Below are positions 1 to 64,000 of a stretch of DNA of 64,000 nucleotides, in pieces. Every line of letters starts with the position of its first letter. Positions within the stretch are counted from its first letter, which is position 1. The notes under the pieces were generated by a model that had not been told where the DNA came from, ran no database searches, and saw only the letters and a program-made list of their open reading frames with translations. Source of the stretch: Bacillus sp. AFS055030 (GTDB lineage Bacteria; Bacillota; Bacilli; Bacillales; Bacillaceae_G); contig NZ_NUGT01000026.1 of the NCBI RefSeq assembly GCF_002574545.1, positions 1 through 64,000 on the forward strand, written 5' to 3'. The position numbers were made by a program, and so were the translations under genes.

Positions 1-81
1 TTATGAGGAAGGATTTTTCTTCTTTTTTGCGGTTTTACTTCCTCATGAGCTATTTATGAGGAAGTTTTTTCACATTATTGC
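1..81. repeat. Dispersed palindromic repeat, copy 1
   Basis: A perfect 10-bp inverted repeat (ACTTCCTCAT at 37-46, ATGAGGAAGT at 56-65, 9-nt loop) is flanked on each side by a similar arm of the form TTATGAGGAAG, about 15 nt, then TTGC (1-30 and 55-81). The same layout recurs at 40857-40941. The element may extend left of the window. The T-rich sequence after the stem means it could also act as a terminator. Positions 82-176 hold nothing else I can identify. Confidence 0.7.
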
Positions 82-176
82 TCGTTTACCAACTCTTGAA
101 CTCCTTATATTGAAGATATTGTTTCATTTCCACAAGAAAGTTCACCCCTAGATCAGGGATGAACATTTTAGTCAGA

Positions 177-1742
177 TTATTTAATTGTTACATCGTTAAT
201 CTCTAGATAGCCTGAAGGACTGATTGAGAAGCCTTTTACGTCTTTTGAGATTGCAGCGACATTTTCGATTACTCTTACAGGAATATATGGTGAATCGTCC
301 ATTTCAATTTCTTGTGCTTTAGCGTAGATTTCTTTGCGTTTTGCTTCGTCTTTTTCTTTTCTTCCAGCATTAATTAAGTCATCAACTTTTGGATTGCTAT
401 AGAAGAATGTATTTCCAGCAGCGCCGCGTGAGTCTGAGTGGAATAGGTTGTACTGATTGTAATCTGCATCTCCTGTTGCGTTTCTCCAGCTAATAATAAA
501 CATTTCTGATTGACCTTTGTTTACTTTTTCAACGAATGAACCATATTCCATCACTTGTACTTTTAAATTAATGCCAATTCCTTTTAATTGTGATTGAATA
601 ACTTCTGCTAAATTTACTCGTTCTTTGCTATCCATCGTTAGGATTGTTGCATCAAATCCATCTGGATAACCTGCTTCTGTTAATAGTTTCTTCGCTTCTT
701 TTAAATTGTAATTGTATGCTTTTAATTGCTCATCATATCCGAATACTTTCGATCCCATTGCTGAATTCGCTTTTTTACCTACATTGTTAAATACACCTTT
801 AATAATCGAGTCCATTTCAACTGCATGAGCGATTGCTTTACGAACACGTACATCATTAAACGGTTCTTTTGTAACATTGAATCCGATATACTCTGTTCCA
901 TACCCTTCACTTCGGTACACTTCCATAGCTGAGGATGATTCAACTTGATTCATAACTGCGATTGGGAGTGGTTCTGCAATTTGAGCTTCTCCTGTTTCAA
1001 TCATTGAAATTCTTGTTGAGTCTTCTGGAACTACCTTGAACTCAACTTTGTCAATCTTTGGTTTTTTCCCCCAGTAATCTTTATTTTGAACTAATGTAAT
1101 TTGTTGACCTGGAGACCATGATTTAAATTTAAAAGGACCTGTTCCATTTGGTTCTTGAATAATATTCTTACCATATTTATCGATTGTTTTGGGGCTAATA
1201 ATTCCACCTTCATGATTTGCTAAAATTGAAAGAAGTGGTGAAAATGGTTCGCTTAAATTAAATTGAACTGTATATTCATCTACTACTTTTACTTCTTTTA
1301 CCATTTTGAAAACGACAGCTCTTGGTGAAGCAACTTTAGGATCTAATAAACGATCAAAGGTTTTCTTTACAGCCTCTGCATTAAATGGTGTACCATCGTG
1401 AAACTTCACATCGTGCCTGAGTTTAAATTCCCAAGTTTTATCATTGATTTGTTTCCATGACTCTGCAAGCATTGGTTGAATTTCATTATCACGATCTCGC
1501 TGGACTAGACCTTCGTAAATTTTATGATGAGTTACGCTTGCTGCATTTATTGTAGACATAAATTGCTGATCTAAATTTTCGGCATCTGATAAACGAGCAA
1601 TTACTAGCGTACTTCCTCCTTTTGAATCACTTGCTTGTCCATTTGCTTTCGTACCTACGTTTTGATTAGATGAACATCCTGTAATTGTGACAGCAGAAAA
1701 TAGTACTAGAAAAAATTTCCCCATTCCTGATTTTAGTTTCAA
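177..1742 (-). CDS. Substrate-binding lipoprotein of a peptide-type ABC transporter (SBP family 5)
   Basis: An extracellular solute-binding protein of the DppA/OppA family (SBP_bac_5), expected to deliver a ligand to the permeases encoded at 6706-8541. A short lipoprotein signal ends in the lipobox ITGC, so the protein should be lipid-anchored on the outer face of the membrane. Family features include the N-terminal GGSTLVIARLSDAENLD segment, KTWEFKLRHDVKFHDGTPFNA and NDVRVRKAIAHA. It is a clear paralogue of the protein at 4937-6493. Start: the Shine-Dalgarno GGGAGG lies only 2 nt from an in-frame GTG (1748) but 8 nt from a TTG (1742), so TTG is preferred. It is last in the minus-strand operon but has its own promoter region (1787-1849). 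The substrate is unknown and need not be a peptide. Confidence 0.9.
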   Translation of the reverse strand: MKLKSGMGKFFLVLFSAVTITGCSSNQNVGTKANGQASDSKGGSTLVIARLSDAENLDQQFMSTINAASVTHHKIYEGLVQRDRDNEIQPMLAESWKQINDKTWEFKLRHDVKFHDGTPFNAEAVKKTFDRLLDPKVASPRAVVFKMVKEVKVVDEYTVQFNLSEPFSPLLSILANHEGGIISPKTIDKYGKNIIQEPNGTGPFKFKSWSPGQQITLVQNKDYWGKKPKIDKVEFKVVPEDSTRISMIETGEAQIAEPLPIAVMNQVESSSAMEVYRSEGYGTEYIGFNVTKEPFNDVRVRKAIAHAVEMDSIIKGVFNNVGKKANSAMGSKVFGYDEQLKAYNYNLKEAKKLLTEAGYPDGFDATILTMDSKERVNLAEVIQSQLKGIGINLKVQVMEYGSFVEKVNKGQSEMFIISWRNATGDADYNQYNLFHSDSRGAAGNTFFYSNPKVDDLINAGRKEKDEAKRKEIYAKAQEIEMDDSPYIPVRVIENVAAISKDVKGFSISPSGYLEINDVTIK

Positions 1743-1786
1743 TTGCACTGCCTCCCTTTTAAAGTTATCTTACAAATATTTATCTA

Positions 1787-1849
1787 ATTATATAAAATAT
1801 TCAGATAATTATTTTTGAATATCTTTACCTGTTTTTTCAGTTTCTTTAC
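1787..1849 (-). promoter_or_regulatory. Promoter and paired direct-repeat operator of the first binding-protein gene
   Basis: Reading toward the gene, two GTAAAGA heptamers (TCTTTAC on the plus strand at 1822-1828 and 1843-1849) lie 21 bp apart, followed by TATAAT (plus-strand 1787-1792). The -35 position has no TTGACA-like hexamer, which suits an activator-dependent promoter. The heptamers have the same spacing and the same distance to the -10 box as those in front of the gene at 4937-6493. Confidence 0.6.
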
Positions 1850-1854
1850 TTTTT

Positions 1855-3351
1855 TCATTTATTTTGCTTTGCAAGTAGTTCATTAATAGCTTCAAGTTTT
1901 TTAAAAGATGGTGGAAATAGATCATTTTCAGGAAGTTGATCATAATCCCTTTCCATATATCCTTTTCTCATCTTATTAAAATACTTTTGGCCTTTTTGTT
2001 TTAATACGTCCATATCAAGATTAGGGATTACTTGATCTTTCATCACAATCCTTCCATTTATAATGGATAGTTTTACATCTCTACCTGACCCACTAATAAA
2101 CATTGTACGAATTGGATCATCAGTAACACCCATATGGAATCCTTCTAAATCAATTGCGATAATATCCGCCTTTGCTCCGACTGCTATTTTCCCGATATCT
2201 TCGCGATTAAGAAATGCCGCTGCTCCTAGAGTAATAGAATTAAAGAAATCAGCGTATGTCGATCCTTCTACTTCTTTTTCTATATATCTTGAGAGCATAC
2301 TAGCAGTGCGTACATTTTGAAAAATATCTGGAGGGAACGTATCAGTACCTAATGCAATATTGATTCCAACTTTTTTATATTTTGCATATGATTCAAGTCC
2401 TTCCCCATGTCTTCCTATAATAAGTGGACAATGGATAACAGTAGTATTTGTTTCTTTCAGAAGAGAAATATCATTATCAATATTGTAATTCGCTCCACTA
2501 TAGCCCGATACAAAATGTGCGTGTGGAATTCCTGTATTTGGGCCTAAAAATCCAAGATTATATAAATATTTAATTGGTGTAACTTTATGTTCTTTTAAAA
2601 TTGTATTAAATTCAAAACTGCCTTGCGCAGCATGGAGCTTGATTGGAACGTTTAATTTGTCACTGTAATATTTTGTTTTGATCAAAATTTCTTTCGTCTG
2701 TGATTCTATTCGTTCTGGAGCTAACATCCCTCTAACCAGTCCATCAAATGCACCATCGAAGGTTTCGATAAACTTTACGGCTCTTTCTAACCCTTCCTCG
2801 CCCGCTGTTTCATCCCAATGAATTTTAACGTTCCCATCTGGCTCGACTACTCTAATTCCAGCTTGATAGCTTGGTCCAAGGTAAATTCTCAACCCTAGTT
2901 TTCCCGCGTGATTCGCTGCAGCTTCTAATTCTTCAAACGTTTCAGCCCAATTTTTGTAAAAAACAGAAGTAATCGGCATAGCAGTCGTAATACCATTTAA
3001 AATAAGTTGAGAATAGGCATATAAAGATTTAAATGCTTCTTCCTCCTCACTCATTAGCTCAGGATGCCCATTTTTTACAAACTCCTCAGACCATAGGAGA
3101 TTTTTTTGTCTATTTGATTTCGCTTCGAAATGCAAAATATCATGATCAATGTCACCTAATGCATTTAAATCAATAAAACCAGGACTAAGGATCGCATTTC
3201 CAACGTCAATTACTTGATCTACTTCTTCTGAATAGTTTTTTCCAACATATAAAATTGAATCATTTTCGTATACAATCTCGGCATTTTCCAATATGACATG
3301 TTCATGTCCATCAAAACCAATTACATATCTTCCCTTTAATTTCGTTTTCAT
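1855..3351 (-). CDS. Amidohydrolase-superfamily protein (chlorohydrolase-like), atypical metal site
   Basis: A 498-residue member of the amidohydrolase superfamily, TRZ/ATZ-deaminase-like branch: an N-terminal beta-sandwich segment, PGFID at 57-61, a barrel with KLHAAQG, HAHFVSG and ALGTDTFPP, and the C-terminal GKIAVGAKADIIAID segment typical of the family. Oddity: where most members carry an HxH metal pair just after PGxID, this protein reads LNALGDIDHD. The usual pair is therefore absent, and DIDH may replace it or the metal site may be altered. Its start lies 30 nt from the stop of the second amidohydrolase gene, in the same operon. It is probably cytosolic and may act on the compound imported by the neighbouring transporter. 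Substrate unknown. Confidence 0.8.
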   Translation of the reverse strand: MKTKLKGRYVIGFDGHEHVILENAEIVYENDSILYVGKNYSEEVDQVIDVGNAILSPGFIDLNALGDIDHDILHFEAKSNRQKNLLWSEEFVKNGHPELMSEEEEAFKSLYAYSQLILNGITTAMPITSVFYKNWAETFEELEAAANHAGKLGLRIYLGPSYQAGIRVVEPDGNVKIHWDETAGEEGLERAVKFIETFDGAFDGLVRGMLAPERIESQTKEILIKTKYYSDKLNVPIKLHAAQGSFEFNTILKEHKVTPIKYLYNLGFLGPNTGIPHAHFVSGYSGANYNIDNDISLLKETNTTVIHCPLIIGRHGEGLESYAKYKKVGINIALGTDTFPPDIFQNVRTASMLSRYIEKEVEGSTYADFFNSITLGAAAFLNREDIGKIAVGAKADIIAIDLEGFHMGVTDDPIRTMFISGSGRDVKLSIINGRIVMKDQVIPNLDMDVLKQKGQKYFNKMRKGYMERDYDQLPENDLFPPSFKKLEAINELLAKQNK

Positions 3352-3381
3352 TTTTTCTCCCTTCGAATTTGAAAATTTTAT

Positions 3382-4860
3382 TTAGTTTTCAACATATCTC
3401 CTCTCGTCAACATAGGCACGGGCATGCCCCCAGAAATACTTAGTAGGTTGCATATATTTTTCTAATCCTGCACGTTTAATCGTTTCAAAAGCTTCTTCAT
3501 TTGCTTCATTTAAAACTGTGCTTTCATGAACGGTTTTTACATCTCTGCCTTCCATAATTAGTTTCCCATCGACAATCACATGATCTACATCATTTGCCAC
3601 TGCTTGAAATACTAATCGATGAACATGCATATACTCTGGAGTCAAATGTGGTTGATGAAGATTAACTGTGATGACATCTGCTTTCTTTCCGATCTCAAGT
3701 GAACCAATTTCATCATCCCAACCTATACATTTTGCTGCATCAATTGTTACCATTTCTAAAAGCTTACCTGGTGGTAAATAATAATAGTCTCTAAGAGCTG
3801 CCTGGTGGACAAACTGTGTTTTTCTCATCGCTTGAAATAAATCAAAACTCGTAGAAGGTGATGTACCATCTGTTGAAATCGCAACAGTTGCTCCCATTTC
3901 AATTAATTCTGTAATTGGTGTGCGTGCATTTACTTGTCCAAAACCTGGTGAAGCACTAATATTTGTACCAGTTTCAGCTAATATTTTGGCTTCGTCGAAT
4001 GAAATTCCTCGACAATGTTGAAGATGAACATCAGGACCTAAGAGCGCATTTTCTTTATCTTGAATTGCTAAATGAATCATTCCACCAAATGCATCTGAGT
4101 GGATTCTTGTATTATATTTTCTAGCAATCTCTCTTATTTTTTTAGCTTGATAAAGATCATGTTGTGTTAACCCATATAGTCGATCTGGAGAAGTCGGATA
4201 GGAAGGATCTACAGATGTTACAATAACGAATGGTGTAATAAAAGCTCTTGTTCGATCATCATTTGCGTGATTCAATGCCTCTATAACTGCTTCTGCCCCT
4301 TTTAGCACTTCTTCATAAGTAACTTCTTTCTCAATTCTTTTCCCATCAACCCATCGACTAAATGAATGTGGCCAAGGTGGGTTACACGGACCAGTACAAA
4401 CTACTTCACGCACACCTACTTCGTTGTAAGCTTTTGCATGGTTTATTGCAAAGATTGGATCATCCGATCTCGGCATTGATCCTAACACACTAACGCCAGT
4501 TGTAATGCCCGCTTTTAATCTTTCAAGTGCAGAAAGCTTCCCTTCGTAATACCAAAAATCGTCCGTTACATAATGCTTATACGTTTTCGTCATAATTGGC
4601 ATCCAAAAATCGATATTCTCCATCGCGATTGTTTTAAACATCGAATGACCACCATGACCATGAACATCTATTAATCCTGGTAAAATACATTGATGACTAC
4701 AATCAATTATTTTTTTCGCCTCATACTTGGTTTTCAAGTTTTCGCTCAAGTCAACGTCGATTATTCTCCCATTGTGAATAGCAACAGAGCCATTTTCAAT
4801 GATTCTTCTTTCTGTGTCCATTGTGATAACAGTTCCATTTACTAATAACAAATCAATCAT
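3382..4860 (-). CDS. Amidohydrolase-superfamily metal-dependent hydrolase or deaminase
   Basis: A 492-residue cytosolic amidohydrolase of the cytosine/guanine-deaminase and atrazine-chlorohydrolase type. The sequence retains the standard metal and catalytic motifs: PGLIDVHGHGGHS with HxH near residues 66-68, HSDAFGG, LQHCRGISFDE and ISTDGTSPS with the late aspartate, then the C-terminal GSLEIGKKADVITVN. An SD of the form GGAGG precedes ATG 4860. It sits between a binding-protein gene and the paralogous amidohydrolase gene, so it is probably the main catabolic enzyme for the imported ligand. Deamination, dechlorination and amide hydrolysis all occur in this family, so the reaction cannot be specified. 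Confidence 0.85.
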   Translation of the reverse strand: MIDLLLVNGTVITMDTERRIIENGSVAIHNGRIIDVDLSENLKTKYEAKKIIDCSHQCILPGLIDVHGHGGHSMFKTIAMENIDFWMPIMTKTYKHYVTDDFWYYEGKLSALERLKAGITTGVSVLGSMPRSDDPIFAINHAKAYNEVGVREVVCTGPCNPPWPHSFSRWVDGKRIEKEVTYEEVLKGAEAVIEALNHANDDRTRAFITPFVIVTSVDPSYPTSPDRLYGLTQHDLYQAKKIREIARKYNTRIHSDAFGGMIHLAIQDKENALLGPDVHLQHCRGISFDEAKILAETGTNISASPGFGQVNARTPITELIEMGATVAISTDGTSPSTSFDLFQAMRKTQFVHQAALRDYYYLPPGKLLEMVTIDAAKCIGWDDEIGSLEIGKKADVITVNLHQPHLTPEYMHVHRLVFQAVANDVDHVIVDGKLIMEGRDVKTVHESTVLNEANEEAFETIKRAGLEKYMQPTKYFWGHARAYVDERRYVEN

Positions 4861-4896
4861 TTTTTTCCTCCTAATGTTAAATTTCTATTTAAAAAC

Positions 4897-4927
4897 TGAA
4901 ACAGCATAAATGAATTATGCTGTTTCA
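4897..4927 (-). terminator. Intra-operon hairpin after the second binding-protein gene
   Basis: A perfect 13-bp stem (TGAAACAGCATAA with TTATGCTGTTTCA) and a 5-nt loop, followed on the minus strand by GTTTTT. It lies between the binding-protein stop and the amidohydrolase start. A leaky terminator or 3'-stabilising hairpin here would give more binding protein than enzyme, as is common in ABC operons. Confidence 0.7.
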
Positions 4928-4936
4928 TTGAATTAC

Positions 4937-6493
4937 TTATTTCACTGTTACATCATCAAGCATTAAATAACTTGCTGGGTTTAACCAAAGCCCTTTAACA
5001 GATGAGCCAGTAACTGCTAAATGCTCATAGTTACGAATAGGAATATACGGTACTTCATCATTTTCGATTTTTTGTGCTTGAGCATATAGTTCTTTACGTT
5101 TTTCACTATCTGATTCTTGTCGAGCTGATTCAATTAATTGATCAACTTTAGGGTTACTGTAGAATGCACTATTTCCTGCTGCACCTTGGGATTTACTGTC
5201 AAATAAGTTAAATTGGTTATAGTCTCCATCACCAGTAGCATTACCCCATCCACCAATTGCAACTTGATGTTCACCTTTTGCCATTGCATCAATATAAGCT
5301 CCGTATTCAACCACTTGGATTTTCACATTAATCCCAATACCTTTTAACTGTGATTGAATAACTTCAGCCATATTTATTCTTTCTTTACGGTCACTAGTTG
5401 TAAGTGTAAATGATAGACCGTCCTTAATACCTGCTTCTTTTAATAGCTTTTTAGATTCATTAATATCGTAATCAAACCCTTTAAGATTTGGATCATATCC
5501 AAATACTTTCGGACTCATTGTTGAATTTGCTTTTGTTCCAACATCGTTATATACGCCTTTAATAATTGAATCTACTTCAATTGCATGTGCAATCGCTTTA
5601 CGGACACGAACATCATCAAATGGTTTTTTCTTAACATTGAAAGTTAAATATTCCACAGCTAGTCCCTCTGTACGGTATAAATCCATTGTGTCAGACGCTT
5701 CGATACGATTGATTTCAGTTACAGGCACTTGATCAGTTACATGCGCTTCACCAGTTTCAATCATTGCTAGTCTTGTAGCATCTTCAGGAACTACTTTAAA
5801 GACTACACCATCAATTTTAGGTTTATTTCCCCAGTAATCTTTATTTTTTTCAATTTTAATTTCTTCTCCTGATTTCCAAGATTTAAATACATAAGGACCA
5901 GTTCCAACTGGATTTCGCCCAATTTTATCATTGTTTTCTTTAATTGATTTTGGACTAATAATACTTCCTTCATTACTCATTAAAATAGATAAAAGTGGAG
6001 CATATGGGTATTTCAAAATAAATTGAACAGTCGTATCATCTACCACTTTAACTTCTTTTATCATTTCAAATTTACCAGCCTGAGGTGAACCAGTTTTTGG
6101 GTCAAGAACTCGATCAAAATTTGTTTTAACTGCATCTGCATTAAATGGTGATCCATCTTGGAACTTAACGCCTTGTCGTAGTTTGAACTCCCAAGTCACA
6201 TTATCTACTTGTTTCCATTCTGTTGCTAAAAGAGGTTGTGGCACCATATTTTTATCTGGTTCAACTAATGTTTCATATACCTTTTCATACACAACGTTTG
6301 CTGATGGTATATCCGTAATAAAATGTGGATCTAATGTAGTCGCATCAGATAGTCTAGCTACGACCAAAGTTCCTCCTGCTTTTGCTTTTGTTCCTGTTGC
6401 ACTACTGCTAGTTTGGTCAGAGGTACACCCTGCAAGTACAGTAGAAATTGTTAATAATGATGCAAATAATACTCCAGCTGTCTTTTTCTTCAT
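4937..6493 (-). CDS. Substrate-binding lipoprotein of a peptide-type ABC transporter (SBP family 5)
   Basis: A second DppA/OppA-family binding protein, paralogous to the one at 177-1742 along its whole length (GGTLVVARLSDATTLDPHF, TWEFKLRQGVKFQDGSPFNA, DDVRVRKAIAHA). The signal peptide begins MKKKTAGVLF and ends at lipobox LAGC, so it is a membrane-anchored lipoprotein of about 518 residues. Start: ATG 6493 has AGGAGG 9 nt upstream; an upstream in-frame extension to 6571 lacks an SD and would bury the signal peptide. First gene of the minus-strand operon, divergent from the permease genes. Two binding proteins for one set of permeases suggest two related ligands or different affinities. Confidence 0.92.
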   Translation of the reverse strand: MKKKTAGVLFASLLTISTVLAGCTSDQTSSSATGTKAKAGGTLVVARLSDATTLDPHFITDIPSANVVYEKVYETLVEPDKNMVPQPLLATEWKQVDNVTWEFKLRQGVKFQDGSPFNADAVKTNFDRVLDPKTGSPQAGKFEMIKEVKVVDDTTVQFILKYPYAPLLSILMSNEGSIISPKSIKENNDKIGRNPVGTGPYVFKSWKSGEEIKIEKNKDYWGNKPKIDGVVFKVVPEDATRLAMIETGEAHVTDQVPVTEINRIEASDTMDLYRTEGLAVEYLTFNVKKKPFDDVRVRKAIAHAIEVDSIIKGVYNDVGTKANSTMSPKVFGYDPNLKGFDYDINESKKLLKEAGIKDGLSFTLTTSDRKERINMAEVIQSQLKGIGINVKIQVVEYGAYIDAMAKGEHQVAIGGWGNATGDGDYNQFNLFDSKSQGAAGNSAFYSNPKVDQLIESARQESDSEKRKELYAQAQKIENDEVPYIPIRNYEHLAVTGSSVKGLWLNPASYLMLDDVTVK

Positions 6494-6571
6494 TGTTTTC
6501 TTCCTCCTCTTAATACATTCCCTATGAATCTCTTGTTCACCATTTTTTATTGAGTACGTAGGCTTATTCAA

Positions 6572-6681
6572 ATTATAAAAAAAAATAAAATTTTATATTT
6601 TCAGAATCTTTACTCGTTTTTTAATTATCTTTACTGCTTTTCTGCATTATATTTACTTCAATTCTAATTTTGAATAAATTT
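6572..6681. promoter_or_regulatory. Divergent promoter region with direct-repeat operator
   Basis: For the minus-strand operon: TATAAT (plus-strand 6572-6577), no good -35 hexamer, and two GTAAAGA heptamers (TCTTTAC on plus at 6607-6613 and 6628-6634) 21 bp apart. A weaker third repeat (TATTTAC) lies at 6650-6656. For the plus-strand transporter operon a weak sigma-A-like pair, TTTACT (6652-6657), 17 nt, TAAATT (6675-6680), is visible. The AraC-type regulator at 11571-12269 is the obvious candidate to bind. Confidence 0.55.
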
Positions 6682-6705
6682 AAACAAAGAAAAGGGGGAA
6701 AACAA

Positions 6706-7608
6706 ATGAAACCAGAGATTGTATTGAATAACAATGAAATCAAATTAGAAAAAAAAGAATCTCAAAAACTAAAAAGATGGAAAGTATTTTATAAGAAGTT
6801 TAAAAAGAATAAATTGGCATTAGTTGGAGCCTATATTGTACTTTTTTATATTTTAGTAGCTATTTTTGCACCACTCATTTCGCCAAAGGATCCTTTTGCG
6901 ATTGATTTAATGAACAAACTACAACGTCCATCACTAGAACATTGGATGGGAACAGATGATAAAGGAAGAGATATTTTAAGTCGTATCATTTTTGGTAGTC
7001 GTCTTTCAATTTCTGTTGGTTTTGTATCTGTTTTATTTGGAGCAATTTTCGGAATCACTCTTGGTTTGATTGCAGGTTATTACGGGAAATGGGTAGACAC
7101 AATCATCATGAGGGTTGTTGATGTTTTATTAGCATTTCCTGGTATTTTACTAGCACTTGCTATTATTAGTGCACTAGGTCCTAGTCTAATTAATGTAATG
7201 GTTGCTGTTGGTATCTTTTCAATCCCAACGTTTGCTCGAATCGTAAGAGGATCTACGTTATCTGTTAGAAAACTTGAGTATATTGATGCAATTCGTGCAT
7301 TAGGTGCTACTGATGCAACAATCATTTTCAAACACATTTTTCCGAATATTCTTTCACCAATAATTGTCCAAGCTACATTAAAACTTGCTACAGCGATTCT
7401 TTCAGCAGCAGGCTTGTCATATCTCGGATTAGGTGCTCAGCCTCCATCTCCAGAATGGGGCGCAATGTTAAGTAGTGGCCGTGATTATTTATTTACTGCA
7501 CCACATATTGCTTTATTTCCGGGCTTAGCGATTTCGACACTAGTTTTAGGTTTTAATATTTTCGGGGATGGTCTAAGAGATGCTCTTGATCCAAGGATGA
7601 AAAAATAA
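6706..7608 (+). CDS. ABC transporter permease, DppC/OppC type
   Basis: A 300-residue inner-membrane permease. An OppC-type N-terminal cytoplasmic segment and first TM (VGAYIVLFYILVAIFAPLI) are followed by the hallmark GTDDKGRDILSRII and a binding-protein-dependent transport domain with the EAA-loop region AIRALGATDATIIFKHIFPN. The C-terminus reads GDGLRDALDPRMKK, typical of DppC. Start: ATG 6706, with AAGGGGG upstream. First gene of the plus-strand transporter operon. The order here is C then B, the reverse of the common ABCDF order. It pairs with the DppB-type subunit that follows. Confidence 0.93.
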   Translation: MKPEIVLNNNEIKLEKKESQKLKRWKVFYKKFKKNKLALVGAYIVLFYILVAIFAPLISPKDPFAIDLMNKLQRPSLEHWMGTDDKGRDILSRIIFGSRLSISVGFVSVLFGAIFGITLGLIAGYYGKWVDTIIMRVVDVLLAFPGILLALAIISALGPSLINVMVAVGIFSIPTFARIVRGSTLSVRKLEYIDAIRALGATDATIIFKHIFPNILSPIIVQATLKLATAILSAAGLSYLGLGAQPPSPEWGAMLSSGRDYLFTAPHIALFPGLAISTLVLGFNIFGDGLRDALDPRMKK

Positions 7609-7620
7609 GGAGGAAAGTAA

Positions 7621-8541
7621 ATGTTTCTATTTATTGTCAGAAGAATTATACAAACTATTCCAGTTTTACTTGGTGTAAGTTTAGTCGTTTTTTTAATTAT
7701 GCAAATGGTTCCTGGTGATCCAGCCACACTACTTGCTGGAGAAGGTGCTACGAAACAAACAATCGAAATGATTCGTCACCAACTTGGCCTTGATCGACCA
7801 ATCATCATTCAGTATTTCGACTATGTTGTTCATGTACTACAAGGTGATTTTGGCGAATCGCTTCGAAATAACCGTCCAGTATTGGATGAGATTATGATTC
7901 GTTTACCTATTACAATTGAACTTGCATTAGCTAGTATTTTCATTACTGTCGTACTTGGTATGCTTGCTGGAATTATATCAGCAACTAAACAGTATTCCGC
8001 AGCTGATATTACAATTATGATTGTCGCTTTACTTGGAATCTCTTTACCTAGTTTCTGGTTTGGTTTAATGCTAATCTACTTCTTTTCAGTTAACCTTCAT
8101 ATCTTTCCAGTTGCTGGTTGGGGAACGTTTAAACATATGGTTCTACCCGCATTAACATTAGGTGCAGGTGGTGCTGCAATTGTAGCTAGGATGACTAGAT
8201 CAAGTATGTTAGAAGTTGTTCGTCAAGACTATATGCGTACAGCAAGAGCAAAAGGTTTAAAGGAACATATCATTATTTATAAACATGGTCTAAAAAATGC
8301 ATTAATTCCAGTAATTACTGTTGTTGGTCTACAATTTGGTGCATTACTTGGTGGTACCGTTTTAACAGAGTCAGTTTTTGCAATTAATGGGCTTGGTAGA
8401 TTAATTGTTGATGCGATTAGAACAAGAGATTTACCTATGGTTCAAGGTGGCGTTTTAATCGCTTCAGTTATCTTTGTATTTATGAATCTAGCTGTTGATA
8501 TTCTCTACCGTTACTTTAATAAACGAGTTGACTTGAATTAA
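7621..8541 (+). CDS. ABC transporter permease, DppB/OppB type
   Basis: A 306-residue DppB-type permease. It begins MFLFIVRRIIQTIPVLLGVS and carries the family segments MVPGDPATLLAG, QLGLDRPIIIQYFDYV and GDFGESLRNNRPV. The EAA loop is TARAKGLKEHIIIYKHGLKN, followed by the usual C-terminal TM segments ending in YRYFNKRVDLN. A strong SD (AAGGAGG) precedes the ATG, and the gene starts 12 nt after the upstream permease. Together the two permeases should form the membrane channel for both binding proteins. Confidence 0.94.
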   Translation: MFLFIVRRIIQTIPVLLGVSLVVFLIMQMVPGDPATLLAGEGATKQTIEMIRHQLGLDRPIIIQYFDYVVHVLQGDFGESLRNNRPVLDEIMIRLPITIELALASIFITVVLGMLAGIISATKQYSAADITIMIVALLGISLPSFWFGLMLIYFFSVNLHIFPVAGWGTFKHMVLPALTLGAGGAAIVARMTRSSMLEVVRQDYMRTARAKGLKEHIIIYKHGLKNALIPVITVVGLQFGALLGGTVLTESVFAINGLGRLIVDAIRTRDLPMVQGGVLIASVIFVFMNLAVDILYRYFNKRVDLN

Positions 8542-8553
8542 GGAGGTACTACG

Positions 8554-9582
8554 ATGAAAAAGCAATTTGATGAAACAATTCTTGAGGTTAAAAATCTACA
8601 AACCCACTTTTATACAGATGAAGGAATAAGTAAAGCCGTGAATGGAATTAGCTTTAAATTAAAAAAAGGTGAAACACTTGGAATAGTAGGAGAATCTGGA
8701 AGTGGTAAAAGTATTACATCATTATCCCTTTTACGATTAATCCCTTCCCCTCCAGGAAAAATAGCTGGTGGTAGTATCTTTTTTAAAGGTGAAGACTTAC
8801 TAGCAAAAACAGAAAAGCAAATGCGTTCGATTCGAGGTAATGAAATTTCAATGATCTTTCAGGAGCCTATGACATCGTTAAACCCTGTTTATTCAGCAGG
8901 CGAACAAATTGCAGAAGCGATTCGTCTTCACCAAAAATTAAGCAAAAAGGAAGCTTGGGATAAAGCAGTTGAAATGCTGCGACTTGTAGGAATCCCTTCT
9001 CCTGAAAAACGTGCAAAGCAAGAACCACATGAGCTTAGTGGCGGAATGAGACAAAGGGTTATGATCGCAATGGCACTTGCTTGTCATCCAGAAGTGCTAA
9101 TTGCAGATGAGCCGACTACCGCTCTAGATGTGACAATTCAAGCTCAAATTCTGGATTTAATTAAATCACTACAAAAAGATTTAGGTACAGCCGTAATATT
9201 AATCACGCATGATTTAGGCGTTGTTTATGAAACTTGCGATCGAGTGGCTGTCATGTACGCTGGTAGAATGGTTGAATATACTTCAGCAAAGGAACTTTTT
9301 GATAACCCTAAGCACCCATATACAATCGGGTTATTAAACTCTCTTCCACGTTTGGATATGGATCAAGAAGAATTAACAACAATTCCTGGTACTGTACCTA
9401 GTCCATTTAATATGCCTAAAGGCTGTAGTTTTGCGCCACGCTGTGCACATGCAAAGGATATATGTCATCAATCAGTGCCTGATTTACTAACAATTGACAA
9501 AAATACTGAAGTCAGCTGTTGGATGTATACATCACAATGGGAGACAGATCATACCATCAAAGAGAAAGTAGGGATTGAATAA
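8554..9582 (+). CDS. Peptide-type ABC transporter ATP-binding protein, DppD/OppD type
   Basis: A 342-residue ATPase. Visible motifs are Walker [10 protein letters not shown]-loop [10 protein letters not shown], signature [10 protein letters not shown], Walker [13 protein letters not shown] and switch histidine ITHDLG. The C-terminal oligopeptide extension contains [12 protein letters not shown], part of the cysteine cluster found in DppD/OppD. It overlaps the next ATPase gene by 1 nt (TAATGG), so the two are translationally coupled and probably act as a heterodimer powering the permeases. Confidence 0.95.
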
Positions 9583-10568
9583 TGGCATTGCAACTAGTGG
9601 ATAAAAAAATACTACTTAATGTAGATCATTTAAAACAATACTTTCCAATAAAAGGTGGCGTTTTAGGAAGAACGGTTAATCACGTAAAAGCTGTAGACGA
9701 TATTAGCTTCAACATTTACGAGGGAGAAACTTTAAGTATAGTTGGAGAATCTGGTTGTGGTAAGTCTACTACTGGTAGAGCCATTCTAAGATTAGACGAG
9801 CCTACTAGTGGAAGCATCCATTTTAAAGATAAAGATTTATTAAGCTTAGGAAAAAAAGAAATGCGTAAAATAAGAAAGGATCTACAAGTAATCTTCCAAG
9901 ATCCATTTGCATCACTTAATCCTAGACAAACAATTGGAGAAATTTTAGGTGAAGCTTTAGCCATTCAAAATGTCGTTCCAAAAGAAGAACGTAAAGCTAG
10001 AATTGAGGAACTGTTAGGGCATGTCGGGTTAAGACCAGAAGCTATGGAGCGTTATCCTCATGAATTTAGTGGTGGTCAACGTCAACGTGTTGGAATTGCC
10101 CGTGCACTTGCAGTTGATCCAAAACTAATCATTTGTGATGAAGCAGTATCTGCTCTAGATGTTTCAATTCAAGCTCAAGTATTAAATTTATTAAAATCAT
10201 TACAGAAAAAATTCTCACTTACCTTCCTTTTCATCTCACATGATTTAGGTGTAGTTAGACATATTTCTGACCGAGTAATGGTTATGTATTTAGGAAAAAT
10301 TGTTGAGATTGCCGATAAAAAATCTATTTTCGAAAATCCGCAACATCCTTATACGCGTGCACTATTATCTGCTATTCCTGTACCAAACCCGGTACATCAA
10401 AGAGAAAGAATCATCTTAACAGGAGATGTACCTTCTCCAATCAATCCTCCAAGCGGCTGTCGTTTTCACACAAGATGCCCTTTTGCGATTGATATTTGCA
10501 AAACAAGAGTACCTGAATTAAAAATATCAGAGCAAAATCATCAAGTTGCTTGTCACATAATTGATTAA
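9582..10568 (+). CDS. Peptide-type ABC transporter ATP-binding protein, DppF/OppF type
   Basis: A 328-residue partner ATPase. Walker A is GESGCGKS, Q-loop FQDPFASLNPRQ, signature EFSGGQRQRVG, Walker B LIICDEAVSALD, and the H-loop ISHDLG. The Walker B reads DEAVSALD rather than DEPTSALD, a common variant in DppF. The C-terminus has the conserved GCRFHTRCPFAIDIC. Last gene of the transporter operon; about 235 nt separate it from the histidine kinase. Confidence 0.95.
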   Translation: MALQLVDKKILLNVDHLKQYFPIKGGVLGRTVNHVKAVDDISFNIYEGETLSIVGESGCGKSTTGRAILRLDEPTSGSIHFKDKDLLSLGKKEMRKIRKDLQVIFQDPFASLNPRQTIGEILGEALAIQNVVPKEERKARIEELLGHVGLRPEAMERYPHEFSGGQRQRVGIARALAVDPKLIICDEAVSALDVSIQAQVLNLLKSLQKKFSLTFLFISHDLGVVRHISDRVMVMYLGKIVEIADKKSIFENPQHPYTRALLSAIPVPNPVHQRERIILTGDVPSPINPPSGCRFHTRCPFAIDICKTRVPELKISEQNHQVACHIID

Positions 10569-10678
10569 ATAGTATTCTTATAGGCGTGAAGTGAAGAAAA
10601 ATGCTTCTTCAAAGTTGTTTCTTTTACTTCTATTTAAAAATTTTATAAAGCTGATCATATTAGATAATAAATCGAATG

Positions 10679-10768
10679 GTGCTCCAATGGAATGCGAAAA
10701 GACAAAAAGAGTGCTTTTACATGATATAACGGTACGCTCGAGCTTTAGTCTAACTTCCATAGGAGCAC
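10679..10768. other. Long-range inverted repeat between the transporter and kinase genes
   Basis: GTGCTCCAATGGAA (10679-10692) is complementary to TTCCATAGGAGCAC (10755-10768) with a single mismatch, enclosing about 62 nt. The downstream arm is followed by TTTC and an A-run, so this is not a classical plus-strand terminator. It may form an RNA leader structure in front of the kinase gene. Small open frames across it have no SD and look non-coding. Confidence 0.45.
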
Positions 10769-10805
10769 TTTCAAAAAAAATTAAAAATACTATTTGAGGT
10801 TCTTC

Positions 10806-11555
10806 ATGCTTAGTTACGAGGGATTTACTTTACTTATTATGCTATTTATTTTAGCTCCTATTATGGGAGCTATTGCTTTATTATTTTTGTTTATCTTTGA
10901 AAAAAGAATTGATTTACTTGAAAATAAAAATAAAGAAATTCAGTTAGAGCATGCATTACAAGAAGCTCAATACAATCAATTAAATCAGCAAATTCAACCG
11001 CACTTTTTATTTAATACACTTAATGTCATATTAAGCTTAGCGCGTTTAAATCGAACTTCGGAATTAATTCGAGCACTAGAAACGTTCTCTCAATTTTTAA
11101 AATTTAAATATAAATCATCAGAGCCCTTAATTCCGTTAAATCAAGAAATCCAATATACTCAATATTATTTAGATATTCAAAATCTACGGTTTGGAGAACG
11201 TCTTAAAACTCAGTTAGATTGTCCAAAAGATTTATATAATGCGCAAGTTCCCCCTTTTATTTTGCAAACCTTAGTAGAAAATTCATTTAAACATGGTTTA
11301 GAAAAAAAGGTTGGAGAGGCCCTACTTCATATTCGATTTTATCAAGATTCTGAGCTAGTCTGTTTAGAAGTAATTGATAATGGTTTAATGGGAAAGACGA
11401 ATTCATTTTCTAATCAAGAAGGCCATGGATTAGACAATATAAAAAAGAGATTGCAACTATATTTCGGAAACAGTGGACATGTACTGATTACTTCAAATGA
11501 ATCAGGAACAAATGTTAAAGTCGTTTGGCCACTGATCAATGACTCTTTAAAGTAA
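10806..11555 (+). CDS. Sensor histidine kinase, LytS/YesM type, with a minimal sensor region
   Basis: A 249-residue kinase with one N-terminal TM segment (about residues 7-31), a short coiled linker, then the His_kinase domain with QIQPHFLFNTLN (phospho-acceptor His66) and an HATPase domain (LVENSFKHGLE N-box, VIDNGLMG, GHGLDNIKKRL G-box). There is no extracellular sensor domain, so it must sense through the membrane or through a partner. Start: ATG 10806, with GAGGT about 7 nt upstream. It is followed 15 nt later by its response regulator gene and then by a 12-TM transporter gene, a plausible sensing partner. Confidence 0.88.
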   Translation: MLSYEGFTLLIMLFILAPIMGAIALLFLFIFEKRIDLLENKNKEIQLEHALQEAQYNQLNQQIQPHFLFNTLNVILSLARLNRTSELIRALETFSQFLKFKYKSSEPLIPLNQEIQYTQYYLDIQNLRFGERLKTQLDCPKDLYNAQVPPFILQTLVENSFKHGLEKKVGEALLHIRFYQDSELVCLEVIDNGLMGKTNSFSNQEGHGLDNIKKRLQLYFGNSGHVLITSNESGTNVKVVWPLINDSLK

Positions 11556-11570
11556 AGGAGGGAAAATAAA

Positions 11571-12269
11571 GTGAATGTTTTATTAGTAGATGATGAACCA
11601 TTAGAGCTTGAACAGATGGAATATTTGATAAAAAATAAGTTCCCATTATGGAAGTTCTATAAAGCCGCTGATGCATGTCAAGCAATGGCAATTAATCAAA
11701 ATCATAAAATTAACATTGCGTTTTTAGATATTAATCTACCTGGCCGTTCTGGACTAGAGTTTGGTGAAGAACTTCGAGCTCAAAATAAAGACGTCGATAT
11801 TATTATGGTTACAGCATATCAAAGTTTTGATTATGCTCAGCAGTCAATCCGAATCGGCGTTCTTGATTATTTAACAAAACCAATCATTGAAAGTGAACTA
11901 GATAAAGTGTTATCTAAATATAGTGATACCGATACATCAAATCAATATTCTAGTTTAATCCATCAAACTCTATTATATATTCATGAGCATTTCGCTGAAA
12001 AACTGTCTCTTTCTGACGTAGCCAGAGAAGTTCACACGAATCATACTTATTTAAGTAGAAAATTTCACGAAGAAGTCGGCGTGTCATTTTCAGAATATTT
12101 AATAGACTATAGAATACAAGCTGCCAAGCGCTATTTAACAAATAATCCAAATTGGAACATATCCGATGTAGCAGAAAACTCAGGCTTTAATAGCCAGCAT
12201 TACTTTAGTACTTTATTTCGCAAAATTGAGGGCATTACTCCAAAAGAGTATCGTGAGAAAGGAAAATAA
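11571..12269 (+). CDS. Response regulator, receiver plus AraC-type DNA-binding domain (YesN type)
   Basis: A 232-residue regulator. The receiver domain has the acidic pair DDE at 7-9, phospho-acceptor Asp53 in FLDINLPG, the conserved Thr in MVTAYQSF and Lys in LTKP. The C-terminal two-helix-turn-helix AraC domain spans about 130-232 (LSLSDVAREVHTNHTYLSRKF; ISDVAENSGFNSQHYFSTLFRK; GITPKEYRE). GTG start with SD AAAGGAGGG. AraC-type regulators bind paired direct repeats about two helical turns apart, which matches the 21-bp repeats at 1822-1849 and 6607-6634. I infer that these are its targets. Confidence 0.92.
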   Translation: MNVLLVDDEPLELEQMEYLIKNKFPLWKFYKAADACQAMAINQNHKINIAFLDINLPGRSGLEFGEELRAQNKDVDIIMVTAYQSFDYAQQSIRIGVLDYLTKPIIESELDKVLSKYSDTDTSNQYSSLIHQTLLYIHEHFAEKLSLSDVAREVHTNHTYLSRKFHEEVGVSFSEYLIDYRIQAAKRYLTNNPNWNISDVAENSGFNSQHYFSTLFRKIEGITPKEYREKGK

Positions 12270-12271
12270 CA

Positions 12272-13591
12272 GTGAATTCACGTTCATTTAGAGAATACGT
12301 ACAAGGTCCTATACAAATTGGAATGGGAATGGGAATTATTTCTCTCTTGGCACGTTGGATAACAGGAACTACGATATTATCTTCGCCAGAATCAATGATT
12401 AAATATGGTGTATTTGGTGGAATCGGCTATGCATTTTTAGGTGCGATTGCTTTATTTGTATTTAGTTTTATTGGGAAAAAGGTTCGACAGGAGTACCCTG
12501 ATGGTTTAACAATTGGAGATTATTTGAAGAAAAAACTACATCCACTTGGTTATTGGATCATGATTTGTATTTTACTATTTACTAGTTTACACATATTATA
12601 TATTCAATCGATGACGGCATCTACTTTATTTCATTTTCTTTTTAATTTACCATTGTACATCGAAATATTCATCTTTATAACCTTTTGTGTACTTTTTGCA
12701 GGGTTTGGTGGATTAAAAATAATCCATGGATTAGCAGGAATCCAGGTTATAACTATGTTTGCAGCGGCAATTTTAATTCCGTTGTATTTTTTCGTAAAAG
12801 AGGGTGTTCAACCAGTATATGATGGGATTAAATTATACCATCCATACATGTTAGTCATTGATCATTATGATTTATGGGGTTTTTTATTTTCAGGCTTATT
12901 AGTTGGATTTGGTCAGTTTTTCTTTGACATTACTTCATGGCACCGATTATTTATGATTGAATCGAAAAAACTTCCTTTAACCTTCTCAATATCCGGGTTA
13001 ATATGGTGTATTTTCCCACTTTCATTTTCATGCCTTTTTATTATTGTTATATTTACTGGTGGATTTACAGATATTCAATCAATATTAGTTGGTTTAGCAA
13101 ATAAAATTACAACACCATTCTTTTTTATACTTTTTGTTTTATGTGTTTTTAATGCGATTACCTCAACATTTGGTGCAGTTTTACATTCGCTTGCTAGTTT
13201 AATCATTATCAATATAATCGAGCCAATTCACAAGATCAATAATGATCAAAAAAAAATAAAACTTGCTTATCTTCTATCCGTGATCATTGGTGCGATTATC
13301 TTTTTTGCTACACTTATTCAATCAAAAAAAATGATAGAACTTTTATTTTACTCAGGAAATGTATATTCTGCATTGCTATTTCCAATTTTAGTTATTGTCT
13401 TTAGTAAACGTAAAGTTGGTAATTATATTCCAATTAGTATTGTCATCAGTATTATCCTTTCATATATCGTTCAGCCTTATGTTGGTAAATTTCAAAGCAT
13501 TTGGTTAAGTTTATTATTTTCAATTGTGATTATCATTTTTGGTTTTACAATCCAAATTTTTAGCAAGAAAAAATCAGTAAATATGTCATAA
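12272..13591 (+). CDS. SSS-like 12-TM membrane transporter
   Basis: A 439-residue integral membrane protein with about 12 predicted TM segments, resembling sodium:solute symporter or related LeuT-fold permeases. The first helix has the broken, glycine-rich pattern IQIGMGMGIISLLARWITG, and the middle carries FGGLKIIHGLAGIQ. It starts (GTG) 2 nt after the response regulator stop, so it is in the same operon as the kinase. Possible roles: uptake of a ligand of the same pathway, or a co-sensor for the kinase, which has no input domain of its own. Family assignment is tentative. Confidence 0.7.
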   Translation: MNSRSFREYVQGPIQIGMGMGIISLLARWITGTTILSSPESMIKYGVFGGIGYAFLGAIALFVFSFIGKKVRQEYPDGLTIGDYLKKKLHPLGYWIMICILLFTSLHILYIQSMTASTLFHFLFNLPLYIEIFIFITFCVLFAGFGGLKIIHGLAGIQVITMFAAAILIPLYFFVKEGVQPVYDGIKLYHPYMLVIDHYDLWGFLFSGLLVGFGQFFFDITSWHRLFMIESKKLPLTFSISGLIWCIFPLSFSCLFIIVIFTGGFTDIQSILVGLANKITTPFFFILFVLCVFNAITSTFGAVLHSLASLIIINIIEPIHKINNDQKKIKLAYLLSVIIGAIIFFATLIQSKKMIELLFYSGNVYSALLFPILVIVFSKRKVGNYIPISIVISIILSYIVQPYVGKFQSIWLSLLFSIVIIIFGFTIQIFSKKKSVNMS

Positions 13592-13594
13592 AAG

Positions 13595-13625
13595 AGAGCT
13601 AATCAACGACTTGATTAGCTCTTTT
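13595..13625 (+). terminator. Terminator after the kinase-regulator-transporter operon
   Basis: AGAGCTAATCAA and TTGATTAGCTCT form a strong stem with a 4-nt loop, ending in CTTTTAG. It starts 4 nt after the transporter stop codon. Confidence 0.85.
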
Positions 13626-13696
13626 AGTATATTAGCTAAATATTAAGGTTGAAGTTATAAATACAAGCAAAGAGAAAGATATATTCCTTCTCTCCA

Positions 13697-13891
13697 TTAT
13701 GTATTTAAATATGGTGCTCCTCGTCTTGTGTTCGCCGCTGAAGATGCGTCTTCACTTGTATCAAGGTATGGGCTACCACCTTCGTCATAATTAATTTTAT
13801 TCGAATCATTTTCGCTCGTGTCTAAGTATGAGTTGGTTGCAACGTGGATATGATTGTCATCAGTTTTTCTTGATTGGTTGTCTTTTGACAT
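13697..13891 (-). CDS. Small protein with repeated YLDTSE motif, function unknown
   Basis: A 64-residue hydrophilic protein with a good SD (GAGGTG) 8 nt before ATG. It has an internal imperfect repeat: NSYLDTSENDSN, SPYLDTSEDASS and a truncated terminal APYLNT. There is no TM segment, signal or cysteine. The repeat spacing is about 20 residues. I do not recognise the family. Such short, Ser/Asn/Asp-rich proteins in spore formers are often spore-associated, but nothing in the sequence proves that here. It is monocistronic, downstream of mtaB in the same direction, and separated from it by a terminator. Confidence 0.65.
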   Translation of the reverse strand: MSKDNQSRKTDDNHIHVATNSYLDTSENDSNKINYDEGGSPYLDTSEDASSAANTRRGAPYLNT

Positions 13892-13986
13892 TTTTATTTC
13901 ACCTCTATCCTTATATTGTGTATAGAGATTACTTTACATTACAGGTAGTTTGAGGGAATTCGTTATTTCGTTTTAAAAGGAACAAA

Positions 13987-14031
13987 AAAAGGATCAATAA
14001 TCCAGATAAACTCTAGATTATCAATCCTTTT
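13987..14031 (-). terminator. Terminator after mtaB
   Basis: AAAAGGAT-CA-ATAATC pairs with GATTAT-CA-ATCCTTTT, an imperfect stem with a CA/CA internal loop. Located immediately after the mtaB stop; A and T runs on both sides make it potentially bidirectional. Confidence 0.7.
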
Positions 14032-14040
14032 ATTTTATCT

Positions 14041-15375
14041 TTAGTTAACAGCTACATCTTCTAGTACTCGGACAAATTCACCTTTATTAACTGGGTAACC
14101 CGCTTTTGCGATTTTAACTTTTACAATTTTACCGATCATGTCTTCTGTTCCTTCGAACACGACTTTTAGATAATTGTCTGTGTAACCAATTAATAGTCCT
14201 TCTGCGCCATCTTCAGTATACTTTTCTTCTGGAATAACTTCTAGAACATCTCCATCAAACATTGATGCGTATTCTTTTGCAAGTTGATTTGATAATTCAA
14301 TTAAACGATGTACACGTTCATTTTTAATTTCTTCGTCAACTTGATCTTCCATACGTGCAGCTGGTGTTCCTGTACGTTTAGAGTATGGGAATACATGTAA
14401 TTCAGAGAATTTATTATCTCGGATGAAATTGTATGTTTCCATAAACTCTTCTTCAGTTTCACCTGGGAAACCTACGATTACATCTGATGTAATTGAACAG
14501 TTTGGTAAAACCTCACGTAATTTTTCAATTCTCTCAGCAAATTCAGCCATTGTGTATTTACGACGCATACGTTTTAAGACCGTATCTGATCCAGATTGTA
14601 ATGGTACGTGTAAGTGACGAACGACAATATTTGAATGACGAAGAACTTCAATTACTTCATCTGTAATTTGACTAGCTTCAATTGAAGAAATACGAACACG
14701 TTTTAATCCTTCAACTGTTTCTAAATCTTTTAATAACATGGCTAAATTGTAATCTTTCATGTCTTGACCGTATCCACCAGTGTGAATACCAGTTAAAACA
14801 ATTTCCTTATAGCCTGATTCTACTAATTGCGTAGCTTGTTTGACAACTTCTTTTGGATCACGAGAACGCATTAAACCACGTGCCCATGGAATAATACAAA
14901 ATGTACAGAAGTTATTACAACCTTCTTGAATTTTTAAAGAAGCACGTGTACGGTCAGTAAAAGCAGGTACATCTAGCTCTTCATAAACTCGTGCTTTCAT
15001 AATGTTTCCAACGCCATTGATTGGTTGGCGTTCTACACGGTATTGCTCGATATAATCCAACATTTTCGTACGGTCCTGTGTACCAACAACGATATCCACC
15101 CCAGGAATTGCCATGATTTCGGCTGGAGATGTTTGTGCATAACATCCAGTTACACAAATTACAGCATCTGGATTTTTGCGCACGGCACGACGGATTACTT
15201 GTCTACTTTTTTTGTCACCTGTATTTGTAACTGTACAAGTATTAATTACATAAACGTCAGCTTTCGTCTCGTATTCTGTACGTTCATAGCCTGCTGCTTT
15301 AAACAGTTGCCAAATTGCTTCTGTTTCGTAATGGTTAACTTTACAACCTAATGTATGAAAAGCTACTTGTGGCAT
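14041..15375 (-). CDS. mtaB: tRNA t6A37 methylthiotransferase MtaB
   Basis: A radical-SAM methylthiotransferase of 444 residues that converts t6A37 to ms2t6A37 in ANN-decoding tRNAs. Domains: N-terminal UPF0004 (MPQVAFHTLGCKVNHYETEA) with its three cysteines, the radical-SAM CxxxCxxC (CNNFCTFC) and a C-terminal TRAM-like segment. This is the yqeV position of B. subtilis, last in the dnaJ-prmA-rsmE-mtaB series; its start lies 5 nt from the rsmE stop. Confidence 0.95.
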   Translation of the reverse strand: MPQVAFHTLGCKVNHYETEAIWQLFKAAGYERTEYETKADVYVINTCTVTNTGDKKSRQVIRRAVRKNPDAVICVTGCYAQTSPAEIMAIPGVDIVVGTQDRTKMLDYIEQYRVERQPINGVGNIMKARVYEELDVPAFTDRTRASLKIQEGCNNFCTFCIIPWARGLMRSRDPKEVVKQATQLVESGYKEIVLTGIHTGGYGQDMKDYNLAMLLKDLETVEGLKRVRISSIEASQITDEVIEVLRHSNIVVRHLHVPLQSGSDTVLKRMRRKYTMAEFAERIEKLREVLPNCSITSDVIVGFPGETEEEFMETYNFIRDNKFSELHVFPYSKRTGTPAARMEDQVDEEIKNERVHRLIELSNQLAKEYASMFDGDVLEVIPEEKYTEDGAEGLLIGYTDNYLKVVFEGTEDMIGKIVKVKIAKAGYPVNKGEFVRVLEDVAVN

Positions 15376-15379
15376 TTCT

Positions 15380-16132
15380 TCACCCCATTAATTCAAAATG
15401 AAAGGAGGCAGCAGCTAAAACATAAAATGGTGCTGTTTCTGTTCGTAGAATTCTTGGTCCAAGTCCACATAGCTTAGCACCTTTTTCTTCTAGCTGATTA
15501 ACTTCTTTTTCTGACAAACCACCTTCAGGTCCGAAAACTACTAGTAATCGTGAGCCTTCCTTTAATGATTGGAATGTCTGAACAAGCCCTGCTGATTCTC
15601 CTGTTTTTGCACTTTCTTCATATGCAACAATACAAGCATCATAATGCTGTATTGAGTTAAGTAATTGTTGAAAAGTTGCTGGTTGTTCCACCGAAGGTAC
15701 AATAAATCGATAAGATTGTTCTGCCGCTTCTTTTGCAATTTTTTGCCATCTATCAACCTTTTTACCAGCTTTTTTATCATCCAATTTAACAATTGATCTA
15801 GCTGCAGCAAAAGGTATAAAACTACAAGCTCCAAGCTCCGTACCTTTTTGAATGATTAACTCTAGTTTATCACCTTTTGGTAGTCCACTAGCAATCGTTA
15901 TTGATATTGGTAATTCATTTGCATTCTCAACATATTCTACAACAGCTGCAGTTATTTGTTCACTAGAAATATTTGTAAGTGTACAACGAACAGTTGAGGA
16001 ACCTGGAACTGTACAAATAATTTCTTGATTTAGCTTCATTCGCATAACATTTGCGATATGATGCGCATCATCACCAGTTATTGTGACTAGATCATTTTGC
16101 AACTGTGTTTCTTCTATAAAATATCTTTGCAT
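15380..16132 (-). CDS. rsmE: 16S rRNA m3U1498 methyltransferase RsmE
   Basis: A SPOUT-class methyltransferase, about 250 residues. It has an N-terminal PUA-like domain (MQRYFIEETQLQ..., GDDAHHIANVMRMK) and the C-terminal trefoil-knot motifs VVFGPEGGLSEKEV and LGPRILRTETAP. Start: ATG 16132, preceded by AAGGA; it follows the prmA stop by a single base, so the two are coupled. An upstream in-frame extension inside prmA is less likely. Confidence 0.95.
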   Translation of the reverse strand: MQRYFIEETQLQNDLVTITGDDAHHIANVMRMKLNQEIICTVPGSSTVRCTLTNISSEQITAAVVEYVENANELPISITIASGLPKGDKLELIIQKGTELGACSFIPFAAARSIVKLDDKKAGKKVDRWQKIAKEAAEQSYRFIVPSVEQPATFQQLLNSIQHYDACIVAYEESAKTGESAGLVQTFQSLKEGSRLLVVFGPEGGLSEKEVNQLEEKGAKLCGLGPRILRTETAPFYVLAAASFHFELMG

Positions 16133-16133
16133 G

Positions 16134-17084
16134 TTACATTCCTTGTTCTGGCTTTTTTGCAATAATTGCAACCCAGTCCTCTAAATGTAATACTTCCTTC
16201 ACTTCAAAACCAACTCGATTAAGCTCATTTTCAATGTCTTCTTGTTTAGAACCAATAATTCCTGAAGAAATAAATGTTCCACCTGGTTCTAAAACAGTAA
16301 ACACATCGTCTACGAAACGAAGAATAATTTCAGCAAGTAAGTTCGCTACAACTACTTGGAACGGACCTTCAATTCCTTGTAGTAAGTTACCTTGGCCAAC
16401 TTTTATGACATCATCAACTTTGTTTAATACAACGTTTTCTCTTGCACTTCGAACAGCTACATCGTCTAAATCATAAGCTTCTATATTTGTAGAGCCAAGT
16501 TTAGCAGCTGCAATACTTAAAACTCCTGAACCAGTTCCAACATCGATTACACGGTCAGTCGGTTTAACAACTTTCTCAAGTGCACGAATACACATAACAG
16601 TTGTTGGATGAGTACCAGTACCAAACGCCATTCCCGGATCTAATTCAATAATTAATTCATCTGAAGATTTAACTTCATACTCTTCCCAAGAAGGTACAAT
16701 TGTAAATCGATCTGAGATTGAAATTGGATGATAATATTTTTTCCATGCAGTAGCCCAATCCTCTTCGTTTACTTCATGCACAGTAAATGTATTTTTACCT
16801 AAATCAATATCATATGAAATTAAATTATTTATAGCTTCTTTTATTCCGTCGATCGTATCGTTTAAAAAACTATTCACAGGAAGGTATGCTTTAACAATTA
16901 CACCTTCCTCTGGATAATCTTTTGGGTTAAGTTGGTAGATTTCACCGTAAACCTGTGCTCGCTCCTTCGTCAAATCAAACACATCCTCTATGACAACACC
17001 ACTTGCACCAGCTTCGTGTAAAATGTTAGAAATCGGTTCAACCGCATCCTGTGTAGTGTGAATACTTAATTCTGACCATTTCAT
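16134..17084 (-). CDS. prmA: Ribosomal protein L11 methyltransferase PrmA
   Basis: A 316-residue SAM-dependent methyltransferase that trimethylates L11. An N-terminal substrate-recognition domain starts [18 protein letters not shown]; the catalytic domain has [13 protein letters not shown], the SAM motif [13 protein letters not shown] and [10 protein letters not shown]. Its position between dnaJ and rsmE matches B. subtilis yqeT. A hairpin lies upstream of the gene. Confidence 0.95.
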
Positions 17085-17120
17085 TAACTACCAACTCCAT
17101 TCATACTCTCTTCTTTACTT

Positions 17121-17159
17121 GGCAATACCCTCTAATCATAGTCAGATTTAGAGGGTGCC
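17121..17159 (-). terminator. Hairpin between dnaJ and prmA
   Basis: GGCA-TACCCTCTAAT pairs with ATT-AGAGGGT-GCC. On the minus strand the stem is followed by ATTGCC, not a T-run, so it may be a weak terminator or an mRNA processing or stability structure rather than a strong stop. Confidence 0.45.
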
Positions 17160-17232
17160 ATTAAAATTACTTCTTCTATTTAGTGTTTCCACTTTTTACC
17201 TTAACTAACGTACTGAATTAATTTCTTACCTA

Positions 17233-18363
17233 TTATTCGCCAAAATTCTTAACTGCACGCTTTAACTTTGTAAAGAATGAATCGTGTTTATCGTCTTTTT
17301 GACTTTTGCCAATATTGTAAAACTCTTCAAGCAATTCTTTTTGACGGCTTGTTAGTTTTGTTGGTGTGATAACTTTTACGATTACGTGCTGATCACCTTG
17401 ACCATATCCACGTACATCTTTAATTCCTTTACCTTTTAAACGCATTCTAGTGCCGGTTTGAGTTCCTGCAGGAATTTTCGTTTTTACTTTACCATGTAAT
17501 GTTGGTACTTCAACTTCATCCCCTAAAGCGGCTTGTGCAAATGTTAATGGAAGCTCGCAGTAAACGTCATTACCATCACGTTCAAAGAATTCATGTTCAC
17601 GAACATGGAATGCAATATATAAATCTCCAGCAGGACCACCATTTTTACCTGGTTCTCCTTGACCTGAAAGTCGAATTTGTTGACCATCATCGATACCAGC
17701 TGGTACTTTAACCATGATTTTCTTACGAGTTTTCACTCGGCCAGCACCGTGACAAGTATTACATTTATCTTTAATAATCTGACCAGTACCTTGACAGTGT
17801 GAACATGTTGTACGATTCACAATACGTCCAAATGGAGTATTTTGTTCAACACTCATTTGGCCTGAGCCATGACAATGTTTACATGTTTCTTTTGATGTAC
17901 CAGGTTTTGCACCTGAACCACTACATGTATGACATGTTTCTTCAGTAGGAATTTCAATTTCTTTTTCCATTCCAAATGCTGCTTCTTCAAACTGGATTGT
18001 CATTGTATATTGTAAATCAGCCCCAGCTCTTGGTGCGTTCGGGTCACGACGACGTCCACCGCCACCTCCAAAAAACTGACTGAAAATATCTTCAAATCCA
18101 CCGAATCCGCCGCCGCCAAATCCGCCACCACCAAATCCTTGGTTTGGATCTGTATGACCAAACTGATCATAATGAGCGCGTTTTTGATCATCTGATAAAG
18201 TTTCATATGCTTCTTGCACCTCTTTAAACTTTTCAGGTGCATCAGGATCTTTATTAACGTCTGGATGATACGTTTTTGCTAATTTACGAAACGATTTTTT
18301 TATCTCATCTTGTGATGCACTTTTACTTACACCAAGTACATCATAGTAATCACGTTTACTCAT
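17233..18363 (-). CDS. dnaJ: Chaperone protein DnaJ
   Basis: The Hsp40 co-chaperone that delivers substrates to DnaK and stimulates its ATPase; 376 residues. The J domain has the HPD motif (YHPDVNKD), followed by a Gly/Phe-rich linker (residues about 75-110), four CxxCxGxG zinc-binding repeats ([32 protein letters not shown]) and the C-terminal peptide-binding domain. Start: ATG 18363 ([11 protein letters not shown]), although GGAG lies 14 nt away; an upstream in-frame GTG at 18387 overlaps that SD and is unlikely. Confidence 0.96.
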
Positions 18364-18434
18364 AGTGTTACAATCCGCTCCTTTCACATAAAGAATATTT
18401 TAACATAATCTCTGCTTTTCTAAAAGAAAAAGAA

Positions 18435-18469
18435 GAAGTCAAAGTCAAGGCTACCCTGACTTTGACTTC
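18435..18469 (-). terminator. Intra-operon terminator between dnaK and dnaJ
   Basis: A perfect 13-bp stem (GAAGTCAAAGTCA with TGACTTTGACTTC, 9-nt loop), followed on the minus strand by TTCTTTTTCTTTT. It should make dnaJ expression lower than dnaK through partial read-through. Confidence 0.75.
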
Positions 18470-18486
18470 CCTTACTTTAGATATAT

Positions 18487-18530
18487 GGTCTAGTTCCAGG
18501 CGTTCTGGACAAACGCCTTCCACTTTTCGG
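18487..18530. repeat. Bacillaceae-type intergenic repeat (GTCTAG...TTCCAGGCG...CTTTTC)
   Basis: On the plus strand the segment GGTCTAGTTCCAGGCG, GGACAAACGCCTTCC, ACTTTTCGG resembles an intergenic sequence that I remember as common in Bacillus-group genomes (GTCTAG-CTCCAG-CGCC...CGCTTCC-GCTTTTC). It contains the inverted repeat GGCGTT/AACGCC. It is locally GC-rich and lies 3 nt from the dnaK stop. The family assignment is from memory. Confidence 0.5.
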
Positions 18531-18532
18531 TA

Positions 18533-20368
<1,836 letters not shown>

Positions 20369-20426
20369 CTAAAATCTACATAAGTTATATTTTAGTTTTT
20401 TTAAAATTTTATATTCAACAAACTAA

Positions 20427-20999
20427 TTACTCGTTTACTTTAACCATTGATGGACGAATTACTCTGTCCTTTAGTTTATAGCCTTTTTGGAATTCTTGTA
20501 GAATTTCATTAGATGGTTTAGAATCATCACTTTCTTGCATTACAGCTTGATGGACATTCGGATCGAATTGTTCACCAAGTGCCGGGATTTCTTCTACTCC
20601 TTCTTTTTTCACAGCTTCAACAAGCATACGGTAGACCATTTCCATCCCTTGTTTTAAAGAAGCAGTTTGCTCATCTGTTGCTTCAACTTGTAGTGCACGT
20701 TCGAAATTATCTAGTACTGGTAATAAATCAGTTACTAAACTTTGAGCACGATAAGTCATTAAAGATTGTTGGTCTAAAAGTGCACGACGTTTATAATTTT
20801 CGAAATCAGCATGTAGGCGTAAGTACTTATTTTCCTTCTCATCTACTTCAGCACGAAGTTTTTGAAGCTCATCTTCAGAAGAATTCACATCATCAGTTGT
20901 CTCTTCTGTATTTTCTTCTGTAAAGATTGAAGGCTCTTCAACAGTAGTTTCTTCATTCACTACTTCTTCATTTAAAAGTTCTTCCTGACGTTCTGTCAT
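20427..20999 (-). CDS. grpE: Nucleotide exchange factor GrpE
   Basis: A 190-residue DnaK nucleotide-exchange factor. It has an acidic N-terminal tail, a long coiled-coil ([24 protein letters not shown]) and the conserved beta domain with [20 protein letters not shown] and [17 protein letters not shown]. Located between hrcA and dnaK in the canonical class I heat-shock order. Confidence 0.96.
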
Positions 21000-21029
21000 G
21001 TCACCTTCACCTCCTATTTTTTTATATGT

Positions 21030-21057
21030 AATCCATTGTTTCTTATCACAATGGATT
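21030..21057 (-). other. Hairpin at the hrcA-grpE junction
   Basis: A perfect 10-bp stem (AATCCATTGT with ACAATGGATT, 8-nt loop) starting at the hrcA stop. It has only a short T-tract on the minus-strand side. In B. subtilis the dnaK-operon mRNA is processed at a stem-loop at this junction, and I infer the same role here. Confidence 0.6.
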
Positions 21058-22085
21058 TATTCAACATCCTTAGATGAAAATAATAAATTCAATTGCCCTG
21101 TTATTAAATGCATTAATGAGATTACTCGTGAGTATTCCATACGAGTTGGTCCTAATACTGCGATTGTACCAATTTGATCTTCGCCTAATGAATAGGTTGC
21201 ACTAATGATACTTACATTTTCTAAACCAGACTTTTCATTTTCCTTACCAATTTTGACACTTAAACCCATCTGTTCAAAAGGAATAATACTTTTTAGTTCA
21301 TCTTGCTTTTCAATCATGTTTAACAATACTTTCATTGTCTCTACATTATGAAATTCTGGTTGAGCTAAAATATTCGTTTTTCCACTTAGAATCAGCTTTT
21401 GTTCAATCGGTACGTCAATAGTTCCACCAATCATCTTAATTACACTTTCATAATTTGAAATATGCGTACGTAAAATCATGGCTATTTCTTTATAAAGCTT
21501 GTCATTTATTTGATGAATTGGAACATTTACTAGTCGCTCATTTAATATATTTACCATTTTTTCAATATCACTCATAGACACACCAGGCGGTATAGTTACT
21601 GTTCGATTTTTAACAATACCTGTGTCTGTCACAATAATTGATACTGCTGTATTAGGCCCTATTGGAATAAGCTGAATATTTTTAAGCTTATTTTCAGTAA
21701 CTTTTGGTCCTAGAGCAATTGTTGTGTAATTTGTTAAATCAGATAGGATATCAGCTGAATTTTTTACAAGCTTTTCTATTTCAAAAATACGCTCGGCAAA
21801 AATACTTTTTATCGAACGAACATCATCTTCATTAACAATTTGTGGTGATAACAGATGGTCTACATAAAAACGATACCCTTTCTCAGAAGGGATTCGACCT
21901 GCAGAGCTATGAGGCTTTTCAATATAACCAAGTTCTTCTAAATCAGCCATCTCATTTCGTATCGTTGCTGAACTAAATGAAATACCTTCCTTTTTAGATA
22001 AACTCCTTGAACCAACAGGTTGTGCCATGCGAATAAAGTCATCGATAATAATTTGTAGAATCAATAACTGTCTTTCAGTCAACAT
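21057..22085 (-). CDS. hrcA: Heat-inducible transcription repressor HrcA
   Basis: Class I heat-shock repressor, 342 residues, which binds CIRCE and depends on GroEL for activity. The N-terminal winged helix reads [17 protein letters not shown]...PVGSRSL, and the conserved [30 protein letters not shown] segment is split across the DNA-binding domain. Start: ATG 22085 with GAGGTG upstream; an extension to 22106 overlaps the CIRCE element. First gene of the operon and autoregulated. Confidence 0.96.
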
Positions 22086-22099
22086 GTTTATCACCTCTA

Positions 22100-22126
22100 T
22101 TAGCACTCTTATCTAGTGAGTGCTAA
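22100..22126 (-). promoter_or_regulatory. CIRCE operator
   Basis: A perfect match to TTAGCACTC-N9-GAGTGCTAA, located 15 nt upstream of the hrcA start codon in the transcribed leader. This is the HrcA binding site and makes the operon a class I heat-shock operon. Confidence 0.97.
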
Positions 22127-22136
22127 ATATATTATT

Positions 22137-22165
22137 AACTTAACAAATCCTTTATACGATGTCAA
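22137..22165 (-). promoter_or_regulatory. Sigma-A promoter of the hrcA operon
   Basis: A perfect -35 TTGACA (plus-strand 22160-22165), 17-nt spacer, and a weak -10 TAAGTT (22137-22142), immediately upstream of CIRCE. The -35 is clear; the exact -10 is less certain because the region is very AT-rich. Confidence 0.65.
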
Positions 22166-22275
22166 GAAGTTAAAGGCAGGAATAAAGAAGAGCAAGTTGA
22201 TTAATTAGGAAAGGATCGTTATTTAAATCCTCCCTAATCTCATCTACCTCTCTATTGTGTTCATACTTATTGCTT

Positions 22276-23412
22276 TTAAAGTAAGAATGCCTGAAATACT
22301 TCGTTTCCTAGTAACTTCCCTTTGTGGGTTAATCGAAGAAATACACCATTCATCTCAACTAATCCATCTTTCATTAGTTTTTCTATTACGTTCGGAAATA
22401 CTTCATTAAATGTTGAACCAAATTTTTCTTGGAACTTTCTTTCCGAAACTCCCTCCATTTTACGAAGCCCTAAAAACATTTCTTCTTCCATTTGTTCTTG
22501 TTTCGTTACTGTATGCTCATGAATAATTGGGACACCTGTGTCATCAATCAATTGAAAATATTTTTTTAATGGGCCTGCATTTGAATAGCGAATTCCATTA
22601 ATATAGCCATGTGCACCTGCACCAAAACCAAAATACTCTTCATTATTCCAATATACAAGATTATGCTTACTTTCTAATCCATTTTTTTCAAAATTGCTAA
22701 TTTCATATTGACGAAAGCCATTTTTTTCTAAATAGTTCATTAAAAAGTCATACATAGCCGCTTCATCTTCTTCTGGTGCTGGTTTCAGTTTTCCCCTATT
22801 CATTTCTATGTAAAAAACCGTTTTTGGTTCAATAATTAATGAATATGCTGAGATGTGCTGAATCGGTAGCTTCATTGCTTTATCTAAAGAATCAACGAAT
22901 TGTTCCATTGTTTGACCAGGTAATGCATACATTAAATCAAGATTAATATTATCAATACCAACTTCTTTTGCAGTTTTGATTGCTTCTTCTATCTCATTTG
23001 GTGAATGTGTTCTTCCAATCTTTTTAAGTAAGCCTTCATCAAACGTTTGCGCTCCAAAACTAATTCGATTCACTCCACCATCTTTTAAGATTTGTAGCTT
23101 CTCTTTTGAAATCTCATTTGGATTACTTTCAAAAGTCATTTCGATATCTTTTTTCCCTTTAATAATATGGTTATTAATTATTTCTATCAGGCGCTTAGTT
23201 TGAGGTAATGTTAATGCAGTTGGAGTTCCTCCACCTACAAATACGGTTTTCAAATTCGAAATTGGATTTCTTTTTAAACTTTCAATAATTTCTTTCTCTA
23301 AATAGTCTAAATATTGATCAACCGGCTGACGGTCCATCATAAATTTATTAAAATCGCAGTAGTAACAAATCTGCTGACAAAATGGTATATGAATATAAAC
23401 GGAAGATGCCAT
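22276..23412 (-). CDS. hemW: Radical SAM haem chaperone HemW
   Basis: A 378-residue member of the HemN/HemW family. It has the radical-SAM CxxxCxxC motif in HIPFCQQICYYCDFNK, the glycine-rich VFVGGGTPTAL, ISFGAQTFDEGLLKKIGR, and the C-terminal HemN-type domain (EEEMFLGLRKMEGV). It lacks the longer N-terminal region of coproporphyrinogen dehydrogenase HemN, so the haem-chaperone assignment is preferred. Position lepA-hemW-hrcA is as in B. subtilis. Confidence 0.93.
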   Translation of the reverse strand: MASSVYIHIPFCQQICYYCDFNKFMMDRQPVDQYLDYLEKEIIESLKRNPISNLKTVFVGGGTPTALTLPQTKRLIEIINNHIIKGKKDIEMTFESNPNEISKEKLQILKDGGVNRISFGAQTFDEGLLKKIGRTHSPNEIEEAIKTAKEVGIDNINLDLMYALPGQTMEQFVDSLDKAMKLPIQHISAYSLIIEPKTVFYIEMNRGKLKPAPEEDEAAMYDFLMNYLEKNGFRQYEISNFEKNGLESKHNLVYWNNEEYFGFGAGAHGYINGIRYSNAGPLKKYFQLIDDTGVPIIHEHTVTKQEQMEEEMFLGLRKMEGVSERKFQEKFGSTFNEVFPNVIEKLMKDGLVEMNGVFLRLTHKGKLLGNEVFQAFLL

Positions 23413-23434
23413 ACCTTCTCCTCTTTTCTATGTG

Positions 23435-23485
23435 AAAAGCCCCTGATCCAATACCTTCTGAGGGTGTGAGATTCAGGGACTTTCG
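23435..23485 (-). terminator. Leader hairpin upstream of hemW
   Basis: On the minus strand GTCCCTGAAT and ATCAGGGGCTTTT form a stem around about 24 nt that contains an inner CCT/AGG hairpin, ending in CTTTTC. It lies about 20 nt before the hemW start, so it may be an attenuator or lepA read-through terminator. Confidence 0.5.
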
Positions 23486-23620
23486 TTGATTTCAACTTTA
23501 TGATTGTATATTTTCTTATGAAATTTGTCTAATTAATGGCTTTACTTTATTAATCATTATTTACATCTTATTTTTGATCCATAACAAATTTTAGTAAAAA
23601 TTAATGCAACTAAATTTACA

Positions 23621-23649
23621 ATGCCACCGCAATTTAATTACGGTGGCAT
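23621..23649 (-). terminator. Hairpin after lepA
   Basis: A perfect 9-bp stem (ATGCCACCG with CGGTGGCAT) and an 11-nt AT-rich loop, 23 nt beyond the lepA stop. The downstream minus-strand sequence is AT-rich but has only a short T-tract. Confidence 0.65.
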
Positions 23650-23672
23650 CTCATCAACATCAATACTTAATA

Positions 23673-25493
23673 TTAGTCATCCATACGTAAAACAGCCATG
23701 AATGCCTCTTGTGGTACCTCTACAGAACCAACAGCTTTCATTCGCTTTTTACCTTCTTTTTGCTTATCTAATAGCTTACGTTTACGAGAGATATCCCCAC
23801 CGTAACATTTTGCTAATACGTTTTTACCCATTGACTTAATTGTTGAACGAGCAACAATTTTTTGTCCGATTGCCGCTTGAACTGGTACTTCGAACTGTTG
23901 TCTTGGAATTAGTTCTTTTAATTTATCAACGATAATTTTCCCACGATCATAAGCAGCATCTCTATGAACGATAAATGATAGAGCATCTACTTGTTCACCG
24001 TTTAATAAAATATCCATTTTCACAAGTTTAGAAACTTTGTAACCAATCAGTTCATAGTCAAATGAAGCATAACCTTTTGTACTTGATTTTAATTGGTCAA
24101 AGAAATCATAAACAATTTCAGATAATGGAATTTCATACGTTAACGTAACACGGTTTGCATCTAAATATTGCATATCGATAAAGTTTCCACGTTTCTTTTG
24201 GCAAAGTTCCATGATTGCTCCAACAAAATCATTTGGAACCATGATTTTTGCTTTTACGTAAGGCTCTTCTACTCGATCAATTGATTGAGGGTCTGGCATA
24301 TGAGCAGGGTTATCAACGATAATCAAATCACCTTTTGTTGTGTAAACATTATAGATAACACTTGGTGCTGTTGTAATTAAATCAATTTTGAATTCACGTT
24401 CAATACGCTCTTGAATGATTTCCATGTGTAATAATCCTAAAAATCCACAACGGAAACCAAATCCTAAAGCTTGTGAAGTTTCAGCTTCAAATTGTAAAGC
24501 TGCATCATTTAATTGAAGTTTTTCAAGTGCATCACGTAAATCATTATATTTAGAAGTATCTATTGGATATAATCCACAGAATACCATAGGATTTAATTTA
24601 CGATAACCTGGTAGTGGCTCGGTTGCTGGATTCTCAGCAAGAGTAATTGTATCCCCAACGCGAGTATCTCCAACATTTTTAATAGAAGCAGTTAAGAAAC
24701 CTACGTCACCTACAGTTAACTCATCACGTTGTGTAGTACGAGGAGTAAATACTCCTGCTTCAACTACTTCGAATTCTTTACCAGTAGCCATCATTCTAAT
24801 TTTTTGACCTACTTTTACAGTACCTTCTACAATACGAATATAAGCTACAACACCACGATATGGATCGAATAATGAATCAAAAATAAGTGCTTTTAAAGGC
24901 GCATCTGGATCCCCTGTTGGAGCTGGTACTTTTTCTACAATTTGTTCTAGAATTTCTTCTATTCCGATTCCTGCTTTAGCAGATGCTAATACTGCTTCAG
25001 AAGCATCTAAACCAATTACCTCTTCAACTTCTTGTCTTACACGTTCAGGCTCAGCACTCGGTAGGTCAATCTTATTAATAACTGGTAAAATTTCTAAATC
25101 ATTGTCTAAAGCTAAATAGACGTTCGCCAATGTTTGTGCTTCGATACCTTGTGCAGCATCAACTACGAGAATTGCGCCTTCACAAGCTGCTAAACTACGT
25201 GAAACTTCATAAGTGAAGTCGACATGTCCAGGAGTATCAATTAAATGAAGAATATATTCTTCTCCATTTTTAGCTTTATATTGTAACTGCACAGCATTTA
25301 ATTTAATGGTAATTCCACGTTCACGCTCTAAATCCATTGAGTCCAATAGCTGAGACTTCATCTCACGCTGTGTTAATGCATTTGTTTTCTCAAGAATTCT
25401 ATCTGCTAATGTAGACTTTCCATGGTCAATGTGTGCGATGATTGAAAAGTTTCTAATTCTCTTTTGTCTTTCTGATCTTGACTCTTTATTCAT
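23673..25493 (-). CDS. lepA: Elongation factor 4 (LepA)
   Basis: A 606-residue ribosome-associated GTPase that back-translocates stalled ribosomes. GTPase motifs are AHIDHGKST (G1), [11 protein letters not shown] (G2), DTPGHVDFT (G3), NKIDLPSA (G4) and ASAKAGIG (G5). The C-terminus has the LepA-specific domain ending in a basic [17 protein letters not shown] and [16 protein letters not shown]. Full length and intact. Confidence 0.97.
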
Positions 25494-25602
25494 TTCATCA
25501 CTCCTAAATTTCTCGACAGCATAGATAGTTTTGATTATATCAAAAAAATAGGGAAATATTCAATCTATATTAGCAGTATATGTCGAATGAAGTTTAGAAG
25601 GT

Positions 25603-25953
25603 CTAATTTAAGCTATCAATAATAGAAGGAATTTTTTCAACAATCTTAATCCCTTTTTCAGTTACATACGCAACAAAATGAGATATTCCTTTTCCAACAA
25701 CTGTAAAATAATTAAATGCCCCTAATCTTTCTAAATGATCTTCTCGAATTGCTAGTCCTTCTTTCGTGTAATCCTTTCCAAAAAGTACTGGACCAGCTTT
25801 CCCATCTTCTTTTGAAATTTTTACTACATCGTCTACATGATAGTAATCAGTCGAAGTAACTTTACTTATTCCATCTTTCGCAACTTGCATACAAGTAATG
25901 ATCGTTATCGAAAAAATGATAATTAGCGTAAAATACCGAACCATATATTTCAT
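25603..25953 (-). CDS. yqxA: YqxA-like membrane-anchored protein of unknown function
   Basis: A 116-residue protein with an N-terminal TM or uncleaved signal segment (YFTLIIIFSITIITCMQVA) and an extracytoplasmic domain containing HVDDVVKISKEDGKAGPVLFGKDYT. Size, topology and position just upstream of lepA match B. subtilis YqxA (DUF3679). In B. subtilis spoIIP lies between gpr and yqxA; here only 24 nt separate the two genes. Function unknown; the cluster suggests co-expression with gpr during sporulation. Confidence 0.75.
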   Translation of the reverse strand: MKYMVRYFTLIIIFSITIITCMQVAKDGISKVTSTDYYHVDDVVKISKEDGKAGPVLFGKDYTKEGLAIREDHLERLGAFNYFTVVGKGISHFVAYVTEKGIKIVEKIPSIIDSLN

Positions 25954-25977
25954 GTGTTTCTCCTCACTTACGAAATA

Positions 25978-27078
25978 TTAATGAGTATAAGAGCCAATAT
26001 TATCTTGATTAATTTTAGAATGCAGCGCAGCGTTCATACCGCCAGCAATAATATTTGCCATATCTTCAATAAATGTATCCACTTCTTTTGGTGTAACCAT
26101 TAAGTTATGACCTAGTGGTGACAATACCTCATGTATCAGTTTCCTTTTTTCATTCTCTTCAAGTGTTCCTACAATTCCCATAAATGCCATTCGTTCCTTT
26201 TCACCAGGCATATCTTCGTCGGTATACTTTTTCTTTTCTCCAAATGCCATACCTGAAGGAATTAACGCTTTAGCTGGCTTGTCTCCTTCTTTTATTTCAC
26301 GTCCAAAATGTTTTAAAATGAAGTCAATTGTATCACTTGTAATCGCAACAGCATCAACAACGGTTGGAACACCAATCGCAATAACCGGAATACCTAGTGT
26401 TTCCTTACTTAATTCCTTCCGTTTATTTCCTATTCCAGAACCTGGATGAATGCCATTATCTGTAATTTGGATTGTTGTATTAACGCGCTCAATAGATCTT
26501 GCTGCAAGTGCATCAATCGCAATGACAAAATCTGGTTTTACTTTTTCAATGACACCTGAAATAATATCGCTCGTTTCAATACCAGTGATCCCCATTACGC
26601 CTGGAGATAAAGCACAAACTGGACGATAACCATCTTGTACACTTTCAGGCTGTAGTTCAAAAAGATGCTTCGTGACAACTAAATTTTCAACAACCATTGG
26701 CCCAAGTGCATCAGGAGTTACATTCCAATTTCCTAAACCGACAACTAAACAAGTTTGATCTTCCGTAATTCCTAAATTTTTTAAGAATGCAGAAAACTCG
26801 TTTGCAAAAACCTTTTCAACCTTTTCTTGAAGCTCAGTATCTTGTTCACGAATCCCTTGAACTTGAAGTGTTAAATAATTACCTGGCTTTTTACCAATTC
26901 TTTCAGATGCGGACTCTTTAATATGAACATGAGAAATACTTACACCATCAGCTTCTCGTTCTTTAACGATGACACCGGTAATTTCTTCCTTTGTCTGTTC
27001 TCGCTCCTCGAGCATCTCTTTTGCTTCTACTGCTAAATCTGTTCGAACACTATATTGACTTAAATCTAATTCACTCAT
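25978..27078 (-). CDS. gpr: Germination protease GPR
   Basis: The aspartic-type endopeptidase that degrades small acid-soluble spore proteins during germination; 366 residues. It begins with the conserved zymogen region [19 protein letters not shown], where autoprocessing removes the first 15-16 residues, probably within TDLAVE. Other conserved stretches are [28 protein letters not shown] and [14 protein letters not shown]. Divergent from rpsT. Expected to be expressed in the forespore, although I did not find a convincing sigma-G promoter by eye. Confidence 0.95.
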
Positions 27079-27208
27079 TTATCTAGCCTCCACAATACTC
27101 ATCGAAATTTAACAATTCTCTTCTTAACTAGTTTAGCTAGATGTTACCAATTCTAAACGAATTGTTTATTTTTCTTTTGAAAAGGCGAAAATAGCTTTAT
27201 GAATTCTA

Positions 27209-27237
27209 TTGCCAAATGGGACTTGTTTTGATAAAAT
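27209..27237 (+). promoter_or_regulatory. Sigma-A promoter of rpsT
   Basis: TTGCCA (27209-27214), 17-nt spacer, TAAAAT (27232-27237), about 55 nt before the SD of rpsT. Confidence 0.65.
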
Positions 27238-27297
27238 AAGTTTTGTTCTATTTGTATTCGAGGCAAATTTCTCGACTGCATTCGGGAGGTGAAAGGT

Positions 27298-27564
27298 ATG
27301 CCAAATATTAAATCAGCTATTAAACGTGTAAAAACAGCTGAAGCTCATCGTGCTCACAACGCATCTCTAAAATCAGAAATGCGTACTGCAGTGAAAACTG
27401 TTGAAGCTTTAGTTACTAATAACGAAACTGAAAAAGCGCAAGAAGCTTTATTAACTGCTTCTAAAAAATTAGATAAAGCTGTTAACAGCAATCTAATCCA
27501 CAAAAACGCTGCTTCACGTCAAAAATCTCGTTTAGCTAAAAAAGTTAACGCTATGAACGCGTAA
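27298..27564 (+). CDS. rpsT: 30S ribosomal protein S20
   Basis: An 88-residue lysine-rich S20 that binds 16S rRNA. It starts [21 protein letters not shown] and ends [20 protein letters not shown]. Start: ATG 27298 behind GGGAGGTG; an in-frame GTG three codons upstream lies inside the SD and is rejected. Transcribed opposite to most of its neighbours, with its own promoter and terminator. Confidence 0.97.
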
Positions 27565-27570
27565 TGAATG

Positions 27571-27601
27571 AAATGGTGTCTCAGCTGAGACACCATTTTT
27601 T
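27571..27601 (+). terminator. Terminator after rpsT
   Basis: A near-perfect palindrome, AAATGGTGTCTC-AGCT-GAGACACCATTT, followed by TTT. Its dyad symmetry and A/T flanks allow function on both strands. Confidence 0.9.
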
Positions 27602-27624
27602 CGTACAATAAAGTATCAGATAAA

Positions 27625-28431
27625 TTATCTAATTTTATTACATTCGCGAATGATAAACTCCATGTAGTCAATCGCATCTTTTCTTCTTGTAAAAATCGAT
27701 TTGTAATAGGATTTTTTATGATCTGTTCGTAATCTCAATGACTCATTAATAATCTTATGCCATCTTTTAGGAACTGACTTTAAAGCATATTCACCCGCTC
27801 CTACTTTTGATGTAATATCTTTTTCTTTCAATGTGTAATAAATTCGAGATACTCCTAAAACTCCCCATTCAATACTTCTTAAACTGACAATTAAACTCAA
27901 ATAGTTAACTGTAGGGAACTTTTTACAATTATTTAACCAGCTAAGCCAATAAGAATTAAGATTATTCCTCATATTAGATAGTAGTGTATCCCAGTTTACT
28001 GAAATATCTACATTATCAAAATTTAGCCCCCTAACAGTTATACCGTATGTTTTTAATTGAAAAACATCGATCGAATTCTGCTCAAATATATTTAAACCTT
28101 GAAACTGCCCATCATTGAAACGAATACATAATTTCCCTTCTTCATTTAAAGACTGCAAATCTTCTTTAAAAATATACCACCCATCTAAAATTGTATTTGG
28201 AAATTTTCTTTGCATATCTTTATGAATATCTCTCAGTATTTTTACATCAGCTTCAGAAACTTTGCGCTTTACAACAGCTATAAAATCGATATCGCTAAAT
28301 CCATTCTTAAAAGCACTTAAAGTAATCGAGCCATAAAGATAAAAAGAATCGATTAAATTAGGTAATTTCAAATCAAAATAATGAAAGTAAGTATCTAATA
28401 CATCGTTTATTTCTTTAGGAATTCCAGCCAT
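27625..28431 (-). CDS. Nucleotidyltransferase-fold protein resembling aminoglycoside adenylyltransferases
   Basis: A 268-residue protein with the polymerase-beta-like nucleotidyltransferase motif: LYGSITLSAFKNGFSDIDFIAVV (residues about 28-50), including GS and the DxD metal ligands. A C-terminal domain resembles the helical half of AadA-type streptomycin/spectinomycin adenylyltransferases (DUF4111). Overall resemblance is distant, and drug modification cannot be inferred. It is inserted between rpsT and holA, which are neighbours in B. subtilis, so it is probably an acquisition in this lineage. No mobile-element ends are visible. Confidence 0.75.
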   Translation of the reverse strand: MAGIPKEINDVLDTYFHYFDLKLPNLIDSFYLYGSITLSAFKNGFSDIDFIAVVKRKVSEADVKILRDIHKDMQRKFPNTILDGWYIFKEDLQSLNEEGKLCIRFNDGQFQGLNIFEQNSIDVFQLKTYGITVRGLNFDNVDISVNWDTLLSNMRNNLNSYWLSWLNNCKKFPTVNYLSLIVSLRSIEWGVLGVSRIYYTLKEKDITSKVGAGEYALKSVPKRWHKIINESLRLRTDHKKSYYKSIFTRRKDAIDYMEFIIRECNKIR

Positions 28432-28533
28432 TCATCTCTCTCCCAAACACCTTTTATAGGAAATCTTTTACAATTCCTACATTATAACAGATTGTATTGG
28501 TAATAGACTGAATTTTATAGACTTTTATATGAT

Positions 28534-28576
28534 AAAAAATGGCAGCCCAATTTAACGATTGGACTGCCATTTTTTA
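28534..28576 (-). terminator. Terminator after holA
   Basis: AAAAATGGCAG-CCCAAT and ATTGGA-CTGCCATTTTT form a long stem with a short internal mismatch and A/T runs on both sides. It should end the holA transcript and insulates the nucleotidyltransferase gene. Confidence 0.85.
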
Positions 28577-28600
28577 TTCTTTATGTCGGTTTTTCTTAAA

Positions 28601-29605
28601 TTATTTATTTAATTGAAGAATTAACATTTCAAGGATCATGACCTTATCTCCTTGACCAGTCTTCATTTTATAATCAACTTCAGCAATTAATCGTATCGCT
28701 TCTTTCAATTCACTTGCTTGAAAGTTATTCGCTTGCTTTTGTCCATAAAACACTCTCCCTGGGGATACACCTACTGAGGAGGCAATTTGATTATTTGAAT
28801 AGCCACTACTTGATAATTGCTTTATTCCATATAATAATCTAAACTGACTAGCTAACAATGCAACTATTTTTATCGGTTCTTCGCCAATAAATAATAATTC
28901 ATGAAGAATTTTCAGTGCCTCAGTTGTTTGTCTTACCGCTGTTTTTTCGATAAGAGAAAAAACATTTTGTTCAATTGTTTTTGCTACCATCATTTCTACT
29001 AGGTCTGCATCAACTTCGCCTTCATTTCCAATAAACAATTGTAACTTCTCACATTCAAGTTTTAAGATTGATAAATTATTTCCAACGAGTAATTTTAGCT
29101 TTTCAATTGCCTCTTTAGTAATTGTTACATTCCCAGTAAAACGCTCTTTAATCCAACCGTCTAAATTATTCGTTTCAACCGGGTGGCACTCAACTAGCTC
29201 TACTTGTTTTTTCAAGGCTTTTGTTACCTTTTTCCGTTCGTCCAATTTTTCATAAGCAGCCACAAAAACAACAGTAGTAAATGGCGCAGGATTTTCAATA
29301 TAATCAAATAATGGTTCTAGATCTTGTACAATTTTTTCTTTTTGAGCTGTTAAAAACAAACATGATTTTATGATGATGACCTTATTCCCACCAAAAAAGG
29401 ACGGTGTTTGAGCATCCTCAAGAGCTTCACTTAAATAAGACTCTTTTAAATCATATGTTTGATAGTTAAAATCATCAATTTCTCCTTGTAAAGCTGCTTT
29501 CACGATTAAGTTTTCCGCTTCTTGAAGTAAAAAATCTTCAGTACCTACCAATAAATACATTGGCGATACATTCTTTTTCAATTTTTTATGTAAATCATTA
29601 ATCAT
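28601..29605 (-). CDS. holA: DNA polymerase III subunit delta (HolA)
   Basis: A 334-residue clamp-loader delta subunit, corresponding to B. subtilis YqeN. It has an N-terminal P-loop-like region without a true Walker A (MYLLVGTEDFLLQEAENLI), FFGGNKVIIIKS, the central helical domain and C-terminal LASQFRLLYGIKQLSSSGYSNNQIA. Start: ATG 29605 has GAGGTG 6 nt upstream; an extension to 29647 has no SD. It is divergent from yqzM. Confidence 0.93.
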   Translation of the reverse strand: MINDLHKKLKKNVSPMYLLVGTEDFLLQEAENLIVKAALQGEIDDFNYQTYDLKESYLSEALEDAQTPSFFGGNKVIIIKSCLFLTAQKEKIVQDLEPLFDYIENPAPFTTVVFVAAYEKLDERKKVTKALKKQVELVECHPVETNNLDGWIKERFTGNVTITKEAIEKLKLLVGNNLSILKLECEKLQLFIGNEGEVDADLVEMMVAKTIEQNVFSLIEKTAVRQTTEALKILHELLFIGEEPIKIVALLASQFRLLYGIKQLSSSGYSNNQIASSVGVSPGRVFYGQKQANNFQASELKEAIRLIAEVDYKMKTGQGDKVMILEMLILQLNK

Positions 29606-29814
29606 GTTTTGCACCTCTACACTAATTTTCTTAGTATAGTATAACATGTCCTACATGAGAAGGAAGAGATTAGTAAATACTAATCTCTAATTTATATAAA
29701 CGTTTTAAATAAAGACCCGGTTTCTTCATTTAAAACGGTATAACTAAAACAAACATACTATGGATTTTTTAGTTATATTGATTTATACTAAAATTGATAT
29801 AGGAGGGGTTATTT

Positions 29815-29949
29815 GTGAATACTTTTGAAAAAAATGTTCAAAGCAAACGTAATGATTCAACAGATTCTGGTGTTGGTTTCGTTGTTTCATTTGGTTTCTT
29901 CGCTACTCTATTTATCATCGCAACAATTGTTGAGTTTGTTGCACGATAA
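29815..29949 (+). CDS. yqzM: YqzM-family small membrane protein
   Basis: A 44-residue protein (GTG start, strong SD AGGAGGGG 7 nt upstream) beginning MNTFEKNVQSKRND, with a single C-terminal TM helix (GFVVSFGFFATLFIIATIVEF). Size, topology and location between holA and comEC on the opposite strand match B. subtilis YqzM. Function unknown. It has its own terminator. Confidence 0.85.
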   Translation: MNTFEKNVQSKRNDSTDSGVGFVVSFGFFATLFIIATIVEFVAR

Positions 29950-29968
29950 TACATAGAACCAATTGATG

Positions 29969-29991
29969 GGGCTGCCTCGGCAGTCTTTTTT
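29969..29991 (+). terminator. Terminator after yqzM
   Basis: GGCTGCC-TC-GGCAGTC followed by TTTTTT. It overlaps the last bases of the convergent comEC gene. Confidence 0.85.
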
Positions 29992-32332
29992 AATTTCCTT
30001 CTTGGTTTCTGCTATTTGTTTTACGATATGCTTTAAATGTATAAATGGTACCTTGTCCACTTTTAAATTCATAAGTTATTGCACCAAGTTCATCAGTTCG
30101 TAAGATTTTAACATTGTACTTTTTTAATCGTTCAAGTACTTCATGTGTCGGATGACCATATCGATTTTTTCCCCCTACTGATATAATGCCAATTTGAGGC
30201 ATAACGGCTTTAATAAATTGTTCGGAAGTCGATGTTTTACTCCCATGATGACCTATTTTCAAAACATCTGCCTTTAAATCATGATATTTAGAGAGCAGCC
30301 GATTTTCTCCATTTTCATCTAAATCACCAGAAAATAACCAATTCTTCCCACCTATGAATGCCTTTAGAACAATTGACCCTTCGTTTTCCTCACCTACATA
30401 ATCTTTAATCGGAGAAATAACTTCAAAATAATTCGAACCCGTTTTCCAATTCATACCTTCGCTTATTTTTATAATCTCGACTCCTTTTTTTCTAGCTATA
30501 TTAATTCGTTCTTTTTCAGCTGAAGTAAATTTCGTCTTATCACCTACGATTAATTGTTTCACATGATATGATTGTAGCACCTCCTTTCCACCTCCAATAT
30601 GATCGATATCACCATGTGTAAATATTAATTTATCTATTTTACTAATTCCTTCACCTTTTAAAATTGGAATCAATAGATCCATGCCTGTCGAAAATGTTTT
30701 TTTGCGCTTCATCCACGTTTCTTCTTTTCCAGTTAATTTACCTCCTGTATCAATTACATAATTCCCTTTATTAAAAGGTAATTTTATAAGTATACAGTCA
30801 CCTTGTCCTACATCTATAAACATAATCTTTCCAACTGGGTTCATATAGGGATAAATCAAATGCCCGCTAATAAGAATAAAAAATCCAATCAAACAAATAG
30901 TTAATAACTTTTTCTCTCTCTTATCTTCCATAAAATATAAAATTAAAAATATTAGCAAGATATAAATAAACAGAATTTCTTTTGAAGGATGTGTAAAAAT
31001 CAACTTAATAAATGGCAATTGCATACATATACTCAGTAATTTATCTGATATGTTAATAAAGAAAGTTAGCAGTAGCGTTAACTGTTCGCTAATTTCAAAA
31101 TTAATAAAACTTAAACCAAAACTAATAATACATAGCGGCATAATAATAAAATTAATATAAGGAATGAAAAGTAAGTTAATGATTATACTGTATGGTGATA
31201 ATTCATGAAAATTAAAAAGTAAGATCGGGATTGATACTAACTGAGTAATACTAGATGTATAAAGAGCCTTTGCATACCAAGATTTGTAATTTAAAATTTG
31301 TTCTGAGGTTAAAACAAGTACAAAACTTGTCACAAAGGAAAATTGAAATCCAATATCATCAATATAATTAGGTTTCACCAATAGCATGATTATGCAAGAA
31401 GCGAATAAAAGGGCAGTAATGTCGATTTTCATTTTTGCTAACTTGTATATGCAAACTAACACACCTATAATAACCGCTCTGACAACTGACGCTTGAGCAC
31501 CTGCTAGAAATCCATATATCATAATACACAATATCGTTATAAATAAGCTGTTTTCTTTCGTTACGCCGATTCTAATTAGTAAAAAATAAACGCCAAGACT
31601 CAATAAACTAATATGAGAACCACTAATCGCAAGTAAATGTACGATTCCTACAATTTGATATTGAGATTCCGTAGTTGCATTCATTTTTGATCGTTCCCCA
31701 AATAGGAGAGCATTAATATATCCTTCTGTATTGGAATCAAAATTCTCCTCTACATATTTAGTTAAAGCATGTCGAATATCGTTTATTGATTGAATGATCG
31801 TTCGTTTTCCATCATTACAATCCACTAAACTATTTGGATTAGCAGTAATAATCCAGTAAATTCCTTGATTTAATAAGTACTTTCTATAATTAAATAAGTA
31901 TGGATTCGAATTTTCTAAAGGCATTGTAACTTCACCTTTTACTTCACATATTTCACCTATTTTTCTATTTTGAAAAACTTTTAATTGTTCTTTCGTATTT
32001 GCAAAACTATTTAGTAAGATTTCTTGATTATTGAGTTTAAATGTAAATGAAACTTTATTTCCATCTATTATTGGAGTCGAGATGATTTCACCTCGTACAT
32101 TTTGCGAAGGCTTTTGTTTAGGGGATTTCATATTATTGTTTTGTAGGTAACATATACTAGACGTAATACATAGCGAAAGTATACAAATTAATAAAATTAG
32201 CCATCTTTTCTTTCCGACTAAAAAAATCATTAAAAAAAGTAATATTAAAATAAAAAATAAATTATAGTTTTTAAAAAAGACGATTGTTATTATTTGTATA
32301 AAAACAATATAAGCTAGGTAAATACTCTTCAT
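29990..32332 (-). CDS. comEC: DNA uptake channel protein ComEC
   Basis: A 780-residue competence protein that forms the channel for single-stranded DNA entry. Two N-terminal TM helices, an OB-like external domain (residues about 80-180), the ComEC/Rec2 multi-TM domain (ALLFGERSKMNATTESQYQIVGIVHLLAISGSH) and a C-terminal metallo-beta-lactamase-like domain with THGDIDHIGGGKE and IGHHGSKTST. It starts 6 nt after the comEA stop with no separate SD, so translation is probably coupled. comEB, which lies between these genes in B. subtilis, is absent. Confidence 0.95.
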   Translation of the reverse strand: MKSIYLAYIVFIQIITIVFFKNYNLFFILILLFLMIFLVGKKRWLILLICILSLCITSSICYLQNNNMKSPKQKPSQNVRGEIISTPIIDGNKVSFTFKLNNQEILLNSFANTKEQLKVFQNRKIGEICEVKGEVTMPLENSNPYLFNYRKYLLNQGIYWIITANPNSLVDCNDGKRTIIQSINDIRHALTKYVEENFDSNTEGYINALLFGERSKMNATTESQYQIVGIVHLLAISGSHISLLSLGVYFLLIRIGVTKENSLFITILCIMIYGFLAGAQASVVRAVIIGVLVCIYKLAKMKIDITALLFASCIIMLLVKPNYIDDIGFQFSFVTSFVLVLTSEQILNYKSWYAKALYTSSITQLVSIPILLFNFHELSPYSIIINLLFIPYINFIIMPLCIISFGLSFINFEISEQLTLLLTFFINISDKLLSICMQLPFIKLIFTHPSKEILFIYILLIFLILYFMEDKREKKLLTICLIGFFILISGHLIYPYMNPVGKIMFIDVGQGDCILIKLPFNKGNYVIDTGGKLTGKEETWMKRKKTFSTGMDLLIPILKGEGISKIDKLIFTHGDIDHIGGGKEVLQSYHVKQLIVGDKTKFTSAEKERINIARKKGVEIIKISEGMNWKTGSNYFEVISPIKDYVGEENEGSIVLKAFIGGKNWLFSGDLDENGENRLLSKYHDLKADVLKIGHHGSKTSTSEQFIKAVMPQIGIISVGGKNRYGHPTHEVLERLKKYNVKILRTDELGAITYEFKSGQGTIYTFKAYRKTNSRNQEGN

Positions 32333-32338
32333 TTGTAT

Positions 32339-32956
32339 TTATCGAATGACAATAAACGGAGTCATTTTTTCAAGCGATTTTTTGCCGATTCCATTTACAG
32401 ATTCTAATTGTTCTACTGAAGTAAATGGTCCGTTTTGATCAATATAATCTAAAATATTTTTTGCTTTTGATGGGCCTACACCAGGTATTTTTTCCAATTC
32501 TGATTGTGATGCATGGTTTATATCGATCATCTCATTTTGGTTCGTTCCATCTCCCGTATTTTTAATTATGGTTTGATCAGTTTCTTCTCCAATAAACGGT
32601 ACATAAATGACCATCTCATCAAACGTTTTTTCAGCTAAATTAACCTTATTAACATCAGCTTTTTCTTTAAATCCTCCCGCTAATCTAATTACGTCAATCA
32701 CACGTTCTCCTTCTTTGCATTGAAATACACCTGGTTTTTGTATTGCACCTTTTACATCAACCATGAATACTTTTGAATTCACTGGAACAATTTCTTCTTT
32801 TTTCTGATCATCATTTTTCTTTACTGTTTCTACTTTAGGCGATTGCTTTGCGAAAACTACTTCATTTTTACTTTTAATTTGATAAAAATTTACGACTAAA
32901 ATCCCGACAATTACTACACAGATCCAAACCAATTTGTTATGAATTAACTTCTTCAT
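32339..32956 (-). CDS. comEA: Competence protein ComEA, DNA receptor
   Basis: A 205-residue membrane-anchored DNA-binding protein. N-terminal TM helix (KLVWICVVIVGILVVNFYQ), a charged linker, a SLBB-type domain (VFMVDVKGAIQKPGVFQ...RVIDVIRLAGGF) and a C-terminal double helix-hairpin-helix (IDINHASQSELEKIPGVGPSKAKNILDYI, IGKKSLEKMTPFIVI). First gene of the late competence operon, divergent from comER. Confidence 0.95.
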   Translation of the reverse strand: MKKLIHNKLVWICVVIVGILVVNFYQIKSKNEVVFAKQSPKVETVKKNDDQKKEEIVPVNSKVFMVDVKGAIQKPGVFQCKEGERVIDVIRLAGGFKEKADVNKVNLAEKTFDEMVIYVPFIGEETDQTIIKNTGDGTNQNEMIDINHASQSELEKIPGVGPSKAKNILDYIDQNGPFTSVEQLESVNGIGKKSLEKMTPFIVIR

Positions 32957-33045
32957 TTATTTCCTCCATTTTAACTTATATCATTATTTTCGACCTTGCT
33001 TCATATAGTGTAGGAGAGAATGTATGCAAAGGAAGGGATGTACTC

Positions 33046-33861
33046 ATGAACGTAGGAATCATAGGTACAGGAAATATGGGTACCATTTTGCTCAATGGAT
33101 TAATAAAATCAAATGCAGTAAAGCCCTCCGAATTAACTATTACAAACCGGTCAATGTATAAAGCTTATGAGCTAAAAAATATATATCCTGATTTAAATGT
33201 TGTTGAGACTGCTAAAGAAGTAATTACCGCTTCAGAAATTGTATTAGTTTGCGTAAAACCTTTAGAAATGCAACCACTTTTTTCATCTTTACAAAAACAT
33301 TTCACTAAAAAACATTGTGTTATATCAATCACTAGTCCAATTAAAGTTGAACAAATTGAAGCGATCTTACCTTGTCAAGTTGCACGCGTTATTCCAAGCA
33401 TTACGAATCAAGCGTTGAGTGGGGTAACTTTAGTTAATTTCGGGAATCGTTGTACTGCTAAATGTAAGGAGCAAATAATCGAACTTTTTTCGAATATCTC
33501 TAAACCGGTCATGATTACAGAAGATATCACAAGAGTTTCATCAGATATCGCAAGCTGTGGGCCCGCTTTTTTTAGTTACTTGCTTCAAAAGTTTATTGAT
33601 GCGGCTGTTTGTCAAACCTCAATTTCGAAGGAGCAAGCAACAATCTTGGCAGAAGAAATGATTATTGGTTTTGGAAAACTAATTGAACAAAAACATTTTA
33701 CGCTTGAAACCCTTCAAGAAAAGGTATGTGTAAAAGGCGGAATTACTGGAGAAGGTATTAAAGTATTAGAGGCCCGGGTAGGAGATTTATTCGAAGAAAT
33801 TTTTGAAAAAACACATGATAAGTTTGATAAGGAAATTGAGCGTGTAAAGGAACAATTTTGA
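33046..33861 (+). CDS. comER: Late competence protein ComER, pyrroline-5-carboxylate reductase-like
   Basis: A 271-residue member of the P5C-reductase family. Rossmann motif GIIGTGNMGTILLNGLI at the N-terminus, VCVKPLEMQPL, and the C-terminal helical domain with GPAFFSYLLQKFIDAA and VKGGITGEGIKVLE. The last segment departs from the catalytic TSPGGTT of true ProC, supporting ComER rather than ProC. It is divergent from comEA, as in B. subtilis. ComER is linked to competence or sporulation timing in related species. Confidence 0.9.
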   Translation: MNVGIIGTGNMGTILLNGLIKSNAVKPSELTITNRSMYKAYELKNIYPDLNVVETAKEVITASEIVLVCVKPLEMQPLFSSLQKHFTKKHCVISITSPIKVEQIEAILPCQVARVIPSITNQALSGVTLVNFGNRCTAKCKEQIIELFSNISKPVMITEDITRVSSDIASCGPAFFSYLLQKFIDAAVCQTSISKEQATILAEEMIIGFGKLIEQKHFTLETLQEKVCVKGGITGEGIKVLEARVGDLFEEIFEKTHDKFDKEIERVKEQF

Positions 33862-33937
33862 TTCTTAAAAATGATTATACAGCTTTATTGTATTCGTAAC
33901 AAAAATGCAAAAATTAATTTTGTTGGCCTTATAAAGT

Positions 33938-33980
33938 AAAAAACCCTTTAAGAAAAGGAATTTTCATTAAAGGGTTTTTT
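33938..33980. terminator. Bidirectional terminator between comER and yqeM
   Basis: AAAAAACCCTTTAA pairs with TTAAAGGGTTTTTT around a 15-nt loop. A and T runs on both sides suit the two convergent genes. Confidence 0.88.
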
Positions 33981-34722
33981 ATTTTTTCATTGCTATAAAA
34001 AAGATTCGTTCAGAAGTATCCTCTACATCTTCATCGAAATCTGCTATGATTTCTTTCACTTCAAATCCAGTTTGATTTAACAAAGATTTATACGTATTTA
34101 TTGGAAATGTTCTTTGATTGTGATACTCTTCAAAGCGTTCATATAAATCACGATTTTCCTCTTTCATAAAGAAAACTAAATCATGTTCGACACTTAATGG
34201 GTATTCTCCTTGCGTACAAGACCAAACTAAGCTTAACTCTGCATCATCAATAAAAAATGTCTCTTCACCAAAGATTTCTTCAATTTTATAAGGTGAATGT
34301 ACATCAAATAAAAACAAGCCATTATCTTTTAAGCTTTCATTTACTTTTTTAAAGGTTTGTTTTACTTGATCTTCTGTTTCTAAATAGTTAAGTGAATCAC
34401 AGAAAATTGTTACACAATCTAATTGGTCAAATCCTTCTAATTCCACCATATTTTGTTGAAAAAAAGGAATATTAACTTTTTCTAATTCTGCTTTTGCCAT
34501 TGCGACACTTAACATTTCCTCAGATAAATCTACCCCACTAATTGAATAATTCAATTTTGCTAATAAGATGGGTAATGTACCTGTTCCACACCCTATATCT
34601 AAAATTTGAGGCTGAAGCATTTCATATTTTTGAAATACATTTTTTAGGAATTGAACCCATTTTTCATAAGGGACATCATTCATTAACTGATCATACAAAT
34701 ACGCGAAGCGATTGTATGTCAT
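33979..34722 (-). CDS. yqeM: YqeM-like SAM-dependent methyltransferase
   Basis: A 247-residue class I methyltransferase: motif I ILDIGCGTGTLPILLA, GVDLSEEMLSVA, and TIFCDSLNYLETEDQV. It overlaps rsfS by 4 nt (ATGA) at the end of the yqeG-to-yqeM operon, as in B. subtilis. The substrate is unknown, although the surroundings are ribosome-related. Confidence 0.9.
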   Translation of the reverse strand: MTYNRFAYLYDQLMNDVPYEKWVQFLKNVFQKYEMLQPQILDIGCGTGTLPILLAKLNYSISGVDLSEEMLSVAMAKAELEKVNIPFFQQNMVELEGFDQLDCVTIFCDSLNYLETEDQVKQTFKKVNESLKDNGLFLFDVHSPYKIEEIFGEETFFIDDAELSLVWSCTQGEYPLSVEHDLVFFMKEENRDLYERFEEYHNQRTFPINTYKSLLNQTGFEVKEIIADFDEDVEDTSERIFFIAMKK

Positions 34723-35075
34723 GAAAGAAGCTCTCCATAAACATCAAGAGAAGGAGCATCTCCCCATAACTTTTCTAGGTTATAATAGCTTCTTTCGTCA
34801 CGATGGAAAATATGAACGACAACGTCACCGATGTCGACTAAAACCCAACGAGCTTCGTCAAAGCCTTCTAAACGTTTAACATCTTTACCATTTTTTTGAG
34901 CTTGATCTTTCACTTCTCTTGCAATAGCCTGAACTTGCTTATCTGAATTACCGTGACAAATAATGAAATAATCTGCAATTGCAGAGATTCCTTTCATATC
35001 TAATACGACTAAATCTTCTGCTTTTTTATCGTCAGCAGCATTTACAGCTAGCATCATTAATTCTTTTTCATTCAT
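34719..35075 (-). CDS. rsfS: Ribosomal silencing factor RsfS
   Basis: A 118-residue RsfS/YqeL that binds L14 on the 50S subunit and blocks subunit joining in poor nutrition. Conserved segments are DLVVLDMKGISAIADYFIICHGNSDKQVQAIA and RLEGFDEARWVLVDIGDVVVHIF. It lies 5 nt after yqeK. Confidence 0.95.
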   Translation of the reverse strand: MNEKELMMLAVNAADDKKAEDLVVLDMKGISAIADYFIICHGNSDKQVQAIAREVKDQAQKNGKDVKRLEGFDEARWVLVDIGDVVVHIFHRDERSYYNLEKLWGDAPSLDVYGELLS

Positions 35076-35080
35076 TCCTT

Positions 35081-35656
35081 TTATTCCCCCTGGCTTTTAA
35101 CTTGTTTTAATATAGAGTTATATGTTTTAACCGTTAATGGGTAAACTGTTTGTTCTTTATTAATCAAAAATGTAATTGTATTTTTTAGTGCAAATAATAA
35201 AGCTTGATCCAAATCTTGATTCGCTAATTCCCGAGCTTGCTCTACACCTAGAAAACTACGATTAGGTTCAATATAATCTGCTACATATATTACTTTATCT
35301 AATAAATTCATGTCTTCATGACCACTTGTATGATATGTGATTGCTTGTAATATCTCTTGATCATCAATTCCATATTCATGTTCAGTAAGAAATGCACCAA
35401 CAGGAGCATGCCATAATTCTTTATTGTACTTCAAAAGATTTAATGAAAGCTTATTGTCTTCCATAATTGATTTTAATTCTTTAATCGGCATGCATTTTGC
35501 GACATCATGGAAAATTGCAGCTAGTTCTGCTTTTTTTACATCCGCACCGTACTTTTCGGCTAGTCTAACTGCAGTTTCCATCACACCAATAGTATGTGTA
35601 AAACGCCCGTTCGTTAGTTTTTCTTTTACAAATGTAAGTGCTTTTTGTTTATCCAT
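35081..35656 (-). CDS. yqeK: YqeK HD-domain Ap4A hydrolase
   Basis: A 191-residue HD-family symmetrical diadenosine tetraphosphatase. Motifs: RFTHTIGVMETAVRLAE, the HD pair in LAAIFHDVAKCMP, HAPVGAFLTEHEYGI and YVADYIEPNRSF. In most Bacillaceae nadD immediately precedes it; here only 37 nt separate it from the RNA-binding protein gene, and nadD is absent. Confidence 0.93.
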   Translation of the reverse strand: MDKQKALTFVKEKLTNGRFTHTIGVMETAVRLAEKYGADVKKAELAAIFHDVAKCMPIKELKSIMEDNKLSLNLLKYNKELWHAPVGAFLTEHEYGIDDQEILQAITYHTSGHEDMNLLDKVIYVADYIEPNRSFLGVEQARELANQDLDQALLFALKNTITFLINKEQTVYPLTVKTYNSILKQVKSQGE

Positions 35657-35693
35657 TAATCCGCTTCTCCTCTAATTAACGGTATTTAACATA

Positions 35694-35984
35694 TTAAGGT
35701 AATACGATTGTTTTATTTTCTTCAGACTCTTTATATAAAACAATTGTATGTCCAATTACTTGTACAAGTTCAGCGTTTGTTCCTTCAACTAACTGATCTG
35801 CTACATCGTAACGATCATCATCGCAATTTTGAAGTATACTTACTTTTAAAAGTTCCCTTACTTCAAGCGCTTCTGAAATTTGTTTAACCATATTTTCATT
35901 AACTCCACCTTTTCCTACTTGAAAAATAGGGTTCAAGTGATGAGCTTTCGAACGTAAAAATCTTTTTTGTTTACCTGTTAACAT
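35694..35984 (-). CDS. yhbY: YhbY/YqeI CRM-domain RNA-binding protein
   Basis: A 96-residue CRS1-YhbY domain protein associated with pre-50S assembly. It starts MLTGKQKRFLRSKAHHLNPIF and has VGKGGVNENMVKQI followed by LVEGTNAELVQVIGHTIVLY. It overlaps the end of aroE by 7 nt. Confidence 0.93.
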   Translation of the reverse strand: MLTGKQKRFLRSKAHHLNPIFQVGKGGVNENMVKQISEALEVRELLKVSILQNCDDDRYDVADQLVEGTNAELVQVIGHTIVLYKESEENKTIVLP

Positions 35985-36814
35985 TTTGTTCCTCCAAGTT
36001 TTCTTTCTAATAATGAGTAAGCATCAATCGTATTTGGAAAAATTCCCGTCCACTCTTGAAATGCTAATGCTCCTTGATAAATAAACATCGGTAATCCGTT
36101 TTGTATTGTCGCATTTCTTTCTTCAGCTTCTTTTAAAAATACTGTTTTAAATGGACTATAAATAAGATCCGATACAATTGCATCTGGTAATAAATTAGTT
36201 AGTGCTAACGGCGTGCTATTTTCATTTGGTTTCATTCCAACAGAAGTTGTTTGAATGATAAGAGAAAATTGACCTAAATGTTCTTCAGCATCTGAAATTG
36301 ACATAATATTAACTTCATTCATCAGCTTACCATCTAGAAGAGCCTCTGCTTTTTCTAACGTTCGGTTGGTGACTGTAATACGCTTAACACCCAAGTGAAG
36401 TAAGCTATAAAGAATCGCTCTCGCTGCACCACCTGCACCGATAATCAATATCTTTTCTTCTTCAATCGGATTTTTCAAAACATAGGATAATCCTCTACAA
36501 TACCCGATACCATCAGTATTTTTACCATACAGTTTTCCATTTTTATTGATAACTGTATTTACAGCTCCAATTGCTTTTGCTAGTGGATCAATTTCATCTA
36601 AGTACTGCATAATTTCTACTTTTAGTGGTGCTGTAACATTAAATCCTTTTACAGTTGAACGAAATTCTGTCATAACTGATTTTAATTCTGCTATCCCAAC
36701 TTCTTTTGCTAAATAGTGACCCGAGATATGATTAGAGTCAAACCATTCATTATGCATAGTTGGAGACATTGAATGACCAATCGGTTGACCGATTACATAG
36801 TATTGGTCTTTCAT
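35978..36814 (-). CDS. aroE: Shikimate dehydrogenase AroE
   Basis: An NADP-dependent reductase of the shikimate pathway, about 278 residues. N-terminal substrate site YVIGQPIGHSMSPTMHNEWF, the catalytic KNTDG (YGKNTDGIGY) and NVTAPLK, and Rossmann motif LIIGAGGAARAI with NRTLEKAEAL. Start: ATG 36814; a TTG 15 nt further upstream has no SD. Located between yqeH and yhbY as in B. subtilis. With aroA and tyrA elsewhere in this window it serves aromatic amino acid synthesis. Confidence 0.95.
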   Translation of the reverse strand: MKDQYYVIGQPIGHSMSPTMHNEWFDSNHISGHYLAKEVGIAELKSVMTEFRSTVKGFNVTAPLKVEIMQYLDEIDPLAKAIGAVNTVINKNGKLYGKNTDGIGYCRGLSYVLKNPIEEEKILIIGAGGAARAILYSLLHLGVKRITVTNRTLEKAEALLDGKLMNEVNIMSISDAEEHLGQFSLIIQTTSVGMKPNENSTPLALTNLLPDAIVSDLIYSPFKTVFLKEAEERNATIQNGLPMFIYQGALAFQEWTGIFPNTIDAYSLLERKLGGTKC

Positions 36815-36836
36815 TCCTCTCGCCCCCAAATTATTC

Positions 36837-37946
36837 TTATATAATAGAATTACGAAGAGTTACAGCTACACCTTTTGGTACATAAGCAACAATTTTAGCA
36901 CCAGGTTCATTCACTGTGATCCAACCTAACCCTGAATAAACTATATCAGTTTTAGCATCTTTTATCATAAATTCATGCTTCACTAATTTCGGAAGCTCAT
37001 TTATTTGTTCACCATATGGTGGAACTAATAATTCCCCAGCTTGTCTTTCATATAAATCATCAGCATTTTCTTGTTTAGTACGATGAATTGTTAATTCGTT
37101 TGAGAAGTGGCAAGTAAAAGAACGTCTTCCACCCTCTAAATAATCAAAACGAGCTAACCCACCAAAGAATAATGTTTGCCCCTCATTTAATTGATAAACC
37201 ATAGGCTTAATTTCTTTTTTCGGTGTAATAATCTTTAAACCTTTTTTATCAACGAAATGAGCCATTTGATGATGATTAATAATACCTGGAGTATCGATTA
37301 GATCACTCTCGTCATCAAGTGGGATTTGAATCATATCAAGTGTTGTTCCTGGAAAATGCGAAGTAGTAATAATATTACTATTTTCTTCACTATAACGTTT
37401 AATCATCGTATTAATAAAGGTTGATTTACCAACATTAGTACAACCTACTACGTATACATCCTTACCTTCACGATGCTTCTCAATACTTTCAGCTAATTCA
37501 TCTATGCCAGTGCCTTTGACTGCACTAATTAAATGAACACCTGCAGGTTTTAATCCCCAACGTTTTGCAGTTCCGCTCATCCATTGAGTCAGCTTATTTT
37601 TCTTAACTGACTTTGGTATTAAATCCGCCTTATTTCCAACTAATAATATTTTATTGTTTCCAACGAATCGATTAATCCCATTTAACCAACTGCCTGAAAA
37701 ATCAAAAATATCTACTACTTTTATAACAAGACAGTCCTTAGAACCAATCCCATTTAAGATACGAATAAAGTCAGAATCAGTCAACTCGACATCTTGAATC
37801 TCATTATAGTTTTTTAGACGGAAACAGCGTTGACAAATAATCTCTTCTTTTTCTAATGAAGATGGTGGTGCATATCCAAGTTTGTCTTTATCCTCTGTTT
37901 GAATTTCAACTCCACAACCAATACATCTTACTACTGTAGTACTCAC
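36837..37946 (-). CDS. yqeH: Ribosome biogenesis GTPase YqeH
   Basis: A 369-residue circularly permuted GTPase needed for 30S assembly. N-terminal zinc finger (CIGCGVEI...CQRCFRL), then permuted motifs in the order G4 GNKADLIP, G5 ISAVKGTGI, G1 GCTNVGKSTFIN, G3 DTPGI. A C-terminal beta domain follows. It overlaps yqeG by 4 nt. Confidence 0.95.
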   Translation of the reverse strand: MSTTVVRCIGCGVEIQTEDKDKLGYAPPSSLEKEEIICQRCFRLKNYNEIQDVELTDSDFIRILNGIGSKDCLVIKVVDIFDFSGSWLNGINRFVGNNKILLVGNKADLIPKSVKKNKLTQWMSGTAKRWGLKPAGVHLISAVKGTGIDELAESIEKHREGKDVYVVGCTNVGKSTFINTMIKRYSEENSNIITTSHFPGTTLDMIQIPLDDESDLIDTPGIINHHQMAHFVDKKGLKIITPKKEIKPMVYQLNEGQTLFFGGLARFDYLEGGRRSFTCHFSNELTIHRTKQENADDLYERQAGELLVPPYGEQINELPKLVKHEFMIKDAKTDIVYSGLGWITVNEPGAKIVAYVPKGVAVTLRNSII

Positions 37947-38464
37947 TTTTTATCCTCCCATTGTAGTAATCCTTGCTTCCTTAAAGATGAAAGAATTCTA
38001 CGTTCTACCATTCGATTAAATCTTGTCCAAATTCCATCTGTACTTGCAACTGGAACAACTAAAATAGTATGAATTCCTTGACGATTGCCTCCAAATACGT
38101 CTGTCAGCAATTGATCTCCTATCATCACGACTTCATTTGGCTTTAAATTCATTTGTTTATAAGCCTTTTTATATGATGTTGCTAGTGGTTTACGTGCACG
38201 GTGAATGAATGGAATGCCAAGTGGATCACAAAACTTTCCAACACGCTCAGCATTGTTATTCGATACAACTGTAATTTTAATCCCTGCATCGTCCATGCTT
38301 TTGAACCATTTCGTTAGCTCTGGAGTAGCTAATGGACGGTCCCATTCTACTAACGTATTATCTAAATCAGTAATGATCCCTTTTATTCCTAAGCTTTTTA
38401 AATGCTCAGGCGTAATTGCATAAACATTATTAACAGTCTCACTCGGTAAAAATTTATTAAACAT
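37943..38464 (-). CDS. yqeG: YqeG-family HAD-IIIA phosphatase
   Basis: A 173-residue HAD hydrolase. Motif I GIITDLDNTLVEWD, motif II VVSNNN, Lys in RKPLATSYKKA and motif III MIGDQLLTDVFGGNR. First gene of the yqeG-yqeH-aroE-yhbY-yqeK-rsfS-yqeM operon, divergent from sda. The physiological substrate is not established; related enzymes act on phosphatidylglycerophosphate. Confidence 0.93.
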   Translation of the reverse strand: MFNKFLPSETVNNVYAITPEHLKSLGIKGIITDLDNTLVEWDRPLATPELTKWFKSMDDAGIKITVVSNNNAERVGKFCDPLGIPFIHRARKPLATSYKKAYKQMNLKPNEVVMIGDQLLTDVFGGNRQGIHTILVVPVASTDGIWTRFNRMVERRILSSLRKQGLLQWEDKK

Positions 38465-38521
38465 TATTACACCTCAATATATTCTTAAAATCGTTCGACA
38501 AATAACTACAATCATTCTAAC

Positions 38522-38621
38522 TGTGGATAAATCTATACACATTATCCTTTGTCCAAGAGCCTGCCTTTTTAGAATATATAAACAAATTACCCACAACTTA
38601 TCCACCTATTTCTGTGGATAA
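38522..38621. promoter_or_regulatory. DnaA-box cluster upstream of sda
   Basis: Two perfect TTATCCACA boxes on the minus strand (TGTGGATAA at 38522-38530 and 38613-38621) and two one-mismatch boxes on the plus strand (TTACCCACA 38587-38595, TTATCCACC 38598-38606). In B. subtilis DnaA activates sda through such boxes; the dense group here supports the same control. Confidence 0.85.
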
Positions 38622-38722
38622 ACGAACGATTGTTCTATTTTTAAAAATTTGATACATTAAGTTTACGAAGAAATTCAAAAACTTTTCTCACTCGGAGGTG
38701 AATGCCCAACCGGGCAAAAATT

Positions 38723-38863
38723 ATGTACAAATTAAATGATGAGTTGTTACTTGAGTCTTACAAAAAAGCTCTAGGTTTACAGCTTGATCCTGCCTTCATT
38801 TATTTAATTGAAAAAGAAATTAAACGAAGAGGTCTAGATTATTATATAAAAAAAACATCTTAA
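38723..38863 (+). CDS. sda: Sporulation checkpoint inhibitor Sda
   Basis: A 46-residue helical-hairpin protein that blocks histidine kinase KinA autophosphorylation when DNA replication is perturbed. It starts MYKLNDELLLESYKKALGL and continues LDPAFIYLIEKEIKRRGL, aligning well with B. subtilis Sda. Start: the SD GGAGGTGA (38694-38701) lies 21 nt from this ATG, but a small hairpin (38703-38716) occupies the gap. An in-frame ATG at 38702 directly abuts the SD and would add MPNRAKI. Upstream DnaA boxes support the identification. Confidence 0.92.
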   Translation: MYKLNDELLLESYKKALGLQLDPAFIYLIEKEIKRRGLDYYIKKTS

Positions 38864-38942
38864 ACATTTTTATTATTTTCAATATGCGCAAATAATACAA
38901 GTGAAATTAAAATACAAGCACTCTTTACAATAACAGAAAAAG

Positions 38943-38965
38943 AACCATCTTTCTATACGATGGCT
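38943..38965 (-). terminator. Terminator after psd
   Basis: On the minus strand AGCCATC and GATGGTT pair (with one G-U) and are followed by CTTTTTC; 27 nt after the psd stop. Confidence 0.7.
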
Positions 38966-38991
38966 CCCATTTCGTGAAAAAAAGTGCATAC

Positions 38992-39771
38992 TTAGTGTAA
39001 TTTACCTAGATTTTGACCAACTCTGATTGCTTGGCCAGATTTAAGGTTCAAATTTGGTGTAAAACTATTCGCTTCAAAAAGTAAAACAACTGTAGAACCG
39101 AAAGAAAAATACCCTACTTCTTCACCTTTTTTCAAACGCTTTTCTTTATTAGTTACTACGATTGTGTTAACAAACATAGCACCAACTTTTATCATTGCAA
39201 CATGTTTATTGTTTTCAGAGCATAACACTTCTGAAATAACTCGATAATTTTTTGAAAGTGGATCTTTACCATACGTTAATCCTGCTTTATTAACGGGATA
39301 AGATTTAGCACCTAACTCGAATTGTGATACAATTTCGCCTTCGATTGGGCTATGTATACGATGATAATGGCTAGGACTTAAATACAATACCATATAATAG
39401 CCTTCATCATATTTATTTGCCATCTCCTTAGAACCTAACATCTCAATAATGCTATATGTCTTTCCTTTTACGACAAATTTAATATCCATTTCAATTTTCC
39501 CACATGACTCTAACACACCGTCTACCGGACAAGCTAATTCACTTTCACCAGCATGAATCGGTCTAGCATTTTGCTTTAATTCTCTAGTAAACAAGGCATG
39601 TAAAGTAGGAAATACAGTCTCTTTACTCTCATCCATATTTAAATTAAACGCTTTAATATAAGGAGTAATAAACACTTTACTAAATCGAGAAGTAGCAAGC
39701 TTACGTAAAAGACTAGAAGTAAAACGATTATTCGTCAACTCTATAAACAAACGATAAAAACTCTGTTTCAT
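38992..39771 (-). CDS. psd: Phosphatidylserine decarboxylase proenzyme
   Basis: A 259-residue membrane-associated enzyme that makes phosphatidylethanolamine. Conserved segments are ACPVDGVLESCG, YLSPSHYHRIHSPIEG and the C-terminal FGSTVVLLFE, where autocleavage at the Gly-Ser bond makes the pyruvoyl group (FGST in place of the usual LGST). Start: second ATG (39771), with AGGAG 8 nt upstream. pssA, its usual partner, is not in the window. Confidence 0.95.
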   Translation of the reverse strand: MKQSFYRLFIELTNNRFTSSLLRKLATSRFSKVFITPYIKAFNLNMDESKETVFPTLHALFTRELKQNARPIHAGESELACPVDGVLESCGKIEMDIKFVVKGKTYSIIEMLGSKEMANKYDEGYYMVLYLSPSHYHRIHSPIEGEIVSQFELGAKSYPVNKAGLTYGKDPLSKNYRVISEVLCSENNKHVAMIKVGAMFVNTIVVTNKEKRLKKGEEVGYFSFGSTVVLLFEANSFTPNLNLKSGQAIRVGQNLGKLH

Positions 39772-39989
39772 CAATGTACTCCTAACTAAAATTATATATA
39801 TAAATTTATAACATATAATACCAAAACTAACAAAACCCTAAATGAACTAATTGATGCTACAATACTTAAAATAATGTGCACTCTCTACATCTTTGAACCC
39901 TTGCCTAATTCCTACAACCGCTCCTTTATTATTCTATTTTTCCAACAACTTGAAAAAATCCCAGTACTTTACTTGACTGACACTAACTA

Positions 39990-40035
39990 TTCACCAAGAT
40001 TTCACACTGAGTTCACATTAAGCTGGTAATATACT
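39990..40035 (+). promoter_or_regulatory. PhoP-box-like triple direct repeat and -10 before the alarmone synthetase gene
   Basis: TTCACC (39990-39995), TTCACA (40001-40006) and TTCACA (40012-40017) are spaced exactly 11 bp apart, followed by TATACT (40030-40035) and no -35 hexamer. PhoP of Bacillus binds TT(A/C/T)ACA repeats with about 5-bp gaps in the -20 to -60 region, which this matches. Confidence 0.5.
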
Positions 40036-40062
40036 GATGTAATATACATTAGGAGGTTGCCT

Positions 40063-40680
40063 ATGTTGAAAGATCAAAGCTTAGGTGAATGGACTAACAC
40101 ACTTTTAATATATAAATTTGCGTTAGATGAAATCAATACTAAAATTAGAATTTTAAATGAAGAATTTACTTTAACTCACAATCATAATCCAATTGAACAC
40201 GTAAAATCACGCTTAAAAAAACCAGAAAGTATAATAGAAAAGCTTGAGCGAAAAGGATTAGAACTAACACAATATAATCTGGAACATTATATCAGTGATA
40301 TAGCTGGAGTTCGTATTAGTTGTTCATTTATTAGTGATATTTATATGATTTATGAACTATTAAAACAACAAGACGATATTTATATAATAGAAATAAAAGA
40401 TTATATTAAAAATCCAAAACCAAATGGCTATAAAAGCTTTCATATGATTATAGAAATTCCAATTTTCCTAGCTTCTGAAACAAAAAGAGTAAAAGTGGAA
40501 ATTCTAATTAGAACGGTTGCGATGGATTTCTGGGCAAGCCTTGAACATAAGATTTTTTACAAATACAATAAAAAGGTCCCAAAAGCAATTATCGAAAGCT
40601 TAAATGAAGCATCCGCAACAGTAAATTCATTAGACTATAAAATGGAAATGATTAGAGATCAAGTAGAACAGTTGAATTAA
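40063..40680 (+). CDS. Small alarmone synthetase, YwaC/RelP type
   Basis: A 205-residue single-domain (p)ppGpp synthetase. Conserved RelA_SpoT synthetase segments: HNPIEHVKSRLKKPESIIEKL, DIAGVRISCSFISDIY, KDYIKNPKPNGYKSFHMIIE, and KVEILIRTVAMDFWASLEHKI. There is no hydrolase, TGS or ACT domain. It resembles B. subtilis YwaC (SAS2/RelP) more than YjbM. Start: ATG 40063, 6 nt after AGGAGG. Monocistronic, with its own terminator. The upstream repeats suggest phosphate-starvation control rather than only cell-envelope stress control. Confidence 0.92.
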   Translation: MLKDQSLGEWTNTLLIYKFALDEINTKIRILNEEFTLTHNHNPIEHVKSRLKKPESIIEKLERKGLELTQYNLEHYISDIAGVRISCSFISDIYMIYELLKQQDDIYIIEIKDYIKNPKPNGYKSFHMIIEIPIFLASETKRVKVEILIRTVAMDFWASLEHKIFYKYNKKVPKAIIESLNEASATVNSLDYKMEMIRDQVEQLN

Positions 40681-40767
40681 TCTTGGCAGGAGTTTGGAAT
40701 AGAACTTGGAAGATAATAACTTTTCTCTTCCCTACCCTGCTAATCGAAAATTAAATTAAAATTTAAG

Positions 40768-40798
40768 AAAACAAGGTATATGAACATACCTTGTTTTT
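40768..40798 (+). terminator. Terminator after the alarmone synthetase gene (copy 1 of 2)
   Basis: A perfect 12-bp stem (AAAACAAGGTAT with ATACCTTGTTTT, loop of 6) followed by T. The whole 31-bp sequence is repeated identically at 41006-41036. Confidence 0.85.
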
Positions 40799-40856
40799 GG
40801 AGTGTTGAAGAATGAGCTTGTCAACTACGCTAATTTTTAGTTGATTTGCACTAAAA

Positions 40857-40941
40857 CCTGTCATGAGTAAGGAACTTTCTAATTTATGCTGCTTTACTTC
40901 CTCATGAACCTGTTATGAGGAAGTATCTTTCTAATTTTTGC
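40857..40941. repeat. Dispersed palindromic repeat, copy 2
   Basis: A central perfect 10-bp inverted repeat (ACTTCCTCAT 40896-40905, ATGAGGAAGT 40915-40924, 9-nt loop) between two direct-repeat arms, CCTGTCATGAGTAAG and CCTGTTATGAGGAAG, each continuing into TTTCTAATTT-TGC. Same architecture as the element at 1-81. It sits between two identical terminators. Confidence 0.72.
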
Positions 40942-41005
40942 TTAAATAATATAGTACTTAGACTTTTGTCGTTCTATATTGACAATGTTTTATTTCAATA
41001 GCCTT

Positions 41006-41036
41006 AAAACAAGGTATATGAACATACCTTGTTTTT
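41006..41036 (+). terminator. Second identical terminator (copy 2 of 2)
   Basis: The same 31 bp as 40768-40798, stem AAAACAAGGTAT/ATACCTTGTTTT. No gene ends nearby, so this copy is an orphan, apparently produced by duplication around the palindromic repeat. Apart from these and the repeat, the gap 40681-41207 holds nothing recognisable. Confidence 0.8.
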
Positions 41037-41207
41037 ACTTTAATTAGATTAAGTACAATTTCAACTATCATATAATCTACTCAATCTTTCATATATTTTA
41101 AAATATAGATTCTTTCACTTTAAATTTAAGATAAAATAGGATATGTTAGTATAAATGTAAATTCGAAAGTTTATGAACAGATAGGTCAAAAAAATGGAGG
41201 AGCCGAT

Positions 41208-41969
41208 TTGGATAATGAATTAAACTATAATACAATCATTCCAGAAAATATTCCGAATGAACGTAAATCCGCCTTAAAAACCCTTGGCTACTATTTTTTA
41301 ATTTTTATAGTTGGTTTGAACTTACTAATCTTAATTGCCTCAATATGGGGTATGATTTTTGTTAGTGTTGCGGATATAAATCTTACTGAAAAACAATTTG
41401 ATAATCTTTTAAATACAGTATCAATCTATTCAGATTCAATTTTTGGTGTCCTCAGTTTAATATGGCTTTATTATTATACAAAGAAAAAAGGACTACTAAC
41501 TTTAAGACGAATAAATATAACTGTGATTGACGTTGTAATCATTTTAGGAGCATATGTCGTTCTGATCGCTTCTTCACAACTTCTTGATGTTATTTTCCAA
41601 CATTTCAATTATTCAATTGCTACTCCAGATAATCAAAAAGCAGTGGAAGACTTATTGCGGACTAATCCAGTCCTTATGATTATATCTGCGGTTATTCTTG
41701 CACCAATTAAAGAAGAATGGATTACACGTAAGTTAATAATTGGTTCGATTTTTAAAAACGCTCCGATTATTGGATTAATTGTAAGTTCCTTTGGGTTTGG
41801 TTTATTGCATATGCTTGCTGGTTTTTCAATCTATGCATTACTATCTTATTCTTTAGCAGGTTTGATTTTTGGTATAATCTATATCAAAACAAAAAAAATC
41901 GAAGTTACGATTTTTGCTCATTTTTTAAATAACTTAGTTTCAATTATTGCTTTTTATATTGTAAACTAA
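41208..41969 (+). CDS. CPBP-family intramembrane glutamic endopeptidase (CAAX protease-like)
   Basis: A 253-residue multi-TM protein. The three conserved motifs are present: EExxxR (IKEEWITRKLI), FxxxH (FGLLHMLAG) and HxxxN (HFLNNLV), which form the glutamate/histidine active site of CPBP (Rce1-like, ABI) proteases. TTG start 7 nt after GGAGG. Bacterial members are linked to bacteriocin self-immunity or maturation, but no bacteriocin gene is nearby, so the role is unknown. Confidence 0.85.
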   Translation: MDNELNYNTIIPENIPNERKSALKTLGYYFLIFIVGLNLLILIASIWGMIFVSVADINLTEKQFDNLLNTVSIYSDSIFGVLSLIWLYYYTKKKGLLTLRRINITVIDVVIILGAYVVLIASSQLLDVIFQHFNYSIATPDNQKAVEDLLRTNPVLMIISAVILAPIKEEWITRKLIIGSIFKNAPIIGLIVSSFGFGLLHMLAGFSIYALLSYSLAGLIFGIIYIKTKKIEVTIFAHFLNNLVSIIAFYIVN

Positions 41970-41970
41970 C

Positions 41971-41995
41971 AAAAAACGCTCCTAGGGGCGTTTTT
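41971..41995 (+). terminator. Terminator after the CPBP protease gene
   Basis: AAAAACGC-TCCTAGG-GGCGTTTTT, a GC-rich core with flanking A and T runs, immediately after the stop codon and just before the crcB pair. Confidence 0.88.
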
Positions 41996-42021
41996 ATAAT
42001 GTACTTATTTTGAGGTGTATG

Positions 42022-42411
42022 ATGAATTATTTATTTATTTTAATCGGAGGGTTTTTTGGAGCCATTCTTCGTTACATAATAGGTCTTTTGGTCCATCCAC
42101 TTTCAAATGGATTTCCAATTCAAACATTTTTAATTAATATCATTGGATGCTTTTTTTTAGGTTTCTTTTTACCGATGGCTAAAGTGAATTTAAAACCTGA
42201 ATATACTTTACTAATCGGAACAGGATTTACTGGAGCATTCACTACATTCTCAACATTTTCACTTGAAAATGTTGCTTTAATAAACGAAAAAAAATTACTG
42301 ATTAGTTTAATCTATCTAATCTCAAGTTTAGTAATAGGAATCAGTTTCTCATATCTTGGCTTTAAAGCAGCTAATAAATTCAATAAACTAAAAGGAGAAA
42401 CCTCATCATGA
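42022..42411 (+). CDS. crcB: Fluoride channel subunit CrcB/Fluc (first of pair)
   Basis: A 129-residue four-TM Fluc-family protein. It starts MNYLFILIGGFFGAILRYIIG and has the signature INIIGCFFLGFFL and GTGFTGAFTTFSTFSLE with the conserved Phe/Thr/Ser track. Start: second ATG (42022), six nt after GAGG. It overlaps the second crcB gene by 4 nt (ATGA), typical of a heterodimeric channel that exports fluoride. I saw no fluoride riboswitch in the short leader. Confidence 0.93.
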   Translation: MNYLFILIGGFFGAILRYIIGLLVHPLSNGFPIQTFLINIIGCFFLGFFLPMAKVNLKPEYTLLIGTGFTGAFTTFSTFSLENVALINEKKLLISLIYLISSLVIGISFSYLGFKAANKFNKLKGETSS

Positions 42412-42767
42412 TTGTTATTGTTGGACTAGGTGGGGGAATCGGAGCCGTTTTTCGTTATGCCCTTGGAAACTATGTAAATAAAAGAGCTAAAACAAATTTT
42501 CCTTTTGGCACATTCGTTATCAACATACTCGGTTCGTTTATTTTAGGTTTAATAAACCATTTATATCTCGATAAATCGATTTCTACTACATTGTGGCTCT
42601 TTATTGGAGTTGGAATATTAGGTGGGTTTACAACCTTTTCAACATTTGGTTACGAAGCGATTCTATTATTACTTGCAAAAAAGTATAAAGCTGCACTATC
42701 TTATATCATTTTATCTACTATTATTAGTATTTGTGGTGCATATATCGGTTTTCATATTTTTAGATAA
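42408..42767 (+). CDS. crcB: Fluoride channel subunit CrcB/Fluc (second of pair)
   Basis: A 119-residue Fluc subunit with VGLGGGIGAVFRYALGNYV, INILGSFILGLIN and GGFTTFSTFGYEAI. It forms an antiparallel dimer with the preceding product. An SD (AAAGGAG) lies in the end of the first gene. Positions 42768-42941 after it contain no recognisable gene. Confidence 0.93.
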   Translation: MIVIVGLGGGIGAVFRYALGNYVNKRAKTNFPFGTFVINILGSFILGLINHLYLDKSISTTLWLFIGVGILGGFTTFSTFGYEAILLLLAKKYKAALSYIILSTIISICGAYIGFHIFR

Positions 42768-42941
42768 ACGTAAACCTCTATTTGTTTTATGTATAAGACG
42801 ATGAAGTGATTCTAAATTGAACCTATACCAAATACGGATCTACTTAATATTCCATTTGTTTTAAAGCACTTATAGATTAAAATTAAATCATACGAAATTT
42901 ATTTAAAGCTAAAAAAATCAATTTTTTTGAGAGGTGACAAG

Positions 42942-43487
42942 ATGAATTTAACTTATGAAGTGATTGACGAGGATCAAATTGGATTATGTAGAGATTTATG
43001 TAATGAGTTAATGATTTTTCAGAAAGCAAAAGCAAAGATTAAACCTGAGTTATTTAATAGTATGAATTTCGAAACACGTATGGTTCCTTCAGTAAAAAAA
43101 GCTATACATAATTATATTGTTATCGTGAAAGATGAAGATCAAATCGTTGGTTACGTTTATTCAAATATTTCTCCAAAAGAAGTTTACTCAAGTGAATTTG
43201 CAACTTTTTTTGACCTCTCAACGGTCCATAAAAAGAATGTCGGATGTCTATCTCAATTTTACATTAAGGAAGACTATAGAAAATATGGAGTAGGCTCTGT
43301 ACTATTCAAAATGTCGATGAACTGGCTAAAGCAATTTGATGATGTAGAAGATTATTTTATTTATGTTTCTAATGGAAATGAAGAAGCTTTAGAATTTTAT
43401 GAACGTAAGGGATTCTCTGTTAGTCATACAATATTAGATGGTTTTATAACCGTTTTAAGAAGTAACGATCAATTTCAAACAATTTAA
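42942..43487 (+). CDS. GNAT-family N-acetyltransferase
   Basis: A 181-residue acetyltransferase. It has the GNAT acetyl-CoA-binding region CLSQFYIKEDYRKYGVGSVLFKMSMNWLK (the Q/RxxGxG/A equivalent is RKYGVG) and the C-terminal VSNGNEEALEFYERKGF. Start: ATG 42942, with GAGGTGA 5 nt upstream. The substrate is unknown. A strong terminator follows. Confidence 0.88.
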   Translation: MNLTYEVIDEDQIGLCRDLCNELMIFQKAKAKIKPELFNSMNFETRMVPSVKKAIHNYIVIVKDEDQIVGYVYSNISPKEVYSSEFATFFDLSTVHKKNVGCLSQFYIKEDYRKYGVGSVLFKMSMNWLKQFDDVEDYFIYVSNGNEEALEFYERKGFSVSHTILDGFITVLRSNDQFQTI

Positions 43488-43502
43488 GAAATGTATAAAA
43501 TA

Positions 43503-43537
43503 AAGGGTTGTCTCAAAAATCTTTCGAGACAACCCTT
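43503..43537. terminator. Bidirectional terminator between the GNAT gene and ampS
   Basis: AAGGGTTGTCTC pairs with GAGACAACCCTT, an 11-nt loop between. It ends two convergent genes. Confidence 0.88.
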
Positions 43538-43552
43538 CTATTTTAATTACGA

Positions 43553-44785
43553 TTAAAATGCCCAGTTACCATTTCTCATAATTGGTTCAACTGTACCATC
43601 TTCTTTAATTCCATCGATATTTAATTCTGCTGATCCGATCATGAAATCAACGTGAGTTAAGCTTTGGTTGATTCCTAATTTCGCTTGCTCTTCTGTAGGT
43701 AATTTTTCTCCATCCTTCATATTATTTGGATATGCTTTCCCTAATGCTAAGTGGCAAGAAGCATTTTCATCATATAATGTGTTGAAGAAAATTAAACCTG
43801 TATTTGAAATTGGTGAATCATGTGGTACTAATGCTACTTCACCTAAACGGCGAGCACCTTCATCAGTATCTAATAAATGTTGTAAAGTATCGTAACCTTT
43901 TTCAGCTGTGAAATCGACAACTTTACCATCTTTAAATGTTAAAGAGAAATTCTCAATTAAATTACCACCGTAATTTAATGGTAAAGTCGCTTTAACAGTA
44001 CCATTTACACCATGGCTATGTGGCATTGAGAAAACTTCTTCAGTTGGAATATTTGGATTAAACCATTTTCCATCTTCACTGTTCGCTCCGCCACCTTTCC
44101 ATACATGATTATCGACTAAATCTAGTTTCAAATCAGTACCAGGTGCTGTGTAATGTAATGTTTTGTAGCGTTTGTCATTTAATTGAACAACTTTTTCTTG
44201 TAAGAAATCGTTATGTTTAACCCAAGCTTCAACTGGATTTTCATTATCTACTCGGCAAATTTTAAATACTGAGTCCCAAAGTAATTCCATCGCTTTATCA
44301 ATTGGTTCATTCGGATAAACTTTTTCAGCCCATTCAACACATGGAATTGCTACGATTGACCAACGAATTCGATCAGCCATCATGTATTCACGATAATTAT
44401 GTAGTGCTTGGCTAGCTGTTTTATTAAAAGTTGCAATACGCTTTGGATCGATCCCTTTTAATAATTCTGGGTTTGGTGAAATGACTGATAAAACAGCTCC
44501 TCCATTTTCAGCTAATTCCTCCAATTGTGTTACTTTCCAGCCTGGGAATTCTCCAAAAACTTCTTCAGGAGCAAGTTCATATTTAGTACGAGTAATTACA
44601 TCATCGTTCCAATCGATGTTTACATTTTTCGCTCCAGCTTCGTAAGCAAATTTTACAACTTTACGAACGAACTCTACAGCTCCGATTGGTGCATTTATTT
44701 GTAATGTTTGTCCTGGTACGATATTAACACCGCTTTTTACCGCAAGTTCGGCATATTTTTCTAATGATTTTTCAAACTGAGACAT
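43553..44785 (-). CDS. ampS: Aminopeptidase AmpS (M29 family)
   Basis: A 410-residue cytosolic metalloaminopeptidase of the thermophilic M29 family. Conserved: GVNIVPGQTLQINAP near the N-terminus, the metal-ligand region with NIPTEEVFSMPHSHGVNGTV, LGEVALVPHDSPIS, and HLALGKAYP with SLTHVDFMIGS. Full length compared with B. subtilis AmpS. Monocistronic. Confidence 0.93.
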   Translation of the reverse strand: MSQFEKSLEKYAELAVKSGVNIVPGQTLQINAPIGAVEFVRKVVKFAYEAGAKNVNIDWNDDVITRTKYELAPEEVFGEFPGWKVTQLEELAENGGAVLSVISPNPELLKGIDPKRIATFNKTASQALHNYREYMMADRIRWSIVAIPCVEWAEKVYPNEPIDKAMELLWDSVFKICRVDNENPVEAWVKHNDFLQEKVVQLNDKRYKTLHYTAPGTDLKLDLVDNHVWKGGGANSEDGKWFNPNIPTEEVFSMPHSHGVNGTVKATLPLNYGGNLIENFSLTFKDGKVVDFTAEKGYDTLQHLLDTDEGARRLGEVALVPHDSPISNTGLIFFNTLYDENASCHLALGKAYPNNMKDGEKLPTEEQAKLGINQSLTHVDFMIGSAELNIDGIKEDGTVEPIMRNGNWAF

Positions 44786-44954
44786 TGATATCCCTCCATG
44801 TTTAACGATTTATAAACCTAACCTACTAAATTATAATACAAAGTTCAGAAAATTGGTACATAAAAGAGACTGACTATTCATTTTTATTTGAAATGTCAGA
44901 GAGGCTTTGGCAACCTTGCGAAGTACTTGATCACTTTTATGCCTCATTAACCAA

Positions 44955-44982
44955 AAAAAAGCACCTTCACAAAGTGCTTTTA
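44955..44982 (-). terminator. Terminator after tyrA
   Basis: AAAAGCAC pairs with GTGCTTTT; on the minus strand the stem runs into an eight-T tract. 24 nt after the tyrA stop. Confidence 0.85.
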
Positions 44983-45005
44983 GTGTGTAAATTAATCTGA
45001 AATTT

Positions 45006-46115
45006 TTATGAAACGATATATGTCTCATAACCATTGACATTTAAGAATTTTTCAGCTTTCTCTCTGTCATTTTCTGTTTGAAGGCTTATTCTTAGTACAC
45101 CAGGTAACCCTTCACGTGATTCAATGATCCTTAGATTTGTTATGCTTACTTGGTGAATCGATAAGATTGTCGTGATGTTTGCAAGCTCACCGACTCGATC
45201 TAAAACGTCTACATACAAATCAAAATATCTCGGGATGGCGCCATTTGCTTTTGCTGGCATGTTATCTCTAAAATCTTTTGAATCCTTGAAGTAGTGATAG
45301 ATCTCTTCTTTATCCTGGTTTTGAACAAGCTGATACATTTGTTTCATATCGTCAATCCAATTCGAAATTAACGAAAGTAATGTATCCTTATTTTGAATTA
45401 CGATATCAGTCCACATTTTCGGACTGCTTGATGCAATCCTAGTAATATCTCTAAACCCACCGGCAGCTAGGGCTGTTACTAAAGGCTCATCCTCCGAGTA
45501 AGATTTAACTTGCTTTACAAGATTGGAAGCAATTAAATGTGGAAAATGACTTACAACTCCAGTAATATGATCATGTGTTTCTTCATCAATTACTACAAAA
45601 TGTGAACCTGTTCCTTTAAGCCATTCTTTTAATTCATCAATTTGTTCATTTTGAGTATTTTCGCTTGGTGTCAAAATAAAATAGGCATTTTCAAATAAAT
45701 GGCCTTTCGCACTCTCGATGCCGGTTTTATGAGAACCTGCCATTGGATGACCTCCGATAAAGCAATAGCCTTTATCTGTCAGCATCTTTGAATGCCTCAT
45801 AATTTCACTTTTCGTACTACCTACATCAGTTAATATGACATCATTCTTTAGTTCATATTCACTTAACATATGTATATATTTTATTGACTCTTCTACGGGA
45901 CATGAAAAAATGATTAGATGAGCCTTCTCGGCACAGTCTTTAAGCTGTACCGAGATTTCATCTAAAACTTGAATTCTTTTACCAATTTCAAGTTGTTTTT
46001 CGTTTATATCATATCCAATTATATTAACATCATGAACTTTTTTTATTGCCAAGGCAATTGAGCCTCCAATTAATCCTGTACCAATTAAAAGGACGTTCTT
46101 TTTCAAGGCATTCAC
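45006..46115 (-). CDS. tyrA: Prephenate dehydrogenase TyrA
   Basis: A 369-residue NAD-dependent enzyme of tyrosine synthesis. Rossmann motif LLIGTGLIGGSIALAIKK, catalytic region FIGGHPMAGSHKTGIES, GVVSHFPHLIAS with its active-site His, and a C-terminal ACT domain (LANITTILSIHQVSITNLRII) for feedback by tyrosine. It lies 30 nt downstream of aroA in the same operon, which has a tyrosine-type T-box leader. Confidence 0.95.
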   Translation of the reverse strand: MNALKKNVLLIGTGLIGGSIALAIKKVHDVNIIGYDINEKQLEIGKRIQVLDEISVQLKDCAEKAHLIIFSCPVEESIKYIHMLSEYELKNDVILTDVGSTKSEIMRHSKMLTDKGYCFIGGHPMAGSHKTGIESAKGHLFENAYFILTPSENTQNEQIDELKEWLKGTGSHFVVIDEETHDHITGVVSHFPHLIASNLVKQVKSYSEDEPLVTALAAGGFRDITRIASSSPKMWTDIVIQNKDTLLSLISNWIDDMKQMYQLVQNQDKEEIYHYFKDSKDFRDNMPAKANGAIPRYFDLYVDVLDRVGELANITTILSIHQVSITNLRIIESREGLPGVLRISLQTENDREKAEKFLNVNGYETYIVS

Positions 46116-46145
46116 CGCCTATCCTTCATTAAGTCATATTATTTA

Positions 46146-47228
46146 TTATTGAAGTTTTGCACGGAAGTCTTTTAACTCAAACATGAATTCTTCAAATTGT
46201 GGGATATTCATTTGTTGAGCTGAATCTGATAAAGCGACTGCTGGGTCTGGGTGTACTTCAGCCATAATTGCATCTGCTCCAATTGCTAATGCTGCTTTTG
46301 CTGTCGGTAATAGTAAGTCCTTACGACCTGTTGAGTGTGTAACATCTACAACTACTGGTAAATGTGTTTCTTTCTTCAGAATCGGAACTGCTGAGATATC
46401 TAATGTATTTCTTGTAGCTTTTTCGTAAGTTCGAATCCCTCTTTCACAAAGGATAATTTGGTCGTTTCCTTGTGAAATAATGTATTCTGCTGCATTAATA
46501 AATTCTTCAATTGTTGCAGAAAGCCCACGTTTTAATAATACTGGTTTATTTACTTGACCTACTGTTTTCAGTAAATCAAAGTTTTGCATATTACGTGCAC
46601 CAATTTGAATAACATCCACGTATTCTAGCGATCTTTCAACATCATTTGGATTTAGTATTTCACTTATTACTGCTAAATCAAATTCATTGGCAACTTCTCT
46701 TAAAATCTGTAGTCCTTCGTATCCAAGCCCTTGGAAATCGTATGGAGAAGTTCTAGGTTTAAATGCACCGCCTCGCATCATTGTTAAACCTTGTTGTTTC
46801 ATAGCTTGTGCTACTGCACGTACTTGTTCGTAGCTCTCAACTGCACATGGTCCCATAATAAATGATTGAGAACCATCGCCAAGGACAATATCATTTTTCA
46901 CTTTAACAATTGTATTGTCAGGCTTTTTCTTTCTTGATACTAAAAGGGCTTTTCTATGATCATCCTCTTGTAACTCTAAGCTTGCTTGGAAGATCGTTTT
47001 GAAAATATGTTGTAAAGTTGAAGTTTCAAAAGGACCCTCATTCACATTTGCGATCATATCTAACACTTCACGCTCACGAACTGGATCAAAACGCTTAATT
47101 CCGTGTTTAATTTTTTGTTGACCAATTTCTTGAACAACTTTTCCACGTTCGTTTAATAATTCAACGATTTTTAAATTAATCTCATCAACCTTATCACGTA
47201 ATTGCGCTAACTCATTGTTTGTACTCAT
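46146..47228 (-). CDS. aroA: Bifunctional chorismate mutase / DAHP synthase AroA(G)
   Basis: A 360-residue fusion: an N-terminal AroH/AroQ-type chorismate mutase (residues about 1-90, [33 protein letters not shown]) joined to a C-terminal KDO8P-like DAHP synthase ([71 protein letters not shown]). This is the B. subtilis AroA arrangement, in which the mutase domain gives prephenate feedback. Start: ATG 47228 with GAGGAGG upstream; an extension to 47312 would run into the terminator of the leader. Confidence 0.96.
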
Positions 47229-47310
47229 TTCTTTTTCCTCCTCAAAATTTAAAATTAATATTCCAATACCACTTCTCTGTTCAAAAAGTAAGTATGTAAA
47301 AAATGAAAAC

Positions 47311-47590
47311 AAAAAGTCCCTACTGAATAAACAGTAGGGACGAATTAATTAATCGCGGTACCACCCTAGTTGTGAACAAAAAATCTGTTCACCACCTTCA
47401 TTTTGTTAACGATCAAAATGACCGTTTCTATTTTCATTAACGTAAAAATAGAAATTGCTCCAAGAATGTAATTCAGCATACCTTATGTACTGACTCGCAG
47501 CCTTCGTCAGCTCTCTTAAACAGGGAAGTTATGCCTACTGTGCCCTTATCAACGCAATATATTAAATTGTCAAAACATTCATTAAAAAAG
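47311..47590 (-). ncRNA. T-box leader with tyrosine specifier, upstream of aroA
   Basis: On the minus strand: AGTA-containing stem I, AAGAGAGCTGACG distal region, specifier loop GAAT-TAC-ATTC (TAC at plus-strand 47468-47470), then GGAGC. The T-box core AGGGTGGTACCGCG is at plus-strand 47354-47369. A terminator with 10-bp arms GTCCCTACTG/CAGTAGGGAC and a T-run lies at 47311-47341. Uncharged tRNA-Tyr should stabilise the antiterminator and allow aroA-tyrA transcription. Confidence 0.93.
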
Positions 47591-47602
47591 TTATTAATGA
47601 GG

Positions 47603-47632
47603 ATTATAAAGCACGTTTAAATAGGCTGTCAA
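47603..47632 (-). promoter_or_regulatory. Sigma-A promoter of the T-box-aroA-tyrA operon
   Basis: Consensus TTGACA (plus-strand 47627-47632), 18-nt spacer, consensus TATAAT (47603-47608), just upstream of the T-box stem I. A strong constitutive promoter fits control by termination. Confidence 0.88.
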
Positions 47633-47687
47633 TGCATTTTTTTCTAGAATATGTAAGGATTTTAAAAAAAGTACATCGTTATCGGAA

Positions 47688-47701
47688 TGGTAGCGCTTAC
47701 T
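47688..47701. promoter_or_regulatory. Candidate CcpA catabolite-responsive element
   Basis: TGGTAGCGCTTACT matches the cre consensus TGWAARCGYTWNCW at 12 of 14 positions. It lies about 55 bp upstream of the aroA -35 box and 120 bp before sigK. The sequence alone does not tell which gene it serves, or whether it is functional. Confidence 0.3.
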
Positions 47702-47818
47702 ATTTTCAACATTTTTTTTACACTGCTTACATTTTTTTTATGGTACAGACACACAGAATTTGTACATTACATAAATATATAAATAACAACTAACCTAACC
47801 TTCCTTAGGAGTGATTAT

Positions 47819-48538
47819 ATGCCTGGTTTATTTACCGCTTTAAGTCTTTTCTTAAAAGAAGTGTTTGTGTTTGTTTCCTATGTTAAAAATAATGCCTTCC
47901 CTCAACCTCTTTCACAAGCCGAAGAAGCGCTCTATTTAAATCGTATGGCAAATGGAGATGGAGAAGCGCGGAATTTATTAATTGAACATAATTTAAGGCT
48001 TGTTGCTCACATCGTCAAGAAATTTGAAAATACCGGGGAAGATGCTGAAGATTTAATTTCGATTGGTACAATAGGTTTAATAAAGGCAATTGAGAGCTTT
48101 GTTCAAGGTAAAGGAACAAAATTAGCCACATATGCTGCTAGATGTATCGAAAATGAAATACTTATGCATTTACGTGCTTTAAAGAAAACAAAAAAAGACG
48201 TCTCACTTCATGATCCGATAGGCCAAGATAAAGAAGGCAATGAAATTTCATTATTAGACATATTAAAAACTGAGACAGAGGATGTAGTTGATCAAATTCA
48301 ACTGAATATGGAATTAGAAAAGATAAAGCAATATATTAAGATTTTAGATGACCGTGAAAAGGATGTAATTATTCAACGATTTGGTATTGATATGGATAAA
48401 GAACTAACTCAACGTGAAATCGCAAAGAAATTAGGAATCTCAAGAAGCTATGTTTCGAGAATTGAAAAACGTGCATTAATGAAAATGTATCACGAGTTTT
48501 TAAGAGCTGAAAAAGAAAAGAAAAAGGATAAAAAATAA
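47819..48538 (+). CDS. sigK: Mother-cell sporulation sigma factor SigK (pro-sigma-K), uninterrupted
   Basis: A 239-residue late mother-cell sigma factor. A hydrophobic pro-sequence (residues 1-20) ends at VFVS-YVKNN, the position at which SpoIVFB cleaves in B. subtilis. Region 2 has [35 protein letters not shown] and [11 protein letters not shown]; region 4 has [26 protein letters not shown]. The gene is continuous, unlike B. subtilis 168 where the skin element splits it. SD TTAGGAG precedes ATG. I could not identify a convincing sigma-E or sigma-K promoter upstream. Confidence 0.96.
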
Positions 48539-48539
48539 A

Positions 48540-48609
48540 CCACTAAAGATGAATTTGACCTCCAATTGTTAGCCAGTTCTAACAATTGGAGTGAATTCAT
48601 TTTAGTGGT
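48540..48609. terminator. Bidirectional terminator between sigK and the yrhC-like gene
   Basis: CCACTAAA...TTTTAGTGG outer stem encloses GATGAATT/GAATTCAT and a perfect inner hairpin CTCCAATTGTTAG/CTAACAATTGGAG. It is very long for a terminator and serves two convergent genes. Confidence 0.85.
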
Positions 48610-48610
48610 T

Positions 48611-48844
48611 TTATGCTTGCTCTTCTTTTTGCATTTTACGTTTAAAATAATTTGATGTTAGAAAGAAACCTAAAGCAAAAATCAGCATAATAAAAACAAT
48701 ACTTTCGACTATTAAGATTTTCTGTTGGGTTAATCCGTCCTTTGGAAGGAGAGTCCCGATATAGAAAAAAGTAGCCAATGCTGTTGTTATTGCTCCGTAT
48801 GTTTTAAAATCGTTAACCTTCGCCTGTAGCTTTTTTAAATTCAC
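48611..48844 (-). CDS. YrhC-like small membrane protein
   Basis: A 77-residue protein with two TM segments (ITTALATFFYIGTLLP and IVFIMLIFALGFFLT) and charged ends. GTG start, with AAGG about 11 nt upstream. Size, topology and its place between sigK and the mtnN block resemble B. subtilis YrhC, which follows mccAB; those genes are absent here. Function unknown. Medium confidence in the family name. Confidence 0.65.
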   Translation of the reverse strand: MNLKKLQAKVNDFKTYGAITTALATFFYIGTLLPKDGLTQQKILIVESIVFIMLIFALGFFLTSNYFKRKMQKEEQA

Positions 48845-49014
48845 GAATACTACACCTTCCCTTCTTGTTGACTTATTAACTTTAACATACTTTATACAAA
48901 AAAAGTGAAGGTAATTAAAGGCAGTATATGTAGAGTTTAGGAAGTAAAAAACATGATAGTCTTTTAAGTTTTACTATATTAGAAAATTAATTTTTATAAA
49001 TAGAGTTCCATTTA

Positions 49015-49100
49015 ATATTTCAACACAAAGAAAAAAGGGATGATTTAAAATCCCTTCATGTTGTTGAAAATTAATTTTTGATAAGTAAGTTGTGTCTCAG
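49015..49100. repeat. Duplicated intergenic block, copy A (with terminator)
   Basis: ATATTTCAACAC, then a hairpin AAGGGAT/ATCCCTT (49035-49056), then text ending in TTGTGTCTCAG. A diverged, shorter copy with the same order lies at 49498-49560. The two bracket the GC-rich element. Confidence 0.55.
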
Positions 49101-49230
49101 TGATTTCCATTACAGGGTGCTCGCTTTCCATGGGGCGAGATTCTTTAGCCTCCGCCTCCTCGGCGCCGCCTGTAGGGTCTAAGCCTTCCCGCATCTCCCA
49201 TAGGAGTCCGGCACCCTTTCGTTCCAATCA
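49101..49230 (-). repeat. GC-rich Bacillaceae intergenic repeat element
   Basis: About 130 bp that are much richer in GC than the surroundings. Landmarks on the minus strand are TGATTGGAACGAAAGGGTGC, GACTCCTATGGGAG, GGCTTAGACCC, GCCGAGGAGGCGGAGGC, CGCCCCATGGAAAGCGAGCA and GGAAATCA. I recall very similar sequence recurring between genes in many Bacillaceae. The ends pair (AGGGTGC 49114-49120 with GCACCCT 49211-49217). A 60-codon open frame across it is not credible as a gene. The following stretch 49231-49497 is featureless AT-rich DNA. Confidence 0.65.
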
Positions 49231-49497
49231 TTTTCTTTATGATAAAGAATAATCTTAAAAACAATAGAATAATCAATTGAACAAATGAATTACACTTTAT
49301 TCATCAATATCAAAATAAAACTAATGATGATACTTACACATCTTTAAAATATTGATTGTCAAAAAGAAGATATTTTTATTTTTAGAGGTTAGTTAAAATA
49401 TTTATATTTCAACCAATACTACGTATACATCAAAAATATAATAATATTTTTCAATTGAAATTAAATAATGTTCGTATTTTTCAATATTGACTATATT

Positions 49498-49560
49498 ATA
49501 TTTCAACACTCTGAAAAAAAGAGATTATTTAAACCCCTTGAATGTTTTAACTTGTCTCAG
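49498..49560. repeat. Duplicated intergenic block, copy B
   Basis: ATATTTCAACAC, GAAAAAAAGAGATTATTTAAA, CCCCTTGAATGTTTTAAC and TTGTCTCAG follow the order of copy A at 49015-49100, shortened by about 23 nt and with its hairpin degraded. It ends exactly at the TetR-gene stop codon. Confidence 0.5.
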
Positions 49561-50205
49561 TTATTTTAGACCATCTTTAATATACTCAATCGTCCGTTTT
49601 GTTTCTTGTTCTTCGTTCCATAGCGGTGTATTTTCTAGTACGATCGAAGAAATAACTAAACCAATTACTGTTGAGATAATTAATCTTAGTACTGTCGGTA
49701 TTTGTAGTTGTTTTATTTGCCCTTTATCGATAAACGATTGTAATACAGTAGCTACTTTAGGGTACATTTTGTCTTTGAAGAGTCTTTTTAACTCTTCTTG
49801 CATATCGTCTTGGAATGGCATTTCTTGTATGATTATTTTTATTACCTCTTTATTTTTCTTTGCAAATTCCATCCGATTTTTAATAAGCGCGTTAAGAAAA
49901 TCTTCAAATGTTTCGTACTCTAAATGAAATACTGCTTTAGAAAAACGATCCATTTCAAAAGGAGCAATTGTTTTGACTAATGTCGGTTTGATAATACTTT
50001 TTAATAAATCCTTTTTTGTTTTAAAGTAACGAAAAATAGTGCCTTCAGCAACTTTTGCTTTTTTTGCAATTTCATTGGTAGATGTACTAACGAAACCTTT
50101 TTCTGCAAAAATTTCAATTGCAGCTTCAAGAATTTTTATTTCTTTCTCATTCATTTCTTGTAATTTTTCTTCTGGTAAAAACTCTTCTAATTTAATTGGT
50201 AACAC
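49561..50205 (-). CDS. TetR-family transcriptional repressor of the adjacent ABC exporter
   Basis: About 214 residues. N-terminal TetR helix-turn-helix: [44 protein letters not shown]; the C-terminal ligand-binding half is divergent and ends with a hydrophobic segment ([20 protein letters not shown]). Start is unclear: a GTG at 50205 directly abuts its SD (TAAGGAGTG), so initiation may depend on termination of the upstream permease gene, or use a codon further in. Third gene of the ATPase-permease-regulator operon; it probably binds the two palindromes at 51985-52057. Confidence 0.88.
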
Positions 50206-50208
50206 TCC

Positions 50209-51225
50209 TTAAATTGAACGCTGTTTCTTTAAAGCAACTATATTTAAAGAAATAAATACGATTGAAAATCCAAGTAGGATTAATAATTGATAGACAACAT
50301 CAGAAAGCGATTGCCCTTTGATCATAATCCCTCTTAGAGCTTCTGCACCATATGTCAGTGGTAAAATCCCCCCGATCAATTTAAACCAGTTAGGTAAAAA
50401 TGCCGTTGAGAAAATACCTGAAAAAAGTATTTGTGGAACAGCAATCACTGGAATAAATTGTACAACTTGAAATTCATTATTTGCATAAGCAGATAACAGC
50501 ATGCCAAGTGTAAGAGCAGTAAGCGATAAAAGAATATTAACTACGCAGACTTCCCATGCACTTCCTACATTATACATATCTAATACACTGATTGAAAAGA
50601 TTGTTATAATGATCGATTGGATTAAAGCAAAAAATCCAAAGCCTAAAATATATCCAACTACTATTTCCCATCTTTTGACTGGCGTGACAAGTAATCTTTC
50701 TAGTGTTGTTGTTAATCTTTCTCTTACAAATGAAATTCCTGATAAGATAAATACAAATAAGAACGAGAAAAATCCAATAAATATTGGTCCAATCGAATCA
50801 AATGATTCCATATTTTTACTACCATAAATTGGGTCCATTACAATTTTAAGTTTTGAAGGTGTATTCTCCTTAACTGCAAATTGAATTGCATCCATTACTG
50901 CAGTTGTTCTTGCTTTGTCTGTTCCTTCAAACTGTACTACTATTTCACCTGATTTAAATAAGACAGCACCATCGAGATCCATATTCTTCAATTTCTCTTT
51001 AATGTCTGCAGGATTTACATTTTTTACTTTCGCATAATCTTTCACAATTTGCTCAAATGCTGGAGGGGCATCTACTAGAGCTAAAGTTGGTTTCGTATCA
51101 TCCTGTTTTAAAATATAAGAAAATAAGAACAATAACACGATTGGGGCAACAAAAATCATTGCAAGAGATCTTCTATCTTTTAAAAATTGTTTTATTATTC
51201 GTTTAGAAATCGCAAAGACTCTCAT
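50209..51225 (-). CDS. ABC-2 type exporter permease
   Basis: A 338-residue permease with TM1 near the N-terminus (LAMIFVAPIVLLFLFSYIL), a large extracytoplasmic loop (about residues 40-145) and a five-TM C-terminal half containing RERLTTTLERLLVTPVKRWEIVVGY, the ABC-2 family signature region. It overlaps the ATPase gene by 4 nt. Likely exports a drug or other hydrophobic compound. Confidence 0.9.
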   Translation of the reverse strand: MRVFAISKRIIKQFLKDRRSLAMIFVAPIVLLFLFSYILKQDDTKPTLALVDAPPAFEQIVKDYAKVKNVNPADIKEKLKNMDLDGAVLFKSGEIVVQFEGTDKARTTAVMDAIQFAVKENTPSKLKIVMDPIYGSKNMESFDSIGPIFIGFFSFLFVFILSGISFVRERLTTTLERLLVTPVKRWEIVVGYILGFGFFALIQSIIITIFSISVLDMYNVGSAWEVCVVNILLSLTALTLGMLLSAYANNEFQVVQFIPVIAVPQILFSGIFSTAFLPNWFKLIGGILPLTYGAEALRGIMIKGQSLSDVVYQLLILLGFSIVFISLNIVALKKQRSI

Positions 51226-51941
51226 GAGCTCACCTCAGTATTAAAATATAGGTCTTCGATTTTGCCAGTTTTTGATTGTGAGATTAAATTTTCCGTAGTA
51301 TCTAGCGCGATTAATTCTCCTTCTCTAATTAACCCGATCCGTTCACATTTTTCAGCTTCTTCCATGATGTGGGTCGTAATGATGATTGTAGTACCCTCTT
51401 TTTTCATTTCAAAAAATTGATTCCAAATTTGCTTCCTTAGTACTGGATCAATTCCTACTGTTGGTTCATCAAGGATTAGTAATGTAGGTTTATGAAGGAT
51501 TGAAATTGCCAGAGAAAGACGTTTTTTCATTCCCCCAGAGTATTGATTAACTTGCTTATTTAATGAATCCTCTAACCCAACAATTTGTGCAACTTCTTGA
51601 ATTCTCGATTTAAGTTCTTTACCTTTTAAATTATATAAGGCACCAAAGAAACTTAAATTATCTGCTCCCGTTAGATCGCTATATAAAGCGTCTGATTGTC
51701 CCATATAGCCTATTGACGGAAGAACTGTAAAATTAGGCATTTCATTATTGTAAACTAATACTTCACCTTTTGAACTTTTATCGATCCCAGCAATTAATTT
51801 TATTAAAGTTGTTTTACCAGAACCTGATGGGCCTAAAATCCCAAATATCTCACCTTTTTGAATATTCATCGAAATATTTTTTAGTACAGCTCTTTTTCCA
51901 AATAAACGGTCAACATTTTGAATTTGAACAACATTGCTCAT
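51222..51941 (-). CDS. ABC exporter ATP-binding protein
   Basis: A 239-residue ATPase. Walker A GPSGSGKTTL, Q-loop YMGQSDALY, signature YSGGMKKRLSLA, Walker B TLLILDEPTVGIDP and H-loop TTHIMEE. First gene of the TetR-controlled exporter operon, directly downstream of a promoter flanked by two palindromes. Confidence 0.94.
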   Translation of the reverse strand: MSNVVQIQNVDRLFGKRAVLKNISMNIQKGEIFGILGPSGSGKTTLIKLIAGIDKSSKGEVLVYNNEMPNFTVLPSIGYMGQSDALYSDLTGADNLSFFGALYNLKGKELKSRIQEVAQIVGLEDSLNKQVNQYSGGMKKRLSLAISILHKPTLLILDEPTVGIDPVLRKQIWNQFFEMKKEGTTIIITTHIMEEAEKCERIGLIREGELIALDTTENLISQSKTGKIEDLYFNTEVSS

Positions 51942-51984
51942 CTTATTCCTCCGTTCAAGTCGATTCCTTTATTAACTTTAAAAT

Positions 51985-52057
51985 GAGTGAGTACTCACTC
52001 CATATCTTTATCTTAATTCACTTTTTATTCTCAGTCAATAAAAAGTGAGTACTCACT
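51985..52057 (-). promoter_or_regulatory. Promoter of the exporter operon with two TetR-type palindromic operators
   Basis: A perfect 16-bp palindrome GAGTGAGTACTCACTC (51985-52000) and a 14-bp copy AGTGAGTACTCACT (52044-52057) flank a sigma-A promoter: -35 TTGACT (plus-strand 52033-52038), 17-nt spacer, -10 TAAGAT (52010-52015). TGAGTGAGTACTCACT is typical of TetR/AcrR-family exporter repressors. Operator centres are 58 bp apart. Confidence 0.85.
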
Positions 52058-52076
52058 CAATTGTATTTGGATAAAA

Positions 52077-52107
52077 AAAGAAAGATGCCTATTAGACATC
52101 TTTCCTT
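52077..52107 (-). terminator. Terminator after mtnN
   Basis: AAGAAAGATG and CATCTTTCCTT form the stem around 10 nt; the minus-strand 3' side continues CTTTTTTTAT. Confidence 0.85.
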
Positions 52108-52114
52108 AAAAGAT

Positions 52115-52807
52115 TTATAACGCTTTAATCATTTCCTCAACCATTAATGTTGAATTAACAGCTGCAGTATGAAGGAATTGATCAAATGAAATATTTGATT
52201 CTTTACCTGCGATATCTGACAATGCTCGTGTCACAACAAATGGTACTTTAAAAGCATAACAAACTTGAGCGATTGCAGCTGCTTCCATCTCTACAGCATA
52301 CAGATCACCAAATTTATCTTTTACAAAATCAACTCTTACTGGATCGTTCATAAAAGAATCACCAGTTACGATTAATCCTTCAACAACTTGGATACCATTA
52401 ATTTTTTCAGCGCATTTTTTAGCGATACCCTTTAATTTGTCATCAGAAGGGAATGCAGCTGGCATACCTGGAACTTGTCCATATTCATAATTGAATGCAG
52501 TAACGTCTACATCATGGTGACGCACTTCAGTTGAGATAACAACGTCACCAACATTTAAGTCAGTATGAAGCCCGCCTGCAGATCCTGTGTTAATAACCAC
52601 ATCTGGCTGATACTTTTCTAAAAGAATTGCTGTTGCCATCGCTGCATTAACTTTACCAATTCCAGACTTTAATAAAATTACTTCTTTTCCTTCGTATGTA
52701 CCAATGTTATATTCTGAGCCTGCAACTTCTTCTTTTTTCAGGTTGTCTAATTTATCACGTAATACATGTACTTCTTCTTCCATTGCCCCAATAATTGCTA
52801 TTTTCAT
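52115..52807 (-). CDS. mtnN: 5'-methylthioadenosine/S-adenosylhomocysteine nucleosidase
   Basis: A 230-residue nucleosidase that cleaves MTA and SAH in the SAM cycle. Conserved [26 protein letters not shown], the active-site [11 protein letters not shown] and RALSDIAG. In B. subtilis mtnN is next to yrrT, mccA and mccB; those are missing here and yrrS is the next gene. Confidence 0.95.
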
Positions 52808-52921
52808 ACTTCAAATTCCCTACTTTCTCATTCAAACTTTAATCATTTTACCATATAGAGCCATAGCATTCATCTTTAAGATTACGTACAGTAAAAAAAC
52901 ATTTTCAATCTTAAATAAATG

Positions 52922-52957
52922 AGCGTTGATTTCCGCTAAGGAGCTTACTTGTTTCCA
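52922..52957 (-). repeat. Decayed fragment of the GC-rich intergenic repeat
   Basis: GTTGATTTCCGCTAAGGAGC, TTACTTGTTTCCAC resembles the end of the element at 49101-49230 (TGATTTCC...GGTGCTCGC-TTTCC). Only about 35 nt remain. It sits in the mtnN-yrrS gap where yrrT, mccA and mccB are found in B. subtilis. Confidence 0.4.
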
Positions 52958-52961
52958 CATT

Positions 52962-53558
52962 TTAATACTTTAGATCCTTTACTTCTTGTACCAAAATTGG
53001 GAGCCAGCCTTCTTTTACAACCCAGTGTAAGTATACAACATATTTATAGCTTAGGTCGTTTGTAGCAACATATACTTTTATACTTTGTTGATCGTATCCT
53101 TTTGAAAGATGCCAAACAGAAAAATCTTCTTTTGTTAAAGAAATCGCATTTGATACAGCTTCTTCCATTTCATAAAAGTCCTGTGACTGATAACTAAAAT
53201 GAATTGTATGAGGCTCGGCTTGGCTTGTTTTGTTAGGTACCCATTCTTTAACAGTCGATTCGATAATATTTTCATCATTTATTGAGTCTTTAATGATTTC
53301 ATTTACTTTTTCACGATAATTCGCTTGATAAGGATTCGGTATATCTGTCATTTGCTTTGGTTCTTGAGCAATTGGAGTAAACATAGCTTTTGCAGTATTA
53401 GGCTCTATTTTTTGTTGGTTGAGTATCGGTAAAGTTATTTTAATTCCTAAATAGAAGATTCCACAAAGAAGTGGAATAAGTAGTATTCGGTAAAAATAAT
53501 TTCCTCTTCGTACTCGTCTTAATTTTTGGACCCTTTTGTTTGGTTCAATTGAAGTCAT
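52962..53558 (-). CDS. yrrS: YrrS-like membrane-anchored protein (DUF1510)
   Basis: A 198-residue protein: cytoplasmic basic N-terminus (KRVQKLRRVRRGNYFY), one TM helix (ILLIPLLCGIFYLGIKITLP) and an external C-terminal domain with VKEWVPNKTSQAEPHTIHF and VYLHWVVKEGWLPILVQEV, which resembles DUF1510 of B. subtilis YrrS. Start: ATG 53558 behind GGGGGA. It follows the PBP gene, the same pairing as in B. subtilis, so a wall-related role is likely but unproven. Confidence 0.75.
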   Translation of the reverse strand: MTSIEPNKRVQKLRRVRRGNYFYRILLIPLLCGIFYLGIKITLPILNQQKIEPNTAKAMFTPIAQEPKQMTDIPNPYQANYREKVNEIIKDSINDENIIESTVKEWVPNKTSQAEPHTIHFSYQSQDFYEMEEAVSNAISLTKEDFSVWHLSKGYDQQSIKVYVATNDLSYKYVVYLHWVVKEGWLPILVQEVKDLKY

Positions 53559-53625
53559 TAACAAAATCCCCCAAAAACAACTAATTTTTACCTATTTTAA
53601 CATAGAGTTAATTAATTAAAAATAG

Positions 53626-55386
53626 CTATTTTGTGTGGCTTTTATCAAAGTTATCGATCGATTTTATTAAATTTGTAACAGTGTCAGAAGTAGATGTAAC
53701 TTCGTTTGGAACATTTAAACTAACAACTGCAAATGCATACCTTGGCTTATCATATGGAAAATAACCTGCAAACCATTTGTTCTGTTCGACTATTTTACCA
53801 TCTACTACTTTTGTTTCCGCAGTTCCACTTTTCCCTGCTAAAGTGTAAGGCAAACTAGCATATCGATTTCCCGTTCCTTTCGCGTCCGTAACGACACCTC
53901 GAAGTAACTCTCTTAATTGTTGCATTGAATCTGGAGCTAAATAATCATCAACTAATGTCTGTTCTTTAAATTTAAACATTTCTGTACCATTTTTATATAA
54001 TACAGAATCGACTACTTTTACTTGTTTCGGGCTTCCCCCACGTGCGATCGTCGCCATCATATTTGCGACGGCTAAAGGCGATACTTTTACATCCTGTTGC
54101 CCAATGGAAGTATTTAAGAGCTTATCACTTAAATAGTTTCCTACAAAATATGTTGGTTTCCCTTCATTTTGAAATTGACTAAAACTAGACTCATGATATA
54201 CAGCCCCCGTCCAGCCTACTGGACCATCTAAACCTAGCTTTTTTGCATATGTCTGAAACATATCTTTATTTTTTAACGTTAATTGCTTGCCTAATTGTCC
54301 AAATGTGTAATTACAACTTTGATAGAAACTTTGTTGAAATGTTAAATTACCTTTTCGCTTTTTCTCTTCATCCTCGTATTTACCTACTAAATTATTATTG
54401 CAATTATACAATTGATTTTCTTTAACAATTCCTTGATCTATTGCTGCCGCCGCTACAACTGTTTTAAAGACTGAACCAGGAGTACTAGCTAAGAGTGCGT
54501 AATTAGTCGCTGTATTATCATTTTCAGAAAATAAATTTTGGAAATTCATTTTAGGTCTGCTTACCATTGCTAATAAATTGCTAGTTTTTACATCAATTAG
54601 CACTGCTGCACCTTTTTGAAGTTTAGCTTGGTCAACAGCTTGTTCTAAAATTTGTTGTAAATCCTTATCTAATGTAGTAGAAAGGGAAACTGGATAAAAT
54701 GGATTACTAGGTTTCGCATATTTCACTTCATTTCCAAACATCGGTTTACCTAAATTATCTACGTGTAGCATTAAATTAGACGTGCCATCAGATTTTAAGA
54801 AATCTTCAAATTGAGCTTCTAATCCAATTACTCCAAATTCTTTAGGCTTATAATCTCGATCACTTTCATACTGTTTTTCATATTGTTCTTTATTTTCCCT
54901 AGCTATTCCAATTAGGTGTTCTGCCAATTGTTTATCATCTTGATCTTGAGATAGCATGGAAATTAATCCAGAAACATGTAAATTATTTATTTCATCAATT
55001 TTCTCCGATGTTAATGTTTTTGTTATTCCTTTTAATGTAAAAGGCTCTTTTTTACCAATAAACTGATTTTTTATATTTGCAACCGGGACGCCTGTAATCG
55101 ACGATAGCTTTTCAATCGGCCAATCGATTGTTTTTAAAAATGGAAATAAAATAACTTTTGGAGTGTAAGCTGCACTTAATAATTTTCCATTTCGGTCAAG
55201 TATTTTTCCGCGTCCATTATCAATCCGAAACTGAAACGTTCTTTGAGCAACACTTCGTTCAATTAAATTTACCTTTTGTGGCCCAAAATTCTTTTGGTGT
55301 AGGACACTAATATCTAAACATCTGTATACAATTAAAGTAAATAGTAACGAAAATATCATTAAAATGGCTTTGATCCGTCTATGCAT
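53626..55386 (-). CDS. pbpI: Class B penicillin-binding protein, PbpI (PBP4b)-like transpeptidase
   Basis: A 586-residue class B PBP. N-terminal TM anchor, a dimerisation domain (DNGRGKILDRNGKLLSAAYTP) and a transpeptidase domain with SxxK (STPGSVFK), SxN (QSCNYTF) and KSGTAE. Its position between greA and yrrS matches B. subtilis pbpI, which is expressed in the forespore. The SD (GAGGTG) is part of the 3' arm of the greA-terminator hairpin. Confidence 0.92.
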   Translation of the reverse strand: MHRRIKAILMIFSLLFTLIVYRCLDISVLHQKNFGPQKVNLIERSVAQRTFQFRIDNGRGKILDRNGKLLSAAYTPKVILFPFLKTIDWPIEKLSSITGVPVANIKNQFIGKKEPFTLKGITKTLTSEKIDEINNLHVSGLISMLSQDQDDKQLAEHLIGIARENKEQYEKQYESDRDYKPKEFGVIGLEAQFEDFLKSDGTSNLMLHVDNLGKPMFGNEVKYAKPSNPFYPVSLSTTLDKDLQQILEQAVDQAKLQKGAAVLIDVKTSNLLAMVSRPKMNFQNLFSENDNTATNYALLASTPGSVFKTVVAAAAIDQGIVKENQLYNCNNNLVGKYEDEEKKRKGNLTFQQSFYQSCNYTFGQLGKQLTLKNKDMFQTYAKKLGLDGPVGWTGAVYHESSFSQFQNEGKPTYFVGNYLSDKLLNTSIGQQDVKVSPLAVANMMATIARGGSPKQVKVVDSVLYKNGTEMFKFKEQTLVDDYLAPDSMQQLRELLRGVVTDAKGTGNRYASLPYTLAGKSGTAETKVVDGKIVEQNKWFAGYFPYDKPRYAFAVVSLNVPNEVTSTSDTVTNLIKSIDNFDKSHTK

Positions 55387-55392
55387 ATAAAA

Positions 55393-55423
55393 AACACCTC
55401 ATCTACAGTGTAGACGGGGTGTT
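55393..55423 (-). terminator. Terminator after greA overlapping the pbpI SD
   Basis: On the minus strand AACACC...TCTACA-CTGTAGA...GGTGTT folds into an interrupted stem followed by TTTTTTAT. The downstream arm carries the GAGGTG used by pbpI, so read-through mRNA has a sequestered ribosome site. Confidence 0.8.
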
Positions 55424-55459
55424 CTTTTTTCAAACTATTAAATTGTTAAACAAATCAAA

Positions 55460-55936
55460 TTATTTAACAGCAATAATTCTTACTTGCATATCTCCACCTG
55501 GCGTATTAACTGTTACTTCTTCGCCAACAGTTTTGCCTAATAGGCTTTTTGCGATTGGAGAATCATTTGAAATTTTACCTTCAAACGGGTCAGCCTCAGC
55601 ACTACCTACAATTGTATAAGTTTCTTCGTCGCCAGCAGGTAATTCTAAGAAAGTTACAGATTTACCTAAAGTTACTGTATCTGATGCATCGTTATTTTCT
55701 GTAATAATTTCAGCATTACGGATCATATTTTCTAAAGTTGTAATACGACCTTCAACAAATGCTTGTTCGTCTTTTGCAGCATCGTATTCAGAGTTCTCTG
55801 ATAGGTCCCCAAAGCTACGAGCAATTTTAATACGCTCTACTACTTCAGCACGCTTTACTGTTTTTAAATTTTCTAATTCTTGTTCTAATTTTTCTTTCCC
55901 AGCTAAAGTCATAGGGAATTTTTTTTCGTTAGCCAT
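55460..55936 (-). CDS. greA: Transcription elongation factor GreA
   Basis: A 158-residue cleavage factor that rescues backtracked RNA polymerase. N-terminal coiled coil ([52 protein letters not shown]) with the acidic tip D-E pair in DLSENSEYD, and the C-terminal FKBP-like domain ([18 protein letters not shown]). Start: ATG 55936 with AGGAG upstream; a longer frame to 56044 has no SD. Confidence 0.96.
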
Positions 55937-56075
55937 TTTGTACACTCCTTTTAGTATCCACCGTTTCTTTTTATGTAGAACTTCTAAATAATGTTTATAC
56001 AATATAGTTGTACAAACAGTGTATGAGAATAAATAAAGAAACATTCAACTTATGAAAACGCATTCTTTTATATAG

Positions 56076-56107
56076 AAAGATGAAGAAGTGAATTCTTCTC
56101 CATCTTT
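56076..56107 (-). terminator. Terminator after udk
   Basis: AAAGATG-AAGAAG pairs with CTTCT-CATCTTT across a short loop, 41 nt downstream of the udk stop. Confidence 0.65.
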
Positions 56108-56147
56108 CCAAAATTATTTTTAGGAATTATTCTCTTATATGAACGTA

Positions 56148-56783
56148 TTATAATACACTTACTCTTTCAAGTATAGTCTGAATTTTTGTTGCCATTAAAT
56201 CAATGGCCACAAAGTTCTGACCGCCTTCTGGTATGATAATATCTGCAAATTTCTTAGATGGTTCGCAGAATTGATTATGCATAGGGCGTACAACATTTAC
56301 ATATTGATCTACTACAGAATCGACTGTTCTTCCACGTTCTTTAATATCTCGTTGAATTCGGCGAAGAATTCGTAAGTCAGCATCCGTATCTACAAATATC
56401 TTTATATCCATTAAATCACGTAAACGCTCGTCTTCTAATACTAAAATACCTTCTAAAATAATAACTTCTTTTGGTTCTACAGGGATTGTTTCTGAAGATC
56501 TTGTATGAATTGTATAGTCATATACAGGTTTTTCAATTGCTTTGTATTGCAATAAATCTTTTATATGCTCAATAAACAAATCATTATCAAACGCTAATGG
56601 ATGGTCATAATTTGTTTTCAATCTTTCTTCCATTGGTAAATGCGTTTGATCTCTATAATAAGAATCTTGCTGAATCATTAAAATTGAATGACCTTTAAAT
56701 TGATCATAGATTGCTTTTGTTACAGAAGTTTTACCAGAGCCAGTCCCTCCAGCAATTCCAATTACAATGGGCTTTTTCCCCAT
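56148..56783 (-). CDS. udk: Uridine kinase
   Basis: A 211-residue pyrimidine-salvage kinase that phosphorylates uridine and cytidine. P-loop [37 protein letters not shown] and [17 protein letters not shown]. It lies 20 nt downstream of yrrO, as in B. subtilis. Confidence 0.95.
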
Positions 56784-56803
56784 ACTTCAATCCCTCTTTC
56801 TTA

Positions 56804-58081
56804 TCAAACTAACTTTTTTCTCATCATGTTGTAAGGATAAACTTTTTGATCCACTTTAATTTTTACAATTTCTAATGGATGTCTTGCAGCGTCTACTTCT
56901 GTTCCATCTTCATTAACAATTACACCAACTGTTTGTTTGAAGTTTTCAATTTCAGGTCCAAAGAATTCGATTTCGTCACCTGGTTTAAAGTAGTTACGTT
57001 GTTGGATCGTTGCAATACCAGTTTCATCATCATAGTCTAATACAAGACCTGCGAAATCATACGTTGTTTTTTTGCTATGATTTCCATACATTTGCTCTTT
57101 CATTCCTGGGAATCCTTCAAAAAACGAAGAAGCAGTGTCACGATTAGCACATTTATCAAGTTCTTCAACCCATTCTTCTTTAAATTCAAAGTTATCAGGG
57201 TCAGCACAATATGCATCAATTACTTTACGGTAAACAGATACTACTGTTGCAACGTAATGAATTGATTTCATACGTCCTTCAATTTTTAAACTATCTACAC
57301 CCATTTCAATAAATTTAGGAATTGAACGTAATAAATTTAAATCTTTAGGGCTCATTGCAAATGGTGCATCTTCTTTTGCAAATAAAGCATTTTCTGCAGC
57401 ATCTGGATTTTGTGATTCAGTTTGAACTAAATCATAATCCCAACGACATGATTGGCAGCAACCTCCACGGTTTGAATCACGTGCAGTCATGTGATTACTT
57501 AAAGTACAACGGCCAGAATAGGCAATACACATTGCGCCATGAATAAATGTTTCAATTTCAACGTCTACTTTTTCTTTGATTTCTTTTATTTCTTCATAGC
57601 TTGTCTCACGTGCTAATACTAATCGATGTAGTCCTTCTTCTTTCCAGTATTGAGCAGCACGATAATTTGATAAAGATTGTTGTGTACTTAAATGTACTTC
57701 TAATTTTGGTGCAGCTTCTTTACATGTTTCAATAATATATGGGTCAGCTACAATAATTCCTGTAACTCCTGCAGCTTCAATCCCTTGTAAATACTCAACT
57801 AATCCGTCCATGTTTTCGTTATGAGCAAATATATTTGTTGTTACATAAATCTTTGCATTAAATTTGTTTGCAAATTCTACTCCTTCAGCCATTTCTTCAA
57901 TTGAGAAGTTATCTGCATTCGAACGTAGGCCAAACTCTCTACCACCAATAAATACAGCATCTGCGCCATATCTTACTGCAATTTTTAATTTTTCTAAATT
58001 ACCAGCAGGTGCTAATAGCTCAGGTTTTTTTACGATTATACGTTTGCCATCAACTATTTTATCTAATTGTCCAATTGCCAT
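56804..58081 (-). CDS. yrrO: U32-family peptidase YrrO (tRNA hydroxylation protein TrhP-like)
   Basis: A 425-residue U32-family protein with KKPELLAPAGNLEKLKIAVRYGADAV, HGAMCIAYSGRCTLSNHMTARDSNRGGCCQSCRW (the Cys cluster) and KIEGRMKSIHYVA. In B. subtilis YrrO and YrrN are together needed for prephenate-dependent 5-hydroxyuridine formation in tRNA (the TrhP2/TrhP1 pair). The aromatic pathway genes in the same window fit a prephenate supply, although this is only a coincidence of position. Confidence 0.92.
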   Translation of the reverse strand: MAIGQLDKIVDGKRIIVKKPELLAPAGNLEKLKIAVRYGADAVFIGGREFGLRSNADNFSIEEMAEGVEFANKFNAKIYVTTNIFAHNENMDGLVEYLQGIEAAGVTGIIVADPYIIETCKEAAPKLEVHLSTQQSLSNYRAAQYWKEEGLHRLVLARETSYEEIKEIKEKVDVEIETFIHGAMCIAYSGRCTLSNHMTARDSNRGGCCQSCRWDYDLVQTESQNPDAAENALFAKEDAPFAMSPKDLNLLRSIPKFIEMGVDSLKIEGRMKSIHYVATVVSVYRKVIDAYCADPDNFEFKEEWVEELDKCANRDTASSFFEGFPGMKEQMYGNHSKKTTYDFAGLVLDYDDETGIATIQQRNYFKPGDEIEFFGPEIENFKQTVGVIVNEDGTEVDAARHPLEIVKIKVDQKVYPYNMMRKKLV

Positions 58082-58194
58082 TATGAATCCTCCTCTTTAA
58101 TACAGGACTACAGTCCAAAGCTCTAAAATACCGTTTTTGGCAATAGAATCTATTGGCTATCCTGTTGTTATTCCATGTTCTAATCTTACTTCTA

Positions 58195-59127
58195 TTAATA
58201 CACCGTTTCTTTAAAGAAGAATCCTGTGTCCAGTGGTCTGTTTACTGGTTGGATTGCTTCGATTTTGTCGAAAAGTTCGTCTTTGATTTCTTCGTAAGCT
58301 TCACGGTCTTCTACACATAGGTCTATAGCTTGTCTATATAGTTTTGTAACTTCAATGATATACTCTGAAGATTTTAAGACACCATCAATTTTGAATGAAT
58401 CAATACCTGCATCAACTAATTCTTCTAACTCGTTAACAATACAGATATCATTTGGACTCATAATATGCGTTCCGTTTTGATCTTCAAAAATTGGATATTT
58501 ATTGTTACGCTCGTGGTCAACTAAGAACATATTTCTTTCATATTTCTTTTGTTGAACGATTTCTAAATTCTTTCCTTGGTATTCAAAATAGTTACCAACA
58601 AGAGAACGTTTTGATTGGAACATAGCAGTCATTCCATGTACTTGTACTTCGATTTCTACTTTAGCATTTTCTTTTATTTCAGCGACAGCTTCAAAGCTTA
58701 ATTCTCTAGCTAATACCGCACGTTTAGATCCACGTTTACCCCAGTAATTACAAGTAAACCAGTTTGTAGCTGTTGTTTCAGTATTCCAATGTAATTGCAT
58801 ATTAGGTGCAATCTCACGCACTGACATAAGCACTGCAGGATCTCCAAATACAATTGCATCCACATTTGCATCTCTTAAAAAAGTAATATAATCTTCAATT
58901 TCATCAAGAATCTCATTATGGTAAACGCCATTCATCGCTACATATACTTTTACATTTTTTTTATGTGCAATTTCTACTGCTTCTTTTACAGCTTCACGAT
59001 TAAATTCGCCCGCTAAACGTAATCCAAAACGTTGTTCACCTATAATAACTGCGTCTGCACCAGCATCAGCTAATTTATCTATATCATTTAGGTTAGTTGG
59101 CGTAACTAATAATTCAGGCTTATTCAT
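58195..59127 (-). CDS. yrrN: U32-family peptidase YrrN (tRNA hydroxylation protein TrhP-like)
   Basis: A 310-residue U32 protein (ELLVTPTNLNDIDKLADAGADAVIIGEQRFGLRLAGEF, EVQVHGMTAMFQSKRSLVGNYFE, DSFKIDGVLKSSEYI). It lacks the extra C-terminal domain of YrrO. Start: ATG 59127 with GGGAG 8 nt upstream; the gene overlaps the end of yrrM by 8 nt. Confidence 0.92.
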   Translation of the reverse strand: MNKPELLVTPTNLNDIDKLADAGADAVIIGEQRFGLRLAGEFNREAVKEAVEIAHKKNVKVYVAMNGVYHNEILDEIEDYITFLRDANVDAIVFGDPAVLMSVREIAPNMQLHWNTETTATNWFTCNYWGKRGSKRAVLARELSFEAVAEIKENAKVEIEVQVHGMTAMFQSKRSLVGNYFEYQGKNLEIVQQKKYERNMFLVDHERNNKYPIFEDQNGTHIMSPNDICIVNELEELVDAGIDSFKIDGVLKSSEYIIEVTKLYRQAIDLCVEDREAYEEIKDELFDKIEAIQPVNRPLDTGFFFKETVY

Positions 59128-59779
59128 TATTAACTCCCCTTTTTTTGCTAATAGCAACTCCATCACCAATTGGTATAATTGTTGAATCATACTTAGGGTG
59201 ATTCATTAGCCATTCATTGTAATTTTGAATCTTTTTAATTAATGCTTTCTTTCGTCGATCATCAACTAGATCCGCACTTTCAGCAACTTGGCCTTTAAAT
59301 AAAACATTATCAGAAATAATAACACCTCTGTCTGATAACAAAGGCTCATATAATTCAAAAAATCGTTTATACTGAGCTTTAGCTGCGTCGATAAAAATAA
59401 CATCAAATTGTCTGTTTTCAGGCAACTTTTCTTTTAAAAGTAAAGCGTCACCTTCTAAAAGTAGAATTCGATCACTGTAATCACTTCGCCCAATAAACTC
59501 TTTTGCTTTGCGAATTCTCTCCGCATTTCGCTCCATTGTAACAATCTTCACATTTGGAAATTCTTTTGCCATCCGAATACTTGAATAGCCTATTGCACTA
59601 CCAATTTCAAGAATGGAAGTCGGTTGGATTAAATAAAGTAAACCAAGCATAAATTCCATGCCTGCTTTATCCATTATCGGTACATGATGCTCAAGTGCAT
59701 AAGTTTCCATTTCTTCTATAAAAGGTTCTCTATGTTTATAAAAATTCGACAAGTATTGACGAACTAAAACGTCATTCAT
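59120..59779 (-). CDS. yrrM: YrrM-type O-methyltransferase (TrmR-like)
   Basis: A 219-residue class I methyltransferase of the family-3 O-methyltransferase type: EIGSAIGYSSIRMA, TMERNAERIRKAKEFI, FDVIFIDAAKAQYKRFFE and ISDNVLFKGQVAES. B. subtilis YrrM (TrmR) methylates 5-hydroxyuridine of tRNA to 5-methoxyuridine, completing the pathway that YrrN and YrrO start. Start: ATG 59779 with GGAGG upstream. Confidence 0.92.
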   Translation of the reverse strand: MNDVLVRQYLSNFYKHREPFIEEMETYALEHHVPIMDKAGMEFMLGLLYLIQPTSILEIGSAIGYSSIRMAKEFPNVKIVTMERNAERIRKAKEFIGRSDYSDRILLLEGDALLLKEKLPENRQFDVIFIDAAKAQYKRFFELYEPLLSDRGVIISDNVLFKGQVAESADLVDDRRKKALIKKIQNYNEWLMNHPKYDSTIIPIGDGVAISKKRGVNNE

Positions 59780-59945
59780 TGCTAATAAAGCCTCCAATAG
59801 AAATACAACCTTGTCTAAAAACAAGGTGTAAGTAAAATTTCTTTGTATCTGAATTTATTTAGACCCGTAATATTCTAACATAAAAAAAAGACCCTTGGCT
59901 AGTACCAAGAATTGTTGCAACGCTTTCACTATTCTTTAATTTACA

Positions 59946-59983
59946 AAATTCCTCAGTAGACTATTTATACTACTGAGGAATTT
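59946..59983 (-). terminator. Terminator after mltG
   Basis: A perfect 14-bp stem (AAATTCCTCAGTAG with CTACTGAGGAATTT), 10-nt loop, with a TTTT after it on the minus strand. 31 nt downstream of the mltG stop. Confidence 0.85.
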
Positions 59984-60013
59984 AATATTTCGTATACAAG
60001 TATTTCCAACTTT

Positions 60014-61108
60014 TTATTTTATATGCTTTTCTTTTTCAGTATTGTGCTCTTTTAACGATTTTGTAAAGATTACTTTTCCTGTTTTATCAGCAAGGAAATA
60101 TAAATAATCTGATTTGGCAGGCTCAAGAGCAGCTACTATACTATCAATGCCAGCACTTGCGATTGGACCGATTGGTAACCCTTTAATGTAATAAGTATTA
60201 TAAGGAGATTTAACTTCTAAATCTTTATATAATACGCGTTGTTTATGTTTACCTAGTGCATACAAAACCGTTGGATCCGTTTGTAACGGCATTCCTATAT
60301 CTAGACGATTGTAAAATACACTTGAAATTAACTTTCGATCTGTTGTACCTGTGGCTTCCTCCTCGATTAACGATGCCATTGTTAATGTCTGATGGGGAGT
60401 AAGCTTTTTGGTATCCATTTCTGTTTTAAATTGGTCTAATATTTTCGCTGTTTCAGTTAACATCGGTGTTATAATTTGTTCTAAGCTTGGGGTAAAATCC
60501 CCATACATATAAGTTGAAGGATATAAGTAGCCTTCTAATGGGTAGCGGATTCCAGGTTTAAAAATATCATTCGTTAGTAACTCAGGAAACTTTTTTTGTA
60601 GCCCCTGGATAAATACTTTATCATTCAACTGTTTTAGTACAGCTGCTTGATCTAATTTAAATTCTTTTGCAATAATCACTGCGATTTCTTTTAATTGTGA
60701 GCCTTCAGGAATCATTACATCCTTCACTGAAACCTGATATTTACCACCTACTTGTAAGTGGTTTACGATCGTTGCAACTCCTTGGTTTTCGCTAAAATGA
60801 TAATTACCTGATTTCATACTTGTGTTATTATGCAGTTTCACATACATTTTAAAAATTGATGTATTTTTTATTAAGTTTTTCTCTTTTAAAATTGCTGCAA
60901 TATTATCAACAGAGCTTCCTACAGGAATTGTTACTAATTTAATTTGTTTATTTGCTGAGTTAACAGGTTTTAACATATATTTATAAGTTGCAAACCCCGC
61001 TCCAATTACGACAATACAAGCAATAATTAAATATGTAAAAATAAGCATAACTTTGCTTTTTTTATTTGTATTCTTGTATCCATTTTTATCAAAATTGTTT
61101 ATTGACAA
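60014..61108 (-). CDS. mltG: Endolytic peptidoglycan transglycosylase MltG
   Basis: A 364-residue inner-membrane lytic transglycosylase that releases nascent glycan chains. A single N-terminal TM (MLIFTYLIIACIVVIGAGFA), a LysM-like subdomain (TIPVGSSVDNIAAILKEKNLIKN) and the YceG fold with the catalytic Glu in TMASLIEEEA and the conserved YYIKGLPIGPIASAG. TTG start, with AGGAGG 9 nt upstream. Corresponds to B. subtilis yrrL. Confidence 0.93.
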   Translation of the reverse strand: MSINNFDKNGYKNTNKKSKVMLIFTYLIIACIVVIGAGFATYKYMLKPVNSANKQIKLVTIPVGSSVDNIAAILKEKNLIKNTSIFKMYVKLHNNTSMKSGNYHFSENQGVATIVNHLQVGGKYQVSVKDVMIPEGSQLKEIAVIIAKEFKLDQAAVLKQLNDKVFIQGLQKKFPELLTNDIFKPGIRYPLEGYLYPSTYMYGDFTPSLEQIITPMLTETAKILDQFKTEMDTKKLTPHQTLTMASLIEEEATGTTDRKLISSVFYNRLDIGMPLQTDPTVLYALGKHKQRVLYKDLEVKSPYNTYYIKGLPIGPIASAGIDSIVAALEPAKSDYLYFLADKTGKVIFTKSLKEHNTEKEKHIK

Positions 61109-61176
61109 ACTTATCTGCCTCCTTTTCCACGTTATAGTATACTACAAAAATGTGCTAAATCGGCAATTTTCTACAT

Positions 61177-61218
61177 AAAAAAATGCTAAACACTTTTATT
61201 AGTGCTTAGCATTTTTTT
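61177..61218 (-). terminator. Terminator between yrzB and mltG
   Basis: AAAAAATGCTAA-ACAC pairs with GTGC-TTAGCATTTTTT around 8 nt, A/T runs on both sides. 11 nt downstream of the yrzB stop; mltG therefore needs its own promoter or read-through. Confidence 0.88.
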
Positions 61219-61229
61219 ATACAGAGATC

Positions 61230-61520
61230 TTATTCTCCTTCTTCTTCGTCAAAGAACGTATTTAATACTTCTTCAACCATTTCCCACTCTTCGTCAGATT
61301 CGATTGGATATAACTCTCCATCTTCACCATCTTCTGCAGGAATGAAGCTAGATGCATGGTAGATTGGGTCTCCATCTTCATCAAACTCTTGTCCAACTGG
61401 ACTATAAATTACGTATGATTTACCATAATCATCTGATTCAAAAGTCATGATAATATTGCAAAGAATCTCATTACCTTCCTCATCGATGATTGTAATTTGT
61501 CTGTCTTCACCGTGTTCCAT
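61230..61520 (-). CDS. yrzB: YrzB-like DUF1292 protein
   Basis: A 96-residue, very acidic protein ([33 protein letters not shown], ending [20 protein letters not shown]) matching the DUF1292 family found downstream of ruvX in Firmicutes. Biochemical function unknown. Confidence 0.92.
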
Positions 61521-61644
61521 TTATATCACCTCTATTATTTTAATCCTTTTATGTATTAGTATAAAAGAAAGTAGATGGAGAAGCCGCCAAAAAAAGTTAA
61601 ACTGCAAATACTCTTGTTGTCGGCCATATCTCCATTCTTCTTTA

Positions 61645-62061
61645 TCACTTTATACTATCTAAGTAGTTTTGTAAAATAACTACTGCTGCCATTTTATCGA
61701 TTACTTGTTTTCTTTTCTTACGACTTACGTCAGCAGAGATTAGAAATCGTTCGGCAGCCATTGTTGAAAGTCTTTCATCCCATAGTATAACCGGAAGATT
61801 GAATTCTTCTTCAATCATTTTTCCAAAACGCTTGCAAGCTTCACCGCGTTCTCCAATACTTCCGTTCATATTTTTAGGAAGACCTACAACTATTCTTTCG
61901 ATTTCGTAGCGATCGATGATTTCTTTTAGTCGGTCTAGTCCAAATTTCTGACGTTCTTCATCAATTTTGACTGTCTCAATACCTTGAGCTGTCCAACCAA
62001 GCGCATCACTTACAGCTACACCAATTGTTTTAGTACCTACATCTAGCCCAAGTGCTCTCAT
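61645..62061 (-). CDS. ruvX: Holliday junction resolvase-like RuvX (YqgF)
   Basis: A 138-residue RNase-H-fold nuclease: [21 protein letters not shown] with the catalytic Asp, [31 protein letters not shown] and a late Asp in [14 protein letters not shown]. Implicated in processing pre-16S rRNA 5' ends or branched DNA. It is 3 nt from ireB. Confidence 0.94.
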
Positions 62062-62064
62062 TAA

Positions 62065-62331
62065 TTATTCTCCACGATGTTGTTGTAAGTAAGATTTAAC
62101 TAATTCCTCAATGATTTCATCACGCTCTAATTTTTTCATCATACTTCTTGCGTCATTGTGACGAGGAATGTATGCAGGATCACCTGATAATAAGTATCCT
62201 ACTATTTGATTGATTGGATTGTAGCCTTTTTCTTGTAACGCGTCATGAACCTTTAACAAAACTTCATTAACTCGTATATCTTGACCTTCATCTTGCAAAC
62301 TAAACTTCATCGTTTTATCAAATGAATCCAT
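62065..62331 (-). CDS. IreB-family regulatory phosphoprotein (YrzL)
   Basis: An 88-residue UPF0297/IreB protein ([56 protein letters not shown]). In Enterococcus IreB is phosphorylated by the PASTA kinase IreK and affects cephalosporin tolerance; B. subtilis calls it YrzL. Start: ATG 62331 behind GGGGTG. Position alaS-ireB-ruvX is conserved across Firmicutes. Confidence 0.93.
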
Positions 62332-62445
62332 ACAAAGCACCCCACTTATCCGTATATTTTTAACTAATTACATTGTACCATTTTTATTACGCAGTTACGA
62401 ATCAGCTAAAAATTTTTATATCTGTTATTGTACACGATTTTTGTA

Positions 62446-64000
62446 TTATTTTGAAATCGTGTTCATCCATTTTTCAACAAAAGCAACAGCTTCGTCTAAT
62501 TTCGAAGGATCCTTACCGCCAGCTTGAGCCATATCAGGACGGCCTCCGCCTCCTCCGCCACAAATTGAAGCAGCTTCTTTTATTAGATTTCCTGCATGAT
62601 ATCCTTGAGCTACTAAATCTTTTGTAACACCAGCAATTAAGTTTACTTTACCTTCATTAGCAGAACCAAGTAATACAACAACAGAACCAATTTTATTTTT
62701 AAGGTCATCAACCATTGTGCGAAGACTATTCATATCTGCTCCATTTACTCTAGCAGCAACGAACTTTACTCCATTTACTTCTTTCACGTTATTACTAATA
62801 TTTCCTGCTTCAATATTGCTTAATTTTGAAGAAAGTGATTCATTCTCTTTTTGTACTTGTTTTAATTCTGATTGTAAAGTTTCAATACGAGCAACTACGT
62901 CTTTCGTATTTGATTTTAATAGGCTAGCTGCGTCTTTTAGTTGACCAATTTGTTCTTGCATATATTCATAAGCTGATTTGCCAGTTACTGCTTCAATACG
63001 ACGTGTACCAGCTCCAATTCCTGACTCAGAAATTATTTTAAATGTACCGATCGATGCTGTGTTATCAACATGGCATCCACCACATAGTTCAAGACTATAA
63101 TCTCCAACTTGTACTACTCGTACTACATCACCATATTTTTCACCGAATAATGCCATTGCTCCCATTGCTTTTGCTTCAGCAATTGCTTTTTCAGAAATTT
63201 GAACTGGAATGCTTTCCCAAACTTTTTCATTCACTATCTTTTCAATTGTTTCAAGTTCTTCAGACGTTACTTGACCGAAATGTGAGAAGTCAAAACGTAA
63301 GCGTTCTTGGTTTACTAATGAACCAGCTTGATTTACATGAGTTCCAAGTACATCTTTTAATGCTTGGTGTAATAAATGAGTAGCTGTATGGTTCTTTACA
63401 ATACTTGAACGGTTAGCTTTATTAATTGTTGATGTAACTTTAGCACCAACTGATAAAGCACCTTCAACAACTTTCACTCGATGTAAATTTTGACCATTTG
63501 GTGCTTTTTGAACATCAAGCACTTCTACCTTTAAACCAGGAGCCGTTAACGTTCCACGGTCTGCAATTTGACCTCCACTTTCAGCATAGAAAGGAGTTAC
63601 ATCAAGAATTAAATGAGCTACTTCGCCATTTGCTACATCTTCAACTTTTTCTCCGTCTTGTACTAAAACAAGAACTGTAGATTCAACCGAACCTTCGCTA
63701 TAACCTACAAAAACTGAAGTTTCCTTGATTTCACGAAGTGCTTCACTTTGTACTTGCATTGAATCAACATCTTGTCTTGCAGAACGAGCACGTTCACGTT
63801 GTTTTTCCATTTCTACTTCGAAACCTTCATGATCAACTGTTAATCCTTCTTCTTCTGCATATTCTTCCGTTAATTCAATTGGGAAACCATATGTGTCATA
63901 AAGACGGAAAACATCTTCACCTTTAATTACTGTACTTCCTTTAGCTTTTGCATCCTTCATTACATTTGTAAGAAGTGATAATCCTTCATGTAATGTTTCA
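62446..64000 (-). CDS. alaS: Alanyl-tRNA synthetase, C-terminal part (runs off the window)
   Basis: The 3' portion of alaS; the reading frame continues past 64000 (upstream residues [10 protein letters not shown]). Visible: the end of the aminoacylation domain region ([14 protein letters not shown]), the editing domain with [16 protein letters not shown] and the zinc-binding [11 protein letters not shown], then the C-Ala dimerisation domain with [15 protein letters not shown] near the C-terminus. Full AlaS is about 880 residues; about 518 are in the window. No T-box is visible because the 5' end is outside. Confidence 0.97.

Follow-up and report, generated by a model that had tools for sequence, protein, structure and literature searches.

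In the Gottfriedia-type genome of Bacillus sp. AFS055030, whose nearest named relatives are Gottfriedia and Bacillus strains, the genes for two family-5 solute-binding proteins are each preceded by a pair of direct heptamer repeats at a fixed distance from a -10 hexamer, and a similar arrangement heads a third operon on another contig. It is very likely, as judged from comparative genomics, that the paired heptamers are half-site cores for an AraC-type response regulator, which would activate SBP2, SBP1, and the third operon. The window (the whole stretch of DNA analysed, 64,000 nucleotides) contains the following genes of the locus:

177-1748, minus strand: SBP1, family-5 extracellular solute-binding lipoprotein (SBP_bac_5, E 1e-108)
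1855-3351, minus strand: AH1, amidohydrolase of the chlorohydrolase family PRK06151 (NCBIfam NF004801, 640 bits, above cut-off)
3382-4860, minus strand: AH2, TRZ/ATZ-like amidohydrolase (Amidohydro_1, E 8e-31)
4897-4927, minus strand: terminator-like hairpin between SBP2 and AH2
4937-6493, minus strand: SBP2, family-5 solute-binding lipoprotein (SBP_bac_5, E 2e-108)
6706-7608, plus strand: Opp/Dpp-type permease, C subunit, divergent from SBP2
7621-8541, plus strand: Opp/Dpp-type permease, B subunit
8554-9582, plus strand: ABC ATPase, OppD-like
9582-10568, plus strand: ABC ATPase, OppF-like (reading frame; order conserved in relatives)
10794-11555, plus strand: histidine kinase (PF06580) with one transmembrane helix and no sensor domain
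11571-12269, plus strand: response regulator with receiver and AraC-type HTH (PF00072, PF00165/PF12833), the proposed activator
12272-13591, plus strand: SSF (sodium:solute symporter) family protein with 12 predicted transmembrane helices, the proposed co-sensor

The same succession of genes recurs in Gottfriedia, Bacillus sp. SD075, Rossellomorea, Peribacillus, Metasolibacillus, Brevibacillus, and others; among these relatives the identity of the regulator falls as low as 43%. The true start of SBP1 is probably the TTG at 1742-1740, two codons past the listed GTG (both within 1740-1748), since relatives carry an ATG at the position of the TTG. Because of the terminator-like hairpin at 4897-4927, the expression of AH2 and AH1 may rely on read-through or on a promoter of their own.

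The preliminary description of this DNA had placed the heptamer TCTTTAC at 1822, 1843, 6607, and 6628, and all four positions are borne out by the sequence. Read on the minus strand, the pattern GTAAAGA-N14-GTAAAGA-N29-TATAAT precedes both SBP1 and SBP2. The hexamer appears as ATTATA at 1787-1792 and 6572-6577, and the identical geometry claimed for the two promoters holds, as 29 nucleotides separate TATAAT from the near heptamer in both. The reported lack of a -35 element was also confirmed: a sigma-70-type promoter with a -35 was not found for either -10 hexamer. The shared sequence YYGTTTTTT between the heptamers, described as filler, is real, but it is more convincingly explained as the second half of a half-site, as an A-tract follows both heptamers and is kept in other genera. 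The promoter elements are thus listed with half-sites of 18 bp:

1787-1792, minus strand: TATAAT, -10 of the SBP1 promoter, invariant in the genus
1811-1828, minus strand: proximal half-site of the SBP1 promoter, GTAAAGATATTCAAAAAT, in the -35 region
1832-1849, minus strand: distal half-site of the SBP1 promoter, GTAAAGAAACTGAAAAAA, 21 bp upstream of its proximal partner
6572-6577, minus strand: TATAAT, -10 of the SBP2 promoter, invariant in the genus
6596-6613, minus strand: proximal half-site of the SBP2 promoter, GTAAAGATTCTGAAAATA, in the -35 region
6617-6634, minus strand: distal half-site of the SBP2 promoter, GTAAAGATAATTAAAAAA

Two half-sites in direct repeat with 21-bp spacing are found in each of the three Gottfriedia promoters as well as in relatives. 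The proximal half-site covers the -35 position of promoters with a weak or no -35 and a good -10, and its A-tract falls where the -35 would be. The exact heptamer pair with 21-bp spacing occurs just twice in the window, at the SBP1 and SBP2 promoters, and these two copies are the sole ones in the 4.39-Mb Gottfriedia genome. When up to two mismatches were allowed in a genome scan, the pair was found at background level (171 matches versus 250 for a reversed control pattern); the heptamer pair taken alone is therefore weak evidence, and this relaxed pair was dropped as a search pattern for the regulon. The background was removed by adding the A-tracts of the half-sites and TATAAT to the pattern. 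The heptamer pair together with TATAAT at N29 matches seven places in the genome with up to three mismatches, among which a third real one stands out. The genome scan proposed earlier thereby turned up a third target, which encodes amidohydrolases:

G000:C44:89297-89359 (L148:10298-10360): third operator, a match to the combined pattern on another contig

This operator heads genes for three amidohydrolases, an EamA transporter, and an NCS2 uracil/xanthine permease. The amidohydrolases belong to the PRK06846 subfamily (AtzC/cytosine-deaminase-like), and their nearest solved structures are the N-isopropylammelide isopropylaminohydrolase AtzC and then cytosine deaminase. In other Gottfriedia genomes, a single contig carries SBP1 with the third operon immediately downstream, so C44 is probably the left-hand neighbour of the window's contig. 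The majority of the relatives examined carry similar amidohydrolases behind the binding protein in one operon, whereas in Gottfriedia they are separate and have their own operator. Peribacillus, Rossellomorea, and others carry amidohydrolases with similar N-termini behind the binding protein, all under the one operator of the latter and in some cases joined by an EamA gene, and in L178 and L185 the amidohydrolases behind the binding protein were confirmed by tblastn. In Brevibacillus, three such amidohydrolases stand directly behind the operator, and a family-5 binding protein was not found in the locus. The operator thus stays with the genes where the operon has been divided.

In Brevibacillus formosus, an operator (L065:17636-17698) was also observed before a family-1 binding protein gene that is followed by two probable permease genes; it was not found in the loci of two sister species.

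Whether orthologous promoters keep the paired heptamers had been set beforehand as a test, and the claim survived it both in the genus and in other families. The heptamers and TATAAT are present without any change in both promoters of Gottfriedia and of Bacillus sp. SD075, G199, and G288. In the genus together with three near relatives, none of the 20 core positions varies, whereas the two promoters vary at 10 and 15 of their 43 other positions (one-sided Fisher 0.015 and 0.001). In other families the motif is recognisable with the same spacings of 21 and 29. A 40-nucleotide profile was trained on sites of the genus only and run over the whole 20-kb loci of other genera, where the promoter before the binding protein or first amidohydrolase came out as the best or second-best site of each transporter-carrying locus. 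TATAAT is nearly always found 29 nucleotides from the proximal heptamer in these genera (GATAAT in Brevibacillus), while the first heptamer is often GTCAAAA. The extended half-site has a consensus of about GTAAAGATANTTRAAAA, and the information content is focused on the -10 and on the heptamer and A-tract of each half-site.

These data bear on the explanation that the promoters are alike simply because the paralogues SBP1 and SBP2, which are adjacent and 56% identical, inherited an ancestral promoter whose repeats have no regulatory role. Against such an origin, just the heptamers and the -10 are fixed as blocks within the genus while the rest varies, and the same operator stands before non-homologous genes, namely the amidohydrolases of C44 and Brevibacillus and the family-1 binding protein of L065. 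As the Brevibacillus operator precedes amidohydrolases instead of a family-5 binding protein, the operator is no by-product of the SBP duplication. Paralogy as the cause of the likeness is thus largely refuted, and we regard it as extremely improbable.

The pairing of the operator with the response regulator was followed across 300 genomes of the order (motif with up to two mismatches; regulator at E <= 1e-50). The motif was found in 25 genomes and the regulator in 38; both were present in 24, the motif only in 1, the regulator only in 14, and neither in 261. In other words, the regulator is present in 24 of the 25 motif genomes, and the motif in 1 of the 262 regulator-free genomes. The association has a Fisher p of 1e-24, or 3e-17 outside the genus, values to be read with the relatedness of the genomes in mind, as these are not independent. 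The co-occurrence is partly linkage because the best operators adjoin the regulator and the motif generally sits near it. The motif-negative regulator carriers with the transporter that were inspected (L181, L184, L186, L110, and L111) have a degenerate site with the same spacing, and L109, L182, and L183, which have the regulator and no motif, are without the transporter locus. The one motif-only genome (G003) is an 800-contig assembly in which the transporter contig stops before the kinase, and it was rejected as a counter-example because of this likely assembly gap. The match in G037 has a broken -10 and was taken as chance. The helix GF[NS]SQHYFS of the second helix-turn-helix (HTH2) is common to nearly all carriers of a strong motif and altered in L110, L111, and L109; L106 and L108, however, have the motif with changed recognition-helix residues, which counts against the pairing. 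Taken together, conservation, co-occurrence, and the third target give good comparative support to the earlier proposal that the regulator would activate both binding-protein genes.

Near regulator homologues without an Opp locus, another direct repeat, TTGCAAA, with 21-bp spacing was observed (L109:11145 and L182:5302).

The operator could also be real and yet be bound by another regulator, either a different AraC-family protein or CodY, with the local regulator having its targets elsewhere. AraC-family proteins are common in the carrier genomes, the genome contains a codY gene, and several of the promoters, including that of SBP1, have a CodY-like palindrome in the -35/-10 spacer:

1796-1810, minus strand: CodY-box-like palindrome AATTATCTGAATATT in the SBP1 spacer, with two mismatches to AATTTTCWGAAAATT

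Shuffled spacers rarely match the CodY box as well as the SBP1 spacer does (shuffle fraction 0.001). The box has a fixed position, and one is likewise seen in related promoters of L108, G159, G213, and G065; it is absent from the spacers of SBP2 and the third operon. The motif, on the other hand, tracks the local response regulator across the order, and the CodY-like box is distinct from the heptamers and missing in many operator promoters. In addition, codY is presumably present in motif-negative Bacillales as well, which counts against CodY as the protein that binds the operator. Binding by another regulator is therefore distinctly unlikely. CodY control of some of the promoters would be plausible. 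The central base of the box in the SBP1 spacer switches between A and T among species, like the W of the CodY consensus.

A further question is whether binding by the regulator leads to repression, or whether its principal target is the divergent permease operon and not SBP2. At the SBP2 promoter, where the operator is shared by two divergent genes, a third half-site lies 22 bp further upstream, which the preliminary description had missed:

6650-6656, minus strand: GTAAATA, core of the third half-site

With up to one mismatch, this third half-site is present in 10 of 17 divergent promoters (four of them from Gottfriedia or near relatives) and, at this distance, in 0 of 8 promoters that are SBP1-type or otherwise non-divergent, and it may serve the permease promoter. 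Repression, however, sits poorly with a proximal half-site that ends at the -35 position of a promoter with no -35 and a good -10, which is the layout of class II activation, and neither SBP1 nor the third operon has a divergent gene that is obviously served by the operator. We thus hold repression or a main action on the permease operon to be very unlikely.

Activation by the local regulator would proceed as follows. The neighbouring kinase, its presumed partner, would phosphorylate the regulator, which would recognise two tandem 18-bp half-sites 21 bp apart with the heptamers as their cores and, once phosphorylated, occupy both on a single face of the helix. The proximal half-site would replace the missing -35, and the regulator would recruit RNA polymerase in the manner of class II activators of the AraC family. 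The activated targets would be SBP2, SBP1, and the third operon with its three amidohydrolases, EamA transporter, and NCS2 nucleobase permease, and the regulon would take up a compound and then hydrolyse or deaminate it. In E. coli, class II activation by AraC at araI1-I2 and by RhaS uses two direct half-sites of about 17 bp at a 21-bp spacing, of which the proximal one overlaps the -35. The Gottfriedia promoters resemble these in the spacing of the tandem half-sites and in the position of the proximal one at the -35. AraC and RhaS are one-component sugar sensors, whereas in Gottfriedia the DNA-binding domain is linked to a receiver.

Work on Caldicellulosiruptor reported similar tandem repeats ahead of promoters for two-component regulators of the AraC type (PMC8579813). 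Like the YesN-like regulators of C. bescii inferred there, the Gottfriedia regulator has an AraC-type domain, targets that include binding-protein-dependent transporters, and tandem repeats suggesting activation. The C. bescii targets concern sugar uptake and glycosidases, whereas those in Gottfriedia concern family-5 (Opp/Dpp) uptake and amidohydrolases; the Gottfriedia system is further set apart by a kinase without a sensor domain and by the SSF transporter in the operon. XydS/R of Clostridium cellulolyticum includes an AraC-type response regulator that was shown to bind and control a local hemicellulase cluster (PMC3572039). Gottfriedia likewise combines such a regulator, with predicted binding, and a local gene cluster, but the targets of XydS/R are hemicellulases and its binding consensus is unresolved. 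The preliminary description had called the regulon undescribed, and no description of it was found in the open-licence papers searched; it ranks as a new regulon of an established type.

The kinase has 253 amino acids and one transmembrane helix that runs straight into the catalytic part, and this layout, at about 250 amino acids, is alike in all relatives inspected. As it is without a sensor domain and an SSF protein is encoded in the same operon, this co-encoded transporter may act as the sensor. Fusions of an SSF domain and a kinase are known from CbrA, CrbS, and RpuS (PMC7918813, PMC9100948), with which Gottfriedia shares the association of a sodium/solute symporter fold with a histidine kinase. 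Unlike in these proteins, no SSF (SSS/SLC5) domain of the CbrA type was found fused to the kinase; the transporter has a separate, co-encoded gene, and the kinase belongs to the PF06580 type. No description of a pair of separate SSF transporter and kinase was found in the open-licence papers searched. A wider scheme combines a kinase that reads the occupancy of the separate SSF protein, an AraC-type response regulator activating scattered operons that take up and deaminate N-heterocycles, and a CodY override of some promoters through the box between operator and -10; we put it forward tentatively, as possible though somewhat doubtful. The sensorless kinase beside an SSF transporter does offer a testable case of a transporter as sensor.

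For this conserved system of Bacillales and Brevibacillus, for which the papers searched gave no described function, a defined operator can now be named together with a candidate regulator and a short list of genes, and the operator can be used to find more targets, thereby narrowing the substrate.

In one further locus, a second operator with three mismatches was observed at L154:7710-7772 (G065:C12:25709-25771), upstream of another Opp-type transporter operon, where it adjoins a gene that resembles creatininase as judged by eye.
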